A stretch of DNA of 64,000 nt from Syntrophorhabdaceae bacterium (GTDB lineage: Bacteria; Desulfobacterota; Syntrophorhabdia; Syntrophorhabdales; Syntrophorhabdaceae), in the NCBI GenBank assembly GCA_026415675.1, contig JAOAGQ010000011.1:1-64000 (forward strand), written 5' to 3'. How positions within the stretch are numbered: the stretch's first letter is position 1; the number at the start of each line of letters is the position of its first letter. Under the pieces are notes generated by a model. The model was not told the DNA's origin, ran no database searches, and saw only the letters and a program-made list of their open reading frames with translations. The translations under genes were made by a program, and so were the position numbers. Of the stretch, positions 1-64,000 are shown in pieces.

Positions 1-1701
1 TATTTATCAAAAGGAGAGGTTTTAAAAGATGCCTTCCGTGAAGCAGCACACATCACCCAACTATACTTTAAAGAAAGCGAGGCAAATTGTGGGAACAACA
101 ACCTTTGTAAACAGGACAAAACTCGCCAGCACCCACTCCTCGATGACAATGGAGACGGTAAGGGGAGCTGGATGAATATAGTCGGTCAAGAAGATGGCGG
201 TGTAACATCTAAACTTGTTTTAGGCCTTGGTACAAATCCAAATGTGCTAAGCTGGCAGGAGGTTATGCCTACAACTACAACCTTAGGAAACACATTAACC
301 ACCTGGGCAAAAACATCTGATCCATCAAAGACAGTTGCATCATGGGTAGAGATAAAAAAGCCGTCCTTTGTGGCAACTGAGGCATCATCTGGACAGGTAG
401 CACTTAATCTTCCAAGAACAATGGGAAGCTACAATAAGGACAGTAATAGGTGGGAATACAACCTAACCAATTTAGATGAAAAAGGCCTATACACTTTATT
501 CTACTATGCAATGGACAGTGGAGGGGATCTTATTCCACCTGCCATAGGCACTATTTATGTAGATACTCAAACAAATAATCCACCACTACCTTTTACAACG
601 GGAAGTCCTACAATGAACCAGGATGTAAATGATGCCATGATGATTTTCCGATGGAATCCTGCATATGACCCTGATGGAGATAAGCTAACCTATACCCTTA
701 GAATATATGAAGACTTAAACAATTCAAAAGGCACTGAGATCAAACGCTATGAGCTCATACCTCAGGAAGCATATCCAATAAATGCATTTAAAGAAACAAG
801 AAATGACGGTATCACACCTCTCTTTACAACAGGTAACTATTATTGGTTTGATGTAGAGGCAATAGACGGTAAAGGTAAATCCGTCTTCTCTAATGCCGTA
901 AGATTCCGTATAACCTTTACAAATGCTTTAACTGGTATTATAACTGGGATAATTTACAGTGATGTTGATTCTTCTAAAATCACTACAGCCAATATAACTG
1001 CCTCTGTAGGTTCCGTATTTTTACTTTCCAATGGTTCATATATAATATCCGTCCCATCGGGAACTTCTACTATAAATATCACAACTACAGCTACTGGATT
1101 TGAAAGTGCATCAAAGAGTAATATCTCTATCAATCCTGGTGAAATAAAGACATTGAACATCCCCATGACATCAATTAAAACAGATACTTTACTTTCTCTA
1201 TCCTCAGGTTGGAACTTTATATCTCTTCCCTATCAACCGACAGACACGAACATAATGTCTGCATTAAGTTCAATCTTAAACAATGTAAGAATGGTATGGG
1301 GTTATGATAATAGAGATAAAGAATGGATGGTATATAAATCAAATGTTCAAGGTTCTCTTTTCAAGGTTTTAAATACCATAGAAACTGGAAAAGGTTACTG
1401 GATATACATGAATGCACCAACTATCTTTGACATGTCGAACTGGACTTCTGGCTCAAGATCCATAAGTCTTAATAAAGGATGGAATCTTATAGGATGGAAC
1501 GGAGATAACGGAATTGCGATTAATGATGCATTAAACAACCTTGGTAGCAAATGGGACATCATCTGGGGCTGGGAAAACGGGATTTGGAAGGCAAAACATA
1601 GTAATCCAGAGATAAATTTGAACGTTGAACCCTTGAATAATTTAAATCGGGGCAGAGCCTACTGGATAAAGATGAATACAAGTACAGAGTGGATGCAGTG
1701 A
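1..1701 (+). CDS. Secreted C13-peptidase-like multidomain protein, 5' end missing
   Basis: The frame is open from the first base, so the gene begins upstream; the first in-window ATG (172) lies inside the protein. The first ~55 residues (positions 1-170) contain a segment reading HPLLDDNGDGKGS, which resembles the end of the C13 (legumain-like) peptidase domain in bacterial secreted proteins; the active-site His and Cys would be off the window. Then follow a beta-rich, fibronectin-like region with PAYDPDGDKLTY (about 640-910), a carboxypeptidase-regulatory-like stretch (about 930-1170), and two copies of a C-terminal module beginning SGWNFISLP (about 1206) and KGWNLIGWNG (about 1477), each followed by W-G and GKGYW or GRAYW motifs. 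Sampled GC is about 36%, lower than most of the window. The next gene starts 18 bases downstream, suggesting co-transcription. The peptidase call is an inference from the tail only. Confidence 0.6.
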   Translation, partial: YLSKGEVLKDAFREAAHITQLYFKESEANCGNNNLCKQDKTRQHPLLDDNGDGKGSWMNIVGQEDGGVTSKLVLGLGTNPNVLSWQEVMPTTTTLGNTLTTWAKTSDPSKTVASWVEIKKPSFVATEASSGQVALNLPRTMGSYNKDSNRWEYNLTNLDEKGLYTLFYYAMDSGGDLIPPAIGTIYVDTQTNNPPLPFTTGSPTMNQDVNDAMMIFRWNPAYDPDGDKLTYTLRIYEDLNNSKGTEIKRYELIPQEAYPINAFKETRNDGITPLFTTGNYYWFDVEAIDGKGKSVFSNAVRFRITFTNALTGIITGIIYSDVDSSKITTANITASVGSVFLLSNGSYIISVPSGTSTINITTTATGFESASKSNISINPGEIKTLNIPMTSIKTDTLLSLSSGWNFISLPYQPTDTNIMSALSSILNNVRMVWGYDNRDKEWMVYKSNVQGSLFKVLNTIETGKGYWIYMNAPTIFDMSNWTSGSRSISLNKGWNLIGWNGDNGIAINDALNNLGSKWDIIWGWENGIWKAKHSNPEINLNVEPLNNLNRGRAYWIKMNTSTEWMQ

Positions 1702-1719
1702 AAAATTGACTTCTGGATT

Positions 1720-4700
1720 ATGTTAAAAAAGATCAATTTATTGCTATTCATAATATCTGTTTTTATATGTTTTATTTCTCAAATAGCCTATGGACAAACA
1801 GAGATGATGTCAGAAGGGGTTGCAAGAATCATTAAAGTAAGGGGCGATGTCCAGGTTTTTAGCATAAAGAAGAAAAGCTGGGTTAGCGCATCCATAGGCA
1901 TGATTCTTGAGCTTACGGATGTTATAAAGACAGGGAAAGATGGAAAGGCGAGTATTATTGTTGAAGACGAGACCATGATACAACTAAACAAAAATACCCG
2001 CCTTCTTATTGAAGCAGTGGCAAACAAGGCAGGATGGAGAAAAATAAGAAGAGCTAAGACATTCAGGGAATCAGAAACATCCATTTACAGGATTACAGAA
2101 GGGGAAATCTGGTTTAGAAATAAGGATAAGGATGCAAATCTAATAATAAATGCCCCAGTTTTAAGTGCAGGAATCAGAGGCACAGAATTGACCGTAAAGA
2201 TATGGGATAGTAAAACAACTACCATATCCGTTCTTGAAGGAACAATCATAGCATATAATGAATTGGGAAGAATCAACGTAGTGGCAGGGGAAGAGGCTAT
2301 AGGAACGTTAAGTGCTCCACCACAGAAACGTTTGCTATTAAGGCCTATAGATGCAGTCCAATGGACGATAACAATCCCATCCCTTCCTGATATGACATAT
2401 ATGAAAGAAAAAGAGCTGATCAAGGCCTATGAGCTTATATTAAACGGAGAATTGAGAACTGCTTATAACATGCTTAATGATTTAACCTTAATCAAACCCG
2501 ATTCATCCCAGATATGGGGTATGTATGCCCTGTGTGCCCTTTTATTGGGAGAGAAGGATAAGGCGCTTATGGGGATTGAAAATGGTGTAAGACTGTCCCC
2601 CGACTCCCCCTATATTCTTCTTATTGAGAGCTATATCTATCAGGCATATTTTGATTTAAAAAAAGCCATAGAGGCGGTCTATAAGGCAATGAAGATAGAG
2701 CCGAACAATATCCTTATCCTCATCCAGTATGCCCGCTTGAAATTTGCAACGGATTCTATTGATGAGGCCTCGCAGATAATAGCGAAGGCAGAAAGCATAA
2801 GCCCCGAAAACGGGGAGATTCAGAACCTTAAAGGTTTTTTATTGTTGGCACAATTAAAAACGAAAGAGGCAATCCATGCCTTTGGAAAGGCTATAGCCAC
2901 TGATCCGGGATTAGGGGAAGCCCATATGGGGCTTGCCCTTTCTTATATGAGACAGGGGGATGTGGCATCTGCAATGGAGGAGATTACAACCGCTGTCCTT
3001 CTAGAACCGCAGCGCTCAATATTCTTGAGTTACTGGGCAAAGATGCTATACCAGGTCAGGCGCTATGAACAGGCCCTTGATATATTGAATTTCGCTGCAA
3101 AATTGGACCCCAACGACCCAACCCCGGAACTATATAAGGCTATTATTCTAAGGGATCTCAACAGACCAACGGATGCTATCTACTCTTTAAATCGGGCTAT
3201 ATCGCTTAATGACAACAGGGGTGTGTACAGGAGCCGTTTTCTTCTTGATAGGGATTTAGCCGTAAAAAATGTTGACCTCTCCATCCTCTTTAACAGACTC
3301 GGTTTAACAGAGTGGGCAAAGAGCAAGGCTATGGCCTCTATTAAGGATGACTATATGAACTCATCGGGTCATCTTTTTCTTGCAGGGGCTTTACGGGAAG
3401 AGGAGGATAAGTCCTGGGAATATTCGGGAGAAATGCTCCTCGCAAGGCTATTCATGACGGCAAACCAGAACAGCTTCAACACATTTAACGAATACACCAT
3501 GTTCTTTGAAGAACCTGCCGTTAAGGGGAACATTACAGGTAGTATTGGTACACAAAAGAGCGCAAGTGGTGATATGACCATATATGGGGCTATACCGTCT
3601 GCAAACATAGCTTTTGGTGGAGGATTATTGTACTCCGATACCGATGGATGGAAGGGAACAAATAATGAGCGAAACGGAAATTTCGCTGCTCTTATAAAGT
3701 GGGATATAACCCGTAAAGACAGCATATTGTTTGTTGCTTCATCTCTCAAGGCAAAACAGGGCGACAAAATATACCCTAGATATAGCTATTTGACCCCAAA
3801 GGACTACGAAACTTATCAGAAAGAGAGAGCCTCAAGGATTGAGCTTGGATATAGACACATATTCTCTTCTTCGTCGAGCTTACTCTTCCATATGGCCCAC
3901 TTAGAGAATAACGGTACATCCTATGACAATAGGATAAATGATCGGATACTAAACTTGAATGTCGATAAAGGGTTTAAAATGCCTTATACGCAGGCACAAG
4001 TGCAATATCTGTATAAAACAGAGGGGCACCAACTCATATCGGGGATATCTTACTATTATGGCGACTACAGGACGGAATATGTTCCCATAGTGAATAATAA
4101 TATGATTACCTTTCTTCAAAGGGAGACAGGCATAGGTCAATCTATGGATAGCTATTATATAAAGGATACATGGAAAATAAATAAAAGACTCATACTCGAA
4201 GGAGCCTTGTACTATGAAAGGATAAGAGACAAAGATGGGAATATCGGCGTATTATGGAATCCTAACACCCTCTTTCTCAACATCACCCCGTATGAGACAA
4301 AGATAAGGCAAAGTGGTTTAAGCCCCAGAGCAGGTCTTATATTTATTCCTGCAAAGAACCATACAATCCGTATTGCCACCTTTAGGTATCTCCTTCCCTT
4401 TATCACGAGTAGGCTTGATCCAACAGACATAGCTGGTGTGTCCATTTACAGGAATGGCCCATGGGGGTCAGTAATAAAAGAGTCGGACCTTGTCTGGGAA
4501 TACGATTGGTCAACAGGCTTTCTTTCCAGTAATATTTTTTATCTCGACAGGTCATACGATTATAAGGTTATTCTTCCTTTTAGGGAAGAAAGGATACAGC
4601 TAAATGGGAGGATAAAGGGTTTTGAGACGAAATTGAATCAACTCTTATTACATGGTATGGGTCTCAATACAGGATACAGGTACAGGCGTATCGAGGATGA

Positions 4701-5013
4701 AGCCCTTCCCCAGGCAGACAGAGAAGAACATCAAATATATGGAGGTATACAATTTCTCCACAAAACAGGATTTTTTGCAGGAATTAAGCAGACATATAAG
4801 CGGCAAAATCTTTTATCAGCAGGTCTTAGTAATGAAAATATATGGCTTACAGATGCCAATGTGGGGTATGAATTCCCCGGTAAAAAAGGTACATTGAAGG
4901 TCGAAGCGAGAAACATATTTAACCACCATTTCAACTGGGTTACCGATTATTACACCTTAACAGGTAGGGTTCCTGAGAGGGAGGTGTTCTGTTCGTTGAC
5001 CATGAATTTTTAA
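1720..5013 (+). CDS. FecR domain-TPR-outer membrane beta-barrel fusion protein
   Basis: This 1097-residue exported protein has a clear signal peptide (about residues 1-26, ending AYGQ). A FecR-like periplasmic domain covers about 35-200 (GVARIIKVRGDVQVF at the start, later SAGIRGTELTV). TPR repeats run from about 228 to 500. From about 597 to the end the sequence alternates hydrophobic and polar residues with aromatic girdles and closes with ARNIFNHHFNW and a terminal SLTMNF. That is how TonB-receptor-like barrels end, with the C-terminal Phe read by the BAM complex. No plug domain or TonB box is visible. The TPR-then-barrel order resembles exopolysaccharide porins such as PgaA and BcsC, and Slam-type proteins, but the N-terminal FecR domain is not part of those. 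It may act with the secreted protein just upstream. Function is not established. Confidence 0.75.
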   Translation: MLKKINLLLFIISVFICFISQIAYGQTEMMSEGVARIIKVRGDVQVFSIKKKSWVSASIGMILELTDVIKTGKDGKASIIVEDETMIQLNKNTRLLIEAVANKAGWRKIRRAKTFRESETSIYRITEGEIWFRNKDKDANLIINAPVLSAGIRGTELTVKIWDSKTTTISVLEGTIIAYNELGRINVVAGEEAIGTLSAPPQKRLLLRPIDAVQWTITIPSLPDMTYMKEKELIKAYELILNGELRTAYNMLNDLTLIKPDSSQIWGMYALCALLLGEKDKALMGIENGVRLSPDSPYILLIESYIYQAYFDLKKAIEAVYKAMKIEPNNILILIQYARLKFATDSIDEASQIIAKAESISPENGEIQNLKGFLLLAQLKTKEAIHAFGKAIATDPGLGEAHMGLALSYMRQGDVASAMEEITTAVLLEPQRSIFLSYWAKMLYQVRRYEQALDILNFAAKLDPNDPTPELYKAIILRDLNRPTDAIYSLNRAISLNDNRGVYRSRFLLDRDLAVKNVDLSILFNRLGLTEWAKSKAMASIKDDYMNSSGHLFLAGALREEEDKSWEYSGEMLLARLFMTANQNSFNTFNEYTMFFEEPAVKGNITGSIGTQKSASGDMTIYGAIPSANIAFGGGLLYSDTDGWKGTNNERNGNFAALIKWDITRKDSILFVASSLKAKQGDKIYPRYSYLTPKDYETYQKERASRIELGYRHIFSSSSSLLFHMAHLENNGTSYDNRINDRILNLNVDKGFKMPYTQAQVQYLYKTEGHQLISGISYYYGDYRTEYVPIVNNNMITFLQRETGIGQSMDSYYIKDTWKINKRLILEGALYYERIRDKDGNIGVLWNPNTLFLNITPYETKIRQSGLSPRAGLIFIPAKNHTIRIATFRYLLPFITSRLDPTDIAGVSIYRNGPWGSVIKESDLVWEYDWSTGFLSSNIFYLDRSYDYKVILPFREERIQLNGRIKGFETKLNQLLLHGMGLNTGYRYRRIEDEALPQADREEHQIYGGIQFLHKTGFFAGIKQTYKRQNLLSAGLSNENIWLTDANVGYEFPGKKGTLKVEARNIFNHHFNWVTDYYTLTGRVPEREVFCSLTMNF

Positions 5014-5055
5014 AGAACCATTTTCCACCCTCTATATCTACCAGCAACGCTGATG

Positions 5056-5084
5056 TTGCCATACAGGTTTTTTCGTTATAAAAT
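5056..5084 (+). promoter_or_regulatory. Putative sigma-70 promoter for mscS-yihY
   Basis: TTGCCA (5056-5061) is separated by 17 bases from TAAAAT (5079-5084), upstream of the MscS gene start at 5119. It matches the consensus spacing; no experimental support. Confidence 0.35.
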
Positions 5085-5118
5085 TTAAAAAATTAAACCC
5101 ATTCTTGAAGAGGCAAAA

Positions 5119-6159
5119 ATGGAAATGCATCTTAAGTTCATAATCCCTGTGATCATCGGGATCGCAAGTGCGGCAATTATGTATTTTGTAAGGATTACTA
5201 TTTTCAGGGTACTCGGAGGATTGAACAAGAAGAGTGAACATAAAGTTGGGAGGATGATTATAAGCTCGATCAAAACACCCTCCTTCTATTGGTGTATAGC
5301 CATAGGTGTATATATCGGGGTTTCTGTTTCGGAGTTGCCATCAAAATACATCCACCATCTCGACCAGGCGATAATTGTAATAATGGTATTTTCAATAACC
5401 CTTGCTACGGCAAATATTTCAACTAAAATATTTCAGAACTATGTTGAGGTATCGAGTATCCCCATCCCCACGACAGGAATAGCCTTTAGCATTTTAAGGT
5501 GGACGATCATAGCGATCGGGATTTTAATTATACTTAATCTTCTGGGGATTTCCATAACACCCCTGTTAACCGCCTTAGGTGTAGGCGGCCTTGCCGTTGC
5601 CCTTGCCTTACAGGACACCCTCGCAAATCTTTTTGCCGGTATCCATGTTTTGATGGAAAAATCCATAAAAATTGGGGATTTTATAAAATTGGAGACTGGG
5701 GAAGAGGGGTTTGTGGAGGATATAACATGGCGAACAACAAGGTTAAAACTCCTTTCAAACAATATGGTGATCATCCCAAACAGTAAGCTCGCAAAGAGTG
5801 TTGTTGTTAATTATTCCCTCCCTGATAAAAGGATGTCTCTGCCCATCACCGTTTCGGTGAGCTATTTTTCTGATCCGGAACGGGTCGAAAAGATATTGTT
5901 CGATGAGGCAATGAGGGCTATTGACGAGGTACCAGGTCTTTCTCCAGGGTATGAGCCAATAGTCAGGTTTATACCAGGCTTTGGGGCCAACTCCATCGAT
6001 TTTACTTTAATATGTCAGGTCAAGGAGTTTGTAGACCAGTATGTAGTACAGCATGAACTCAGAAAACGGATATTCAAGAGATTGAAAGAAGAGGGTATCG
6101 AAATCCCTTTTCCTCAGAGGACCGTTTATATCAGAGAGGAGAGGGAGAGGAAGACATAA
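5119..6159 (+). CDS. MscS family mechanosensitive channel
   Basis: A 346-residue inner-membrane protein of the small-conductance mechanosensitive channel family, which opens under membrane tension to release solutes. N-terminal transmembrane segments lie at about residues 4-25, 50-70, 78-98 and 115-135. The pore-lining TM3 is recognisable by the Gly/Ala-rich GVGGLAVALALQDTLANLFAG, followed by the beta domain (KIGDFIKLETGEEGFVEDI, then TTRLKLLSNNMVIIPNSKL) and an alpha/beta C-terminal domain. A GAGG ribosome site precedes the ATG. It shares one base with the next gene (TAATG), so the two are translationally coupled. Confidence 0.9.
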   Translation: MEMHLKFIIPVIIGIASAAIMYFVRITIFRVLGGLNKKSEHKVGRMIISSIKTPSFYWCIAIGVYIGVSVSELPSKYIHHLDQAIIVIMVFSITLATANISTKIFQNYVEVSSIPIPTTGIAFSILRWTIIAIGILIILNLLGISITPLLTALGVGGLAVALALQDTLANLFAGIHVLMEKSIKIGDFIKLETGEEGFVEDITWRTTRLKLLSNNMVIIPNSKLAKSVVVNYSLPDKRMSLPITVSVSYFSDPERVEKILFDEAMRAIDEVPGLSPGYEPIVRFIPGFGANSIDFTLICQVKEFVDQYVVQHELRKRIFKRLKEEGIEIPFPQRTVYIREERERKT

Positions 6160-7007
6160 TGGAGAGAATCATCTACGTAAAAATAGTGAGGGTTGCAAGA
6201 TTCTTCATCGGCGTTCTAAAAAGATTCAAGGAAAACCAGGGTTTACTCCTCTCAGGGGCAGTAGCCTTCTACACCCTACTTTCCATTATACCAATGCTCG
6301 TAATCTCCCTTATCGTCCTCTCCCGCTTCTTTGAGGAAGGCCCCCTTTTCAATACCCTCTCTACCTATGTAGAGATGATGATACCAGGTTACACTAAAAT
6401 CTTAAAAGAACAGGTTGGTCTTTTTTTTAAACACCGTACCTTTGTGGGCATCATCGGTTTTTTATTTATGCTTTTCTTTAGCTCCCTTGCCTTCTCTGTC
6501 CTTGAGAGTGCAATGGCAACCATATTTTCCCACAGGAAAAAGACGTCGAAGCGCCATTTTATAATATCCGCTATCATACCCTATTTTTATATGCTCTTTC
6601 TTGGGGTTGTTATATCTATCGTCTCTTTTATCGCAGGGGTTCTCGAACTATTAAACGGCGAAGAACTAAACTTTTTAGCATTTAAACTGAGTTTAAGACA
6701 TAACCCGAGGATAATTCTCTATATACTTGCCATTCTGAGTGAAGCTTTGATGATAACGTCATTCTATCTGATACTTCCCCCGTCGAGAACACGGTTTTCC
6801 CATGCGATAATAGGGGGGGTGGTTGCAACAATCCTCTGGGAGGTTGTAAGAAGGGCACTTTTATGGTATTATTCTACCCTGTCCCTTGTCAATCTTGTAT
6901 ACGGTTCCTTTGCCGCTGCCATACTCGCTTTACTCAACATAGAGGCAGCAGCGATGATCCTTCTCCTCGGGGCACAAGTGATCGCAGAACTTGAGTTGAG
7001 GGGATAA
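6159..7007 (+). CDS. YihY/BrkB family inner-membrane protein
   Basis: A 282-residue polytopic protein of the YihY (BrkB, once misnamed ribonuclease BN) family. The hallmark N-terminal stretch LSGAVAFYTLLSIIPMLV is present, followed by about five further membrane segments and the conserved VVATILWEVVRRALLWYYS and SFAAAILALLNI region. The biochemical role of the family is unknown. It is coupled to the MscS gene by a one-base overlap, consistent with an envelope function. The downstream operon has its own promoter. Confidence 0.88.
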   Translation: MERIIYVKIVRVARFFIGVLKRFKENQGLLLSGAVAFYTLLSIIPMLVISLIVLSRFFEEGPLFNTLSTYVEMMIPGYTKILKEQVGLFFKHRTFVGIIGFLFMLFFSSLAFSVLESAMATIFSHRKKTSKRHFIISAIIPYFYMLFLGVVISIVSFIAGVLELLNGEELNFLAFKLSLRHNPRIILYILAILSEALMITSFYLILPPSRTRFSHAIIGGVVATILWEVVRRALLWYYSTLSLVNLVYGSFAAAILALLNIEAAAMILLLGAQVIAELELRG

Positions 7008-7063
7008 AGGGTTGTAAGACATCCCTGACTTTTTGTAATGGCATGAAATAAAAGAGAATTCCG

Positions 7064-7092
7064 TTGACATGGAAAGCGATATGGAATAGATA
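7064..7092 (+). promoter_or_regulatory. Promoter of the CoA-transferase/ABC exporter operon
   Basis: A consensus TTGACA (7064-7069), 17-base spacer and TAGATA (7087-7092) lie 30 bases before the first gene of the run 7122-10809. Confidence 0.55.
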
Positions 7093-7121
7093 TAATATCA
7101 ATTTATTGAGGAGGGAAAGAT

Positions 7122-7421
7122 ATGGATGGTGACCCTTTATCCGTCATCAAAAAGGCCGACCCTGAACTCTTTGGTCTTATAGGTGACACCCGAGATAAGG
7201 CGTTTGAAGAGGGAAAACTGACTAAAAAAGATAAACTCCTGATAGCACTTGCGATAGACTGTGCAAAACATTCTGTGAACGGCATAAAGGCCTTGACACT
7301 ACAGGCGTTAGAATGCGGTGCCACAAAGGAAGAGATAGCGGAGACCTTGAGGGTTGCCTATTATATATGCGGAGTCGGCTCTATATATTGCGCCGCAGAG
7401 GCCCTAAAAGATATTCTGTAG
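7122..7421 (+). CDS. Carboxymuconolactone decarboxylase (AhpD-like) family protein without CxxC
   Basis: A 99-residue, single-domain member of the CMD/AhpD fold. The family signature is visible in the helix after the active site (ALECGATKEEIAETLRVAYYICG). A strong GAGGAGGG ribosome site precedes the ATG. In redox-active AhpD-type members a CxxCxxxH motif sits just before GAT; here that position reads SVNGIKAL, with one Cys and one His further upstream (DCAKH), so thiol-disulfide chemistry is unlikely. It is the first gene of an apparent operon with CoA-transferase subunits, suggesting an accessory role in acyl-CoA or aromatic acid metabolism, but that is inference. Confidence 0.8.
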   Translation: MDGDPLSVIKKADPELFGLIGDTRDKAFEEGKLTKKDKLLIALAIDCAKHSVNGIKALTLQALECGATKEEIAETLRVAYYICGVGSIYCAAEALKDIL

Positions 7422-7470
7422 GTTGCACGTTACAGGAATCCTAACCAAGAAAAAAATTTTGGGAGTTGAA

Positions 7471-8448
7471 ATGGGAAAAACAAGTGATATCTCTGACAAA
7501 GTCATGACCGTAGAGGAAGCGGTGCATAGATTCATAAAAGACGGCATACAACTTTCGATAGGGGGTTTTACCGTAACAAGAAACCCTATGGCCATCGTAT
7601 ATGAGATAATAAGGCAGAAGATAAAAAATCTCCATGTTGTATGCCATTCCCAGGGGCAGGCCCTGGATGTCTTAATCGGGGCAGGTTGTGTGAAAAGACT
7701 TGAGATCGCCTATGGAGGGAACGGGAGATACGCCCCTACCTGTATCAGATTTAGAAGGGCAGCCCAGAATGGAGAAATAGAGCTTGAAGATTATTCGAAT
7801 TATCAGATGAGTCTCCGTTTCCTTGCCGGGGCCCTTGGTATTCCCTTTATGGCTACAAAGTCAGGTCTGGGTTCAGATATCCTGAACATAGAAGGTTTCC
7901 CTAAAGAAATAAGAGGTACCGGAAAAGTAGCAAAAGAGAAGTTTGTGGTCATGCAAAACCCCTTTAACGATGGGGAAGATAACGTTGTCCTTGTACCGGC
8001 ATTAAACCCCGATGTTGCATTAATCCATGCCCAGTACGTGGGAGAGGATGGTACGGTAAGGATAAAAGGGCTCACCTTTGCGGATGTCGAACAGGCAAAG
8101 TCTGCGGATGTGGTGATCGTGACCTGTGAGGAGATTGTGCCTACCTCTTATATAAGGGCCGAACCGAACCTGAACTCCCTACCAAACTTTTTTGTAGATG
8201 CGATCATAAAGGTGCCGTACGGGGCCCATCCAACGGCATGTTACGGATTTTACGATTATGACCCAAAATATCTTAATATGTATAGAAAGATGGCGAGCGA
8301 CGATAATCTTTTCAGAGAATATCTCGAGGAATGGGTCTTTTCGATATCTTCCCATAATCAATACCTAAACAAAGTAGGGGCCGAGAGACTTTTCAGCATC
8401 AAGGCAAATCCCGTTGTTGGATATGCCGTAGGCTTGGACAGAAAATAG
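7471..8448 (+). CDS. gctA: CoA-transferase family I, subunit A (glutaconate CoA-transferase-like)
   Basis: A 325-residue alpha-type subunit of a family I CoA-transferase, which moves CoA between carboxylic acids through a glutamyl-CoA thioester held on the partner subunit. It shows the N-terminal GGFTVTRNPMAIVYEIIRQ and the middle LIHAQYVGEDGTVRIKG stretch typical of GctA-like proteins; the Acidaminococcus enzyme has about 320 residues. The frame extends back to a TTG at 7423, but the ATG at 7471 is preceded by GGGAG at good spacing and gives the family length. The B subunit follows after 24 bases. The substrate cannot be read from the sequence; glutaconate, 3-oxo acids and other short acids are possible. 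Confidence 0.85.
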   Translation: MGKTSDISDKVMTVEEAVHRFIKDGIQLSIGGFTVTRNPMAIVYEIIRQKIKNLHVVCHSQGQALDVLIGAGCVKRLEIAYGGNGRYAPTCIRFRRAAQNGEIELEDYSNYQMSLRFLAGALGIPFMATKSGLGSDILNIEGFPKEIRGTGKVAKEKFVVMQNPFNDGEDNVVLVPALNPDVALIHAQYVGEDGTVRIKGLTFADVEQAKSADVVIVTCEEIVPTSYIRAEPNLNSLPNFFVDAIIKVPYGAHPTACYGFYDYDPKYLNMYRKMASDDNLFREYLEEWVFSISSHNQYLNKVGAERLFSIKANPVVGYAVGLDRK

Positions 8449-8472
8449 TATCTTTTAGGAGGAAAATTAGAG

Positions 8473-9228
8473 GTGAAATATACGGCTAATGAAATGATGG
8501 CACTAAGTGCCGGTAGAATGATAAAAGATGGGGATATAGTATTTGCTGGAACAGGTTTATCCATCCTTGCCGCAACTGCGGCAAAAAGGATATATGCACC
8601 GAAGTCCGTTGTCTTCTTTGAAACAGGGGGGATAGATCCAACGCTCGATGAGATGCCTATGGCCGTTGCAGATTTAAGAACCATGAGCGGTGCCGCATTG
8701 AACTCCGGTCTTATCGAGTCTTTTTCTATTGTAGGTCACAAAAAATTGCACACCATCGCCTTTCTCGGTGCCGCCCAGATAGACAGATACGGGAACTTGA
8801 ATACCACCTGTATAGGGGATTACCATAGACCGGAGGTAAGATTTTCAGGGAGTGGGGGGGCCAATGATGTGGCCTCCCTCGCCTCTTCTGTGATAACCTT
8901 TATGAAGCACGAAAAGAAAAGGTTTGTGGAAAAGCTCCACTATATGACAAGTGTGGGCTGGTACAAAGGGTATGATTCAAGGTCAAAACTCGGTCTGAAA
9001 AGGGGAGGGGTATACGGGGTAGTAACAAATTTATGTGTGATGAAGTTCGATGAAATAACAAAGGAGATATATCTCGCGGAGGTATACCCAGGCGTTTCCA
9101 TCGAAGATGTCGTTAAAAATACGGGCTTTGAGATAGATACATCGAGGGCGGTGGAATCTTCTCCCCCAACGGAAAAAGAGTTAAGGATACTAAGGGAAGA
9201 GGTAGATCCCCAGAAGCTCGTGCTCTGA
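8473..9228 (+). CDS. gctB: CoA-transferase family I, subunit B (glutaconate CoA-transferase-like)
   Basis: A 251-residue beta-type subunit that should carry the catalytic glutamate of the transferase. The candidate is the Glu in VVFFETGGIDP, in the position of the family SExG/ETG motif. The C-terminal half has GVYGVVTNLCVMKFD and YPGVSIEDVVKNTGFE, standard for GctB-like proteins. The start is a GTG at 8473 behind an AGGAGG ribosome site. It lies directly after subunit A and one base before the ABC exporter ATPase, so the genes are probably co-transcribed. Confidence 0.85.
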   Translation: MKYTANEMMALSAGRMIKDGDIVFAGTGLSILAATAAKRIYAPKSVVFFETGGIDPTLDEMPMAVADLRTMSGAALNSGLIESFSIVGHKKLHTIAFLGAAQIDRYGNLNTTCIGDYHRPEVRFSGSGGANDVASLASSVITFMKHEKKRFVEKLHYMTSVGWYKGYDSRSKLGLKRGGVYGVVTNLCVMKFDEITKEIYLAEVYPGVSIEDVVKNTGFEIDTSRAVESSPPTEKELRILREEVDPQKLVL

Positions 9229-9229
9229 G

Positions 9230-10066
9230 ATGGATTTATACCAGAAAATGTCCCCAACACCTGATGAAGATATTATCTCCGTCGATAACCTAACAAAAAG
9301 ATTCGATGATTTTATTGCTATAGATCAAATCACCTTCAAGGTTAAAAGAGGGGAGATATTTGCTTTTCTGGGTCCAAACGGTGCGGGAAAATCTACAACG
9401 ATAAAGATCCTGACCACCCTTCTAAGACCTACGGAGGGAACGATAACCATAGATGGCTACGATCCCCAGTTACTGCCCCATAAGGTCAGGGAATCTTTCG
9501 GTATAGTCTTTCAGGACCCAAGCCTCGACGAAGAGTTGACCGCATTTGAAAATATGGAATACCACGGTATACTCTACAACATATCGAGACATATAAGGAG
9601 AAAAAGAATAGAGGAACTCCTGGGGATGGTGGAGTTGTGGGACAGAAGGCATGAACTTGTCAAATATTTTTCGGGAGGGATGAAGAGGAGGCTTGAGATC
9701 GCAAGGGGGCTTATGCATTATCCGAAGATACTCTTCCTCGATGAACCGACCCTCGGTCTTGATCCCCAGACAAGGAGCCTTATCTGGGGTCATATAAAAG
9801 AGATGAATAGGACAAAAGGGGTTACCCTTTTCTTTACGACACATTACATGGAAGAGGCGGAAAGGGTTGCGGAGAGGATTGCAATCATCGACCACGGGCG
9901 GATCATTATACAGGGGACCCCGGAGATGTTGAAAAAGGAGACAAAAACAGAAAATCTTGAAGAGGCATTTATTTCACTGACCGGTCGAGACATAAGGGCA
10001 GAGGATGTAAGTAGAACGGAGAGGATGAAGATGCGCTTCAGGGTATTTAAGAGGCAACGCTCGTGA
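9230..10066 (+). CDS. ABC exporter ATP-binding protein (DrrA/NodI-like)
   Basis: A 278-residue ABC ATPase with Walker A GPNGAGKST, signature FSGGMKRRLEIARG, Walker B ILFLDEPTLGLDP and the switch His in FFTTHYMEEAERV. The pattern belongs to the DrrA/NodI/CcmA-like class that drives ABC-2 exporters. The C-terminus has the EAFISLTGRD motif common in this class. It overlaps the permease gene by four bases (GTGA), so the two form an exporter pair. Placement behind a CoA-transferase is unusual and may only reflect operon packing. The cargo is unknown. Confidence 0.9.
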   Translation: MDLYQKMSPTPDEDIISVDNLTKRFDDFIAIDQITFKVKRGEIFAFLGPNGAGKSTTIKILTTLLRPTEGTITIDGYDPQLLPHKVRESFGIVFQDPSLDEELTAFENMEYHGILYNISRHIRRKRIEELLGMVELWDRRHELVKYFSGGMKRRLEIARGLMHYPKILFLDEPTLGLDPQTRSLIWGHIKEMNRTKGVTLFFTTHYMEEAERVAERIAIIDHGRIIIQGTPEMLKKETKTENLEEAFISLTGRDIRAEDVSRTERMKMRFRVFKRQRS

Positions 10067-10809
10067 AGGCCATATATATTCTGTGGTTGAGGCAGATTAA
10101 GAGATACTTAAGGACGAGGGCAAGAATCATAGGTTCCCTGGGGCAACCCCTCCTTTTTTTATTTGCCCTCGGGTTTGGTTTTGGTCCGATATACGAGAAG
10201 GCGGAAGGGGGAGACTATATCCAGTTCCTTGCCCCTGGTATCATCTCCATGAGTATACTCTTTACAGCAACTTTTTCAGGTATTGAGATCCTCTGGGACA
10301 GACAGTTTGGTTTTTTAAAAGAGATCCTTGTGGCCCCTGTCTCGAGATTAAACATCATGTTGGGAAGAACATTAGGGGGTGCAACCGTTGCGGTGATACA
10401 GGGCACAATCGTGTTCTTTTTTTCCCTTCTCTTCGGTTTCAAACCTGCAAACCTTCACGTTTTACCCTTTGCCCTTATTTTTATGGGTTTGATAGCTATT
10501 ACTTTTACCGCCCTCGGTACGGCCATAGCCTGTTTTATTGAGGATATGCAGGGGTTTCAGATCGTTGTCAATTTTTTGATCATGCCCATATTCTTTTTTT
10601 CAGGGGCCCTTTTCCCCATCCACAGGTTACCGAAGATAGTCCACTTCATATCCTCGATAAACCCCCTCACATATGGTGTGGATGGTTTGAGGACTGTTCT
10701 CATAGGGGGCTCCCTTTTAGGGGTAGGCACCGATCTACTCGTTATGGCATCCGTTGCCTTTGTGATCCTTGTACTCGGAGGCCATCTCTTTTCGAGGATC
10801 CAGATATAG
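10063..10809 (+). CDS. ABC-2 type exporter permease (DrrB/NodJ-like)
   Basis: A 248-residue membrane protein with six predicted membrane segments and the ABC-2 family hallmark near the C-terminus (IMPIFFFSGALFPIHRLP, then INPLTYGVDGLR). The start is a GTG overlapping the stop of the ATPase gene. It probably pairs with that ATPase to export a hydrophobic compound, lipid or polysaccharide precursor. It ends 10 bases before the convergent LOG-family gene. Confidence 0.88.
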   Translation: MKAIYILWLRQIKRYLRTRARIIGSLGQPLLFLFALGFGFGPIYEKAEGGDYIQFLAPGIISMSILFTATFSGIEILWDRQFGFLKEILVAPVSRLNIMLGRTLGGATVAVIQGTIVFFFSLLFGFKPANLHVLPFALIFMGLIAITFTALGTAIACFIEDMQGFQIVVNFLIMPIFFFSGALFPIHRLPKIVHFISSINPLTYGVDGLRTVLIGGSLLGVGTDLLVMASVAFVILVLGGHLFSRIQI

Positions 10810-10819
10810 AATTTGCCGT

Positions 10820-11470
10820 TTACAAGATCACGAATCTTTTAATGTAATCTGTAATCTCCTCGGGGTCATCCATGACCTTCAAGATGGCCATATCCTCAGG
10901 GGATATCCTTCCCTGTTTGAGAACCGTTTCGTTTAACCAGTCTATTAAACCCTTCCAGTATGATGAATCAACGAGAATAACAGGAAAGGGTTTAACCTTC
11001 TTTGTCTGGACAAGGGTTATCGCCTCAAAACATTCATCAAGGGTACCAAAACCCCCAGGCATAATGATAAAGGCCATCGCATATTTGATAAACATCACCT
11101 TTCTTATGAAGAAATATTTGAAGCTCAGTTTTATATTTGCGTATGGATTTGGTTTCTGTTCAAAGGGGAGTTCTATATTTATCCCTACCGATTTGACCCC
11201 TGCCTCTTTTGCCCCTCTATTTGCCGCCTCCATTACCCCCCCGCCCCCTCCTGTAATGATGTTGAATCCATGTTTTCCCAGTACCTTTGCGAGTTTTAAG
11301 GCTTTATCATAGAGGGGATCGCACCTCTCACACCTTGCACTACCGAATATGCTTACAGCAGGTTGAATGTCCGCAAGGTTTTCAAAACCTTCCACAAACT
11401 CTGCAAGAATATGGAATAACCTCCATGTATCCTTCAATGTCATCTCATCTATGATGTACTGTCTTTCCAT
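10820..11470 (-). CDS. LOG family protein (TIGR00730-type nucleotide phosphoribohydrolase)
   Basis: A 216-residue Rossmann-fold protein with the LOG family signatures GGGGGVMEAANRGA (around residue 75) and PGGFGTLDE (around residue 138). Family members hydrolyse the N-glycosidic bond of nucleoside 5'-monophosphates, including cytokinin precursors, using the Glu of the second motif and a conserved Arg. The N-terminal helical extension (about 35 residues) is typical of the longer bacterial subgroup. It is a single gene, convergent with the ABC permease. Confidence 0.88.
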   Translation of the reverse strand: MERQYIIDEMTLKDTWRLFHILAEFVEGFENLADIQPAVSIFGSARCERCDPLYDKALKLAKVLGKHGFNIITGGGGGVMEAANRGAKEAGVKSVGINIELPFEQKPNPYANIKLSFKYFFIRKVMFIKYAMAFIIMPGGFGTLDECFEAITLVQTKKVKPFPVILVDSSYWKGLIDWLNETVLKQGRISPEDMAILKVMDDPEEITDYIKRFVIL

Positions 11471-11559
11471 CTATACCCCTTTTGTGTTGAGTTTTTTCCC
11501 TTTCACATATATATTTAAACAGTCGGCGAGATAAGTCAAATCAAATAAACATAAAGCTT

Positions 11560-12339
11560 ATGGGAGAGGTAAGGGTAGGGACAAGTGGTTTTTCCTTTAA
11601 TGACTGGATAGGGGAGGTGTACCCAAAGGACATAAAGAAAGAGGAGATGCTTCCGTTTTACGAAAAAAAGCTCGGCTTTAACGCCCTTGAGATAAACTAT
11701 ACGTACTATTCCATGCCCACGCAGAGAACCTTCGATTCATTTTCGAAGAGGACATCCGATGATTTCCTCTTCTCCGTTAAGGCGTATAAGGGTTTTACCC
11801 ACGAAAAGGAAGGTGACTTAAAAAAGCTGGGGAAGCTATTCAGGGATGGGATAGGTCCCTTGAAAGAAAAGGTAAAGGCTATACTATTCCAGTTTCCCTT
11901 CTCCTTTACCCCCAATAAAGAAAATATAGATTACCTGAAACGGTTAAGGGAAGAGTTTGATGGTTTTAACGGGGTTATCGAATTCAGGAATGGGAAGTGG
12001 TCTGATGACACCTATATAGAAACTTTAAAATCCGTCTTTTTCGGCTATTGTGTCGTCGATGAGCCAAAACTGAAAGGGTTGTTTCCCTTTAAACCTGTTC
12101 TCACTTCAAACGTTGGTTATTTCCGATTCCATGGTAGAAACAGGGAATGGTTCAACGTCCCCTCTGAGGTCAGATATGACTATCTCTATTCAGAAGAAGA
12201 ATTGGCCGAATTCGTTGAGCCTGTCCTTGAGGTAGGGAGGATGGCCGATATGACCTTTGTCTTCTTCAATAACTGCCATCTCGGTAAGGCCGTTAAAAAC
12301 GGGCAGATGTTTAAGGAAATGATAGAAAAAAAATATTAG
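11560..12339 (+). CDS. DUF72 (YecE-like) TIM-barrel protein
   Basis: A 259-residue DUF72 family member. Visible landmarks are VGTSGFSFNDWIGEVYP at the N-terminus, ALEINYTYYSMP, FSVKAYKGFTHE, ILFQFPFSF, VIEFRNGKW and YFRFHGRN, which line the conserved face of the barrel. The function is unknown; in other bacteria the gene is often near DNA repair or Fe-S genes. It is followed after 16 bases by the sirtuin gene and probably shares its transcript. Confidence 0.9.
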   Translation: MGEVRVGTSGFSFNDWIGEVYPKDIKKEEMLPFYEKKLGFNALEINYTYYSMPTQRTFDSFSKRTSDDFLFSVKAYKGFTHEKEGDLKKLGKLFRDGIGPLKEKVKAILFQFPFSFTPNKENIDYLKRLREEFDGFNGVIEFRNGKWSDDTYIETLKSVFFGYCVVDEPKLKGLFPFKPVLTSNVGYFRFHGRNREWFNVPSEVRYDYLYSEEELAEFVEPVLEVGRMADMTFVFFNNCHLGKAVKNGQMFKEMIEKKY

Positions 12340-12355
12340 GTAGGGGGTAGAGAGG

Positions 12356-13132
12356 ATGGAAGATAAGATAGAAACGGTTGCAAGGTGGATCAGGGATGCA
12401 AAAAGGGTAGTGGTCTTCGTTGGGGCAGGATTGAGCACGGAGTCGGGTATACCTGATTTTAGAAGCCCCGGAGGTGTATGGGATAAATATGACCCTGAAG
12501 ACTTCTACTTTCAGAATTTCATTACAAAGGAGAGTTCCAGGGAAAAATACTGGCAGATGGCAACGGAGATGTATGATTCCATGAAGGAGGCAAAACCTAA
12601 CAAAGGTCATCTCGCCATTGCAGAACTGGAGAGAATTGGGAAGCTCGACTGCCTTATTACCCAGAATATAGACGGTTTACACTTTAAGGCAGGAAATTCC
12701 CCGGAGAAGGTCCTTGAACTGCACGGAACGGCGATGTACGTCACATGCTTAAGCTGCCACAAGAGATACGAGAGGGACCCTGTCCAGGAAAGGATAAAAT
12801 CAGGAGAGAGGGCCCCGAGATGTGATGTATGCGGTGGACTTTTGAAACCTGCTACGATCTCTTTCGGTCAATCGATGCCCGAATGGGAAACAGCGGAGGC
12901 ATACAGGAGATCAGAGGCCTGCGATCTTTTCATAGTGATAGGTTCATCCCTTGTCGTCCATCCTGCGGCGTATATGCCTGTTCTGGCAAAGAGAAGCGGG
13001 GCAAAGCTGGTGATTATAAATAGAGACGAGACGTCCTGCGATTATATGGCGGATATTATTTTAAACGGTTCTGCCGGTTTTATCATCTCATCGATAGTAG
13101 AAAGGCTGAAAGGGTTTATGGACTTAACGTAA
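12356..13132 (+). CDS. cobB: NAD-dependent protein deacylase, sirtuin (CobB)
   Basis: A 258-residue class III deacylase. The NAD-binding motifs GAGLSTESGIPDFR and TQNIDGLH are complete, the catalytic His is in ELHGT, and four zinc cysteines occur as CLSC and CDVC pairs about 25 residues apart. The later GSSLVVHPAA motif completes the Rossmann fold. Sirtuins of this type remove acetyl or longer acyl groups from lysines, a common control on acyl-CoA synthetases in anaerobes. It is convergent with the PurF-like gene, with the two stop codons almost touching. Confidence 0.93.
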   Translation: MEDKIETVARWIRDAKRVVVFVGAGLSTESGIPDFRSPGGVWDKYDPEDFYFQNFITKESSREKYWQMATEMYDSMKEAKPNKGHLAIAELERIGKLDCLITQNIDGLHFKAGNSPEKVLELHGTAMYVTCLSCHKRYERDPVQERIKSGERAPRCDVCGGLLKPATISFGQSMPEWETAEAYRRSEACDLFIVIGSSLVVHPAAYMPVLAKRSGAKLVIINRDETSCDYMADIILNGSAGFIISSIVERLKGFMDLT

Positions 13133-13134
13133 CA

Positions 13135-14466
13135 TCAGTGGATGTTAAAGGGGTATATCCCTGTAAAACAGGCATCACAGTAGTTGTGGGGGGATATACT
13201 CTTTAGTTTATCGATACTTAAGTATCGGAAGGTGTCGACCTTTAGAAGACGTCTTAAGTCTTCGTCGGTTCTACCTGTAGAGAGTAATTCTCCTGGTTTT
13301 GCCATAGCCATGCCCATAAAGCAGGGATACTTCGGTGGGGGAGAGGTGAGTCTCATATGTATCTTTTTTGCCCCTGCCTCCCTTAGTTTGGGTATCAGTA
13401 TCATTGCCGTTGAGCCTCTGACAAGAACAGTATCGATCAAAAAGACCTCTTTGTCTTTTATGAGTTCCCTGTTTATTTGAAACTTTTTTTCAGCCTTTTC
13501 AAGCCTGTCTTTTTCCTTTGAGACGATGAATATTCTGCCGATCTCTCCTACGGTATTGATCGCTTCTCTATATGGAATTCCCAGTTTATTATGGAAACCG
13601 AGGGCAGCAGGAACAGCGGCCCTGGGGATAGGGATAACGGTATCTCCTTCGGCATCCTCCTCTTCAGCAAGCATCTCCCCTGTCTTCTCTCTGAAACTAT
13701 AAACATTCTCAGAGAATATCATACTTGCCGGCGAAGCAAAATCAAGGCACTCGAGGAGACAGAAATGAGGATTCTTCTGGGCATAAGTTATAGAGTACGC
13801 CTCATCTCCATCGAGCACATAAATTTCCCCCGGTTCTATCTCTTTTATAAATCCAAACCTCGTGCTGAAGGCACAGGTCTCTGAGGCAAAGGCCCATTCA
13901 TGGTAACCCTCTTCCCCTCTTCGGGCCAAAGAGAGGGGTCTGAAACCAAAAGGATCCCTTGCGGCTATAAGTTTACCCTGAAAGGCTATGATTAAACTGA
14001 AGGCAGCATTCAAGGAGAGGGAAGTCAAAACACCCCTTATCTTATCCACAATGTCACCACCTTCGGCCTTTGCAATCATGTGGAGAATCACCTCTGTATC
14101 CGTATCTGTCTGGCAAAGCCCCCCGATTCTTTCCATCAATGCCTTATATTTGGGTATATGGCCGTTATGGGCGATAGAAATCTTGTCTTTCCCAAAGCTA
14201 CCGATGATAGGTTGGGAATTCCTGATACTCGCCTCCCCTGCTGTGGGATATCTCACATGACCTATTGCAATAGAACCGAAATAAGGTCTTGCAGGGGGAG
14301 GGGAAAGGAAAATCGAGCCTGTTTTTCTTGCTTCCGAGAATGAGCCATCTTTGAGTCCTGCCGTAATACCCCAACTTTCCTGTCCCCTGTGGGATAGATT
14401 TTCGAGACCATACCTGACCTCGTTGAATGCGTTCCCCCTACCCGAAAATCCGAAGATACCGCTCAT
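13135..14466 (-). CDS. PurF-like glutamine amidotransferase/phosphoribosyltransferase with Ser in place of the nucleophile Cys
   Basis: A 443-residue homologue of amidophosphoribosyltransferase, which makes phosphoribosylamine from PRPP and glutamine in purine synthesis. The N-terminal glutaminase fold is recognisable (GHVRYPTAG, AHNGHI, DTEVI, ASETCAF) and the C-terminal PRTase has SPPPKYPCF and NYCDACFTG. Two key sites are altered. The residue after the start Met, always Cys in PurF, is Ser (ATG AGC, 14466-14461). The PRPP loop reads IDTVLVRGST instead of VDDSIVRGTT, losing one acidic residue. The frame runs back to 14604, but starting at 14466 gives the family length and keeps the coding region off the divergent promoter. 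It may be ammonia-dependent, act on another substrate, or be a regulatory paralogue. Confidence 0.82.
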   Translation of the reverse strand: MSGIFGFSGRGNAFNEVRYGLENLSHRGQESWGITAGLKDGSFSEARKTGSIFLSPPPARPYFGSIAIGHVRYPTAGEASIRNSQPIIGSFGKDKISIAHNGHIPKYKALMERIGGLCQTDTDTEVILHMIAKAEGGDIVDKIRGVLTSLSLNAAFSLIIAFQGKLIAARDPFGFRPLSLARRGEEGYHEWAFASETCAFSTRFGFIKEIEPGEIYVLDGDEAYSITYAQKNPHFCLLECLDFASPASMIFSENVYSFREKTGEMLAEEEDAEGDTVIPIPRAAVPAALGFHNKLGIPYREAINTVGEIGRIFIVSKEKDRLEKAEKKFQINRELIKDKEVFLIDTVLVRGSTAMILIPKLREAGAKKIHMRLTSPPPKYPCFMGMAMAKPGELLSTGRTDEDLRRLLKVDTFRYLSIDKLKSISPHNYCDACFTGIYPFNIH

Positions 14467-14512
14467 CCTAATTCTATATAAGTAATTTTTAAGGAGAAAT
14501 GGTAACCCGGGT

Positions 14513-14541
14513 TTGACAACATGGGGTAGGTGTAATAGAAT
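14513..14541 (+). promoter_or_regulatory. Promoter of the PurN-like gene
   Basis: TTGACA (14513-14518), 17-base spacer and TAGAAT (14536-14541), 32 bases before the start at 14574, which has an AGGAGG ribosome site. It sits in the short gap between two divergent genes, so their expression may be linked. Confidence 0.6.
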
Positions 14542-14573
14542 GTGGAAGGGAAAAAATAAAAGGAGGTTATCCG

Positions 14574-15440
14574 ATGGATAACGGTTATGTTTTTGATCCG
14601 TCATCAGGTGCCATGAAATACGCTTGCGGTCTTTCTGGGTCAGGAACCAACTATGAAAAGATCTACGAGAGGGACCCAGAAAAGAGACACGTCGTTTTCA
14701 GCAATGCCCCTGACTGTTCAGGGGTAAAAAAGGCGAAAGAGAAGGGTATTCCTGTCGTTGCCCTCGATTCCAAGAGGTATTTCAGACACATGTGGGGGAT
14801 TGAGAAGCCCCCCCGTTATGGTATTGAAAGAAATAGTTATGATATGGCCATGATGACCCTCGTCGAACAGGAGTTAAAGACAACCCCTGACCTTATCTGT
14901 CTTGCCGGTTACGACTTATGGATAGGAGACTGGATGGCAAGGAGATATTTTCCCCGTATATTGAATGTCCACCCAGGGGATGCGAGGAAATATACAGGTC
15001 TTGGATGGGTACCAACGGCGAAGGCCATTCTGGCAGGGGAGTCTTCGGTTAAATCAACGGTATTTTTTGTCGATGAGAGCGATGATGGGGGGCCCATATT
15101 GATACAATCCCGCTCTCTGATGCTGTCAGAGTGGGAAGAGGCGATAGAAAAGATAAGGGGATTTTCAGAAAAGCATGGTGTTAGAGAGATTTCAAAGTTC
15201 AAAGAGGCGGCAATGGCTACCGATTACTCCCTATATGAGTTACTCGTTAAGATTTCAAAGGATATACAGGAGAGGCTTAAAATAGAGGGGGACTGGGAGA
15301 TATACCCCTTTGCGGTACATGATTTGATAGGAAAGGGTAGGGTGGTTCTTAAAGGAAGGACGGTCTATATTGATGGTGTAAAAATGGCTGAAGAGGGATG
15401 GCAGGTGGATAGATACGGGTTTGCAGAGAAAATCGCATAG
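14574..15440 (+). CDS. PurN-like formyltransferase with internal insertion
   Basis: A 288-residue homologue of phosphoribosylglycinamide formyltransferase (PurN, usually 190-215 residues). It keeps the phosphate loop SGSGTNYE, the VFSNAPDC strand, the catalytic Asn and His in RILNVHPGD, and the catalytic Asp in ESDDGGPILIQ. The C-terminal end (YPFAVHDLIGKGRV, then DGVKMAEEGW) aligns with the PurN tail. About 60 extra residues lie between these parts (roughly 195-250). The formyl-folate chemistry is probably intact, but the acceptor-side loop differs (GLGWVPTAKAI where PurN has a His-rich segment). It is divergent from the Ser-type PurF homologue. Confidence 0.78.
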   Translation: MDNGYVFDPSSGAMKYACGLSGSGTNYEKIYERDPEKRHVVFSNAPDCSGVKKAKEKGIPVVALDSKRYFRHMWGIEKPPRYGIERNSYDMAMMTLVEQELKTTPDLICLAGYDLWIGDWMARRYFPRILNVHPGDARKYTGLGWVPTAKAILAGESSVKSTVFFVDESDDGGPILIQSRSLMLSEWEEAIEKIRGFSEKHGVREISKFKEAAMATDYSLYELLVKISKDIQERLKIEGDWEIYPFAVHDLIGKGRVVLKGRTVYIDGVKMAEEGWQVDRYGFAEKIA

Positions 15441-15475
15441 TAAGCAAAATGCATTTTTTTACAAACCATTTTCTC

Positions 15476-15504
15476 TTGACTTTTGTAAGGCGAGGGCATA
15501 TAAA
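15476..15504 (+). promoter_or_regulatory. Promoter of dctP
   Basis: TTGACT (15476-15481), 17-base spacer and TATAAA (15499-15504). The predicted start of transcription near 15511 leaves a leader of about 100 bases before the ATG at 15610. Confidence 0.6.
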
Positions 15505-15520
15505 TACTAAAATTAAATTA

Positions 15521-15576
15521 CGGCCTTTTAGAGAGGTTGGCCGCCATTTTGATTTGAGATTATCATCTTTGGCGGT
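15521..15576 (+). promoter_or_regulatory. Structured dctP leader with two mutually exclusive stems
   Basis: CGGCC (15521-15525) can pair with GGCCG (15539-15543). The same GCCG bases also belong to GCCGCCA (15540-15546), which can pair with TGGCGGT (15570-15576), extended by TGAT (15550-15553) with ATCA (15562-15565). Only one stem can form at a time. This is the layout of an attenuator or riboswitch expression platform. I do not recognise a known riboswitch class. Confidence 0.4.
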
Positions 15577-15609
15577 TATTTGTATTTAAAAAACACCAAG
15601 GAGGTTTAT

Positions 15610-16617
15610 ATGAAAAAAAACCAGCTTCACCTTTATATTCTACTTTTTATCGTATCTGCCCTATTGATATTACAGCCAGGTTTGGCAAGGTCATCGGAGC
15701 AGTATACGATAAGGACTATAATGGCATGGTCAAAGAATGCAACGGAATACAAGGCGTTTAGTACATTTCTTGAAATATTGGAACAGCATGTTGCAAAAAA
15801 GGCCCCGGGTGAACTTAAGATGCAGCTTATCGGGGGTCCTGAGGTAACAAAGGCGACAGATCAGGTTCAGGCACTTCAGAGGGGTATGGTCGATGCGGTT
15901 TATACATCAGGTGCCTATTACACCAACGTCCTCGGTGAAGCGGACGCCTTAAAACTCTCAAATTTTACACCATCCGAGGAAAGGGCGAGGGGGGCAACGG
16001 CTTATCTAAACGAAATACACCAGAAAAAACTGGGTGTATACTTTCTTGGAAGACTCGGCCTTGACATCAAGTTCCACCTCTATCTTGCAAAGAAACCTAT
16101 CGACAAAGCGGATCTTAAAGGTTTAAACATCAGGGTCTCCCCGCTATACCTCCAGGCAGTAAAGGGCTGGGGAGGAAACCCTGTGGTGATGCCCCTTTCC
16201 GACGTGTATATCGCCCTTGAAAGAAACGTGGTAGATGGCTACTGTATGCCATCGGTCGGTATCCGCGATTACGGCGTCCACAAACAGACAAAATATATGG
16301 TGGATCCTGGCTTTTATACAGTTCCAAACCCCCTTATGATCAATATGAAGGTATGGGGCAAACTCCCTAAAAAACTACAGGATGTTTTAACAGAGGCAGC
16401 GATTGAGGCGGAAAAGAAGATAACCGCCATTTACCAAGAAATGGAAAAGCAGGAGAGGCCCATATTGATTAAAGAAGGCATTCAAATCATCACACTACCC
16501 CCTGCTGAGGCGGAGAAATATTTAAGGATCGCATATGATGAAGGCTGGAAAGATGTGATTCAGAAGAACCCCCAGACCGGTCCTGAACTGAAAAAATATC
16601 TTTCAAAGACAAAGTAA
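15610..16617 (+). CDS. dctP: TRAP transporter solute-binding protein, DctP family
   Basis: A 335-residue periplasmic binding protein of a tripartite ATP-independent transporter for organic acids. The signal peptide spans about residues 1-26 (MKKNQLHLYILLF to LARSSEQ). Family marks are MAWSKNATEY near the mature N-terminus, LKGLNIRVSPLYLQ with the substrate-contact Arg, and ALERNVVDGYCMPSVG. The frame opens at 15580, but the ATG at 15610 follows AAGGAGG and starts the signal peptide. No dctQ or dctM membrane genes are next to it; a terminator follows directly, so the membrane subunits must lie elsewhere. Confidence 0.88.
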   Translation: MKKNQLHLYILLFIVSALLILQPGLARSSEQYTIRTIMAWSKNATEYKAFSTFLEILEQHVAKKAPGELKMQLIGGPEVTKATDQVQALQRGMVDAVYTSGAYYTNVLGEADALKLSNFTPSEERARGATAYLNEIHQKKLGVYFLGRLGLDIKFHLYLAKKPIDKADLKGLNIRVSPLYLQAVKGWGGNPVVMPLSDVYIALERNVVDGYCMPSVGIRDYGVHKQTKYMVDPGFYTVPNPLMINMKVWGKLPKKLQDVLTEAAIEAEKKITAIYQEMEKQERPILIKEGIQIITLPPAEAEKYLRIAYDEGWKDVIQKNPQTGPELKKYLSKTK

Positions 16618-16629
16618 TAGATCCTCATA

Positions 16630-16660
16630 AAGGGTCAGCATATTTGCTGACCCTTTTTTG
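16630..16660 (+). terminator. Intrinsic terminator of dctP
   Basis: An 11-base perfect stem AAGGGTCAGCA (16630-16640) and TGCTGACCCTT (16645-16655) with a four-base loop, followed by a T run. Confidence 0.92.
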
Positions 16661-16677
16661 TATTTTTATCTTTCTCA

Positions 16678-18006
16678 ATGGAAAAAAATAATAAAAAAAC
16701 ACTCTCCCTATTCGATGCCGTAGCGTTGATAGTAGGTATAGTTGTAGGGGTTGGTATCTTCAGGACCCCTTCTCTGGTAGCGGCGAATTCAGAAAGCATC
16801 TACGCCTTTTTTATGTTCTGGATAGCAGGGGGTATAATCTCCTTAATCGGTGCCTTCTGTTATGCCGAGCTTGCTACGGCGTATCCCCACCCAGGAGGGG
16901 ACTATCACTTCATAGGCAGGGCCTTCGGTAAAAAGACGGCCTTTTTATTCGCCTGGTCGAGGATGACGGTAATTCAGACGGGGTCTATCGCTATGCTCGG
17001 TTTTGTCTTTGGAGACTACGCATCCCAGGTGTTAAATCTTGGCGTCTACTCTTCCTCTATTTATGCCCTTGCCAGTACGATCATTTTAACCTTAGTAAAT
17101 ATATTCGGTATTCAAAAGGGTAAGTGGACACAGAATGTATTGACAGGGGTTAAGGTGATCGGCCTCTTGATCATATTTTTTTCGGGTATTCTCGCGAATG
17201 GTGTAACCGATGTTTCGAAAGAGATTGCAAGCAGTAAAGCAGGAACAAGTGCCGGTCTTGCCATGATCTTTGTTCTCCTGACATTCGGAGGATGGAATGA
17301 GGCAGCTTATATCTCCTCCGAGATAACGGATGTAAAGAAAAACATGTCCCGTTCCCTTATATGGAGCATCGCAGCGATAACTCTTATATACGTCTTTATA
17401 AACTTTGTGTTCGTGAAGACGCTGGGACTCTCCAGGATGGGGAGTTCAGATGCCATCGCCTCGGATGTTATGAGACATATCTTCGGAGATAAAGGGGCGG
17501 CCTTTATAAGCGGGATCATCATGATATCAGCCTTGGGGTCAATCAATGCAACGATCATAACGGGCTCAAGAACCAATTACGCCCTCGGTAGAGAATTCGG
17601 TATATTCAGGTTTATGGGACGATGGAATAATAAAACGGAAACCCCGATAAATGCCCTTATTATCCAGGCATTGATAACCATTTTGTTGATTATATTTGGC
17701 GCTATAACGAGAAAAGGGTTTGCAACAACCGTTGAATATACCGCTCCTGTTTTCTGGTTTTTCTTTCTCCTGGGGACCTTATCCCTTATCGTGCTCAGGG
17801 TAAAGGATAAAAAGACACACCGTTATTACAAAGTGCCCTTTTATCCTTATACCCCGATACTCTTTGCCCTTTGTTGCCTCTTTATGTTGAAGGGGAGTAT
17901 AGAGTACACAGGCATAGGGGCCTTAATAGGCATATGTGTACTTCTCCTCGGGATCCCTTTCCTGTTTCTCTCATCTAAAAACTCGAGTTTATCGGAAAAG
18001 GAATAG
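16678..18006 (+). CDS. APC family amino acid permease
   Basis: A 442-residue transporter with about twelve membrane segments. TM1 carries the unwound substrate-binding motif GIVVGVGIFRTPS, and TM2-3 carry GAFCYAELATAYPHPGGDY, both typical of the APC superfamily (LAT/AAT-like branch). Such proteins move amino acids by exchange or with protons. The ATG lies only 18 bases after the dctP terminator and has no clear ribosome site, so expression may depend on read-through or a weak start. It converges with abfD, one base apart. Confidence 0.88.
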   Translation: MEKNNKKTLSLFDAVALIVGIVVGVGIFRTPSLVAANSESIYAFFMFWIAGGIISLIGAFCYAELATAYPHPGGDYHFIGRAFGKKTAFLFAWSRMTVIQTGSIAMLGFVFGDYASQVLNLGVYSSSIYALASTIILTLVNIFGIQKGKWTQNVLTGVKVIGLLIIFFSGILANGVTDVSKEIASSKAGTSAGLAMIFVLLTFGGWNEAAYISSEITDVKKNMSRSLIWSIAAITLIYVFINFVFVKTLGLSRMGSSDAIASDVMRHIFGDKGAAFISGIIMISALGSINATIITGSRTNYALGREFGIFRFMGRWNNKTETPINALIIQALITILLIIFGAITRKGFATTVEYTAPVFWFFFLLGTLSLIVLRVKDKKTHRYYKVPFYPYTPILFALCCLFMLKGSIEYTGIGALIGICVLLLGIPFLFLSSKNSSLSEKE

Positions 18007-18007
18007 T

Positions 18008-19441
18008 TTAATCTATTCCTGCAAGGCGTTTTGCCGCCTTCTTTTTGCTTTCAACATCCGTTTCCCTGAATATGGTAACCCTATGGGCTTCAGGGGAACC
18101 ACCTCCGTGGATATCGGATATCGTATCGGCACTCTCTAAGGCCAGCTTCTCAACGAGCCTATACATCTTTATCCTCTTTTCAACAGGTATTCCATCCACG
18201 CCCTTCATATATTTCTTTAAGAGATCCCCTATCTCGGGGTTTTCAAAGTCCCTATCCGAGGGGAGGTCCGCCACATATCCACCGCAGATATCTATCATCA
18301 ATCTTATCGCCTCTGCCATCTCCTTTCCTTCGTGGAGTTTTGATGCATTGGCAAGGACGGTATCGATGTAATACGTACCGGAGGGTTGCTTTTTCCCCTC
18401 GTATGAAGAGGCAAGACAACATCCATAGAGGGTTTCGGCTCTGTGTATCATGTCTATGATCTTCTGTTTATGGTGGCTTACCTTTGAGGTACCGTTATAA
18501 TCCATAAGGACAAGGGCCGCCCCTATCATGCAGTCTATCTTTCCCGATTTGCACCCACCGTGGCTCTGGCGATGAAAGGCTGAGAACTTACCGACGAGGT
18601 CCCCGGCAAACTCCGTCTCGCCGCACATAAATACCCTTTCCCAGGGAACGAATACATTATCGAATATCAGAGTAGGGCAGTACTTGGAATAGAGGGTATT
18701 ACCTATGTCACATCCATCGAGTTCTCTCATGTCGAGGGTTGACCTTCCCACAACATGGATCAGACCCTTTGTATCTGAAGGAATCGCAAAGGAGACGGCG
18801 TAATCTTTGTCGTTCTTTGTAAGGGCCCTTGTGGGAATCACAATTATCTCGTGGGATGAGAGGGAGCCTGTCTGGTGGGCCTTTGCACCCCTTACCACTA
18901 TACCATCTTCCCTGCGCTCAACCACATGGAGATACAGATCCTTATCCTGCTGTTCGTGGGGGGCCAAAGAGCGGTCCCCTTTCACGTCTGTGACACCGGC
19001 GTTTGCAGCAAGGTCGTTCTTCTGTACATACTTTAAGAATTCTATGAAGTTCTTGTTGTAATTCGTGCCGTATTTCTGGTCTATATCGTAGGTAACGATC
19101 GCAAGGGCAGAGAGGCAGTCAAGACCGGTACACCTCTGGTGACAGGTACCGACGTAATTGCCCAGTTTTCTGTTTATCTTCACCCTTGCCACAAGGTCCT
19201 CTATACTCGATGGGGGGAGGGTAAACCTGCTTACAGGCTCGTTTATCAGAGGACTTGTTGTTATCAGAAGGTCTTTGAACTCGTCGAGTTGAGCGGCTTC
19301 ATAGGTTGCGGCGGTAGCTTCTATACCGGCCCTGATCCTGGGGTTATCCAGCACATTTGTTAGCCTCTTCCCAAACATGTAAGCTGTAGGGTTTAGGGCC
19401 CTGATAGACTCGATGTACTCCTCTTTTGTTTTTACACCCAT
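18008..19441 (-). CDS. abfD: 4-hydroxybutyryl-CoA dehydratase / vinylacetyl-CoA delta-isomerase
   Basis: A 477-residue member of the AbfD/HpaB flavoprotein family. The true dehydratase converts 4-hydroxybutyryl-CoA to crotonyl-CoA by a ketyl-radical route using FAD and a [4Fe-4S] cluster. All four cluster ligands known from the Clostridium enzyme (C99, C103, H292, C299) have counterparts: CHQRC gives C100 and C104, and HRQSHGGC gives H290 and C297. The HpaB monooxygenases lack them, so dehydratase is the better call. The ATG at 19441 is 10 bases from AGGAGG; a GTG at 19450 is too close to it. It lies 32 bases after the gntR gene and is probably regulated by it. Confidence 0.9.
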   Translation of the reverse strand: MGVKTKEEYIESIRALNPTAYMFGKRLTNVLDNPRIRAGIEATAATYEAAQLDEFKDLLITTSPLINEPVSRFTLPPSSIEDLVARVKINRKLGNYVGTCHQRCTGLDCLSALAIVTYDIDQKYGTNYNKNFIEFLKYVQKNDLAANAGVTDVKGDRSLAPHEQQDKDLYLHVVERREDGIVVRGAKAHQTGSLSSHEIIVIPTRALTKNDKDYAVSFAIPSDTKGLIHVVGRSTLDMRELDGCDIGNTLYSKYCPTLIFDNVFVPWERVFMCGETEFAGDLVGKFSAFHRQSHGGCKSGKIDCMIGAALVLMDYNGTSKVSHHKQKIIDMIHRAETLYGCCLASSYEGKKQPSGTYYIDTVLANASKLHEGKEMAEAIRLMIDICGGYVADLPSDRDFENPEIGDLLKKYMKGVDGIPVEKRIKMYRLVEKLALESADTISDIHGGGSPEAHRVTIFRETDVESKKKAAKRLAGID

Positions 19442-19473
19442 GCTCTTCACGCCTCCTTCTTAAATTTTTTTAG

Positions 19474-20175
19474 TTAAAATATAGGCTTTTCTCTCTCTGC
19501 CAGCACCTTTTTGACGCTGGTCAGCACCTGGATCTTCACGTTGGTGATGTGATTCTTCAAGACGATCATAGCCCTTTCCTGACTTCTTACCGCGATTGCA
19601 TCGTATATTTCCTGATGCGCCTGGTCTGTGGAGGAGACTGAGGATGTGGGGAGATAATCACCACCGTATTTCAAAAATAGCATATCAAAAATGTTGTTTA
19701 ACACCCTTATCTGGGTCTTCTTACCCGAAAGATTTGCCAGGGTGAGGTGAAACTCTTTATTTTTGAACAACCTTTCCCTTAAAAAATACTCCTTTTCCGC
19801 AGCAAGATGGGCGTCAAGGGCTTGTTTTAAGAGGACCAGGCCGTTTTTGTCTATCCTTTCGATCGTCGATGGTATCAGAGATGGTTCAATAAGTTCCCTT
19901 AACTCATAGAGTTCCTCTAACTCATCTAAGCTGAAGGGGGTCATGGCATATCCCCGATTCGGCTCATGGACAACAAACCCCTCAAGCTCCATCCACTTTA
20001 ATGCCTGAATGATGGGGGTAGGGCTTAGTTTTAGTTTATCTACGAGTTCTGTATAATTGAATTTTTGACCTGGTACAAGCTCTTTTGCGTAGAGCATGCG
20101 CCTGATACCCTGATAGGCGATAAGACTACTGTCCTGTTTTATTTTTGTTGATTTAATTTTTGATTTATTTGTCAT
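19474..20175 (-). CDS. GntR family regulator, FCD (FadR-type) subfamily
   Basis: A 233-residue transcription factor. A winged helix-turn-helix at about residues 25-85 (YTELVDKLKLSPTPIIQALKW) is followed by an all-helical FCD ligand domain with the metal-binding His residues in KEFHLT, QAHQEI and KNHITN. FCD regulators usually sense carboxylic acids or acyl-CoAs. It is upstream of abfD on the same strand and divergent from the sucCD-like pair, so it may control both sides through the AT-rich region 20176-20280. Confidence 0.87.
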   Translation of the reverse strand: MTNKSKIKSTKIKQDSSLIAYQGIRRMLYAKELVPGQKFNYTELVDKLKLSPTPIIQALKWMELEGFVVHEPNRGYAMTPFSLDELEELYELRELIEPSLIPSTIERIDKNGLVLLKQALDAHLAAEKEYFLRERLFKNKEFHLTLANLSGKKTQIRVLNNIFDMLFLKYGGDYLPTSSVSSTDQAHQEIYDAIAVRSQERAMIVLKNHITNVKIQVLTSVKKVLAEREKPIF

Positions 20176-20194
20176 ATCAAATTATACATAAAAA

Positions 20195-20217
20195 TCAATT
20201 AAAAATTCAATTAAAAA
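20195..20217. repeat. Tandem 11-bp repeats, candidate regulator site
   Basis: TCAATTAAAAA occurs at 20195-20205 and again at 20207-20217, a 12-base spacing of roughly one helical turn, inside the AT-rich gap between the gntR gene and the divergent sucCD-like genes. Confidence 0.4.
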
Positions 20218-20276
20218 AATAATTTCTATTCAACTTATTTTTTTTATGTAATTAAATCATAATGTTTATTTTTCTA

Positions 20277-20306
20277 TTGACTTTTAAAGAGAACAGACTT
20301 TATACT
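20277..20306 (+). promoter_or_regulatory. Promoter of the sucCD-like operon
   Basis: TTGACT (20277-20282), 18-base spacer and TATACT (20301-20306), 71 bases upstream of the gene start at 20377. Confidence 0.55.
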
Positions 20307-20376
20307 TCAGTGCGCTAAAACTCTTTGTCTGAGTAAGAAGCGGGTCAAAAAAATAGAAAAAGGATAGGGTGCCGCT

Positions 20377-21522
20377 ATGAGACTCCATGAGCACGAGGCA
20401 TTAGATATCTTTGAGCAGATGGGTATTCCCGTTCCGAGGAGGGGTTTAGCCACCACCATGCATGAGGCCTTACACATCGCCGGTGAAATAGGTTATCCTG
20501 TGATACTGAAGGCCCAGGTTCTTGTAGGGGGTAGAGGTTTGGCCGGGGGGATAAAGGTCGCCCATTCCCCCGATGAGTTGAAAGAATTGGCAGAAGGGCT
20601 TTTAACCTCTGAGATAAAGGGCCTTCCCGTAAGGAAGATACTTGTCTGCGAGAAGGTGGAGATCCAAAAGGAATTATACCTCGGTATAACAATCGATGGC
20701 TATTCGGGCAGACCTGTAATCGTTGTGAGCACAGAAGGAGGGGTTCTTATAGAGGAGACCGCGAAGAATGCTCCGGAAAAGATCGCCTCCATCCACATAG
20801 ACCCTTCTTTTGGTTACTATCCTTACAAATCCCGTTCTCTCTTAAGACGCCTCGGACTTGAGCAGAAAATCATCTCTGCCTGGAGCGATGTAATAAGCCA
20901 GCTATATACGATTTCTATCCGTTACGAGGCCTTGATAGCGGAAATCAATCCCCTTGTCGTCTTGCCAAACGGTGGCTTACTTGCTGTAGATGCTGTCCTT
21001 GAAATAGACGATTCCGCCATATCAAGGATACACCTTCCCCTTCCCGACAGATTCGAAAGGATGGAGAATCCCCTGGAAAGAAGGGGAAGAGAGATTGGGG
21101 TAACCTATGTGGACTTAGATGGCGATATAGGACTTATATCTTCCGGGGCAGGGCTCGGTATGGCATCTATGGACATCATAGCGAAAAATATGAGACCTGC
21201 AAATTTTCTTGAGACAGGGGGTGGTATCACAGCGGACCTCCTGTACAGATGCATGGACCTCGTTTTGATGAAGCCAAACATACGGGCAATCTTCATCAAT
21301 GTATACGGTGGGATAAACCCTATCCACGAGGGTGCCAAAGGTGTTGCTCGGTATATAAAAGAGCACAAGGTAAAGATACCTATCGTGGCAAAAGCCCTTG
21401 GGAATAGACAGGAAGAAACCTGGGAAATATTGCGCTCTGCAGGTGTTCATGTTGTGACAGAGACAGCCACAGAAAAGGCCATTGAACGTCTCTATGAACT
21501 CGTTGGCACAAATAGAGAATAA
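20377..21522 (+). CDS. sucC: ADP-forming acyl-CoA synthetase beta subunit, SucC-like
   Basis: A 381-residue ATP-grasp protein of the succinyl-CoA synthetase beta family, which with SucD interconverts acid, CoA and ATP with acyl-CoA, ADP and phosphate. Landmarks are RLHEHEALDIFEQMGIPVP, the ATP-grasp VILKAQVLVGGRGLAGG, the metal site AEINPLVV, and FLETGGGI with NVYGGINPIHEG. The last region normally reads FLDVGGG and NIFGGI, and AVDAVLEIDDSA replaces the usual ALDAKMNFDDNA type, so the protein is divergent and may use an acid other than succinate. It is followed after 18 bases by the alpha subunit. Confidence 0.82.
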   Translation: MRLHEHEALDIFEQMGIPVPRRGLATTMHEALHIAGEIGYPVILKAQVLVGGRGLAGGIKVAHSPDELKELAEGLLTSEIKGLPVRKILVCEKVEIQKELYLGITIDGYSGRPVIVVSTEGGVLIEETAKNAPEKIASIHIDPSFGYYPYKSRSLLRRLGLEQKIISAWSDVISQLYTISIRYEALIAEINPLVVLPNGGLLAVDAVLEIDDSAISRIHLPLPDRFERMENPLERRGREIGVTYVDLDGDIGLISSGAGLGMASMDIIAKNMRPANFLETGGGITADLLYRCMDLVLMKPNIRAIFINVYGGINPIHEGAKGVARYIKEHKVKIPIVAKALGNRQEETWEILRSAGVHVVTETATEKAIERLYELVGTNRE

Positions 21523-21540
21523 TGAAAAAGAGGTCGCAGA

Positions 21541-22413
21541 ATGAGTGTGCTGATAGATGATTCAACCCGTGTTCTTGTACAAGGTATCACCGGCCGTATC
21601 GGAAGTGTCCAGACCCACTGGATGCTCGAATACGGGACGAAGGTTGTTGCAGGGGTAACCCCTGGTAAGGGTGGCACAGAAGTGGAGGGTGTTCCTGTAT
21701 TTAACAGTGTTGAGGAAGCGGTGAAGGAAACAGGGGCTAATGCCTCTGTATTCTTTGTGCCTGCAGCGTTTGTCCTAGATGCCTTTCTTGAAACCGTTGA
21801 TGCAGGGATAAAACTCATCGTCGTTGTGCCGGAACATATACCTGTCAGAGATGTGATAAAGATGAGGCATTATGCCATTGAAAAGGGTGTTTTTGCCATC
21901 GGTCCTACGACCCCCGGGATACTCTCACCCGGAAAGGGAAAGATGGGTATCATGCCGGCCTCCCTTTTTAGACCCGGCAGGGTGGGGATAATATCGAGGA
22001 GTGGCACCCTATCTTATGAATTTGCAGGTATTCTCTCTGAAGTAAATGTGGGTCAAAGTACTGTTGTGGGTATGGGGGCGGATCCTGTAATTTTGAGGAA
22101 TCTCGCCGATATCCTTGAGTTATTTGAAAGAGATAACGATACCGACGGGGTGATTATCGTTGGGGAGGTCGGAGGAGAACAGGAAGAAAAGGCAGCAGGA
22201 TTTATAGCGAGGAGGATGACAAAGCCTGTTGCAGCGTATATCGCCGGTCGCTATTCGCCCCAGGGGAAACGGATGGGTCATGCCGGAGCCATAATCAGAG
22301 GTTCCGCAGGGACGGTGGAGGCAAAACAGGAGGCGCTACGGGCAGCAGGGGTTGAGGTCCTCGATAGCCCCATTCATGCCGCCCAGTGGGCGATAAAACA
22401 TAAGCTAAGATAG
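21541..22413 (+). CDS. sucD: ADP-forming acyl-CoA synthetase alpha subunit, SucD-like
   Basis: A 290-residue alpha subunit with the CoA-binding Rossmann motif LVQGITGRIGSVQT, the phospho-His loop GKRMGHAGAIIRGSAGT (the His is phosphorylated during catalysis) and SRSGTLSYE. The loop that reads GPNCPG in typical SucD is GPTTPG, and GGDP is GADP, both near the CoA and active-site pocket. Together with the divergent beta subunit this suggests altered acid specificity. Proximity to 4-hydroxybutyryl-CoA dehydratase makes 4-hydroxybutyrate a candidate, without proof. Confidence 0.82.
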   Translation: MSVLIDDSTRVLVQGITGRIGSVQTHWMLEYGTKVVAGVTPGKGGTEVEGVPVFNSVEEAVKETGANASVFFVPAAFVLDAFLETVDAGIKLIVVVPEHIPVRDVIKMRHYAIEKGVFAIGPTTPGILSPGKGKMGIMPASLFRPGRVGIISRSGTLSYEFAGILSEVNVGQSTVVGMGADPVILRNLADILELFERDNDTDGVIIVGEVGGEQEEKAAGFIARRMTKPVAAYIAGRYSPQGKRMGHAGAIIRGSAGTVEAKQEALRAAGVEVLDSPIHAAQWAIKHKLR

Positions 22414-22433
22414 CTTTTCAGAACAAAAAAGTA

Positions 22434-22463
22434 TTGAAAAATTTTGATAATAAGGGGTATAAA
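22434..22463 (+). promoter_or_regulatory. Promoter of the HU gene
   Basis: TTGAAA (22434-22439), 18-base spacer and TATAAA (22458-22463), 60 bases before the HU start. Confidence 0.5.
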
Positions 22464-22481
22464 GATATTGCTGGGTGGTTG

Positions 22482-22499
22482 TTATGGAGACGACCATAA
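22482..22499. repeat. Inverted repeat in the HU leader
   Basis: TTATGG (22482-22487) and CCATAA (22494-22499) form a perfect 6-base inverted repeat with a 6-base centre, just after the predicted transcription start. It could be an operator or a small hairpin; nothing more can be said. Confidence 0.35.
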
Positions 22500-22522
22500 A
22501 ATACGTCTAAAGGAGGGGTAGT

Positions 22523-22792
22523 ATGACTAAAGCGGAATTGGTAAGTTTAATGGCTGCTGAAGCAAAGATACCCAAGACTTCAGCAAGCAAGGCCCTTGAT
22601 GCCTTTATTGAAGGCGTGAAAAAGGCAATGAAGAATCAAGAAAAGGTAACGCTTGTGGGTTTTGGTACTTTTTCCGTATCCAAGAGAAAGGCCCGTAAGG
22701 GAAGAAACCCGAGAACAGGAAAAGAGATAAAGATTCCGGCAAGATCCGTTCCCAAATTTACCCCTGGTAAGGCTCTGAAAGAGGCTGTTTAA
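22523..22792 (+). CDS. hup: HU family DNA-binding protein
   Basis: An 89-residue histone-like protein that bends and compacts DNA as a dimer. The N-terminal helical body begins MTKAELVSLMAAEAK. The DNA-gripping arm carries the family signature GFGTFSVSKRKARKGRNPRTG with the expected basic residues and the NP that intercalates. An AGGAGGGG ribosome site precedes the ATG. It has its own promoter and terminator and is monocistronic. Confidence 0.95.
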   Translation: MTKAELVSLMAAEAKIPKTSASKALDAFIEGVKKAMKNQEKVTLVGFGTFSVSKRKARKGRNPRTGKEIKIPARSVPKFTPGKALKEAV

Positions 22793-22819
22793 TTAAGTAA
22801 TAATCGGTTATGCTCCTTG

Positions 22820-22850
22820 ATGCCCCTTTTTTTAAGGGGCATTTGTTTTA
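22820..22850. terminator. Terminator between HU and hemC, probably bidirectional
   Basis: A stem of ATGCCCCTT and AAGGGGCAT (22820-22842) is followed by TTTGTTTTATT on the plus strand. The minus-strand side overlaps the hemC stop codon, so it likely ends both convergent transcripts. Confidence 0.85.
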
Positions 22851-23731
22851 TTAAGGGCTTTCAAGGCGTTTTCTATAAGCTCTTTTTCCTTATCGATAGA
22901 ACCCTCTAACCTCTTCTTAATTAAAAGCCCCCCTTTCTCCCCTCCCAGGGCAAGGTACAACTCTATTTTACTGTTTTTAATGGAAGCGTTTATCCCCAGG
23001 GGGATCTGGCACCCCCCTCCTATTCCAGATTGGATGGCCCTCTCTAACGTGACCTCCATGAAAGTCCTTTCATGGTTTATAGGCCTTACAATCTCTAAAG
23101 CCCCTGTATCCTTTCTCGTCTCTATCCCCACAGCCCCCTGACCTGAAGGGGGTACCATCACATCTAAGGGGAGGATCTCCTTGATCCTCTCTTCAAAGCC
23201 CATCCTTTTAACCCCCGCGTAGGCGAGGATAATACCGTCCAGTTTTAGATGGGAGAGTTTTTTTATCCTCGTATCCACATTTCCCCTAAGATCTACAACA
23301 CGGATGTCTTTGAGGTAGTGAAGAATCTGGGATCTTCTCCTTGTACTGCTCGTTCCTATGGTTCCATCGGGTCTTACATCTGATAAACGGTCGTACCTGT
23401 CAGATATAAAGACATCCCTCGGGTCTTCCCTTTCGAGCATGGCAGCGATTGTCAGTTCGTCTTTAATCTCTGTGGGCAGGTCTTTCATGCTATGGACCGC
23501 CATATCTATCTCCCCTTTCAAAAGGGCCTCTTCAATCTCCTTAACAAAAAGGCCTTTCCCTCCAATGAGAGGTAGGGGTTTATCCCATATAGTATCTCCT
23601 GTTGTTTTTATGATTTTTATTCCAAAATCATGGTCGGGATAAAGAGATTTTAGCCTGTTTATGGTGATTTCGGTCTGTTTTAAGGCGAGCTTACTCCCCC
23701 TGCTTCCTATTATCCAACTTCTCTTCATCAT
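22832..23731 (-). CDS. hemC: Hydroxymethylbilane synthase (porphobilinogen deaminase)
   Basis: About 299 residues. The enzyme joins four porphobilinogens into hydroxymethylbilane. Recognisable parts are IGSRGSKLALKQTE at the N-terminus, SMKDLPTE with an active-site Asp/Lys region, TSSTRRRSQ, and GGGCQIPLG whose Cys anchors the dipyrromethane cofactor. The frame opens at a TTG (23740), but paired ATGs at 23731 and 23728 follow a GGGGAAG ribosome site. The 5' end overlaps the end of hemA by about 40 bases. It is the last gene of the haem/sirohaem cluster. Confidence 0.93.
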   Translation of the reverse strand: MMKRSWIIGSRGSKLALKQTEITINRLKSLYPDHDFGIKIIKTTGDTIWDKPLPLIGGKGLFVKEIEEALLKGEIDMAVHSMKDLPTEIKDELTIAAMLEREDPRDVFISDRYDRLSDVRPDGTIGTSSTRRRSQILHYLKDIRVVDLRGNVDTRIKKLSHLKLDGIILAYAGVKRMGFEERIKEILPLDVMVPPSGQGAVGIETRKDTGALEIVRPINHERTFMEVTLERAIQSGIGGGCQIPLGINASIKNSKIELYLALGGEKGGLLIKKRLEGSIDKEKELIENALKALNKTNAP

Positions 23732-24989
23732 CTTCCCCAAATCTAAAGATTTTTTTCATCGTCTCGAGAACGGCAGGATTTCCATTTTCCTTTATCATGG
23801 CAATGTATGGATGGATAAGTTTGTTGACTATACCTCGGGTCAGTATGTCTATAGTTTTCAGTGTATCATCGTCCACATTCTTCAACTTCACAATATACTT
23901 TTTTAGTTCGTTCTCCCTCGTTGCCTCAAATTTCTCTACAATATGAGATATAAGGGGCGCCACGTCCACCTGGTTTATGGCTCTCGATAGTTTTTCTACC
24001 TCTTCTTCTATGATTTTCTTTGCCTTTTCCGCCTCTTTCATCCTGTCCGAGAGATGCTTCTGGGAGAGATCTTTTAGGTCATCGATATCGTATAGATAGA
24101 CATTCTCGATATTGTTTACATCAGGTTCTATGTCCCTCGGTACCGCTATGTCTATTAAAAATAGGGGTTTGTTCTTCCTCTTTTTCATTACGGTGGTGAT
24201 AAGGGGCTTATCTATAATAGGCCTACTCGCCCCTGTGGAGGAGAGGACCATATCTACCTCTGTTAAAAGCAGAGGGATATCTTCAAAGGGGTAGGGGGTT
24301 CCTATGATCTCCTCTGCAAGCCTCTTTGCGTTTGCAAAGGTCCTGTTTGTGACAGAAATATCTGCGATACCCTCTTTCTGAAAATGCCTCAAGGCGATCT
24401 CACACATCTCCCCGGCCCCTATAACAAGAATCTTCTTTCTTTTTAAGTCGCCGAAAATCTTTTTAGAGAGTTCAACGGCCATCGAACTTATGGAAACAGG
24501 GTTATAGCCGATCTTTGTCTCTGTTCTTATCCTTTTGGCGACATTAAACGTCTTATGGAAAATCTTATCAAGATAAAATCCTGTACAGTTAAAGGTGGTT
24601 GCGATCCTGTAGGCGTCTTTCACCTGACCTAAAATCTGGGGTTCCCCTATTACCATAGAGTCGAGACCGGATGCGACGAGAAAGAGGTGTCTGAAGACCT
24701 CCTTATCTTCAAGGGTATACGTATAATTGCTTAGGTATTCAGGCCTTATCTTAAAACGGTTACAGAATACCCTATAGAGGCTCTCCATCGCCTTTTCCCT
24801 GTCATCTGCACATATGTATACCTCCATTCTGTTGCAGGTGTAGAGAAAAACTAATTCCCTTATACAGGTATCTTTTAGCTCTTGAAGAAAGGAAGGGATC
24901 TCCTCTTCAGAGACGTATAGTTTTTCCCTTACTTCGACAGGGGCTGTGGTATGGTTAAAACCGAAGGCTAATAGCTGTATATCGGACAT
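23691..24989 (-). CDS. hemA: Glutamyl-tRNA reductase
   Basis: A 432-residue enzyme that reduces glutamyl-tRNA to glutamate-1-semialdehyde, the first step of the C5 route to tetrapyrroles. The N-terminal catalytic domain has FGFNHTTAPVEVRE and the nucleophile Cys in LYTCNRMEVY. GEPQILGQVKDAY and SMAVELSKK follow, then the NADPH motif VIGAGEMCEIALRHF. The C-terminal dimerisation helices are rich in Glu and Lys. It lies between ccsA and hemC, a common order in anaerobic delta-type bacteria. Confidence 0.95.
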   Translation of the reverse strand: MSDIQLLAFGFNHTTAPVEVREKLYVSEEEIPSFLQELKDTCIRELVFLYTCNRMEVYICADDREKAMESLYRVFCNRFKIRPEYLSNYTYTLEDKEVFRHLFLVASGLDSMVIGEPQILGQVKDAYRIATTFNCTGFYLDKIFHKTFNVAKRIRTETKIGYNPVSISSMAVELSKKIFGDLKRKKILVIGAGEMCEIALRHFQKEGIADISVTNRTFANAKRLAEEIIGTPYPFEDIPLLLTEVDMVLSSTGASRPIIDKPLITTVMKKRKNKPLFLIDIAVPRDIEPDVNNIENVYLYDIDDLKDLSQKHLSDRMKEAEKAKKIIEEEVEKLSRAINQVDVAPLISHIVEKFEATRENELKKYIVKLKNVDDDTLKTIDILTRGIVNKLIHPYIAMIKENGNPAVLETMKKIFRFGEDDEEKLDNRKQGE

Positions 24990-24998
24990 GGCACGACT

Positions 24999-25817
24999 TT
25001 ACATGTAAGAATGTAATCCTCCTAACAAAAAGTTTACCCCAAAAAACATGACGAGCATTGAAAAGAAGCCGAGAATCATCATATATGCCGTTTTTCTACC
25101 CCTCCAGCCGATTGCCATTCTGTTATGAATGAGAACGGCGTATATGATCCATGTGATTAAAGACCATGTCTCTTTTGGGTCCCAGCTCCAGTATGCCCCC
25201 CAGGCATTACTCGCCCAGATTGAGCCTGTTATAATCCCTATTGTGAGGAAGATAAAACCATAGGACATGCACCTGTAGTTTATGCTGTCTAAGACTTCAA
25301 GGGAGGGGAACCGCATGATGCTGAAAGAGAATCTCTTCTCCTTTAAACCTTTCTCTACGATAAGATAGGTGATTGAGATAAAAAAACTGACGAGAAAAAT
25401 GGCATTGCCGATAAAAGAAAAAATGGTATGGATAGGAAGCCAGTAACTGTTCAAAACAGGGGGTAAAGGTCTTATATCTGAAGGCATAGCGGTTGCAAAG
25501 ATAAGGATCACAAGAACCACAGGGAGTATCACTGCCCCGAGTATCTCTACCTTGTATATCTTTTTTACGTAAAGAAAAAAACCTGCTATGCACAAAGAGA
25601 AGAAGGAGAGGGCCTCATGGCTATTTGTGATCGGGGTATACCCTGCAATAAAGTACCTGGCAACAACGGACATTATATGGATAATGAAGGCTGAAAGGAG
25701 AAGGAAATGGGCTATCCTCCCATAGGAATTTTTACGTTCAGAGGTAAGGTTTAGCAGATAAAAAAAAGTCGATAGAGAATATACGATAAAAGCACCTAAA
25801 AGGATTCGGGTGTCCAT
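24999..25817 (-). CDS. ccsA: Cytochrome c assembly protein CcsA/HemX-like
   Basis: A 272-residue membrane protein with about eight helices and the Trp-rich haem-handling motif WGAYWSWDPKETWSLITW (about residue 208), plus His residues in periplasmic loops (SNSHEA-like region TNSHEALSF). It belongs to the CcsA/HemX family that presents haem for cytochrome c maturation or stabilises HemA. The operon position beside hemA fits either role. It is 9 bases from the hemA start. Confidence 0.88.
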   Translation of the reverse strand: MDTRILLGAFIVYSLSTFFYLLNLTSERKNSYGRIAHFLLLSAFIIHIMSVVARYFIAGYTPITNSHEALSFFSLCIAGFFLYVKKIYKVEILGAVILPVVLVILIFATAMPSDIRPLPPVLNSYWLPIHTIFSFIGNAIFLVSFFISITYLIVEKGLKEKRFSFSIMRFPSLEVLDSINYRCMSYGFIFLTIGIITGSIWASNAWGAYWSWDPKETWSLITWIIYAVLIHNRMAIGWRGRKTAYMMILGFFSMLVMFFGVNFLLGGLHSYM

Positions 25818-25821
25818 AAAA

Positions 25822-26484
25822 TTATCGGCCCTCGAAGGGGTATTCTCTTTTTTTAAGAGAACTCGTATATCTCTTTAATAGTTCTCTTACACTCAAATGG
25901 ACGACATCCTTCATGTCCATTTTACCGATTTCCGCCATAATCGCCGCCCTTTTTTCGGGGTCCTTCACCTTCTTGATGAGATGGCTCCTGAAAGAGCCTA
26001 TCTTCTTTGCGTATACCACATGGTCCTCTGTTATAAATCTGTTCAGCTCCTCTTTCAGTCTCTTTGATAACATAGGAAGTGTGCCGGAGGTGGAAATCGC
26101 AATTGTAATGGGTCCTTTTCTCAGTATTGAAGGGACTATAAAATCGCAGAGTTCGGGGTCGTCGACGACATTAATAGGGATGCCCAGAGATTCCGCTTCC
26201 TTTCTGATCATTGTGTTTATATCTCTATTGTTTGTTGCCGCTATGACAAGGCATGCGCCTTTTACATCCCCTTCCCTATACTCCCTTTGGAGCAGTTCTA
26301 TCTTACCCTTTCTCGATAGATTGAGAATCCATTTTGTTACAACCGGACTGACCACCCTTATGTGGGCCCCAAAATCTTTAAGCATTGCCACCTTTCTTTC
26401 CGCTACATTGCCACCACCGAAAACCACACACATCTTCGATTCTATATTTAGAAAAAGGGGGTAGTAAGACCGTTTATCGGACAA
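25822..26484 (-). CDS. Precorrin-2 dehydrogenase / sirohydrochlorin ferrochelatase (Met8p/CysG N-terminal type)
   Basis: About 220 residues. The N-terminal NAD-binding motif VVFGGGNVAERKVAML, then VVDDPELCDFIVPSIL and ISTSGTLPMLSKRLKEEL, identify the bifunctional dehydrogenase/chelatase domain that makes sirohaem from precorrin-2. It lacks the methyltransferase half of CysG. The frame continues upstream to 26535 inside the acylphosphatase gene. A TTG at 26484 behind AGGA, giving SDKRSYYPLFL, is the most likely start, with an 11-base overlap. It provides sirohaem next to the haem genes. Confidence 0.85.
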   Translation of the reverse strand: MSDKRSYYPLFLNIESKMCVVFGGGNVAERKVAMLKDFGAHIRVVSPVVTKWILNLSRKGKIELLQREYREGDVKGACLVIAATNNRDINTMIRKEAESLGIPINVVDDPELCDFIVPSILRKGPITIAISTSGTLPMLSKRLKEELNRFITEDHVVYAKKIGSFRSHLIKKVKDPEKRAAIMAEIGKMDMKDVVHLSVRELLKRYTSSLKKREYPFEGR

Positions 26485-26746
26485 TCCTAAAATCCTTGAA
26501 TTCGTTGGTGAATTCTTGCCATTCAACCTCAACATCTTCTACATATGCCCCCGGTGGCCCCTTTTTTGACCATCGGATCAGTTCTTCCAGGTCCTCCTCC
26601 CTCCCTTCGCAGAGGATCTCAACCCTGCCGTCAGGGAGGTTTCTCACCCAACCCTTTATGTTCAGGGCCGTTGCTTTCCTGGCCGTATTGTGCCTGAAAA
26701 AAACCCCCTGAACGATCCCTGTAACGTATATATGAACCCTTTTCAT
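26474..26746 (-). CDS. acyP: Acylphosphatase
   Basis: A 90-residue enzyme that hydrolyses acyl phosphates. The catalytic Arg lies in GIVQGVFFRHNTA and the catalytic Asn in GWVRNLPDG; the length is exactly that of the family. It is the first gene of the minus-strand haem cluster and is divergent from the giant activase. Confidence 0.93.
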   Translation of the reverse strand: MKRVHIYVTGIVQGVFFRHNTARKATALNIKGWVRNLPDGRVEILCEGREEDLEELIRWSKKGPPGAYVEDVEVEWQEFTNEFKDFRIVR

Positions 26747-26755
26747 ATCTGATTT

Positions 26756-26785
26756 TTATTGATTAGAAGCCATTTTTGTTATAAT
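26756..26785 (+). promoter_or_regulatory. Promoter of the activase gene
   Basis: TTATTG (26756-26761), 18-base spacer and a perfect TATAAT (26780-26785), 54 bases before the ATG at 26839. Confidence 0.5.
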
Positions 26786-26838
26786 TAAAACATAAGAAGA
26801 CTACAAAATCAAAATCTTTGTTGCCAGGGGGAACATGT

Positions 26839-29800
26839 ATGCATAGAGTTGGCATAGATGTAGGTTCTGTAAGCATCAATCTCGTTGTTATGGACTCATC
26901 TGAGGATATAGTTGCCGACCGATATATCCGCCATCATGGTAGACCCATTGAAACGGCAAGGGATGTACTGAGGGAAACACTAAAAGATTTTGACATAGAG
27001 TTTATTGCCGCAACAGGGATAGGGTCAAAGACCCTTGCAAACCTTATAGGGGCATCTTTTGTAAATGAGATCGTTGCTATCACAAGGGGTTTTAGCCATC
27101 TCTATCCCCATGTCGGAAGCGTGATAGACATAGGGGGTGAGGATTCGAAACTTATCGTCTTTGAAAAGGCAGGTACAGATGGGAAGCTGAGGATAAAAGA
27201 TTTCTCCATGAATGCCCTCTGTGCTGCAGGGACGGGCTCTTTTCTCGACCAGCAGGCCTCAAGACTCCGTTTTACCATAGAAGAGTTCAGTGAAATTGCC
27301 CTTAAGTCAAAAAATCCGCCGAGGATCGCCGGGAGATGTACCGTATTCGCCAAATCCGATATGATCCATCTCCAACAGATAGCAACACCGGATTATGAGA
27401 TTGTTGCCGGACTCTGTTATGCCCTTGCGAGAAATTTCAAGGGTAACATCGCAAAGGGGAAAGACGTTAAAAGACCTGTTGCCTTTATAGGGGGGGTAGC
27501 GGCTAATGCAGGGATGAGAAAGGCGATAAAGGAGGTCTTTGAATTAGAAGAGGATGAGTTTATCATCCCAAGATATTTCACCTCTATGGGTGCCATAGGG
27601 GCGATATATGCGGTACTGGAAGATCCGAAAATAATAGTGAAGTATGAAGATCTTGAGAGACTCGATGAGTTCTTGAAAGAAGAGAAGGTAGTCCAGGCCC
27701 ATGAACCGTTAAAGATATCGGAGGAGAATCTCAGTGTCTCCTATACGATAAAGGAGGTGAAGGAAAAGGTAAGGGCATATCTCGGGGTTGATGTGGGTTC
27801 AATAAGTACGAATCTCGTGGTGATAGACGAGGATAAGAATGTCCTTGCCAAGAGATACCTGATGACCGAAGGAAGACCCCTCGAGGCGGTAAAGAGGGGT
27901 CTTGAAGAGATAGGGGATGAGATAGGGGATAGGGTGGAGATAATAGGGGCCGGTACAACCGGTTCCGGAAGATACCTTACGGCAGATTTCATAGGGGCAG
28001 ACATTGTGAGAAACGAGATTACCGCCCAGGCAGAGGCTGCCATTAATATAGACCCCCATGTGGATACCATATTTGAGATAGGGGGGCAGGATTCAAAATA
28101 CATAAGTATAGACAACGGGGTAATAGTAGATTTTGAAATGAACAAGGCCTGCGCTGCAGGTACGGGGTCTTTTCTAGAAGAACAGGCCGAGAGGCTGGGT
28201 ATTTCTATTAAAGGGGAGTTTGGTGACCTCGCCCTATCGTCTAAAAACCCTATAAAAATGGGTGAAAGATGTACCGTCTTTATAGAATCGGACATCATGC
28301 ACAACCTCCAAAGGGGTGCCAAGGTCGACGAGCTGGTGAGTGGACTCGCCTATTCGATAGTGATCAACTACTTAAACAAGGTGGTAGGCCATAGGAGGAT
28401 AGGGGAGAGGATATTCTTCCAGGGAGGAACCGCATTCAACAAAGGGGTAATCGCTGCCTTTGAATCGGTCCTGAAGAAAAGGATAACCGTCCCCCCTCAC
28501 CATGATGTAACAGGGGCAATAGGCGTTGCCATCCTTGCCATGAAGGAGAGAAACTGGGAAAAAAGCAGATTTAAAGGTTTTGACTTGAGCAAGAGGCGAT
28601 ACACGGTAGACACCTTTGAATGTAAAGGGTGTGAAAATCTATGCGAGATAAGAAAGGTCACCGTTGAAAACGAATCCCCTCTATACTATGGAAGCAGGTG
28701 TGAAAAGTACGATGTAGTGAGAAGAACGGAGAAAAAGGATGTTGTAGACCTCTTTAAAATAAGGGATGAACTCCTCCTGAATGTGTATGGAAAAGAGGGA
28801 AAAGAAGGACAGGAAGAGATAGGCCTCCCAAGACTACTCAATATTTGCGAGTTCCTACCTTTTTGGAAGGCCTTTCTTACAGAACTCGGTTATAGGGTTG
28901 TCCTTTCAGACCCCACCAATAAGAGGATCATAAAAGAAGGGGTTGAGAACATCATCGTTGAATCGTGTTTCCCTATAAAACTCGCCCACGGCCACATATT
29001 GAACCTGATAGGGAAGGGGCTAAAAAAGATCCTGATCCCGAGTGTTATAAACTTAAAAAATATCTCCCTCCATACAACAAATACGTTCTCCTGTCCCTAT
29101 GCCCAATCCATCCCGTATACCGCAAAGGGTTCTATCGATTTCGAATCATACGGTGTGGAACTTTTAAGCCCTATCGTCTACTTCGGAAAGAGTAAAGAAG
29201 AAATCCTTAAAAATCTGATAGACTTTGGGAAAAGGATCAACAAATCAAAAAATGAGATAAAACATGCCTTCGAGGTGGCCACAGAAACCCAGAATCTTTT
29301 TTACAGAAGATGCCTCGAGGAAGGAAAAAAGGTCCTATCTTCCCTTGATGAAGATAGCAAGGTTATGGTCATCGTAGGCAGGCCATATAACAGCATGGAC
29401 CCCGGGGCAAATATGAACATACACAGGAAACTCATCGATCTCGGTGTAACCCCCGTTCCCCTCGATATGATACCCATAATGGAAGGGGCGGAAGATGATG
29501 AGGATCTAAAGGATATGTACTGGGGGTACGGACAGAAGATCCTGAGGGCCGGAAAATACGCAAGGGATAGAAAAAATTATTACCCGATTTATATAACGAA
29601 TTTTGGCTGTGGGCCCGATTCTTTCATCGTCCATTTCTTTGAAAAGATAGTAAAGGGTAAGCCCTATCTCCACCTTGAGATCGATGAACATAGTGCCGAT
29701 GCAGGGATTGTAACGAGACTTGAGGCATTCCTTGACAGTATAAAGAACGCAAAGACATATACTCCCCCTTTAAAGAAGAGCACTGTGAGATTCCATCTCG

Positions 29801-31002
29801 ATGGGAAAAGAAGAAAGGTGTATATCCCTTATATGTGTGACCACTCCCATGCCCTCGCCGCTGCCTTCAGGGCATGTGGTGTAGAAGCGGAAACGATGGC
29901 CGAATCCGATGAGGAATCCGTCACCATCGGGAGAAAGGTCACATCCGGAAAAGAGTGTTACCCCTGCATATTAACAACAGGGGACATGCTGAAGACCGCT
30001 ATGAGCCCCGATTTTGACCCCGAGAAAGGCGCATTTTTTATGCCCACCGGGAGCGGACCCTGCCGTTTTGGCCAGTACCACAGGTTTCACAGGATGGTTC
30101 TCGACGAGTTCGGTTTTTCCCAGGTTCCCATTTATGCCCCCAATCAGGACCATAGACTCTATGAGGAGTTGAATATACTCGGTAACAGGTTCACAAGGCT
30201 TGGCTGGCGTGCCATAGTGGCCACGGATCTGCTTATCAAAATGCTCCATGAGACAAGGCCATACGAAGCGGTCAAGGGTTCAACAAAAAAGGTTTACGAG
30301 GAATCCCTCTCGAGGATCGTTAAATCTATAGAAAAGGGCGGAGAGGACATATTCGTTGTCTTAAAGGGGATAGTCGAAGATTTTCTTTCCATAAAATTAT
30401 CGGATGTTGAGAAGCCAAGGGTGGGCATCATAGGGGAGATATACATAAGGTCGAACAGGTTCAGTAACGATTTCTTAATAAACAAGATAGAAGATTTCGG
30501 CGGTTCCGTATGGCTTGCAGGTATAGCGGAATGGATAGCCTATGTGAATTTCATAAACAGGTCAAGGGCCATGACAAAGGGGGGGTTGAAAGAGACGTTA
30601 AACTTCCTCTTAACGGACTACATCCAGAAAAAGGATGAACACAGGCTCGAGGATATATTCGTGCGTTATCTAAAAGTTGGTAGAGAGCCTGCCATAAAGG
30701 AGATCATCAAAAAGGCCGAGCCCTATGTCCATGTGAGCTTTGAAGGAGAGGCGATTCTCACGGTAGGAAAGACGGTGGATTTTATTGATAAAGGGGTCTC
30801 AGGCATCATAAATGTGATGCCCTTTACATGTATGCCCGGGACCATATCGAGCGCTTTACTAAAACTGGTACAGAATAAATATGGGGTACCGATGATCAAT
30901 ATCGCCTATGATGGGCAAGGTTTGACAAACATAAATACGAGGCTTGAGGCGTTCATGCACCAGGTAAAGGAGAATTTTAAGGAAAAAGTCAAGGGTGGTT
31001 AA
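26839..31002 (+). CDS. Giant 2-hydroxyacyl-CoA dehydratase activase (BcrAD/HgdC-type, with DUF2229 and HgdB-like regions)
   Basis: A 1387-residue protein built from two tandem ASKHA ATPase domains and two further regions. Domain 1 starts GIDVGSVSINLVVMD and has the cluster Cys motif NALCAAGTGSF (about residue 126). Domain 2 starts GVDVGSISTNLVVID (about 316) with NKACAAGTGSF (about 436). Activases of this family use ATP and a [4Fe-4S] cluster bridging two subunits to drive low-potential electrons into dehydratases or benzoyl-CoA-type reductases. The DUF2229 region follows from about 600, and from about 1000 an HgdB/BcrB-like region rich in Cys (MCDHSHAL, KECYPCIL). The ATG at 26839 has a GGGGGA ribosome site; an upstream TTG is unlikely. 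No separate dehydratase lies nearby, and the physiological substrate of such giants is unknown. Confidence 0.85.
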   Translation: MHRVGIDVGSVSINLVVMDSSEDIVADRYIRHHGRPIETARDVLRETLKDFDIEFIAATGIGSKTLANLIGASFVNEIVAITRGFSHLYPHVGSVIDIGGEDSKLIVFEKAGTDGKLRIKDFSMNALCAAGTGSFLDQQASRLRFTIEEFSEIALKSKNPPRIAGRCTVFAKSDMIHLQQIATPDYEIVAGLCYALARNFKGNIAKGKDVKRPVAFIGGVAANAGMRKAIKEVFELEEDEFIIPRYFTSMGAIGAIYAVLEDPKIIVKYEDLERLDEFLKEEKVVQAHEPLKISEENLSVSYTIKEVKEKVRAYLGVDVGSISTNLVVIDEDKNVLAKRYLMTEGRPLEAVKRGLEEIGDEIGDRVEIIGAGTTGSGRYLTADFIGADIVRNEITAQAEAAINIDPHVDTIFEIGGQDSKYISIDNGVIVDFEMNKACAAGTGSFLEEQAERLGISIKGEFGDLALSSKNPIKMGERCTVFIESDIMHNLQRGAKVDELVSGLAYSIVINYLNKVVGHRRIGERIFFQGGTAFNKGVIAAFESVLKKRITVPPHHDVTGAIGVAILAMKERNWEKSRFKGFDLSKRRYTVDTFECKGCENLCEIRKVTVENESPLYYGSRCEKYDVVRRTEKKDVVDLFKIRDELLLNVYGKEGKEGQEEIGLPRLLNICEFLPFWKAFLTELGYRVVLSDPTNKRIIKEGVENIIVESCFPIKLAHGHILNLIGKGLKKILIPSVINLKNISLHTTNTFSCPYAQSIPYTAKGSIDFESYGVELLSPIVYFGKSKEEILKNLIDFGKRINKSKNEIKHAFEVATETQNLFYRRCLEEGKKVLSSLDEDSKVMVIVGRPYNSMDPGANMNIHRKLIDLGVTPVPLDMIPIMEGAEDDEDLKDMYWGYGQKILRAGKYARDRKNYYPIYITNFGCGPDSFIVHFFEKIVKGKPYLHLEIDEHSADAGIVTRLEAFLDSIKNAKTYTPPLKKSTVRFHLDGKRRKVYIPYMCDHSHALAAAFRACGVEAETMAESDEESVTIGRKVTSGKECYPCILTTGDMLKTAMSPDFDPEKGAFFMPTGSGPCRFGQYHRFHRMVLDEFGFSQVPIYAPNQDHRLYEELNILGNRFTRLGWRAIVATDLLIKMLHETRPYEAVKGSTKKVYEESLSRIVKSIEKGGEDIFVVLKGIVEDFLSIKLSDVEKPRVGIIGEIYIRSNRFSNDFLINKIEDFGGSVWLAGIAEWIAYVNFINRSRAMTKGGLKETLNFLLTDYIQKKDEHRLEDIFVRYLKVGREPAIKEIIKKAEPYVHVSFEGEAILTVGKTVDFIDKGVSGIINVMPFTCMPGTISSALLKLVQNKYGVPMINIAYDGQGLTNINTRLEAFMHQVKENFKEKVKGG

Positions 31003-32354
31003 AACGTTACCGTCTCCTTTGGGGTTGACAGATGCTTCTCCACCTTTGCCCTCTCCTTATCCATGCCTTTTTTTCCCATAAAGGCCTTCGTATATATCTT
31101 GCCCAGTTCAACCCCAGGCTGGTCAAAGGGGTTTATTTTATAGAGGTAACCGAGGTATGTGATAACCATTTCAAAGAGGTAAAAGAGGGCCCCCAGTGTA
31201 TAGCCCTTGATCTTCTCTGTTCTGATGGTGATATTCGGTGTACCTGCCTCAGTAAGGGAGAGGGCTGTACCGAGCATCTCGCCGTAAAACAGTTCTTTTA
31301 AACCTCTCCCTGCAAGATAATCCAGGGACTCTACATACGGGAAGGCATTGGGAATCGCCCTATCTTCATCCTCTCCGTACAGAAAGATGATGAGTTTATC
31401 CTTTGGTCCGTCTATGTATAACTGTAATTGAGAATGCTGGTCTGTAACACCTATGGCCTTTAAGGGGGTAGGACCTTTACCCTCTTTTCCGAGACTTTCC
31501 CCTTCGAGCTGCCTAAACCAGTCTGCAAAGGAGGAGAGCCTCTCCGAATAGGGCATCATAACGTGGATCTTTTTACCGTTTCTATCCATGATAAAGAGCA
31601 CGGCGGCAAGTAACTGGGCGATATTCTCTTCTGGACCTTTTTCTCTTATATGTATCGCCATATCCTGTGCCCCGTCTAATATGCCTTCTACATCGAGGCC
31701 CATTACCATGGACGGAAAAAGCCCTACAGGGGTCAGAACGGAAAACCTACCTCCTACACCGTCGGGGACGTGTAAGGTCCTGTACCCTTCTTTCTTCGCA
31801 ATTTCATTTAGGATCCCTCTCTCCCTGTCGGTTATTAGGATGATCCTTTCTGTTCCTGTGCCACCGCCATCGATGATATCTTTGAAAATCATAAATTGGG
31901 AGAGGGTCTCCGGGGTCTCCCCTGATTTACTGATGACGATCAGGAGGGTTTTATCCCTGTCGGGGTATACTATATCGATAGTTCTATTTATCCTTGCCGG
32001 GTCTATGTTGTCGAGGATGAAATAACGGGGTTTTTCCCCTCTTGATGTTTCTGTGTAATTGTGGAGGGGTTTTAGAAGGGCGTTGAATATCGCATCCGTT
32101 CCGAGGGAAGAGCCCCCTATACCAAGAAGGACAAGGTTTTTTATCCCCTTTGATTTAATCTGTGTTGATAGCTCCTCCATCTCGGAGAACTCAAATCGGG
32201 TAAAGGGCAGTTCCATAAAGGGGTATGGTCTGTTCCAAAGTTCCCTGTTATAGGAATCTATCACCCTCGTTAAGGACTCAAATGCATCCCTTTCCACACC
32301 CTCTTTACCTATCACATCCTTAAAAATCGTGGAGATGTCTATGGTCAATGTCAC
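30999..32354 (-). CDS. pgi: Glucose-6-phosphate isomerase
   Basis: A 451-residue isomerase interconverting glucose-6-phosphate and fructose-6-phosphate. It shows LLGIGGSSLGTDAIF, the sugar-phosphate loop VISKSGETPETLSQF, GVGGRFSVLTPVGL with the catalytic region, and QLEGESLGK. The length matches the shorter bacterial/archaeal-like PGI branch (about 450). Its start overlaps the accA stop by four bases (ATGA), and its tail overlaps the convergent activase gene by four bases. It is the last gene of the guaB-guaA-dnaE-accA-pgi run. Confidence 0.94.
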   Translation of the reverse strand: MTLTIDISTIFKDVIGKEGVERDAFESLTRVIDSYNRELWNRPYPFMELPFTRFEFSEMEELSTQIKSKGIKNLVLLGIGGSSLGTDAIFNALLKPLHNYTETSRGEKPRYFILDNIDPARINRTIDIVYPDRDKTLLIVISKSGETPETLSQFMIFKDIIDGGGTGTERIILITDRERGILNEIAKKEGYRTLHVPDGVGGRFSVLTPVGLFPSMVMGLDVEGILDGAQDMAIHIREKGPEENIAQLLAAVLFIMDRNGKKIHVMMPYSERLSSFADWFRQLEGESLGKEGKGPTPLKAIGVTDQHSQLQLYIDGPKDKLIIFLYGEDEDRAIPNAFPYVESLDYLAGRGLKELFYGEMLGTALSLTEAGTPNITIRTEKIKGYTLGALFYLFEMVITYLGYLYKINPFDQPGVELGKIYTKAFMGKKGMDKERAKVEKHLSTPKETVTF

Positions 32355-33313
32355 GATTTTCCCTCCTCGAAGATACCCATATTTCTGAATTTCTCATACC
32401 TCTGTTTTTTCAGTTCTTCTCCCGGGATTCCCATCAAAGCCTTTAGATTTCTGCTCAATGTATCTTTGGTGTTTGTAAAGGTCACATCCCAGTTCCTGTG
32501 GGCCCCGCCGAAAGGCTCTTTTATGATCTCATCTATAACACCGAGTTTTAAGAGTTCATCGGAGGTGGGTTTTAAGGCCTCTGCCGCAATGGGACCTTTC
32601 GTTCCGTCCCTCCAGAGGATCGCGGCACACCCTTCGGGGGATATAACAGAATACGTAGCGTGCTCCAGCATCAACACCCTGTTTCCCACCCCTATGGCGA
32701 GAGCACCGCCGCTACCTCCCTCACCTATAACGATGGTGATCACAGGAACATTGAGAGAGAACATAAAAAATATGCACGAGGCTATGGCCTCAGCCTGCCC
32801 CCTCTCCTCTGCCCCGATTCCAGGAAAAGCACCGGGGGTATCTATAAAAGTAATGATAGGTTTGCCCCACCTATCTGCCATATCCATCACCCTTAGGGCC
32901 TTTCTGTATCCCTCAGGATGGGCCATACCGAAATTCCGATAGGCCATCTCCCGCACGTCTTTTCCCTTCTGATGGCCTATTACGGCCACCCCTGTTCCCT
33001 CGAACCTTGCGAATCCCCCTATTAAAGCGGTATCATCCTTAAACCTCCTGTCACCATGAAGCTCTGTAAAATCGGTAAAGAGGGCATTTATGTAGTCAAG
33101 GGTGTGGGGTCTATTTAGATGCCGTGAAATCTGGGATTTCTGCCAGTTTGTAAGCTCCCCGTAAACCTCCTTTTCGATTTTCGCTATTCTTCTGGTGATG
33201 GAATCGACCTCTTTTGCGTAATGGGGGTCATTCACATCGTAAAATTTCTTGATCTCCGTTAAACGACGCTCGTATTGCTCCAGTTTTTTCTCAAAATCAA
33301 GATAGTATCTCAT
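32351..33313 (-). CDS. accA: Acetyl-CoA carboxylase carboxyltransferase subunit alpha
   Basis: A 320-residue subunit that with AccD transfers the carboxyl group from biotin to acetyl-CoA for fatty acid synthesis. Visible are FTELHGDRRF, the crotonase-fold VIGHQKGKDVRE, FIDTPGAFPGIGAEERGQAEAIA and IGEGGSGGALAIGVG. There is no accD nearby, as is common when accA sits beside dnaE. It overlaps the end of dnaE by 17 bases. Confidence 0.95.
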   Translation of the reverse strand: MRYYLDFEKKLEQYERRLTEIKKFYDVNDPHYAKEVDSITRRIAKIEKEVYGELTNWQKSQISRHLNRPHTLDYINALFTDFTELHGDRRFKDDTALIGGFARFEGTGVAVIGHQKGKDVREMAYRNFGMAHPEGYRKALRVMDMADRWGKPIITFIDTPGAFPGIGAEERGQAEAIASCIFFMFSLNVPVITIVIGEGGSGGALAIGVGNRVLMLEHATYSVISPEGCAAILWRDGTKGPIAAEALKPTSDELLKLGVIDEIIKEPFGGAHRNWDVTFTNTKDTLSRNLKALMGIPGEELKKQRYEKFRNMGIFEEGKS

Positions 33314-36300
33314 TTTTTACCTCAACAGAAATTCCAATAGGAAAGTGTTTATATAAAAGCTCTATCTTTGCCTTATCGATCCTAAGACCCAAGTCATCAA
33401 AGTGCCTTTTCTCGCCGTTGAATCTCAATTCCAGTTTTACCTTTGATTTCCCTTTTATATTTGTCAAAATCTCTTTTAGCTTTTTTAAGTCTTCGATCGG
33501 TACAACCTGACAGTCTACATTGATCTTTACGACACTTTCAAGTTCCCCGAAGACATCCTGGAGTTGCCTTATGTTCTTTGCCCTTATCTTTATGTTGCCC
33601 TCATCGGTTTTTTCAATGGAACCGGTGACAACTATAGGTTTTTCACTTTTTAGGTCATTGGAGAATCGGGTTAATAGATCAGGAAATATGATCGTCTCTA
33701 CCATGCCCCTTGTATCTTCAAGGGTTACATAGGCCATTCTGTCCCCTCTCTTTGTGACGACTTCCCTGTAACCATTTACAACACCAACGATGTCCACATC
33801 TTCATTTATATCCATCTCTTTTATGTTCTGGGTATTGTATGGGGTGATCTCTTTTATGAGGTTTTCATAAGCCTTTAGTGGATGCTGGCTAAAATAGAAA
33901 CCAAAGGCCTCTTTCTCTCCCCTCAACAGTTCTTCATAGGAAAGCTCTTCTATATCGGGGATCTCGATCACATGGTCTCGGGAGAAGGTTTCTCCGAACA
34001 TATCAAGCTGGTTATACCCGTTTTTCCCTTCCCTTTTCTGAAATCTTTCGAGTTTTTCCTTGATAACCTCTAAGGCCTGAGACCTTTTTATCCCCATGCT
34101 ATCGAAGCAACCGGCCTTTGCGAGACTCTCGAGCACTTTCTTATTGGCCTTTCTCGAATCCACAACACTTAAAAACTGAAAGAAAGAATCGAAGCGGCCG
34201 AGTTTTTCCCTTTCTGCAAGGATATGGTCTATGGCGGCATCTCCTACGTTTTTTATACCGGATAGACCGTACCTTATCTTCCCGTTCTCGATGGTAAATT
34301 CTTTCTTGCTCTCGTTTATATCGGGCTTTAAAAGTTCTACCCCTGCTTCCCGACATTCGGTGATATATTTTATGAGTTTATCCGTGTTATTCACCTCTGT
34401 TGTCAGCATCGCCGTTAGGTAGTATATGTAGTAGTGTGCCTTGAGATAGGCGGTCTGATAGGCGATAAGACCGTATGCGGTACTGTGGGACTTGTTAAAA
34501 CCATACTCACCGAATTTCAACACCACATCGTATATCTTCGATGCGACCTCCTGACTTACGTTATTAGACATTGCCCCTTTGATGAATTGATCTTTATATT
34601 TTTCTATTTCTTCGGGGATCTTTTTGCTCATCGCCTTTCTCAACGCATCGGCATCTTTCATGGAAAAACCTGAAAGGGCCGAGGCGATCTTCATGATCTG
34701 CTCCTGGTACACAATAACCCCGTATGTCTCCTTAAGTATGTCCTCGAGTATCTCCGTTTCGTATGTGACAAGGGAAGGGTTGTTCTTCCTCTTTATGAAA
34801 TCCTCCACCATACCGCTTTTTAAAGGACCTGGTCTGTACAGGGCTATAAGGGGCATTATATCTTCAAAACGGGAGGGTTTGAGTTTGATCAGGAGGTCCC
34901 TCATACCTCTGCTTTCAAGCTGGAATATGCCGGATGTGTCCCCGGAAGAGAGGAGTTCATAAGTTTTTGGATCGTTTAAGGGTATGGATTCGAGGTCCAC
35001 CTCTATACCATCTTTTTTCAGTAACTTTATCACATGATCCATAAGGGTCAAGGTTTCAAGACCGAGAAAATCTATCTTTATAAGACCTATCTTCTCGATC
35101 GCCTTCATGTGGAACTGGGTTACAGTCTCACCCTTCTGTCCTTTGTATAGAGGCAGATACTCTGTCAGTTCTTTATTGGAGATCACAATACCTGCTGCAT
35201 GGGTTGAGGCATGTCTTGCAAGACCCTCGAGGACCATTGCCGTATCGAGAAGTTCCTTGATCTTTGTATCTTTTTTGTAAAGTTCTTTTAACTGGGGCTC
35301 CTCATTGATCGCATTTCCGACACTTGCACTCGTTGCAGGTATAAGTTTGGCAATCCTGTCAACCTCTGCATAGGGGAAACCCAATGCCCTTCCCACATCC
35401 CTTACGGCGGCCCTTGACTGCATTGTTCCGAAGGTGATTATCTGGGCTACGTTATCCTTGCCGTATTTTTCCGTTACATATTTTATGACCTCTTCCCTTT
35501 TTTCCTTGCAGAAATCGACATCGATATCGGGCATACTGATCCTCTCGGGGTTTAAGAACCTCTCAAAGATCAGGTCGTATTTTACAGGGTCGATATCGGT
35601 TATCCCGAGACAGTAAGCGACAAGGCTCCCTGCAGCCGAGCCTCTTCCGGGTCCAACGGGGATACCCTTTGATTTTGCGTAATTTATGAAATCGGCAACT
35701 ATCAAAAAATACCCTGAAAAACCCGTCTTTTTAATAACGTTTAGCTCGTAATCGAGCCTATTTCTGTATTTTCTGTAGAGTTCTTCGGTAAAGTTGTCGT
35801 AACTTTTTTTGATCCTTTCGAGGCGCTTATCGAATCCAGAAAGGCATAGTTCTTCTATGTATTCGTTGAGTCCGGTATCTTTGGGGGGCTTAAATTCGGG
35901 AAAGTGGTAGACCCCTGTCTCCATCGTTACATTACACATCTCTGCTATTTTAACGGTATTTTTAAGTGCCTCGGGGTAATCGGAGAAGGCCCTCTCTATC
36001 TCCTCTACAGGTTTAAAATAGAACTCATCGCTTTTGAAACTTAAGCGATCCTGGTCTGTGATCTTCTTTCCTGTCTGGATACAGAGGAGTATCTCGTGTG
36101 CCTTTGCCTCCTCTTTTTTCAGGTAATGGCAATCATTTGTCGCCACATAGGGTATATTAAAGTAGCGGGAGAGTTCAATGAGCCTCTCATTGACGATTTT
36201 CTGTTCGGGCAGGCCATTATCCTGGAGTTCAAAGAAGAGCCTGTCCCCAAAGATGGATAGGTATTCTTCAACAATAGTTTTCGTCTGTTTTTCGTCCATC

Positions 36301-36746
36301 TTCAGGATCGCATTCGGTATCTCCCCTTTTATACATGCGGTCAAACAGATCAGCCCTTCGTTATACTTTTTTAACAGTTCCTTGTCTATCCTCGGTACGT
36401 AGTAAAAACCTTCGAGTTGCGCATAGCTTGCGAGTTTTATCAGATTTTTATAGCCCGTGTTGTTCATGGAGAGGAGCACTATATGGTAGGCGTTCTCTCC
36501 CCCCTTCTCTTTTTTATCGAAACGGGATTTGGGGGCAAGGTATAGTTCACAACCGAGGATGGGCTTTATACCAGAAGACGTTGCGGCAAAGTAGAAGTCT
36601 GCAACCCCGAACATGTTGCCGTGGTCCGTGATCGCGCAGGCCCCCATATTGTAAGATTTAGCAAGATTAAAGAGCCTGTCAAACCTTATGGCCCCATCTA
36701 AAAGACTGTACTGTGTATGGAGATGGAGGTGTACGAAATCCTTCAT
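33297..36746 (-). CDS. dnaE: DNA polymerase III subunit alpha
   Basis: The replicative polymerase, about 1149 residues. It begins with the PHP domain (FVHLHLHTQYSLLDG) and carries the C-family palm with catalytic Asp residues in GPGRGSAAGSLVAYCLGI and MPDIDVDFC. Thumb and fingers follow (HASTHAAGIVIS, KIDFLGLETL, IALYRPGPL), then the OB-fold in YVTLEDTRGMVET. The frame opens at GTG 36755, but the ATG at 36746 gives the conserved [11 protein letters not shown] start and shares one base with the guaA stop. Confidence 0.96.
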   Translation of the reverse strand: MKDFVHLHLHTQYSLLDGAIRFDRLFNLAKSYNMGACAITDHGNMFGVADFYFAATSSGIKPILGCELYLAPKSRFDKKEKGGENAYHIVLLSMNNTGYKNLIKLASYAQLEGFYYVPRIDKELLKKYNEGLICLTACIKGEIPNAILKMDEKQTKTIVEEYLSIFGDRLFFELQDNGLPEQKIVNERLIELSRYFNIPYVATNDCHYLKKEEAKAHEILLCIQTGKKITDQDRLSFKSDEFYFKPVEEIERAFSDYPEALKNTVKIAEMCNVTMETGVYHFPEFKPPKDTGLNEYIEELCLSGFDKRLERIKKSYDNFTEELYRKYRNRLDYELNVIKKTGFSGYFLIVADFINYAKSKGIPVGPGRGSAAGSLVAYCLGITDIDPVKYDLIFERFLNPERISMPDIDVDFCKEKREEVIKYVTEKYGKDNVAQIITFGTMQSRAAVRDVGRALGFPYAEVDRIAKLIPATSASVGNAINEEPQLKELYKKDTKIKELLDTAMVLEGLARHASTHAAGIVISNKELTEYLPLYKGQKGETVTQFHMKAIEKIGLIKIDFLGLETLTLMDHVIKLLKKDGIEVDLESIPLNDPKTYELLSSGDTSGIFQLESRGMRDLLIKLKPSRFEDIMPLIALYRPGPLKSGMVEDFIKRKNNPSLVTYETEILEDILKETYGVIVYQEQIMKIASALSGFSMKDADALRKAMSKKIPEEIEKYKDQFIKGAMSNNVSQEVASKIYDVVLKFGEYGFNKSHSTAYGLIAYQTAYLKAHYYIYYLTAMLTTEVNNTDKLIKYITECREAGVELLKPDINESKKEFTIENGKIRYGLSGIKNVGDAAIDHILAEREKLGRFDSFFQFLSVVDSRKANKKVLESLAKAGCFDSMGIKRSQALEVIKEKLERFQKREGKNGYNQLDMFGETFSRDHVIEIPDIEELSYEELLRGEKEAFGFYFSQHPLKAYENLIKEITPYNTQNIKEMDINEDVDIVGVVNGYREVVTKRGDRMAYVTLEDTRGMVETIIFPDLLTRFSNDLKSEKPIVVTGSIEKTDEGNIKIRAKNIRQLQDVFGELESVVKINVDCQVVPIEDLKKLKEILTNIKGKSKVKLELRFNGEKRHFDDLGLRIDKAKIELLYKHFPIGISVEVKNEILS

Positions 36747-38290
36747 CACTCCCACTCTATCGTGCTCGGTGGTTTTGATGAGATATCATAAACAACCCTG
36801 TTCACCCCGGGGACCTCGTTTATGATCCTCCTCGCTATTCTGTCGAGAATATCGTAGGGTATCCTCGCCCAGTCCGCTGTCATGGCATCCTCGCTTTCAA
36901 CTATCCTAAGGGCAATAACATTGGCGTATGTCCTCTCATCCCCCATCACACCCACTGTTTTTACAGGGATAAGTATAGCAAAGGATTGCCAGATATGTCT
37001 GAATCTCTCTTTCCTCTCTATCTCTTCCCTTACGATGGAATCCGCCTCTTTTAAAATATGGAGCCTCTCCCCTGTAACGTCCCCTATGACCCTTATCGCA
37101 AGCCCAGGGCCTGGAAAGGGTTGGCGATAAATCACGTTGTCGGGCAGGCCGAGCTCCTTTCCTACGACCCTTACCTCGTCTTTAAAGAGTTCTCTCAAGG
37201 GTTCGAGGAGTTTCATCTTCATCTTTTTAGGCAATCCCCCCACATTGTGATGGCTCTTTATGGTAGCGGAGGGACCCTTGAAGGAGACACTCTCTATCAC
37301 ATCAGGATAAAGGGTACCCTGGGCTAAAAAGTCGACCTTCCCAATTTTATTCGCCTCTTCCTCAAATATTTTGATAAAGAGTCTCCCTATGATTTTCCTC
37401 TTTTTTTCAGGGTCTTTTACATTTTCCAGGGCCTTTAGAAACCTTTCTTCCCCGTCTACATATTTGAGATTCAGATGGAGTCTGTCCTTGAAAAGATCCA
37501 GAACTTCCTGGGCCTCATTTTTTCTCAGTAGCCCGTTGTTAACAAAGACACAGCACAGGTTATTCCCTATTGCCTTATGGACTAACGTTGCAACCACAGA
37601 GGAATCGACACCACCGCTTAAGGCGCATATTACTTTGCCATTGCCTACAGTATCCCTTATTTTCTCAACGGAGAGTTCTACAAAGGATTTTGGAGAGAAG
37701 AGGCCTCTTACACCACATATATCGTAGAGAAAGTTCCTCAAGATCTCTTTGCCTTTTTTTGTATGGTGGACCTCGGGATGAAACTGGACGCCGTATATAT
37801 TTGAATCTTCTTTTTTGATAACCGCGTAGGGCGAATTATCGGAGTGGGCGATGGACAAAAAGCCTTCTGGCATCCTGTAAATCCTGTCCTGATGGCTCAT
37901 CCAGACCACATCACCGTCTGAGAGACCTTTCAAAAATGGATCCTCCCTATCAATATAGATATGGGCCTTGCCGTACTCCCTTTTCTTCGATTTTCCGACC
38001 TCCCCTTTAAAGATCTGGGTTATGAGCTGGAGGCCATAACATATACCCAGGATAGGTGTGCCCAGGGAGAATATACCCTCATCGCACTTTGGGGCATCCT
38101 CGTCAAATACACTTTTTGGCCCCCCTGAAAGGATGATCCCTATAGGCTTCATCGCTGATATTGTATCTATACTCAAGTTGTAAGGGTATATCTCGCAGTA
38201 CACCCCGAGTTCTCTGACCTTTCTTGCTATAAGCTGGGTATACTGGGAGCCAAAATCGAGGATGAGGACTAACTCTCTGTGGTAATCCAT
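36746..38290 (-). CDS. guaA: GMP synthase (glutamine-hydrolysing)
   Basis: A 514-residue enzyme that aminates XMP to GMP. The N-terminal class I glutaminase has the nucleophile Cys in GICYGLQ and the His/Glu in FHPEVHHT. The ATP-pyrophosphatase domain has the P-loop [14 protein letters not shown], and the C-terminal dimerisation domain ends KPPSTIEWE. It lies 4 bases after guaB, forming the standard guaBA pair. Confidence 0.97.
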
Positions 38291-38294
38291 TCCC

Positions 38295-39773
<1,479 letters not shown>

Positions 39774-39837
39774 TTATTAATTTTTAAATAGGTTTTGTAA
39801 AAAGTATTACGGTAAATATTCTATGCCCATAAAAGGC

Positions 39838-39865
39838 TTGCCATTTTTTAATAGATTAGTATAAT
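39838..39865 (+). promoter_or_regulatory. Promoter of dppDF; decides the dppD start
   Basis: TTGCCA (39838-39843), 16-base spacer and a perfect TATAAT (39860-39865). The -10 box covers the upstream in-frame ATG at 39864, so that ATG cannot be the translation start. Confidence 0.55.
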
Positions 39866-39896
39866 GCATAGGGTTAAAATAATCAAAGAGATTTTT

Positions 39897-40865
39897 ATGG
39901 AAGAAGGGCTTCTTGAGATTTCCAATTTAAATGTCGCCTTTTTTGCGGGAAAACACCCCCTTCCTGTGATAGAGGACCTTTCCCTTAAGATAAACAGAGG
40001 GGATATAATGGGTCTTGTGGGGGAGAGTGGTTGCGGTAAGACCATGACGGCCCTTTCCGTTATGGGATTGATTCCCCCACCGGGGAGGGTTGTTTCGGGA
40101 AAAATCATCTTTGAGGGCTTAAATCTAACCTCCATATCCGGTAAAGAGATGGAAAAGATAAGGGGTAACAGGATTGGTATGATTTTTCAGGAACCCATGG
40201 TATCTCTAAACCCTGTTTTAAGGATAGGGGAGCAGATAAGGGAGACTGTCCTTGCCCATAGGGAGAGTTCAAAGAAAAAGGCAACGGAGATAACTTTAGA
40301 CCTTTTGAGAAAGGTCGGTTTTGATGACCCTGAGAAGAGGTACCTCCAGTATCCCCATCAATTAAGCGGTGGTCAGAGGCAGAGGGTTTTAATCGCCATT
40401 GCCATATCCTGTATGCCTTCCCTAATCATTGCCGATGAACCGACAACAGCCCTTGATGTGGCAACGGAATCTCAGATCCTTACCCTACTTAAGGGCCTAA
40501 TAGAAGAGAACGGACTATCTATGCTTTATATCACCCATAATCTAAACAGCGTAAGAAGGCTTTGCAATAAGGTGGCTATCATGTACGCCGGAAGGGTTGT
40601 CGAGGAAGGAAGTGTTGATAATTTTTTTTACCAACCATTACATCCATATAGCAAAGGTCTTTTAGATTCTATATTAGGTTTTACGGGAAATGAACGAAGA
40701 ATAAAGACAATTTCAGGTAATGTACCTAATCTTGCGGATATGCCCGGAGGCTGTAAATTCAATCCCCGCTGTTCTTTTGTGATGAAGGGGTGTACACAGA
40801 AAGAGCCTCCTATTATGAAAGGGGATGGAGATAGATGGGTGAGGTGCTATCTGTATCAGGGTTAA
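39897..40865 (+). CDS. dppD: Oligopeptide/dipeptide ABC transporter ATP-binding protein DppD/OppD
   Basis: A 322-residue ATPase with Walker A GESGCGKTMTAL, signature LSGGQRQRVLIAIA and Walker B LIIADEPTTALDV. It ends with the OppD/DppD tail (ADMPGGCKFNPRCSF), whose Cys residues often bind an Fe-S cluster in this family. ATG 39897 is chosen because the earlier ATG lies in the -10 box. No permease or binding-protein genes adjoin it. It overlaps dppF by 31 bases. Confidence 0.9.
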   Translation: MEEGLLEISNLNVAFFAGKHPLPVIEDLSLKINRGDIMGLVGESGCGKTMTALSVMGLIPPPGRVVSGKIIFEGLNLTSISGKEMEKIRGNRIGMIFQEPMVSLNPVLRIGEQIRETVLAHRESSKKKATEITLDLLRKVGFDDPEKRYLQYPHQLSGGQRQRVLIAIAISCMPSLIIADEPTTALDVATESQILTLLKGLIEENGLSMLYITHNLNSVRRLCNKVAIMYAGRVVEEGSVDNFFYQPLHPYSKGLLDSILGFTGNERRIKTISGNVPNLADMPGGCKFNPRCSFVMKGCTQKEPPIMKGDGDRWVRCYLYQG

Positions 40866-41770
40866 AAAAGACATACGAGTTGAAGAAGACGATTTTTTCC
40901 TATAGAAAGGATAAGATTATAGCCGTTGATGGAGTATCCTTTGTGCTCCATAAGGGAAAGACCATAGGCATCGTAGGGGAGAGTGGTTCAGGGAAGAGTA
41001 CCCTTGCCCGGTGCATCCTCTTTCTCGAAAGGCCCGACGGAGGAGAGATCAGATTTACAGGGCAGGTGATCGACTATGGAGAACGGGAATTGTTAAGGAG
41101 CATAAGAAAAAAGATACAGATTATATTCCAGGATCCTTACTCATCCCTAAATCCGAGAAAAAAGGTGTTCGAGATCATATCAGAACCCTTACTATTCCAT
41201 AAGACAGTTGAGAAAGGGGCTGTGAAGGATAGAGTCTTTGAGATACTTAAAACCGTAGGTCTTGGTGGGGAATTTATTGATAAATACCCCCATGAGATGA
41301 GTGGGGGACAGCGTCAAAGGGTGGCGATAGGGAGGGCATTATCAACGGATCCAACCCTCCTTGTAGCCGATGAGCCCGTATCCTCCCTCGATGTCTCCAT
41401 TCAGGCCCAGATTATAAATCTTTTCTTGGATATAAAGGAAAATATGGGGAAGTCTATGGTATTTATCTCCCATGACCTGAGCGTGGTGAGGTTTGTTTCC
41501 GATGAAATTATCGTTATGTACAGGGGGAAAGTATTAGAGAAAGGAAACAAAGAGAGTGTGTTCAGGAATCCCCTCCATCCCTACACAAAAATGTTGCTAA
41601 ACTCATCTTTAGGAGGTATTCCAAAGATACAGATAGAACCCATTGGAAACGAAAAAGACAGGGGTTGTGTGTACAAAGACCACTGCAGTGAGAGAACAGG
41701 AAGATGTATGGATGAGCCCCCTGTGCTCTTTGGAGATGGGGACCACAGGGTTGCATGTATAAAGTATTAA
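40835..41770 (+). CDS. dppF: Oligopeptide/dipeptide ABC transporter ATP-binding protein DppF/OppF
   Basis: A 311-residue ATPase with Walker A GESGSGKSTLAR, signature MSGGQRQRVAIGRAL and Walker B LLVADEPVSSLDVS. The long FQDPYSSLNPRKKV Q-loop segment is typical of OppF/DppF, and a Cys-rich tail (GCVYKDHCSERTGRC) follows. It pairs with DppD to power a peptide importer whose membrane parts must be encoded elsewhere. Its last 16 bases overlap the start of the next gene. Confidence 0.9.
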   Translation: MGEVLSVSGLKKTYELKKTIFSYRKDKIIAVDGVSFVLHKGKTIGIVGESGSGKSTLARCILFLERPDGGEIRFTGQVIDYGERELLRSIRKKIQIIFQDPYSSLNPRKKVFEIISEPLLFHKTVEKGAVKDRVFEILKTVGLGGEFIDKYPHEMSGGQRQRVAIGRALSTDPTLLVADEPVSSLDVSIQAQIINLFLDIKENMGKSMVFISHDLSVVRFVSDEIIVMYRGKVLEKGNKESVFRNPLHPYTKMLLNSSLGGIPKIQIEPIGNEKDRGCVYKDHCSERTGRCMDEPPVLFGDGDHRVACIKY

Positions 41771-43665
41771 TAAGATCTCACAGGGCAAAGACTCTTTTCT
41801 TAATCTTTATAATCATTGTCATTACGGCCATATCCTTCTTTCCTGTTCTTAAAAACGGTTTCACAAACTGGGACGATGAGGGCCATGTAGTCAAGAATCC
41901 TTATATAAAAACAGTTTCCATTAAAGAGCTATTCGATTTTAAATCCCCTTTATTCTTCGCAAATTATATACCCCTTACAGCCCTTACGTATATGCTCGAG
42001 TATAGATGTTTTGGGTTAAACCCTAAAGCATACCATACGACAAACCTCCTTATACACCTAATAAATACAGTCCTCGTCTTTATCTTTGTGTATCTAATAT
42101 CGAATAATCTTTTTGTATCCTCTTCTGTTTCCCTTCTCTTCGGGATACATCCTATGCATGTAGAATCTGTTGCATGGGTATCGGAAAGGAAAGATGTCCT
42201 CTATACCGTCTTTTTTATGCTGTCACTGATAACCTATCTGATATACGGCAGGGACAATTCACGAAAGGGTGTCTATATTCTGTCTTTATTTTTATATCTA
42301 CTCTCCCTCCTTTCAAAGCCAATGGCAGTCTCCCTCCCTTTTGTGCTCTTTTTAATCGACTACATACTAAATAGAGGGTGGAAATATAAGATATACCTGG
42401 AGAAACTCCCCTTTCTCTTAATAACAATACCTTTTTTCTCTATCACCCTCTCTCTACAGGATACCGCCATATCACCGGAGGTAGCCCTCCTCTTCCCCGA
42501 TAATCTACTCTTTCTCAGCTACAGAATACTCTTCTATTTCATAAAGCTCATCTTACCTGTTCATCTCTCCGCTTTCTATCCGTACCCGCAGAAGGTTTCT
42601 CAGGGACTTCCCTTTATATTTGTATTTTCCCTTTTCATCGTAATAATATCTTTTTCCATCGTTACAATTTTCTATAAGAAAATCATTGACAAAAGAGATA
42701 CGGTCTTTGGCATTTTGTTCTTTTTTATGACCATTTTTCCTGTGATACAGATTGTCCCTATAGGAAGGACGATCGTCTCCGACAGGTATACCTATGTGCC
42801 CTATATCGGTCTTTTCTATGTGTTATCCCTTTGGCTATATAAAATTTTTGATGGTATTAAAAGACGGGGGAGATGGCTTAAACTCTCGATGATGGGTTTA
42901 ACGATTTTTGTTATCTCTACCCTGTCTTATCTGACATGGGAGAGGTGCCATGTGTGGAAGGACAGCGTTACATTATGGAGTGATGTGATAGAGAAATACC
43001 CCGAAGCGGTAATAGCCTATAACAACAGGGCCCTCTCCTATACGGAAAGGGGTGAGTATCAATTGGCAATTAAGGACTACAGAAAGGCCCTTACGATAGA
43101 CCCCGATGATTATACGACCCATACAAACATCTGTAGCCTTTTCATAAAGATGGGGGATCTCAAAAATGCGTATATGCACTGCAGTAATGCGATAAAACTT
43201 AAACCTGAGCCGTACGATGCCTTAAACGGCCTCGGCACCATCTTTTTTCATATCAAAGACTATAAAAAGGCACTGATTTACTACAGAATGGCCGTTAATA
43301 TGAACCCTCTTTTTGCCCAGGCATACTACAATCTTTGTTCTACCTATCAGAATATGAGAGAGTTTGGCCTCGCCATTGAGGCGTGTAATAGGGCAATAGA
43401 AATAAAACCGGATTATGTTGAGGCCTATATTAACCTGGGTTCAATCTTCTTGAGCATCAACGATTACAAAAGGGCCGTTCAGTTTTACAAACACGCCCTT
43501 GAGATCGACCCAGACTTTCCTCCTACTCACAACAACCTTTCGGTTGTCTATTATTATATGGGTTACTATGACCTTGCAGAGTTTCACTACAGAAAGGCGA
43601 TCAAGCTCGGTTATAACGTACATCCCGAAATATCAGAGATGATAGAGGGAAGAGGAAGGCGATAG
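41755..43665 (+). CDS. Polytopic TPR protein, TMTC/GT-C glycosyltransferase-like
   Basis: A 636-residue protein. The N-terminal half (about 1-400) has around ten membrane segments and the acidic first-loop motif NWDDEGHVVKNPYI, followed by an HxMHVESVAWVSERKD stretch. This resembles the TMTC/DUF1736-type membrane proteins that in eukaryotes act as O-mannosyltransferases. The C-terminal third (about 410-630) consists of TPR repeats such as AYNNRALSYTERGEYQLAIKD. It overlaps dppF by 16 bases, so it is likely expressed from the same promoter. A glycosyltransferase role is an inference from architecture; the sugar donor and acceptor are unknown. Confidence 0.75.
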   Translation: MYKVLIRSHRAKTLFLIFIIIVITAISFFPVLKNGFTNWDDEGHVVKNPYIKTVSIKELFDFKSPLFFANYIPLTALTYMLEYRCFGLNPKAYHTTNLLIHLINTVLVFIFVYLISNNLFVSSSVSLLFGIHPMHVESVAWVSERKDVLYTVFFMLSLITYLIYGRDNSRKGVYILSLFLYLLSLLSKPMAVSLPFVLFLIDYILNRGWKYKIYLEKLPFLLITIPFFSITLSLQDTAISPEVALLFPDNLLFLSYRILFYFIKLILPVHLSAFYPYPQKVSQGLPFIFVFSLFIVIISFSIVTIFYKKIIDKRDTVFGILFFFMTIFPVIQIVPIGRTIVSDRYTYVPYIGLFYVLSLWLYKIFDGIKRRGRWLKLSMMGLTIFVISTLSYLTWERCHVWKDSVTLWSDVIEKYPEAVIAYNNRALSYTERGEYQLAIKDYRKALTIDPDDYTTHTNICSLFIKMGDLKNAYMHCSNAIKLKPEPYDALNGLGTIFFHIKDYKKALIYYRMAVNMNPLFAQAYYNLCSTYQNMREFGLAIEACNRAIEIKPDYVEAYINLGSIFLSINDYKRAVQFYKHALEIDPDFPPTHNNLSVVYYYMGYYDLAEFHYRKAIKLGYNVHPEISEMIEGRGRR

Positions 43666-43692
43666 TTTCGGTTAAAGTCTGTTTTATAAAAT

Positions 43693-44433
43693 CTAATTTT
43701 TTACAGCCTTTACGAGGATAACGCTCGCATATCTCATCGGTATTACGAGTCTCTCCATCCTCACAAAAAAGGCATAGGCCCAATTAATATATCTGAAGAT
43801 AAAAAGTAAAAGAGGGGAGGGGGTTCGTCTATTTTCTTTCTTTATAAACCTATTGGCGTTCGATAGTATCTTCGTTACAGTTATCATCGTCAGCTTCTCT
43901 ATAATACCAAGTACCTTTCTTATACGGACTACCTCGATCCCTGCCTCTTTTGTAAGGGACATAATCTCAGCAATCTCGTATCTCCTTAGATGGCCGACAT
44001 ATCTATCGTCTATAGCGAAGTAATTATGCCTGTGGGGAAAGGTCAGGATAAAGACCCCTCCTTTTTCTAAAACACGGCCAACCTCCTTCATCACCGCTTT
44101 GTCATCTGTTAAGTGTTCCAGCACCTCTGAACAGACCACATAAGAGAATAATCCATCCTTGAACGGCAGATGAGATGCATCCGCTACAACACAGTTTTTT
44201 ATATTGTTTTGCCCCTTAAGTATAAGCATAGCCTCAAAGGATAAGTCTGTGTACACCGTATTATGATGGGCCGATATCGGGGAGATCCCTGTTCCCAATT
44301 CAAGGATAATACCTGATGGTTCCTCTGGAATCTCTCTCAAAATCGTCTCTTTTCTGATAATGTAATTATATAGGGAATTTTTTGTGGCAATGTATCTTTT
44401 ATCGGAGAAGAAGGGGAAAAAGGCGTAAGTCAT
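43693..44433 (-). CDS. SAM-dependent class I methyltransferase
   Basis: A 246-residue protein with motif I LELGTGISPIS, an acidic end to strand 2 (VYTDLSF), motif II VVCSEVLEHLTDD and LEKGGVFILTFPH, the Methyltransf_11 pattern. A C-terminal segment from about 190 contains a hydrophobic stretch that may contact the membrane. It sits 9 bases after the GT2 gene on the same strand, suggesting modification of a sugar or lipid-linked intermediate. The substrate is unknown. Confidence 0.82.
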   Translation of the reverse strand: MTYAFFPFFSDKRYIATKNSLYNYIIRKETILREIPEEPSGIILELGTGISPISAHHNTVYTDLSFEAMLILKGQNNIKNCVVADASHLPFKDGLFSYVVCSEVLEHLTDDKAVMKEVGRVLEKGGVFILTFPHRHNYFAIDDRYVGHLRRYEIAEIMSLTKEAGIEVVRIRKVLGIIEKLTMITVTKILSNANRFIKKENRRTPSPLLLFIFRYINWAYAFFVRMERLVIPMRYASVILVKAVKN

Positions 44434-44442
44434 AAGTTCAAT

Positions 44443-45210
44443 CTAAACTTTCGGAAAGATTCGGGGGCGGAGGATACCCATTTTTGCAAGTCTAAAGAGG
44501 ATCGAGATATATATACACCCAAGGCCGTATTTGATACCCTTTATAAGACCTATCGAGGATGCATCTGAAAAATATTTGGTGGGACAGCTTATCTCCCCTA
44601 TCTCGTAACCGAACCACAGCACCTGGGAGAGCATCTGGTTATCGAAAAGGAAATCATCGGAATTATTTTCGTAGGGGATTTTATTTAACACCTCCCTTGA
44701 AAAGGCACGGTAACCGGTATGGAATTCGGAGAGTTTAGCCCCGAGAAGTATATTCTGGATGAAGGTGAGAAACCTGTTGGCGATGTATTTGTATAGAGGC
44801 ATTCCCCCCTTTAAGGCATAACCCCCTAAGATTCTCGAACCAATTACACAATGGTAGAGACGGTTTTTTATGAGATAGACCATCGACGGTAGGAGTTTTG
44901 GAGTATACTGGTAGTCAGGGTGTACCATCACAACGATGTCTGCCCCTTCGTTTAGGGCCATCTTATAACACGTTTTTTGATTTGCCCCATACCCTCTGTT
45001 TTTATCATGAATATATAACTTTGTGTTTGGAAGGGATGATGCCACGTGGGCGGTTCTGTCACTGCTTGCATCATCAACTATTATAATGAGATCCGCTATG
45101 TTCTGTTCCATAATCTCATTGTATGTCATAAGGAGGGTCCTCTCCGCATTATATGCGGGCATTACAACAATCACCTTTTCTTTTCCGTTAATTTTGTTTC
45201 CGCTTCTCAT
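44443..45210 (-). CDS. Family 2 glycosyltransferase (dolichyl-phosphate-sugar synthase-like)
   Basis: A 255-residue GT-A enzyme beginning VIVVMPAYNAERTL, with VDDASSDRT for nucleotide-sugar binding, MVHPDYQY in place of the usual DxD-type segment, and FHTGYRAFSREVL downstream. It resembles polyprenyl-phosphate sugar transferases (DPM1/GtrB-like). The start overlaps the end of the upstream membrane protein gene by 23 bases. With its neighbours it forms a small envelope-glycan group. Confidence 0.87.
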   Translation of the reverse strand: MRSGNKINGKEKVIVVMPAYNAERTLLMTYNEIMEQNIADLIIIVDDASSDRTAHVASSLPNTKLYIHDKNRGYGANQKTCYKMALNEGADIVVMVHPDYQYTPKLLPSMVYLIKNRLYHCVIGSRILGGYALKGGMPLYKYIANRFLTFIQNILLGAKLSEFHTGYRAFSREVLNKIPYENNSDDFLFDNQMLSQVLWFGYEIGEISCPTKYFSDASSIGLIKGIKYGLGCIYISILFRLAKMGILRPRIFPKV

Positions 45211-47317
45211 TTATCAGTTCTTCGAGCCTCTCGTATCTTTCATACCACTCTTTATCCTCGAATGAGAGGTTTTCCCTTGCGTATCTGTAGAGTATCTCCA
45301 TCTCGTTTATGTGATTTGAGTGGAGGGCAGCGAGGATCACATGGTAGAGTTCCTTATAGGTTATGCCCGGGGCATATATGTTAGAGGTCTTAATCAGTGT
45401 ATCGTAGGCCTTTTTATATTTCTTCTGTTCGAGGTATACAAGGCCTATCTCCCTCTGTACATTAGGGGAGTTTGTGATTTTAAGGGATCTTTTGTAGTAC
45501 CCAATGGACTTATCGTACATCTTCAACCCCTTGCAGGCATCCCCCATTAGCTTATAACCTATAGCAATTTCTGGAAAGTTATCAATTATGTTTTTTGCAT
45601 AGACCATTGCCTTCTCATGTTTACCGATACCGTTATGATACATGGCCATAAACTGGTTCGCGATGATGGACTCGGGGTATATCTTTATAATCCTTTCGAG
45701 CTCCTTAATGATTCCTTCTAGCTCCTCTTTACTTTTCCTTTCAAGGGTTTCCCTCGGTTCAAAGGCGAAGACGTATGGGTCGATGGCCTTCAATCTATGC
45801 TCATCTGCAATATCGGGGTATCTATCCTTATCCACATACAGAACTTCTATATCGTCAAAGAAAACAGGCCGATAGTTTGGAAAATGGGCGATTATCTCTT
45901 TGAAACCTTTAAGTCCAAGGGGGACCATAATAAACTGGGGGTGGTACCTCTCCACCATCTTTTGAAAGACACTTTTACTTATAAACATCTTGTCCGCAAT
46001 GTACATGTCCTCATTTGTAAAGAGAAAAGGGACCTCCATATCCATGAATATTTTATATCGGGGATATAGGACAAACTGGAGGTAACCACCGTAATTCGGA
46101 TGATTCAAGATCGAGCCTCCTGTGTCTATATACCTTAAAAAATTGGTGATTCCATGGGGGAGGTTCTTTATCGAAAAGGGGAATTTAGGGGGATTGGCAT
46201 ATATATCTCTTATGTAAACGAAGGGGAAGATCCCAAAGAGGATCACAAAAAAGGCGGCCAGTACCTTATTTCTCTTATCTTTTATATTGGCAATCGATAG
46301 TTCCGGAGCATTCGCTTTAACCAGAGGGAGAGACAAAAGGGAAAATTCATAACAGAATCGGTAGCCCTTTGTAAGCAAATATATACCACCGAGAAATAAA
46401 AGCATATGGCTTATCCGTATATTTTTTGTGTAGAGGGAGGCTGTTAAAGAGAATAGGGTAATAAGGAGCATTATGATTATAAGGGAATTAAAGGTCAGGA
46501 ACATCTTTACTATGTGGAAGGATGTGAGTTCTTCCTGAGAAAAATATTTAAGTTCCGCTATATAATGGGAAGCAAAACCTGTCTCTATAAAGGGTACGAA
46601 AGTGAGGTCAAGACCATGGGGGGTAAGAAAGACTGTACCTATGGAGACTATAAGGGGCAGGATACGGATCGCTTCTTTTTTTGTAATCTCTTTTTTATTT
46701 TTTTTGTGGTTATAGTAAAACTCTATTAGATACGTAAGACATATAAGGAGCATAACGGGGTATGTGACACCGTGTATGTTGACCCACAAAAGGGATAAAA
46801 AGGGGAGAAGAAATATATACTTCCCTTTATGTTCGAGGATGAACAGGAAGGAGATGATAAAGATATACGTGAATATATGGGGCCTCATAAGGGCGTACCG
46901 GGGGATAAACAACATGAAGATAACCACAAAAACAAAAACCAGGTAAAATCTTTTTTCTTTCCCCACATCAGTGAACAAAAAGAGAAAGACCATGTAAGCC
47001 AAAAGCATAAAGAGGAGGGTTTTTACGATGATTATCCCATAGTAGTTAAATATATTGAATAAAAGATAGGTGGTAAGCTGGAAAAGCCAGTAATAGTCAA
47101 CCCATTCCCTCGGGGGCTCAACAAAAGAGAAGAAACTCTCCTTTGGGATCGAAAAGTTTTCCAATATGTATCTCCCGCCATTTAGGTGGTACCATAGGTC
47201 TGTATCCCCTGCGAATATAGGCCATCTTATGAAATTAACAATCGAAAAGATTGTGAAGAGGAGCAAATAATAGAATAAAACCCTTTCTCTTTTTATAGAA
47301 GGGATGGCTTTTAGCAT
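45188..47317 (-). CDS. Polytopic membrane protein with C-terminal TPR
   Basis: A 709-residue protein with around ten or more membrane helices over the first ~390 residues. Near the N-terminus it carries GDTDLWYHLNGGRYI followed by the WVDYYWLFQ loop, the pattern of uncharacterised GT-C-like membrane proteins (a D-x-x-W-H motif in the first periplasmic loop). A soluble periplasmic part with TPR-like helices follows (KLMGDACKGLKMYDKSIGYYKRS). It is divergent from pilA and first in a three-gene minus-strand group with a GT2 and a methyltransferase. The enzymatic role is unproven. Confidence 0.7.
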   Translation of the reverse strand: MLKAIPSIKRERVLFYYLLLFTIFSIVNFIRWPIFAGDTDLWYHLNGGRYILENFSIPKESFFSFVEPPREWVDYYWLFQLTTYLLFNIFNYYGIIIVKTLLFMLLAYMVFLFLFTDVGKEKRFYLVFVFVVIFMLFIPRYALMRPHIFTYIFIISFLFILEHKGKYIFLLPFLSLLWVNIHGVTYPVMLLICLTYLIEFYYNHKKNKKEITKKEAIRILPLIVSIGTVFLTPHGLDLTFVPFIETGFASHYIAELKYFSQEELTSFHIVKMFLTFNSLIIIMLLITLFSLTASLYTKNIRISHMLLFLGGIYLLTKGYRFCYEFSLLSLPLVKANAPELSIANIKDKRNKVLAAFFVILFGIFPFVYIRDIYANPPKFPFSIKNLPHGITNFLRYIDTGGSILNHPNYGGYLQFVLYPRYKIFMDMEVPFLFTNEDMYIADKMFISKSVFQKMVERYHPQFIMVPLGLKGFKEIIAHFPNYRPVFFDDIEVLYVDKDRYPDIADEHRLKAIDPYVFAFEPRETLERKSKEELEGIIKELERIIKIYPESIIANQFMAMYHNGIGKHEKAMVYAKNIIDNFPEIAIGYKLMGDACKGLKMYDKSIGYYKRSLKITNSPNVQREIGLVYLEQKKYKKAYDTLIKTSNIYAPGITYKELYHVILAALHSNHINEMEILYRYARENLSFEDKEWYERYERLEELINEKRKQN

Positions 47318-47380
47318 AGATTAAAGCTAACACATGGTTTTTTTCATCTGCAAGGCAAATTATTCTTTTTTTTATTGAGT

Positions 47381-47394
47381 GTGATTAAAATCAT
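47381..47394. promoter_or_regulatory. FNR/CRP-like palindrome at the pilA promoter
   Basis: GTGAT (47381-47385), TAAA, ATCAT (47390-47394) is an inverted repeat matching 8 of 10 fixed bases of the FNR consensus TTGAT-N4-ATCAA. It abuts the pilA -35 box, sharing one base. The same spacing would block or recruit polymerase. Confidence 0.4.
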
Positions 47395-47421
47395 TTACAT
47401 TTAAAAAAAATATGTTAGAAT
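47394..47421 (+). promoter_or_regulatory. Promoter of pilA
   Basis: TTTACA (47394-47399), 16-base spacer and TAGAAT (47416-47421). No convincing sigma-54 GG-N10-GC element was found, although many pilA genes use one. Confidence 0.5.
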
Positions 47422-47468
47422 TTATACTGTATTAATACTATTAAAATTTTAATTTAAAAGGAGGTATT

Positions 47469-47897
47469 ATGTTAAAGGTTAAGAAAGACAAAAGAGGTTT
47501 TACGTTGATTGAGCTTCTAATCGTCATCGCGATTATCGGCATTTTGGCCGCAATCGCAATCCCTGCCTACACGGGTTACACCAAAAAGTCAAAGACTTCA
47601 GGGGTAATAAACGCGATAGGGGCGGTAAAGAATGCCGTCTTCGCCTATTACACAGAGGCAGGTAGTGTAACGGCAGCAGCTACAATCTCAGCGATAGGCA
47701 CAACCTATGGGGTAACACCGCCTGCTCAGTACATAAGTGCGGCAAGTGTAGGATCCGACGGTACAATTACCGTAACGCTCACCAATATAGGTAGCGACAT
47801 AAACGGTAAGACCATAACCCTTACCCCTTCAAACAACATGCAGACATGGACCTGGGGTGGAAACGTAGATGCAGCATACATACCTAAATCCAATTAA
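47469..47897 (+). CDS. pilA: Major type IV pilin PilA
   Basis: A 142-residue prepilin. A short basic leader ends KKDKRG, cut before [20 protein letters not shown], with the essential Glu at mature position 5 and the long hydrophobic N-terminal helix. The globular part is Ala/Thr/Gly-rich and no disulfide pair is visible: the mature chain lacks Cys. A strong AAGGAGG ribosome site and its own terminator suggest high, separate expression. It heads the pilus locus and is divergent from the membrane TPR protein. Confidence 0.94.
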
Positions 47898-47906
47898 TTA
47901 GGTTTT

Positions 47907-47935
47907 AAGGGGGGCTTGAAATAGCCCCCTTTTTT
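47907..47935 (+). terminator. Intrinsic terminator of pilA
   Basis: A G-rich stem AAGGGGGGCT (47907-47916) pairs with AGCCCCCTT (47923-47931), followed by a T run. It may be partially leaky, allowing lower expression of pilD and the minor pilins. Confidence 0.9.
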
Positions 47936-47953
47936 ATTTTCATATGAGATGCC

Positions 47954-48748
47954 ATGATTACACAACTGACTACCACATATATAACACCCATTGGGGTCAT
48001 CATCTTCGGTGGAATCATAGGCAGTTTTCTTAACGTCTGTATCTTTAGATTACCGAGAGAAAAATCTATAATATTACCCCCTTCCTCATGTCCCACATGC
48101 CATAATAAGATTCGGTTCTATGATAATATACCCATTCTGAGTTATCTCATACTCAAAGGGAAATGCAGGGTGTGCGGTTCGAAAATAGCTTTGAGATACC
48201 CCCTCGTCGAATTTTTAACCATAGCTCTTTTTTTTTCCTTGTACCTTAAGTTCGGTCTATCTCTCGAATTTGCCGTCAATATGCTTTTCGTTTCTCTCCT
48301 CATAGTGATATCCTTTATAGACATCGATTTTAAGATTATCCCCGATGTATTAAGCTTAGGAGGTATGGCTACTGGCTTTATCTTATCTTTTTTTAGATAC
48401 CCTTTCGGCTACCTGGATAGTCTAATCGGTATCTTTATAGGAGGGGGCATACTCTACGGGATTGCGATAGCGTATGGGGCTATTGCAAAAAGGGAAGGGA
48501 TGGGGGGAGGGGATATAAAGCTCCTCGGGATGATAGGGGCCTTCTCCGGTATAAAAGGTGTACTATTCACCTTGATGGCAGGCTCTCTGATAGGCTCCAT
48601 AGTCGGCATTATTCTTATGCTCACCCAAGGCAAGGATATGAAATACGCCCTTCCTTTTGGACCCTTTCTCTCCCTCGGGGCAATTATATATATTTTTTCA
48701 GGAGATTATCTTGAAAAAGGTTTTGTACGGCTTATCACAGGACAATAG
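47954..48748 (+). CDS. pilD: Prepilin peptidase / N-methyltransferase PilD
   Basis: A 264-residue inner-membrane aspartic protease that cleaves prepilin leaders and methylates the new N-terminus. It has the N-terminal GSFLNVCIFRLPRE, the zinc-type Cys pairs CPTC and CRVC of the methyltransferase loop, and the two catalytic Asp in FIDIDFKIIPD and GGGDIKLLG. Several membrane segments cover the remainder. It overlaps the start of the first minor pilin gene by 38 bases. Confidence 0.95.
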   Translation: MITQLTTTYITPIGVIIFGGIIGSFLNVCIFRLPREKSIILPPSSCPTCHNKIRFYDNIPILSYLILKGKCRVCGSKIALRYPLVEFLTIALFFSLYLKFGLSLEFAVNMLFVSLLIVISFIDIDFKIIPDVLSLGGMATGFILSFFRYPFGYLDSLIGIFIGGGILYGIAIAYGAIAKREGMGGGDIKLLGMIGAFSGIKGVLFTLMAGSLIGSIVGIILMLTQGKDMKYALPFGPFLSLGAIIYIFSGDYLEKGFVRLITGQ

Positions 48749-49220
48749 GGGTTTTTCCCTTTTGGAGATGGTTGTGGTTATCGTGATAGCAGGAATACTC
48801 GCCGCCATCGCAGTCCCGAGCTATCTCGGAATGATAAAAAAGCATAAACTTACCCAGTATGCCACAGAGATGGAGTATCTTGTTAAATCCGCAAAGATCA
48901 TTGCCATGGAGAGGACTGTAAATACGGGGATATGTGTGGATAGTAGTACAAACCTTATACTTTATATAATTGGTACAAGTAGAAGTGCCGGCATATGTTC
49001 GGGGACTGAATTCAGGAGGATGACTATAAACGCAACAGATGCCTCATATAGTAATATCAGCCTTTCCGGTTCAGGGGCATCCTTTGACCCGAGGGGGCTT
49101 GCCATATGGACCGGAAACGTATGTATCACAAACAACGAGAAATACGTTAAGGCATGTATAAGTAGAACAGGTATACGGATCGAAGAAGGGTCAGGGGGTT
49201 GCAGCTCGTGTTCTTTCTGA
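48711..49220 (+). CDS. fimT: Minor pilin FimT/GspH-like
   Basis: A 169-residue prepilin-like protein with leader ending SQDNRG, followed by FSLLEMVVVIVIAGILAAIA with Glu5. A Cys-rich C-terminus (GGCSSCSF) suggests a disulfide. The frame opens at 48657, but TTG 48711 lies six bases after a GGAG site and gives a normal leader. It is embedded in the 3' end of pilD and followed by three further pilin-like genes, as in priming-complex operons. Confidence 0.85.
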   Translation: MKKVLYGLSQDNRGFSLLEMVVVIVIAGILAAIAVPSYLGMIKKHKLTQYATEMEYLVKSAKIIAMERTVNTGICVDSSTNLILYIIGTSRSAGICSGTEFRRMTINATDASYSNISLSGSGASFDPRGLAIWTGNVCITNNEKYVKACISRTGIRIEEGSGGCSSCSF

Positions 49221-49585
49221 GATGTTTGAACTCCATTTTAAAAGGGTTCAAAAATGGGTTTACATTGATCGAGGCCATGATCGGGATAACGATCCTTACC
49301 TTCTCCCTTATGGGGGTTGTGGCAATGATGGTCTATTTCGGTTCCCAGACAACCGATAAAAAACTGAAAAGTTGTTTGCTCGATAGTGCTGCAAGTGCCC
49401 TTCAACAGTTTAAAGGGAATGCCCTTCCTATCTCTTCAAGTTTTACCTGTGAAAACATAACGGGGACCATTTCTGTAAACCCGACAACATATCCATCCTC
49501 AAATACATGTACAGATGTTACCGCTACCGCATCGGCCCTGGGAAAGAGTTTGACGTTGACGACAAAGGTATGCAATTTCAATTAG
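49199..49585 (+). CDS. pilV: Minor pilin PilV/GspI-like
   Basis: A prepilin-like protein of up to 128 residues; the class III leader ends KGFKNG before FTLIEAMIGITILTFSLMG. The start is uncertain: TTG 49199 overlaps fimT by 22 bases, and other non-ATG codons (GTG 49208, TTG 49226) would give a shorter leader. Cys residues near the middle and at the C-terminus (KVCNFN) may pair. It is one of four minor pilins expected to prime pilus assembly. Confidence 0.8.
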   Translation: MQLVFFLRCLNSILKGFKNGFTLIEAMIGITILTFSLMGVVAMMVYFGSQTTDKKLKSCLLDSAASALQQFKGNALPISSSFTCENITGTISVNPTTYPSSNTCTDVTATASALGKSLTLTTKVCNFN

Positions 49586-49596
49586 GTTTGATAAAT

Positions 49597-50502
49597 ATGC
49601 TTAAAAGGTTAAACAAAAAAGGTTTCAGCCTTATCGAGGTCCTGATAGTAAGTGGTATCGGGCTTTTTGTCCTCATGGCGGCATTACTCCTTTACACAGG
49701 TTCTTTGAATCTCTTTAAGGATGTAAAGACCATTTCCGATAATATACAAACAAAGGTGCCTTCTATTGAACTGGTGGGAAGATACTTTGACCGCTGGGGG
49801 GTAAATGTGTTATCAACAGGGAGCGACTGTACGAACTACCCCCCCTCCAATGCCAAATGTATAACCGTTACCCCACAGACTGGGCTTGGAACAGGAATTA
49901 CCTGTGACGAGGTGATCTTCTTCGGTAATATTCACGGAACGGGCTTTGTAAGGGATGTCTCCGGTACTGTGGCAAACCTTGTGAGTTGCAGGTTGAGCAC
50001 GAGTTCAAACCAGAACTGCTACTATTTATGGAGAAACGGTTCAATCCAGAATGATGCCTCCACAAACACAGTCCTACCCCTTTCGCTAAGCTCCCTATCC
50101 CCGAACAATGCAGACTGCTCAACTTTGACATCGGGAACGGTATCCAACGCATCGGCAAATTATCAGTTATCCCCATCCGCTGGTTCAGGATCTACAAAAA
50201 CCCTCCAGGCAGGAGATATCATCCAGAGGTCACCCCATAAAATAAGGTTATACTGCGCCCCAAACGCAAACGATGCGAGTAGAAACTGGCTTTATGTGGA
50301 TTTAACGGATACGGCACTGGGTTGTACTTCCGATGAAACCGCCTCTCCTATTGCCCCCGTTGATACATTTCAGGTAACCCTACTGACCGACCCAAGCGGA
50401 AATTCAACGGCGGCAAGGGTGACGGTAACCTTTAGAAGTCAGTCAGGGAAGTACTCGAAGCAGTATGACACCCATACCGTAACAAAAACTTTTGGGAGAT
50501 AA
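49597..50502 (+). CDS. pilW: Minor pilin PilW-like
   Basis: About 301 residues, with leader MLKRLNKKG cut before FSLIEVLIVSGIGLFVLMAALL. The frame extends back to 49507 within pilV, but ATG 49597 gives the normal short basic leader, although its ribosome site is weak; ATG 49570 is an alternative. The large Ser/Thr-rich globular part has several Cys, common in PilW. It ends just before the pilX-like gene. Confidence 0.83.
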   Translation: MLKRLNKKGFSLIEVLIVSGIGLFVLMAALLLYTGSLNLFKDVKTISDNIQTKVPSIELVGRYFDRWGVNVLSTGSDCTNYPPSNAKCITVTPQTGLGTGITCDEVIFFGNIHGTGFVRDVSGTVANLVSCRLSTSSNQNCYYLWRNGSIQNDASTNTVLPLSLSSLSPNNADCSTLTSGTVSNASANYQLSPSAGSGSTKTLQAGDIIQRSPHKIRLYCAPNANDASRNWLYVDLTDTALGCTSDETASPIAPVDTFQVTLLTDPSGNSTAARVTVTFRSQSGKYSKQYDTHTVTKTFGR

Positions 50503-50506
50503 CACC

Positions 50507-51856
50507 ATGAAGAATGAAAAAGGTTTTATCCTTGCCGTAGTCTTATCGATGACTCTGCTTGTTGCGATCCTCGCAACGGCTGCCATAAAAATGTCAGAAC
50601 TGGGTTATCTCGCATACGGGAGTGAAAGAAAGTACCAGATAGCGGATACCGCATCAGAATATGGATTGAATATGGGCGTCCAGATCGTCTCCTCAACGGG
50701 CAACTGTCCCAGTGCAAATACAGGTACGTTGAGTACAGGGGGTGTCTCCGCCTCCTATTCATATTTCTCTATCTCGGGAGGCAACTACTGTTTTATCCAT
50801 AGCAAAGGTCAATTTGCAGGGGCATCCGTTGTGAAGACCACGATCGTACCTACCTTTATGACAGGGAACTGGGGGGCCCTTGTTATCGATTCAGGAACGG
50901 TGAATCTCGGTGGTAGCGGCTCCGTTGCCTTCTGTGATACGGCATGCCCAAATGGAGGGCCTGCCATCATGTATATTGGGGCAACAACAATTACAGGGGG
51001 CTCGTCAACTGTGCTGCCGAGTGCCTGCCCAAATAACCCAAAAGGGGCGGTAGGGAATCCACCAACCCAACAGAATGCATCTTTGCCCGCAGACCTCACA
51101 TCTACGTACTTCAACTCAACGGATATCGTTGACCTTGAAAACGACCTCAGGGCAAAATACTCTGTAGATGATACCTCCATTGCGAACATGAATAGTTCAT
51201 GTAAATACACAGGGTCAAGCGCATGCTCCACAACATCATCGACCAACATCAGTTGTGGTACTACGAACATCAGTCTTACAACATGTCCTCAGGTATATAT
51301 ACAGAGTGCGGCGTTGACTATAGGGCATGCGGTAACAGGTAAGACGGTATACTCAGGGGGAAGGGTAACTGTGACAGGGGCCACAGTAGATACGAATGTC
51401 TTTGCCGATACAATATATATAAACGCCTCGGACAATAGCCCTGAAGGGGGTGTATATTTCGCAAGGAACACCACGCAGACCGTAACATCGAGTTGCAGCA
51501 CTTCAACAAACTGTATCTATGTAAAATCCAACAAGCAACTTGGTACTGCAACGAAGCCCATTCTTTATATCTCCAGAGGGGGTACCCTTTTTGATTCAAA
51601 CGGTGGCCCCGATATATACGGTTTTATATATACCAGCTCCACGGCAACTAATGTAAACGGAAACATTATCTTTAAAGGTTCTTTCGTAAACGATAACAAC
51701 GCAACGATTACATTCGGGGGTAATGCAAGCATCCAGTTCGATCTCGATGTGTTAAACCAGTTAAAGACCAATCTCGCTACGGTTCTAAAGACCCCTACAT
51801 GCGGCGGTCGTCAGATGCAAAGCTCCCTCCTTTCAACAAAGGTAACGATATACTGA
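50507..51856 (+). CDS. pilX: Minor pilin PilX/GspK-like
   Basis: A 449-residue protein with leader MKNEKG and hydrophobic FILAVVLSMTLLVAILA. Position 5 of the mature chain is Val rather than Glu, which is characteristic of the tip-type pilins PilX and GspK. The long Ser/Thr/Gly-rich C-terminal region has repeated hydrophobic beta-strands, resembling a parallel beta-helix like those of polymer-forming cell-surface proteins (VYSGGRVTVTGATVDTNVF). A GGGAG site precedes ATG 50507. Confidence 0.75.
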   Translation: MKNEKGFILAVVLSMTLLVAILATAAIKMSELGYLAYGSERKYQIADTASEYGLNMGVQIVSSTGNCPSANTGTLSTGGVSASYSYFSISGGNYCFIHSKGQFAGASVVKTTIVPTFMTGNWGALVIDSGTVNLGGSGSVAFCDTACPNGGPAIMYIGATTITGGSSTVLPSACPNNPKGAVGNPPTQQNASLPADLTSTYFNSTDIVDLENDLRAKYSVDDTSIANMNSSCKYTGSSACSTTSSTNISCGTTNISLTTCPQVYIQSAALTIGHAVTGKTVYSGGRVTVTGATVDTNVFADTIYINASDNSPEGGVYFARNTTQTVTSSCSTSTNCIYVKSNKQLGTATKPILYISRGGTLFDSNGGPDIYGFIYTSSTATNVNGNIIFKGSFVNDNNATITFGGNASIQFDLDVLNQLKTNLATVLKTPTCGGRQMQSSLLSTKVTIY

Positions 51857-51861
51857 GGTTC

Positions 51862-53883
51862 ATGTCTTTTCTCCCCTTTTTCCTTATCCCTTTTTTAGGG
51901 GGAAACCACCTCTCTTTTTATTATTTCACCATTGAAAAGTTCTGGATCGACTCCACCTTTCTTGTTCTCCTTATCATCTCAATCCTATATAATTTTTATA
52001 TAAAAAAAAGGTTTACCGTTGCTTTTTTATATTTTCTTCTCCCTTTCCTTCTATTTTTTTTAATAACCCTCTTGAGCTATCTTTACTCATGGATAAGACT
52101 AAACACCCTCGTTGAGGTCAATCACCTCCTGTGGGCCATAGGGGGTGTATACCTTTTTTCTCTAATCGATGACAAAGAAAAACCTCTGAAGGCCCTCATC
52201 TGGGGGACAACCGTTGTTGTTCTATCGATGGCGGTACAGTATGAGGTGCTCTATCCATCCCTACAGGAGATGTATAAGGAAGGGCATTATGGAGACCTTG
52301 TCAGATCGAAGGTTGTGCCAACGGCATCCTTCCTCAACGAAGCAACCCTCGGAGGTTATCTCCTTTTTTCTCTGCCATTGGGTATATTTTTCTCTGTGTT
52401 TAAAAAAGAAAAAATCTACTTTTTACCTTCCTCTTTGATATTATTCGGTATTCTCTTTTCCCTATCGAGAATGGCCTTTCTCATCGCTTTTGTCTCCATT
52501 CTTTTTATGGCTTTACTGGTTGTTAAAAGAACGGGTATCAAAAGGCTTTCAGGGCTTTTTTATATCATTATCATCGCCACAGCAATCTTTTTTTTCTTAA
52601 ACTATACAACGGATGAAAAAAAAGCGGATGAGAGACCCATCCTCGAGAGAGGCTTATATAAGCTCGAGAGCATCCCTAAACACATAACTACCCTTACATA
52701 CAGGACAAATACGTGGGAAAAGGCAATAAACGCCTTTATCGACAGTCCTTTGAAAGGATACGGGGCCGGCACATTCGAATACGTTTTTAAAAAATATTAC
52801 GATGCCACTTTATACACAAAATACAGTCACAGTATTATCATTAAAGTCCTCGTTGAACTTGGCATTTTAGGTCTATTCTCTTTTCTTCTCTATCCCTTCT
52901 CTCTTTTTCTATGTTTTTTTATAAAATTGTACCTCTACCATCCTGTTGGTATACCTGTGGGGAAGGACGATAGGGACCTGTATATTTTCATGGCAATATC
53001 GGCATTCTCGGGCCTTGTCTTTGCCTTTTTCAATGTAGCCTTTGAATCCCCGGCATACACGATAACCTTTTTTGTGTTGAGTTCCTTTCTCCCCATGGCC
53101 CTTATGGAAACAAAAGAAGGTGCTAACCTTTTATCCCTTCCTCTTTTAATATCTGTGCTCTTTGCCCTTGTATGTTCCCTTTTCTTTACCGTTAAAACGG
53201 ATACCGCCTGGAAACTGAACGAACAGGGTATGATATTCGAAGAATTGGGTATGTTAGATGAGGCGTTAAACTCCTATAGTGAGGCGATAACGATAATGCC
53301 ATCAAATAGTTTTGGGTATATAGGCAGAATAGGTATCCTCTTAAAATTATATAATGCCACCGATGACAAGGATATAAGAGAGAAGATAAGAAGAGCTTTA
53401 AACGATACCGTTGAAAAAATTGAGAAAAACCCCGATAGAAACGGGGAACTCTTTTTTGTTAAAGGAAAAATATACGAGATTATGGGCAATAAAGATAAGG
53501 AGGAGAAAAATCTATATACGGCCTTATACTACCATCCATCATCGGGTTTCTATATGTACGAAATCGGTAAATACCATTTCAGGTATGGGGAGTTCGAAAA
53601 ACTAAAGGGAATCATAGAGCTCATGAAAATCTATGAACCGAGACACAAAGGCTCTGACATGCACGGGATCTATGTTTACAAAATGAGGGATCTCGAGGCG
53701 AGTATGGAGTTCATTGAAGGGAGAAAAGAGAGTGCCTATGCCCTTGCCTTAAAAAACCTTGAGGAAGCAGAGGCAGACAATAGTTCCTTTGCAAACGTCC
53801 TCTCAAGGGAGTATGTACAGAAAGAAAAGGTCATCGAATACTTAAAATCAAGGGTCTTATACTTTAAATCCCGTATAGATTGA
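51862..53883 (+). CDS. O-antigen ligase/Wzy-like membrane protein with TPR tail
   Basis: About 673 residues with some twelve membrane helices and a C-terminal TPR region (from about 460). The Wzy_C signature is clear: RTNTWEKAINAFIDSPLKGYGAGTF-type sequence around residue 290, then YSHSIIIKVLVELGILG. Such enzymes join polyprenyl-linked glycans to lipid A or to pilin (PglL/TfpO type). It replaces pilY1 at the place after the minor pilins, so pilin O-glycosylation is plausible but unproven. The frame extends back into pilX (51799); ATG 51862 lies just after GAGG. Confidence 0.8.
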   Translation: MSFLPFFLIPFLGGNHLSFYYFTIEKFWIDSTFLVLLIISILYNFYIKKRFTVAFLYFLLPFLLFFLITLLSYLYSWIRLNTLVEVNHLLWAIGGVYLFSLIDDKEKPLKALIWGTTVVVLSMAVQYEVLYPSLQEMYKEGHYGDLVRSKVVPTASFLNEATLGGYLLFSLPLGIFFSVFKKEKIYFLPSSLILFGILFSLSRMAFLIAFVSILFMALLVVKRTGIKRLSGLFYIIIIATAIFFFLNYTTDEKKADERPILERGLYKLESIPKHITTLTYRTNTWEKAINAFIDSPLKGYGAGTFEYVFKKYYDATLYTKYSHSIIIKVLVELGILGLFSFLLYPFSLFLCFFIKLYLYHPVGIPVGKDDRDLYIFMAISAFSGLVFAFFNVAFESPAYTITFFVLSSFLPMALMETKEGANLLSLPLLISVLFALVCSLFFTVKTDTAWKLNEQGMIFEELGMLDEALNSYSEAITIMPSNSFGYIGRIGILLKLYNATDDKDIREKIRRALNDTVEKIEKNPDRNGELFFVKGKIYEIMGNKDKEEKNLYTALYYHPSSGFYMYEIGKYHFRYGEFEKLKGIIELMKIYEPRHKGSDMHGIYVYKMRDLEASMEFIEGRKESAYALALKNLEEAEADNSSFANVLSREYVQKEKVIEYLKSRVLYFKSRID

Positions 53884-53895
53884 ATATAAAGGCAC

Positions 53896-53912
53896 TATTT
53901 TTTCAAAAAATA
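53896..53912. repeat. AT palindrome between the Wzy-like gene and pilM
   Basis: TATTTTTT and AAAAAATA around a single C form a perfect 17-base palindrome. It could be a weak terminator or a protein site; its position ahead of a possible promoter favours a boundary role. Confidence 0.3.
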
Positions 53913-53913
53913 C

Positions 53914-53942
53914 TTGTCTTTTTTAAATAAAAAATGTAACAA
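53914..53942 (+). promoter_or_regulatory. Possible promoter of the pilMNOPQ operon
   Basis: TTGTCT (53914-53919), 17-base spacer and TAACAA (53937-53942), 23 bases before pilM. It matches only moderately. Confidence 0.35.
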
Positions 53943-53964
53943 ATAAAAAGGGCGCAAGAGAAGG

Positions 53965-55650
53965 ATGGGTGAGATAATAGGTTTGTTCGTATTTCTATTT
54001 CCGTTTATTATATCCTGGTTATTCACATCTTACATCATGTACAGGATAGGAAATAAATTCCAGATAGGCACTTTCGTTGAATATTTGATCCCCATCTATA
54101 ACCTGACTCTTATCTGCAGATGCGGCCGCATCTCAGAATGGAATGTCCTCGGTCTGCTTATACCGATTGTAAACCTCTATTTTATCATTCATATATGGGG
54201 CAGTGTTGCCCTTAGGCTTGGAAAAAATTACTGGGTTTACGGTGTAGGTAGCCTATTTTTGTGGATTACCGTATTGATCATGGCTTTCGATAAATCCCGT
54301 CCAGAAGGGTATATGTTGTCTGAAGACCTCGACAGAGGCAAGGTGGAAGAGATACCCCCTGAAACACCGGAAGAAGAGACAATACCCCTTACTTTCAAAA
54401 TGGGGGTGGCGAATGGAGGTTCAAAGATAGAAACACCGGAAGAACCCCCCCTTTCTATAGAGCCTTTAGAAAAGGGTAACCCCGTTCATGTTCCAGTGGA
54501 GGTTTTATCAGAAAAAGAAAAAGACAAGGAGGAGAAGAAGCAGAAAAAGAAGAGGGGGAAGGGTATGGGGATGAGTCTTTCCCTTGATTTTCTCACCCAC
54601 CTCGACATACTCTCAAAGATCGGCCTTAAGACGATAAATGAGCTGGTAGGGGTCGATATCGGAACAACATCGATAAAGGTTTGCGATTTAAAGAAGGCTA
54701 AAGACGGTTTTCATATGGTGAACCTCGTCAGGAAAGAATATGAGGAAGACCTCTTAAGTGACGGAATAATCATAGATACGACCTTTGTCGCAAATGAACT
54801 CAAAAATATTTTTCAGGAACATAAGATAAAGTGCAAAAACGTTGCATCGGCGCTGTCGAGTTACACGATTATCACCAAAAAGGTGGTTGTGCCCTTTCTT
54901 GAGGACGAAGAGCTTGAAAATACCATTCGCCTTGAGGTCGAATCCGTTATCCCCTTTCCCTTGAAAGATATCTATTACAGTTACCATATCATAGGTCCCG
55001 ACGAGGAGAAAGAAGGGATGATGGATGTCCAGTTGGTTGCCGCCAAAAAAGAGATTGTTGACGGTTATATGGAAGCTTTTAATATGGCCGGTCTATCCCT
55101 ACAGATTCTCGATGTTGATATCTTTGCCGTATCGAATATGGTAGAGCAGATATATAACCCGAGGGACTATTCTGTCGTTGTGGTGGACATAGGGGCATCG
55201 GTAACGAATATCGCCATCTTAAAGGGGGAATGGATAGAGTTTACAAGGGAGATACTTATCGGGGGAAAATACCTCACCAACCAGATCGAAAAGTCAACCC
55301 GGCTGAGTTACAGGGAGGCAGAGGAGAAAAAAGTCACAAACGACGGAGATGTATCCTATCTTTTTGAAGACTTTATCTTTAACATCACCTCAGAAATTAC
55401 AAAGACTATCAATTTCTATACCGCTACAAAACCGAACGATACGATAGGGAAGATATACCTTACGGGGGGTTCGTCCCTTCTTTTTGGGTTGAAGGAGAAG
55501 ATATACGAGGATACAAGGGTGGAGACAGAACTCATTACCCCTTTTATGCTTTTAAACCTCGATGATACGATGTTGAAGACATACGAGGACCTTAATGCTT
55601 TTATGACGGTGGCCCTCTATCTATCAACGAGAGTAACAGATTTAGGATAG
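53965..55650 (+). CDS. pilM: PilM with an N-terminal DUF5684-like membrane domain
   Basis: A 561-residue fusion. Residues 1 to about 110 form three or four membrane helices with the DUF5684 pattern: IPIYNLTLICR, then LLIPIVNLYFIIHIWGSVA, LRLGKNYW and a final FLWITVLIMAFDKS. A charged linker (about 110-215, with EKEKDKEEKKQKKKRGKG) leads to a complete PilM actin-like domain: GVDIGTTSIKVCDLKK, EVESVIPFPL, VVVDIGASVTNIAIL and YLTGGSSLLFG. PilM is normally a soluble cytoplasmic protein of about 350 residues that binds the PilN tail. Here it would be anchored directly in the inner membrane. It is followed by pilNOPQ. Confidence 0.88.
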   Translation: MGEIIGLFVFLFPFIISWLFTSYIMYRIGNKFQIGTFVEYLIPIYNLTLICRCGRISEWNVLGLLIPIVNLYFIIHIWGSVALRLGKNYWVYGVGSLFLWITVLIMAFDKSRPEGYMLSEDLDRGKVEEIPPETPEEETIPLTFKMGVANGGSKIETPEEPPLSIEPLEKGNPVHVPVEVLSEKEKDKEEKKQKKKRGKGMGMSLSLDFLTHLDILSKIGLKTINELVGVDIGTTSIKVCDLKKAKDGFHMVNLVRKEYEEDLLSDGIIIDTTFVANELKNIFQEHKIKCKNVASALSSYTIITKKVVVPFLEDEELENTIRLEVESVIPFPLKDIYYSYHIIGPDEEKEGMMDVQLVAAKKEIVDGYMEAFNMAGLSLQILDVDIFAVSNMVEQIYNPRDYSVVVVDIGASVTNIAILKGEWIEFTREILIGGKYLTNQIEKSTRLSYREAEEKKVTNDGDVSYLFEDFIFNITSEITKTINFYTATKPNDTIGKIYLTGGSSLLFGLKEKIYEDTRVETELITPFMLLNLDDTMLKTYEDLNAFMTVALYLSTRVTDLG

Positions 55651-55657
55651 CGAGAAA

Positions 55658-56191
55658 ATGATAAAGATCAACCTGTTACCAGGAAAGGCAAAAAAGGATT
55701 TCTTAAAATTGGATCTCTTCATCTTCTTCTTTATCATGTTTATCGCCTTGCTTACCGCAGGAGGCATCTATTACTTAAACGTGAAAGAGATAAACTCTTA
55801 TGAAAAAAGGATAGATGAGACAAAAAAACAGATTGCGAGTCTAAACAGCATATATAATGAATACCTTGCAATGGAGGCGGAGAAGAAGGAGATAAGAAGA
55901 AGGATAAAGGCGATAGATACCATAAAGGAGGGTAGGGGGCTCTCGGCGAGGATTCTATCCGATTTATCGGACACCGTAAAAGATAACGTATGGCTCAAAT
56001 ACTTTAAAAAGACCGAAAAGACCTTTGAGCTTTTGGGACATTCCCTTGAGAGTGAATCCATATCGAGTTTCGTGGAAGGCCTATCGAAGCTCCCCTATAT
56101 AAAAAACGTTGAATTGAAAAATGTGGAAAATACCGTTGAAGAAGGGGTTCAGATAAAAAGGTTTGCCGTCTACGGTGAGATATCGCTATGA
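55658..56191 (+). CDS. pilN: Type IV pilus inner-membrane alignment protein PilN
   Basis: A 177-residue bitopic protein starting with the PilM-binding motif MIKINLLPGKAK, followed by one membrane helix (about 22-42), a coiled-coil and a small periplasmic ferredoxin-like domain (NVWLKYFKKTEKTFELLG). The INLLP motif is the docking segment that lies in the PilM groove. It begins 7 bases after pilM and overlaps pilO by four bases (ATGA). Confidence 0.92.
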   Translation: MIKINLLPGKAKKDFLKLDLFIFFFIMFIALLTAGGIYYLNVKEINSYEKRIDETKKQIASLNSIYNEYLAMEAEKKEIRRRIKAIDTIKEGRGLSARILSDLSDTVKDNVWLKYFKKTEKTFELLGHSLESESISSFVEGLSKLPYIKNVELKNVENTVEEGVQIKRFAVYGEISL

Positions 56192-56802
56192 ACTTAAAGT
56201 TTGATATAAAACCCATCATAAAGAAGATCTCAAAGGTCAAAAGGCTTTACAAACTGCTCTTCAGCATAACCTTTAACCTTATCGTCTTCGGCCTTCTCTT
56301 CTATTTTCTCATCATCCCCCAGATCGATAAAAAACATAGTAAAATTGAAGAATACAATAAAGTTACCCAGGAACTGCAGAAAATGGTCTTTATCAAGAAC
56401 AACATGACAAAATTTCGTAACGAACATGAGGAACTGAAGGAGTTACTACAGAGGGTGCTAAAACAACTCCCTGAAACAAAGGATATACCCAATTTCTTAA
56501 GGAATATAGCGAACGTAAGTGCGGAATCGAGGGTGAAAATCACATATTTTGAACCAAAGGCCTTGCAACCTAAGGAGTTTTTTGCCGAGTTACCCTTTAC
56601 TGTCCGATTCAGTGGCCCCTACCATCATGTAGGTTATTTTTTTGACGGGATAAGAAGACTCGACAGGATCATAAATATCACGAGTTTCGATTTGAATATA
56701 GAGCCCAAATCACCCCCTGGGCAGGTGATCCTAAACGGCGAATGTACAGGAAAGACTTATGTTTACTTAAAGGAGCAACCGAAGGCACAACCAAAAAAAT
56801 GA
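56188..56802 (+). CDS. pilO: Type IV pilus inner-membrane alignment protein PilO
   Basis: A 204-residue bitopic protein: a cytoplasmic basic tail, a membrane helix at about 30-50 (NLIVFGLLFYFLIIP), a coiled-coil, and a periplasmic domain with PFTVRFSGPYHHVGYFFDGI, a good PilO signature. It forms heterodimers with PilN and links PilM to PilP. It is coupled to both neighbours by four-base overlaps. Confidence 0.92.
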   Translation: MNLKFDIKPIIKKISKVKRLYKLLFSITFNLIVFGLLFYFLIIPQIDKKHSKIEEYNKVTQELQKMVFIKNNMTKFRNEHEELKELLQRVLKQLPETKDIPNFLRNIANVSAESRVKITYFEPKALQPKEFFAELPFTVRFSGPYHHVGYFFDGIRRLDRIINITSFDLNIEPKSPPGQVILNGECTGKTYVYLKEQPKAQPKK

Positions 56803-57338
56803 TGGAGACTATGGAGAGGAGAGGGTTTTTCGATTTTCGATTTTTGTTATCAGATTTAAAGGTTATATTTTTATGTATCATCATTCTGACTGTTGCATAC
56901 GGCTGTCAGTTCGGTTTTTCTGCGGACCCCAAGGCTGAGCAGAAGAAGGTTGAGACGCAGGCCCCCCAGAAAGTGGAGACACCACCCAAATATAACGTAG
57001 ACGATTTTGTATACACCTCAGAGAATAGAAGAGACCCCTTTGAGCCTGTATATCTCTCAAAGGTAAAGAGGGGTTCTGTTAAACCGACAACCGTTGAAAA
57101 GCAGGTTGAAAAAAAGGGTTACGAGCTTGATGAGCTGAAGCTCACAGGGATTTTAAAGTCGGATAACGTGGCAATCGTTATGATGGAGGACCTCCAGGGC
57201 AGGGGGATAAACTTTAAAAAAGGGGATTATCTCAACCAGAACCTGTGGATTGTGGACATCAGAGAGGATAGGGTAGTTTTCGGATATAAACTAAAGGGCG
57301 AGATAAAAAACTTTGCCATAGACATCCCAAGAAAATAA
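56799..57338 (+). CDS. pilP: Type IV pilus assembly lipoprotein PilP
   Basis: About 179 residues. A hydrophobic segment ends AYGC, a slightly atypical lipobox (Ala rather than Leu/Val at -3). After a charged, Pro-rich linker the HR-type beta domain reads RRDPFEPVY, then LDELKLTGILKSDNVAIVMM and FKKGDYL. It bridges PilNO and the secretin. ATG 56799 overlaps the pilO stop (ATGATG); ATG 56802 is equally possible. Confidence 0.88.
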   Translation: MMETMERRGFFDFRFLLSDLKVIFLCIIILTVAYGCQFGFSADPKAEQKKVETQAPQKVETPPKYNVDDFVYTSENRRDPFEPVYLSKVKRGSVKPTTVEKQVEKKGYELDELKLTGILKSDNVAIVMMEDLQGRGINFKKGDYLNQNLWIVDIREDRVVFGYKLKGEIKNFAIDIPRK

Positions 57339-57350
57339 AAGGGGTTAAGT

Positions 57351-58778
57351 ATGAATAAAAAAATTTTCATCCTCCTTCTTTTAATCATCATGGTGCCTGG
57401 GTCCCTTTTTGGACAGGCCCCGAAAAAACAGATCTCCCGGGTATCCTTTGACTTCATAGATGCGGATATAAGGAACGTATTAAGACTCCTCACGGACATA
57501 GCGGGGAAGAATATCGTTATATCCGATGATGTGAAGGGCAAGGTGACGATGAAACTCGATAACATCACATGGGATGAGGCATTAAATGCGGTCATTAAAT
57601 CCTCGGACCTCATAAGGGTGGATGAAGAGAATATCATAAGGATTATCACGTTAAAGAAATTCGAAGAGGAACAGTTAAAGTTGAGTAAGAAGAAGGAAGA
57701 ATTGTTGAAAGAGAGACTCGAAAGACTAAAACAGGGGATCGACCTTGTCTCAAGGGAGATCCGTCTAAAATACGCAAATGCCGAAGAGGTAAGGAAGTGG
57801 ATAGTAGGGGAGACGGCGGCGTTGAGTCTGCCCGTTGTCCCGACCGGGGCACAGACAAGACCTGGTGTTCCGGCGGCAACCCCTGTAACAGGTGCGACAC
57901 CTGGTACAACGGTGCAGCAAAGGGGCCTTTTATCGGAATACGGAATTGTTACCGTAGTACCCTGGAACAACAGGGTGATTACCGTAAAGGATATTAAGGA
58001 GAACGTTGAGGAGATAGAGAGGAGGCTAAAGGCCCTCGATGTAGCCCCGGAGCAGGTACAGATCGAGGCAAGGATTGTAGATGCAAATACGGATTTTGTG
58101 AGAAACCTCGGGGTGAAATGGTCGGCAAGATTCAAGGCCACCATCAGTAATACGACGACGCCGGTTATAAGCGATAAAGATATCGCTGTATCCCCTTCTG
58201 TTACCGCCCCTGTGACATCCGCCATCGGTACCGTAGGCGTCCTGATAGGGAGTAGCGCAGACTCTAACTACCTGGAAGCGGAACTATCCGCTATGGAGAA
58301 AGAAGGTACAGGGAGAATCATAGCAAGCCCCAAAATCATCACATCCAACAACAGGGAAGCCCGTATTAACAAAGGATACGAGGTTCCATACCAGACATCA
58401 GGTATGTACGGAACAAATGTGGAATATAAGAAGGCGGAACTCGAATTGAGGGTAGTACCCCAGGTGATAGGGGATGAGATAAAGCTCGAGATAAGCGCAA
58501 AGAAGAACGAACCGGACTTTGCAGGGGGTACGCCTCCCCCCATCATCACAAGGGAGATAACTACGAAAGAGGTGATTATAAAGGACGGTGAGACCGTTGT
58601 GATAGGTGGGATTTACGACAAAACGGAGCAGGTTGCCCAGACAGGTGTGCCTTTCTTCAGAAACATCCCCTTTGTTGGGTGGCTCTTCAAAAGGGAAGAG
58701 AAGAGGGATGCAAAGGCAGAACTCTTGATCTTTGTAACCCCGAGAATCATAAAAAACCTATATAGAGAAGAGGGTTAA
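57351..58778 (+). CDS. pilQ: Type IV pilus secretin PilQ, short form
   Basis: A 475-residue outer-membrane secretin through which the pilus passes. A signal peptide (1-24, ending LFGQA) is followed by an STN/N0-like domain (FDFIDADIRNVLRLLTDIAGKN), an N1 domain (IRLKYANAEEVRKWIVG), a Thr/Pro/Gly-rich insertion, and the secretin gate and barrel (QIEARIVDANTDFVRNLGVKW, then VPFFRNIPFVGWLFK and LLIFVTPRI). The peptidoglycan-binding AMIN domains present in usual PilQ proteins (700 residues or more) are absent. The next gene starts directly at the stop codon. Confidence 0.93.
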   Translation: MNKKIFILLLLIIMVPGSLFGQAPKKQISRVSFDFIDADIRNVLRLLTDIAGKNIVISDDVKGKVTMKLDNITWDEALNAVIKSSDLIRVDEENIIRIITLKKFEEEQLKLSKKKEELLKERLERLKQGIDLVSREIRLKYANAEEVRKWIVGETAALSLPVVPTGAQTRPGVPAATPVTGATPGTTVQQRGLLSEYGIVTVVPWNNRVITVKDIKENVEEIERRLKALDVAPEQVQIEARIVDANTDFVRNLGVKWSARFKATISNTTTPVISDKDIAVSPSVTAPVTSAIGTVGVLIGSSADSNYLEAELSAMEKEGTGRIIASPKIITSNNREARINKGYEVPYQTSGMYGTNVEYKKAELELRVVPQVIGDEIKLEISAKKNEPDFAGGTPPPIITREITTKEVIIKDGETVVIGGIYDKTEQVAQTGVPFFRNIPFVGWLFKREEKRDAKAELLIFVTPRIIKNLYREEG

Positions 58779-60110
58779 ATGAAAAACATACTAAATAAAG
58801 CAAAAAAAATTTTCATTGTCACATCTTCTCTCATATCCCTGCTATTTATCTTAAACCCTCTTTATGCCAAAGAATTCATAAGGGGCACCATACTCCCCTC
58901 GGGACTTCTCCAGGACAGGATCAATTTTACCCCAGGAGATAGAGCCTTTATTAGCTTTAACACAAAAGACGGGGTAATCAAAGGGGATATAGTAACGATT
59001 GCCTCAAAAGAAGACAGAGGACTCGAATATCCTTTGGGTCGTTGTGCCGTGGTGAAGGTGGGAGCCGAATCGAGTATATGCGAAGTGATAGATTCGAGAA
59101 AAGAGATCACCTATGGGGATGCCCTTTATATCCCAAAGCTCGCATACAGGGAAGAGAACCTCTTCCCTGTTATATATTCCCTTCTCTATAATATTGCCGA
59201 ATCCGTTCCACCCCATAAGAAACAGACCGTATATATCCATGATATATTTGACAAAACATTGAACATAACCCGTTATTCTTTAAAGACAAAAAAAGAGATG
59301 GAGGAAGTATTCTCCCAGAAGCAGAATAAGATTCTCTTAAGAGAAGGGCTTTTATCGAGGGATGTCCGTTTCTTTCCCATCGATTCTTTTGAAAACCTCA
59401 TCTTCCTTAAGAACTTTATGGAAAGGGAACGGATCGATGTCTTTATCACAGGCCTTTATTCCCACGAAAAGGATGTAATTTATCTTACCTTTCATAAATA
59501 TGACAATCGCCTATCGAAGGAGGTCCTAACTTTTCAGATAAAGCCTAAGGATTTAAGGGAATGGGAGGACACAAAAGAGATCATCCTCCCTTACAAGAAG
59601 GCGGAAAGATTAGAACCGATAAAATGCAGGGTTTCCCTTATCGAAAAGACCGATTCTATCATCAAATACAGTAAAGAAGAAATTATAAGGTTTGAAACCC
59701 AGGGGAATATGTTCAGGGAGACTGAGTTAAAGACAAAGGAATTCAATATAATTGCCCCTGCAGAGGTGCTCGTCACCTTAAACGGAGAGCCCTTGAGTTT
59801 CGATAAGACAGGTCTTTTCGTGACAAATCTAAATAGAGGGAGCCATAAATTATCCGTCTCTTTTAAAAGGGGTTACTACTTTAACACAAAAGGGGCCCTT
59901 ATCTTTGTATCGGACAAACCTGTGGAAAAGGATATGGTACTCCTTGTGAGGAAGGACGGGGATATACATATAAAGATAGAACTGACCCCGGAATTTGATA
60001 AAAACCCTATAGACGTAACTGTCTGGAAGGAGCATACAGAAATGGGGTCCCAGATATTGCCCGTAAAAGAGACGAAAACGGAGAAAATGATTGAGACGTA
60101 TATAGACTGA
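58779..60110 (+). CDS. Exported protein of unknown function in the pilQ operon
   Basis: I do not recognise this 443-residue protein. A signal peptide covers about residues 1-30 (ending LYAKE). Two beta-rich stretches (GDRAFISF, GDIVTIASKE, ITYGDALYI) look like SH3-like domains of the type seen in FlgT. A middle alpha/beta part (about 130-260: YIHDIFDKTLNITRYS, RIDVFITGLYSHEKDVI) recalls the TolB-N/CsgG fold. A C-terminal PEGA-like domain (VLVTLNGEPLSFDKTG, then HKLSVSFKRGYY) follows at about 320-380. It begins one base after the pilQ stop, so a role at the secretin or cell surface is likely. All domain matches are tentative. Confidence 0.6.
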   Translation: MKNILNKAKKIFIVTSSLISLLFILNPLYAKEFIRGTILPSGLLQDRINFTPGDRAFISFNTKDGVIKGDIVTIASKEDRGLEYPLGRCAVVKVGAESSICEVIDSRKEITYGDALYIPKLAYREENLFPVIYSLLYNIAESVPPHKKQTVYIHDIFDKTLNITRYSLKTKKEMEEVFSQKQNKILLREGLLSRDVRFFPIDSFENLIFLKNFMERERIDVFITGLYSHEKDVIYLTFHKYDNRLSKEVLTFQIKPKDLREWEDTKEIILPYKKAERLEPIKCRVSLIEKTDSIIKYSKEEIIRFETQGNMFRETELKTKEFNIIAPAEVLVTLNGEPLSFDKTGLFVTNLNRGSHKLSVSFKRGYYFNTKGALIFVSDKPVEKDMVLLVRKDGDIHIKIELTPEFDKNPIDVTVWKEHTEMGSQILPVKETKTEKMIETYID

Positions 60111-60119
60111 GGGGGAGAT

Positions 60120-60542
60120 ATGGAAAGGATGTTTTTTATCCGATTTTTACTATGTTTTGTATTTACACTTTTTGTTATCTTTTTATCACCTATTGTTAGT
60201 AACGGACAGGTGATAAAACTGGACGATGGTTCGACGATAAAGATAGAAAATCCCTTCAAAGTTCCCATAACAGAGGATGATATAAAACAGATAAGGGACA
60301 CCCTTTTAGAGATAAAAGGGGATAGGGCAGGTCGTTACAGTCAGGGTGGTAGAGATGCGTTGGCAATCCAGAACTATGAACGTCAACTAAGGACAGAACT
60401 CGGGGTTGAGAAGGCAAGACGAGAGACATATAAGGAGTATGATAGACTCGAGAGGGACCTAACGAGAACACAAAGACTTAAAGAGGGTAGGGACGTGATC
60501 ATATATAGGGATGAGCCTTTCGGCAGGCAGGGGAGGAGGTAA
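60120..60542 (+). CDS. Small exported coiled-coil protein of unknown function
   Basis: A 140-residue protein with a signal peptide (about 1-30, ending SNGQ) and a charged helical body: KVPITEDDIKQIRDTLLEI and then a long Arg/Glu-rich segment (TELGVEKARRETYKEYDRLERD) that should form a coiled coil. The residues after the signal (VIKLDDGSTIKIENPF) form a short beta-like segment. It lies 9 bases after the previous gene behind GGGGGAGA and is likely part of the same operon. No family was recognised. Confidence 0.55.
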   Translation: MERMFFIRFLLCFVFTLFVIFLSPIVSNGQVIKLDDGSTIKIENPFKVPITEDDIKQIRDTLLEIKGDRAGRYSQGGRDALAIQNYERQLRTELGVEKARRETYKEYDRLERDLTRTQRLKEGRDVIIYRDEPFGRQGRR

Positions 60543-60561
60543 GAAACAGGTGGAGGTAAAA

Positions 60562-63500
60562 ATGAATATTTCATCGAAGGTTAAAAGACTATCCGTATTT
60601 GTTCTTCTTCTATTGATACCCCTTATCTTTTTTCAGACCCATGCCTTTGCCTCAAAGATCTTTATAGAAGACCTGAAACTGACGACAGACACAAACGACC
60701 AGTCCCAGCCCGATGTAGCCTACGATACGATAAACAACAGGTACTTCGTTGTATGGACGGACAGCAGGAATCCTTCAGGAACGGATATTTACGGTAGATT
60801 TATCCAGCTCGGAACTGCCTCAGGCGCAACATCCACGACCTTAACGGATGCGAGTAAAAACTGGACGGTAAATGAACTTGCAGGTCAGAAGATCATGATA
60901 AAGGCAGGAACAGGGATAGGTCAGGAGAGAACCATCCTGAGTAACACGGCAAATACAATAACCGTTGCCACCGCCTGGACAGTAACACCTGATACGACGA
61001 GTCAATATGCGATTCTTGGTAACGAATTCGTCATATCGAATGCGGCAGGGGATCAATCCCAGCCAAAGGTCGCCTTCGACGATATGAATACCCCCAACCG
61101 CTATCTTGTCGTCTGGACGGACACGAGAAGCGGAGTCGGCAGGATATACGGTCAGTTCGTGGGGGTAGATGGTACCCTCGATGTAAAGGGTAATTTTCAG
61201 ATCTCCCAGAGCGTGGATGTTTTAGATAGTAACCCAGCGGTTACGGCGGATAGTAGTGGAACGATTACCGCCATAGCAACTGATGCAAGTGACAATACAA
61301 CTACAATTACGGATAATACAAAATCATGGGTTTCACAAAAATGGAAAAACTATGCCATACACTTCATAAGTGGCACTGCAGCAGGACAGTCCGCCGTGGT
61401 TTTATCCTCAGATTCTAAAACATTAACAATACCTTCAATGTCGACACTCCCTGCTGTTGGTGATACATACAGAATCAAGAGATATCTAACCCCCATCACA
61501 TACCAGTCCCAATCTGTACCTTCTGTGATTTTTAATAGAACAACGAAGTCTTTTACCGTGGCATGGCTCGATAGGACAGATTATGAGCAGAAATACATCT
61601 ATAGTGTAAGAAAAATCTGTGGTATAGATAACAGCCATCAATATTTTTCGTATTTCCCGCCCACAGTTGCAGATACAAATATGGTAAGGTTCAGGGAGGT
61701 TTCCTATAATGGTGTAAATACCTCAGCTCCTCAACAGGATGGCTCAAACCTGACGAGCTCTATTTCTAACTGGAGTAAATTTTATTATATAGGCCAGGGT
61801 TTTACACCCAGTGAATCATGTTCAAAAACGAAGGCGAGTCTTACAGTCAATGGGACACTATCTACTATGAACTACGAAAGTGCCCCTGTAATCACGTACA
61901 ACCCTACTGATGGTTCCCATTATGTTGTATGGTCTGGAAGAGGTTTTACCGTTAACTCAACGGTTAACTGGTCAAGTGATTGCAAAATTGAGCTTAAAGA
62001 TATACAGGGTAATGTTATTGGATGTGCAGAATGGTGGCCTTTTGTCCAGACAGGCCCCACATACACGGTAGAGCCCGATAAGGTACCTGTCATCTACGGC
62101 AGGAATATTACCCTCGGCCTCGTAAAGGATACGGTACTCTCCGATACCACAAAATCGTCCTATAACCCTGCCATTGCCTTTGATCCCTTTAAAAACATGT
62201 GGCTCGCCACATGGGAGACCCAGGATGATGCCTGTGGAGACCCACAGAAAGACACGTGTAAAAATATCTACGGACAGCTCATTGACATGCAGAACTACCT
62301 CCAGTACGGTAGCGTAATCAGTATATCAAAGGCCCCGAGCGACCAGACAGAGTCTAAAGTCGCCTTCGATACGGTAAACCAGAGGTATCTCGTGGTATGG
62401 GATGACGGCAGAAGTAGTAGCGCAAGCATATCCAACATGGATATATTCGGCCAGTTTATAGACCCAACGGGTAGACCATCCGGGGCAAATTTTCCCATAA
62501 CCGTTGCCCCCGGAAACCAGATATCCCCGGCCCTGTCATTCGGAGACGTTGATTCGAGGAGATTTTTTATCGCCTGGAAGGATGGAAGGGTATCGGGCGA
62601 TGCGGATATTTACGGACAGGCCTGGAGCTATTCCGTTGCCCCCCAGCTTTTGGTTACCGATGAAAATAACGTCCAGATATACAACCAGGCCCTCGATTTT
62701 GGAAACGTGGATGTTAAACTCACAAGCACAAAGAAATTCAGGATATGGAACAACGGAAACTCCCAGCTCACCATCTATTCCATATCAACCCCCGATGAGC
62801 CCTTTACGCTCATCACACCAAAGGCAACGACCATTTCCCCCGGGGTGTACTATGAGATGGAAGTAAAGTTTGCCCCTATGGCAGGGGGGAGCTATTCGGG
62901 GAACGCTTCCAATAACTATAAGATAGAGATATCTTCCGACGGGGGCTCGATCGTTATCTATTTGAGCGGTAACGGAGACCATACGGTACCCTTGAATGTA
63001 ACTACGGCAAGCCTTCCTGATGCGGGAAGGGGGGTGGCATATTCACAGAAACTCACCGCAGAAGGGGGAACGGCCCCTTATGTATGGAGTATATCATCAG
63101 GGAGTCTTCCTGCAGGTCTTTCCCTCGATGTAAAAACAGGTATTATAAGCGGTACCCCAACCCTTACAGCAACGGATGCATCTTTTACCGTTATGGTGAA
63201 GGATACAAACGGTGACCCAACAGGTACATCGGCAACGAGAAACTTAAGTATAAAGGTCACCTCCATGGCCGTTACAACGGCAGGTTTAAATCAATGGACT
63301 CAGGGTGTGGCAGGTTATGCCGAAACCCTTGCAGCAACAGGGGGGACTCCACCTTATACCTGGACGCTTATAGGGGGAACGTTACCTGCAGGTCTTTCCC
63401 TTAACGCAGCGGGTAATATCACAGGGACCCCCACGGATGCGGGGAGCCAGTCCTTTACTGTACGTGTTTCGGACAGCGGTTTCCCTGCCCTTACGGCCAC

Positions 63501-64000
63501 AAAGGAGTTTACGATAGTTGTAAACCCTGCCCCTGCCATACTAACTACAAGCCTGCCTTCAACGGTTGTCAGCGCATCATACTCAACGGCAATCGTTGTG
63601 GCAGGAGGTACATCCCCATTAAACTGGACCAAGATATCGGGCTCTTTACCCCCAGGTATTTCATTAAACGGCGGATCCGGTCAGCTCGCAGGGACACCTT
63701 CATCATCGGGGAGCTATACATTTACCGTTGAGGTGAAGGATAAGATACAGAGTGAAAAGGGTGTATCGGGGGTATCGAAGTCATTTACCATAACGGTAAA
63801 CGATATCGTAAACATAACAACGACAAGTACGACTGCAGCCTCTAAAGGCTCTTACTACTCCCAGACCATATCGACATCCCTGACAGGACTACCCCCTTAC
63901 ACATGGTCGATTGTACAGGGAACACTCCCCGATGGCCTTACTTTGAATACATCAACAGGGGTAATCTCGGGGACACCGACATCATCGGGTACGTACTATT
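60562..64000 (+). CDS. Very large secreted repeat protein (beta-propeller-like, choice-of-anchor D, putative Ig repeats), 3' end missing
   Basis: The frame starts at ATG 60562 behind GGAGG and stays open to the window end, more than 1145 residues. A signal peptide (about 1-32, ending AFASK) is followed by repeats of the type RYFVVWTDSR and IYGQF (near 60700, 61090, 62385 and 62570), suggesting a beta-propeller. Two modules beginning TDASKNWTV and TDNTKSWVS (from 60840 and 61310) share a pattern. A choice-of-anchor D domain covers 62640-62985 (LDFGNVDVKLT). From 62990 onward are four He_PIG-type Ig-like repeats, each with LPAGLSL or LPPGISL and IxGTPT. It is probably a surface adhesin or filament-associated protein made with the pilus operon. 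Confidence 0.82.
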   Translation, partial: MNISSKVKRLSVFVLLLLIPLIFFQTHAFASKIFIEDLKLTTDTNDQSQPDVAYDTINNRYFVVWTDSRNPSGTDIYGRFIQLGTASGATSTTLTDASKNWTVNELAGQKIMIKAGTGIGQERTILSNTANTITVATAWTVTPDTTSQYAILGNEFVISNAAGDQSQPKVAFDDMNTPNRYLVVWTDTRSGVGRIYGQFVGVDGTLDVKGNFQISQSVDVLDSNPAVTADSSGTITAIATDASDNTTTITDNTKSWVSQKWKNYAIHFISGTAAGQSAVVLSSDSKTLTIPSMSTLPAVGDTYRIKRYLTPITYQSQSVPSVIFNRTTKSFTVAWLDRTDYEQKYIYSVRKICGIDNSHQYFSYFPPTVADTNMVRFREVSYNGVNTSAPQQDGSNLTSSISNWSKFYYIGQGFTPSESCSKTKASLTVNGTLSTMNYESAPVITYNPTDGSHYVVWSGRGFTVNSTVNWSSDCKIELKDIQGNVIGCAEWWPFVQTGPTYTVEPDKVPVIYGRNITLGLVKDTVLSDTTKSSYNPAIAFDPFKNMWLATWETQDDACGDPQKDTCKNIYGQLIDMQNYLQYGSVISISKAPSDQTESKVAFDTVNQRYLVVWDDGRSSSASISNMDIFGQFIDPTGRPSGANFPITVAPGNQISPALSFGDVDSRRFFIAWKDGRVSGDADIYGQAWSYSVAPQLLVTDENNVQIYNQALDFGNVDVKLTSTKKFRIWNNGNSQLTIYSISTPDEPFTLITPKATTISPGVYYEMEVKFAPMAGGSYSGNASNNYKIEISSDGGSIVIYLSGNGDHTVPLNVTTASLPDAGRGVAYSQKLTAEGGTAPYVWSISSGSLPAGLSLDVKTGIISGTPTLTATDASFTVMVKDTNGDPTGTSATRNLSIKVTSMAVTTAGLNQWTQGVAGYAETLAATGGTPPYTWTLIGGTLPAGLSLNAAGNITGTPTDAGSQSFTVRVSDSGFPALTATKEFTIVVNPAPAILTTSLPSTVVSASYSTAIVVAGGTSPLNWTKISGSLPPGISLNGGSGQLAGTPSSSGSYTFTVEVKDKIQSEKGVSGVSKSFTITVNDIVNITTTSTTAASKGSYYSQTISTSLTGLPPYTWSIVQGTLPDGLTLNTSTGVISGTPTSSGTYY

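Follow-up and report, generated by a model that had tools for sequence, protein, structure and literature searches.

A family-restricted fusion of a DUF5684-type module to the pilus protein PilM with a plausible role in membrane tethering

Introduction

In the prevailing view, PilM reaches the type IV pilus machine only through PilN. The PilM protein of Thermus lacks a transmembrane segment and stays at the membrane through interaction with integral proteins; on co-expression with PilN, part of it was found in soluble form, and binding to PilN was required for it to stimulate the motor ATPase (PMC6325625). The EpsL protein has been described as a natural PilM–PilN fusion (PMC6325625).

The window analysed here, a 64,000-nucleotide stretch from a Syntrophorhabdaceae bacterium, encodes a PilM that is preceded, in the same reading frame, by a hydrophobic module of the DUF5684 type and a charged linker. 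In the literature searched (titles and abstracts), no fusion or anchor of PilM was described and no mention of DUF5684 was found.

Results

Reading frame and pil operon

The open reading frame (53965–55650, + strand) was composed of 561 residues, running from the ATG at 53965 to a stop codon ending at 55650 with no internal stop. It contained both a DUF5684 and a PilM domain above their curated cut-offs, so the single-frame fusion claimed in the original prediction was borne out. The features of the gene and of its neighbours are listed in Table 1.

Table 1. Coordinates of the fused pilM gene and the adjoining pil genes in the window.
Feature	Position	Strand	Basis
N-terminal membrane module, residues 1–110	53965..54294	+	PF18936 33.7 bits; AlphaFold2 helices; dN/dS 0.07–0.13
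CRCG (CxC motif), residues 51–54	54115..54126	+	invariant in module alignment A2
Charged disordered linker, residues ~116–221	54310..54627	+	AlphaFold2 pLDDT < 50; dN/dS 0.18–0.36
Possible internal translation start, GGGGGAAGGG then ATG 54565 and ATG 54571 (M201/M203)	54554..54573	+	anti-SD duplex −11.1 kcal/mol
Complete PilM domain, actin-like, DIGTTSIK motif	54649..55650	+	PF11104; TIGR01175; PDB PilM structures (sequence and fold)
pilN, N terminus MIKINLLP, one transmembrane helix	55658..56191	+	PF05137 47.9 bits
pilO	56188..56802	+	PF04350 109.8 bits
pilP	56742..57338	+	PF04351 41.5 bits
pilQ-type secretin	57351..58778	+	PF00263 150.4 bits

The PilM domain was complete, as had been proposed. 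PilM_2 (PF11104) matched residues 229–536 with 215 bits over profile positions 1–317 of 340, and the NCBIfam model TIGR01175 gave a full-length match (226.6 bits against a cut-off of 133; positions 4–339 of 348). A Foldseek search with the AlphaFold2 model returned the actin-like fold of PilM from M. xanthus, P. aeruginosa, and T. thermophilus as the best PDB matches (3jc8, 5eox, and 2ych, with TMt 0.64–0.83, and also 5eou). The protein ended after this domain, and the PilN-like periplasmic domain that characterizes GspL was not fused to it, PilN being encoded by a separate gene.

The gene belonged to a pilMNOPQ operon. PilN kept the INLLP docking motif, in agreement with the original prediction, and INLLP or VNLLP was retained in fused and unfused relatives alike. 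In the pilP frame, the first ATG of the listed ORF fell within pilO, and the true start is probably later. The fused gene and its neighbour were the sole PilM and the sole PilN of a genome that is 99% complete, which also encoded T2SSE-type ATPases and one PilC-type protein. The second PilM_2 match in the genome scored 28 bits in a 427-residue frame, which by its length and score is presumably FtsA.

Charged linker and possible internal start

The linker of about 100 residues (~116–221), already noted in the original prediction, was predicted to be disordered (AlphaFold2 pLDDT below 50), with an acidic first half and a Lys/Arg-rich end. The linker–PilM junction carried GGGGGAAGGGTATGGGGATGAGT, and the ATGs at 54565 and 54571 were both in frame. 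The gene might therefore give two products, a full-length PilM with its anchor and a soluble form started at these codons, which would form mixed rings or leave the anchored form as a minor regulatory isoform. The Shine–Dalgarno run GGGGGAAGGG was well spaced from the internal ATGs, its calculated duplex energy was −11.1 kcal/mol vs −4.4 kcal/mol at the annotated start, and its strength ranked in about the top 1% of the ATGs in the 30–64 kb region of the window. The internal ATGs also aligned with the start of the PilM proteins of G021 and G001, which are unfused. However, a comparable start was absent in G019 and G020, the closest fused relatives, and in most others, and the candidates at the junction of the g4 genomes were weak. 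The Shine–Dalgarno-like run doubles as coding sequence for the Lys/Arg/Gly end of the linker, and a single site of this kind would arise by chance fairly readily, given some 15 start codons in frame in the region. The starts of the neighbouring pil genes were as weak as the annotated one. Promoter-like sites in the region were no more frequent than expected by chance, and none lay on the + strand in the linker. Since the start is missing in these relatives and the pil starts nearby are as weak, a soluble second product is not a trait of the family, though it is possible in this species; the dual-product reading as a whole is unlikely. Comparison across the family nonetheless indicates that full-length translation is selected.

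The membrane module

A profile search located DUF5684 (PF18936) at residues 41–110 with 31.5–33.7 bits, exceeding the Pfam gathering cut-off of 27.4 and confirming the domain assignment first made from the sequence. In the AlphaFold2 model the module consisted of a long helix (residues 2–31), two broken helices (residues 37–53 and 58–84), and a helix pair (residues 89–108). Its pLDDT was mostly near 80 and lower around residues 50–70; the module folded separately gave a poor model with a pLDDT of 61. As the hydrophobic helices spanned residues 2–108, the protein departed from the solubility and lack of a transmembrane segment that are typical of PilM, properties that are no part of the family model.

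The fused module shared with other DUF5684 proteins (PF18936) the IPxYN motif, the proline-broken third helix, the GK turn, and the AFD-type end. Twelve of the 13 fused modules found in the family exceeded the PF18936 cut-off. Three signatures, CRCG, WNVLGL, and GSIAxRLGKSYW, were shared by the fused modules and missing from five other DUF5684 domains. Of the 13 fused modules, 12 retained the CRCG motif, a possible metal or redox site; its second cysteine was lost only in G025.

Unlike the PilM fusions, the other DUF5684 proteins seen were short and stand-alone, or were secreted or TPR proteins that ended in the module. In other families of the phylum (L063, L064, and L065), proteins with a C-terminal DUF5684 started with a helix resembling a signal peptide and continued through a 'VFLKDGSxxxCxSFW' domain into a stretch rich in Pro and Ala, an arrangement which suggests that the N side of the first DUF5684 helix is periplasmic in these proteins.

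Distribution of the fusion

The family sample contained 39 Syntrophorhabdaceae genomes, 26 of which had a PilM above 100 bits. A DUF5684 match was found in 13 of the 39 genomes, each time inside a frame of 533–567 residues together with PilM. The remaining PilMs comprised seven with a charged N-terminal linker without membrane helices, four with neither element, one partial, and one with another anchor. The fusion was retained in four genera. A sequencing or frame artefact was ruled out as its source by the 13 genomes that share the architecture.

Within the phylum, 14 of 395 genomes had a DUF5684 match, and fusions to PilM were confined to Syntrophorhabdaceae in the sample; sister families of the order had a plain PilM of 351–357 residues. 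No stand-alone DUF5684 gene adjoining pilM was found in the 395 genomes, and where a genome outside the family had both DUF5684 and PilM among the matches listed, the two were on separate contigs or were tens of kilobases from each other. The PilM matches considered extended to about E = 1e-75, so that other long PilM types among weaker matches may be missed, and the DUF5684 matches were complete. A general role of DUF5684 in type IV pilus machines, which the original prediction had raised, was not borne out by this distribution.

Several family members had the pilus operon without the DUF5684 module. The anchor is not essential in general, because the close relatives g12, G026, G021, G001, and G027 manage without it. 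A split-gene form was not seen: no separate DUF5684 gene was found upstream of the linker-only or plain PilMs, and their genomes had no DUF5684 match. The 492-residue PilM frame of G192 was rejected as an anchored form, having a soluble N-terminal extension and no N-terminal membrane helices. In g4 genomes (L044 and L046–L050), 330–410 nt preceding pilM contained no same-strand ORF of at least 80 residues, and no Rfam match to a riboswitch or known RNA was found in this gap.

Other membrane-associated PilM forms

The PilM of G004 (L036/L058), with 685 residues, carried an unrelated N-terminal domain with several helices, about 210 residues long, followed by a long charged linker. This domain had a weak DUF975 match (25 bits, below the cut-off of 34.8) and was also weakly UPF0259-like. 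The frame (L058:2921-4975, also in L036) is predicted to represent another type of PilM with a membrane anchor within the family. In the G004/G018 pair, the other anchor and its linker stood beside a linker-only form, a pattern also seen among the DUF5684 fusions and their relatives. The presence of an unrelated membrane domain in this position suggests that anchoring, and not DUF5684 as such, is the useful feature which the two forms have in common. Tentatively, PilM of this family may have been given covalent anchors repeatedly from unrelated sources (DUF5684; DUF975/UPF0259-like), each through a charged linker. Such anchors would keep the cytoplasmic ring bound to the membrane at all times, and would amount to an independently acquired counterpart of GspL that differs from it in topology.

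A second PilM-like protein was present as frames of about 540 residues in most family genomes (for example, L040:1483-3114 and L041:1483-3105). It had a transmembrane helix at about residue 340 and a tail with weak similarity to PilN, resembling a GspL-like natural PilM–PilN fusion. The window's own genome gave no match of this kind.

Selection on the module and history of the fusion

In eight species pairs, dN/dS was about 0.07–0.13 for the module, 0.18–0.36 for the linker, and 0.03–0.08 for PilM. By this measure the linker is constrained more weakly than the module. The low values of the module indicate that it is translated and useful, and together with the presence of the fusion in 13 separately assembled genomes they make chance or sequencing error very unlikely.

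The use of the module could lie elsewhere than in anchoring. As a sensor or partner-binding domain, with the CxC as a metal or redox site or with contacts to PilC or the PilN helix, it would regulate PilM, and its anchoring would be incidental. The evolution of the module was almost as slow as that of a functional domain, and CRCG was absent from the other DUF5684 domains compared, as would suit such a function. The loss of the second cysteine in G025, the unrelated membrane domain at the same position in G004, and the occurrence of DUF5684 elsewhere on unrelated proteins with no common pathway argue against a sensor, which is accordingly regarded as improbable.

The fused modules formed one clade against the five other DUF5684 domains (support 100/100). 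In the PilM tree, the fused forms fell into two groups, that of the window (g1 and g6) and a larger one (g4 and g9), the latter with linker-only g12 as its sister and linker-only G026 inside it. A clade of fused forms only was rejected (p-AU 6e-12), so that extra losses or transfers are needed, whereas a clade of all fused forms with their linker-only sisters g12 and G026 was not rejected (p-AU 0.19). The fusion probably happened once in the history of the family; the simplest account of these trees is one fusion, after which the membrane part was apparently lost at least twice and linker-only PilMs remained. Alternatively, the module may have been gained twice, with its transfer between lineages, or the linker may have come first.

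These apparent losses, in relatives that keep the operon, would suit a module that is only a neutral passenger, derived from a membrane-protein gene upstream of pilM and persisting in the fusion without function, yet module dN/dS below that of the linker in all eight pairs and retention in four genera make this very improbable.

Discussion

The fused gene encodes a genuine type IV pilus PilM, joined through a flexible linker of about 100 residues to a DUF5684-type module that would probably hold it at the membrane. The most likely consequence of the fusion would be tethering of PilM independently of PilN. The module is predicted to lie in the inner membrane, its C terminus facing the cytoplasm. 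Every PilM would then be held at the membrane, whether PilN is bound or not. PilM would still dock on the cytoplasmic INLLP peptide of PilN and couple PilB/PilT-type motors to PilN and PilO. Since the protein is the sole PilM beside a sole PilN that keeps its docking peptide, the fusion would add a tether and not replace docking. The tether would raise the local concentration of PilM, and assembly and re-assembly of the cytoplasmic ring could be freed from recruitment out of the cytosol, much as covalent PilM–PilN fusion does for GspL in type II secretion. The disordered linker has ample reach, so geometry would set no limit.

Positive charges flank all loops of the module, and the charge pattern does not decide its topology. 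As PilM must be cytoplasmic, the N terminus would lie inside with four crossings, or outside with the short helix (residues 37–53) not crossing. If the N terminus were outside and all four helices crossed fully, PilM would end up in the periplasm.

The fusion is a family-restricted variant architecture of a well-known protein, which the comparison of genomes indicates to be selected and for which a tethering role is plausible. With a natural, selected, covalently anchored PilM beside unanchored relatives and one differently anchored relative, it becomes testable whether working pili require PilM to leave the membrane. The DUF5684 module gains a first defined context, though no general role in pili.

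When compared with PilM of type IVa pili (TIGR01175/PF11104), the protein shares the complete actin-like domain, the nucleotide-binding DIGTTSIK motif, the pilMNOPQ operon, and the INLLP of PilN. Ordinary PilM has no transmembrane segment, whereas the fused PilM adds an N-terminal multi-helix module and the linker. FtsA is similar in being an actin-like ring or filament protein with its own membrane tether that docks on the cytoplasmic peptide of a bitopic partner; its tether, however, is a C-terminal amphipathic helix and not an integral multi-helix module. The nearest analogue is GspL/EpsL of type II secretion, in which a PilM-type actin-like domain is likewise held covalently at the inner membrane. 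GspL is a PilM–PilN fusion with one transmembrane helix C-terminal to the actin-like domain, followed by a periplasmic domain, whereas in the fused PilM the anchor is N-terminal and PilN remains separate and intact.
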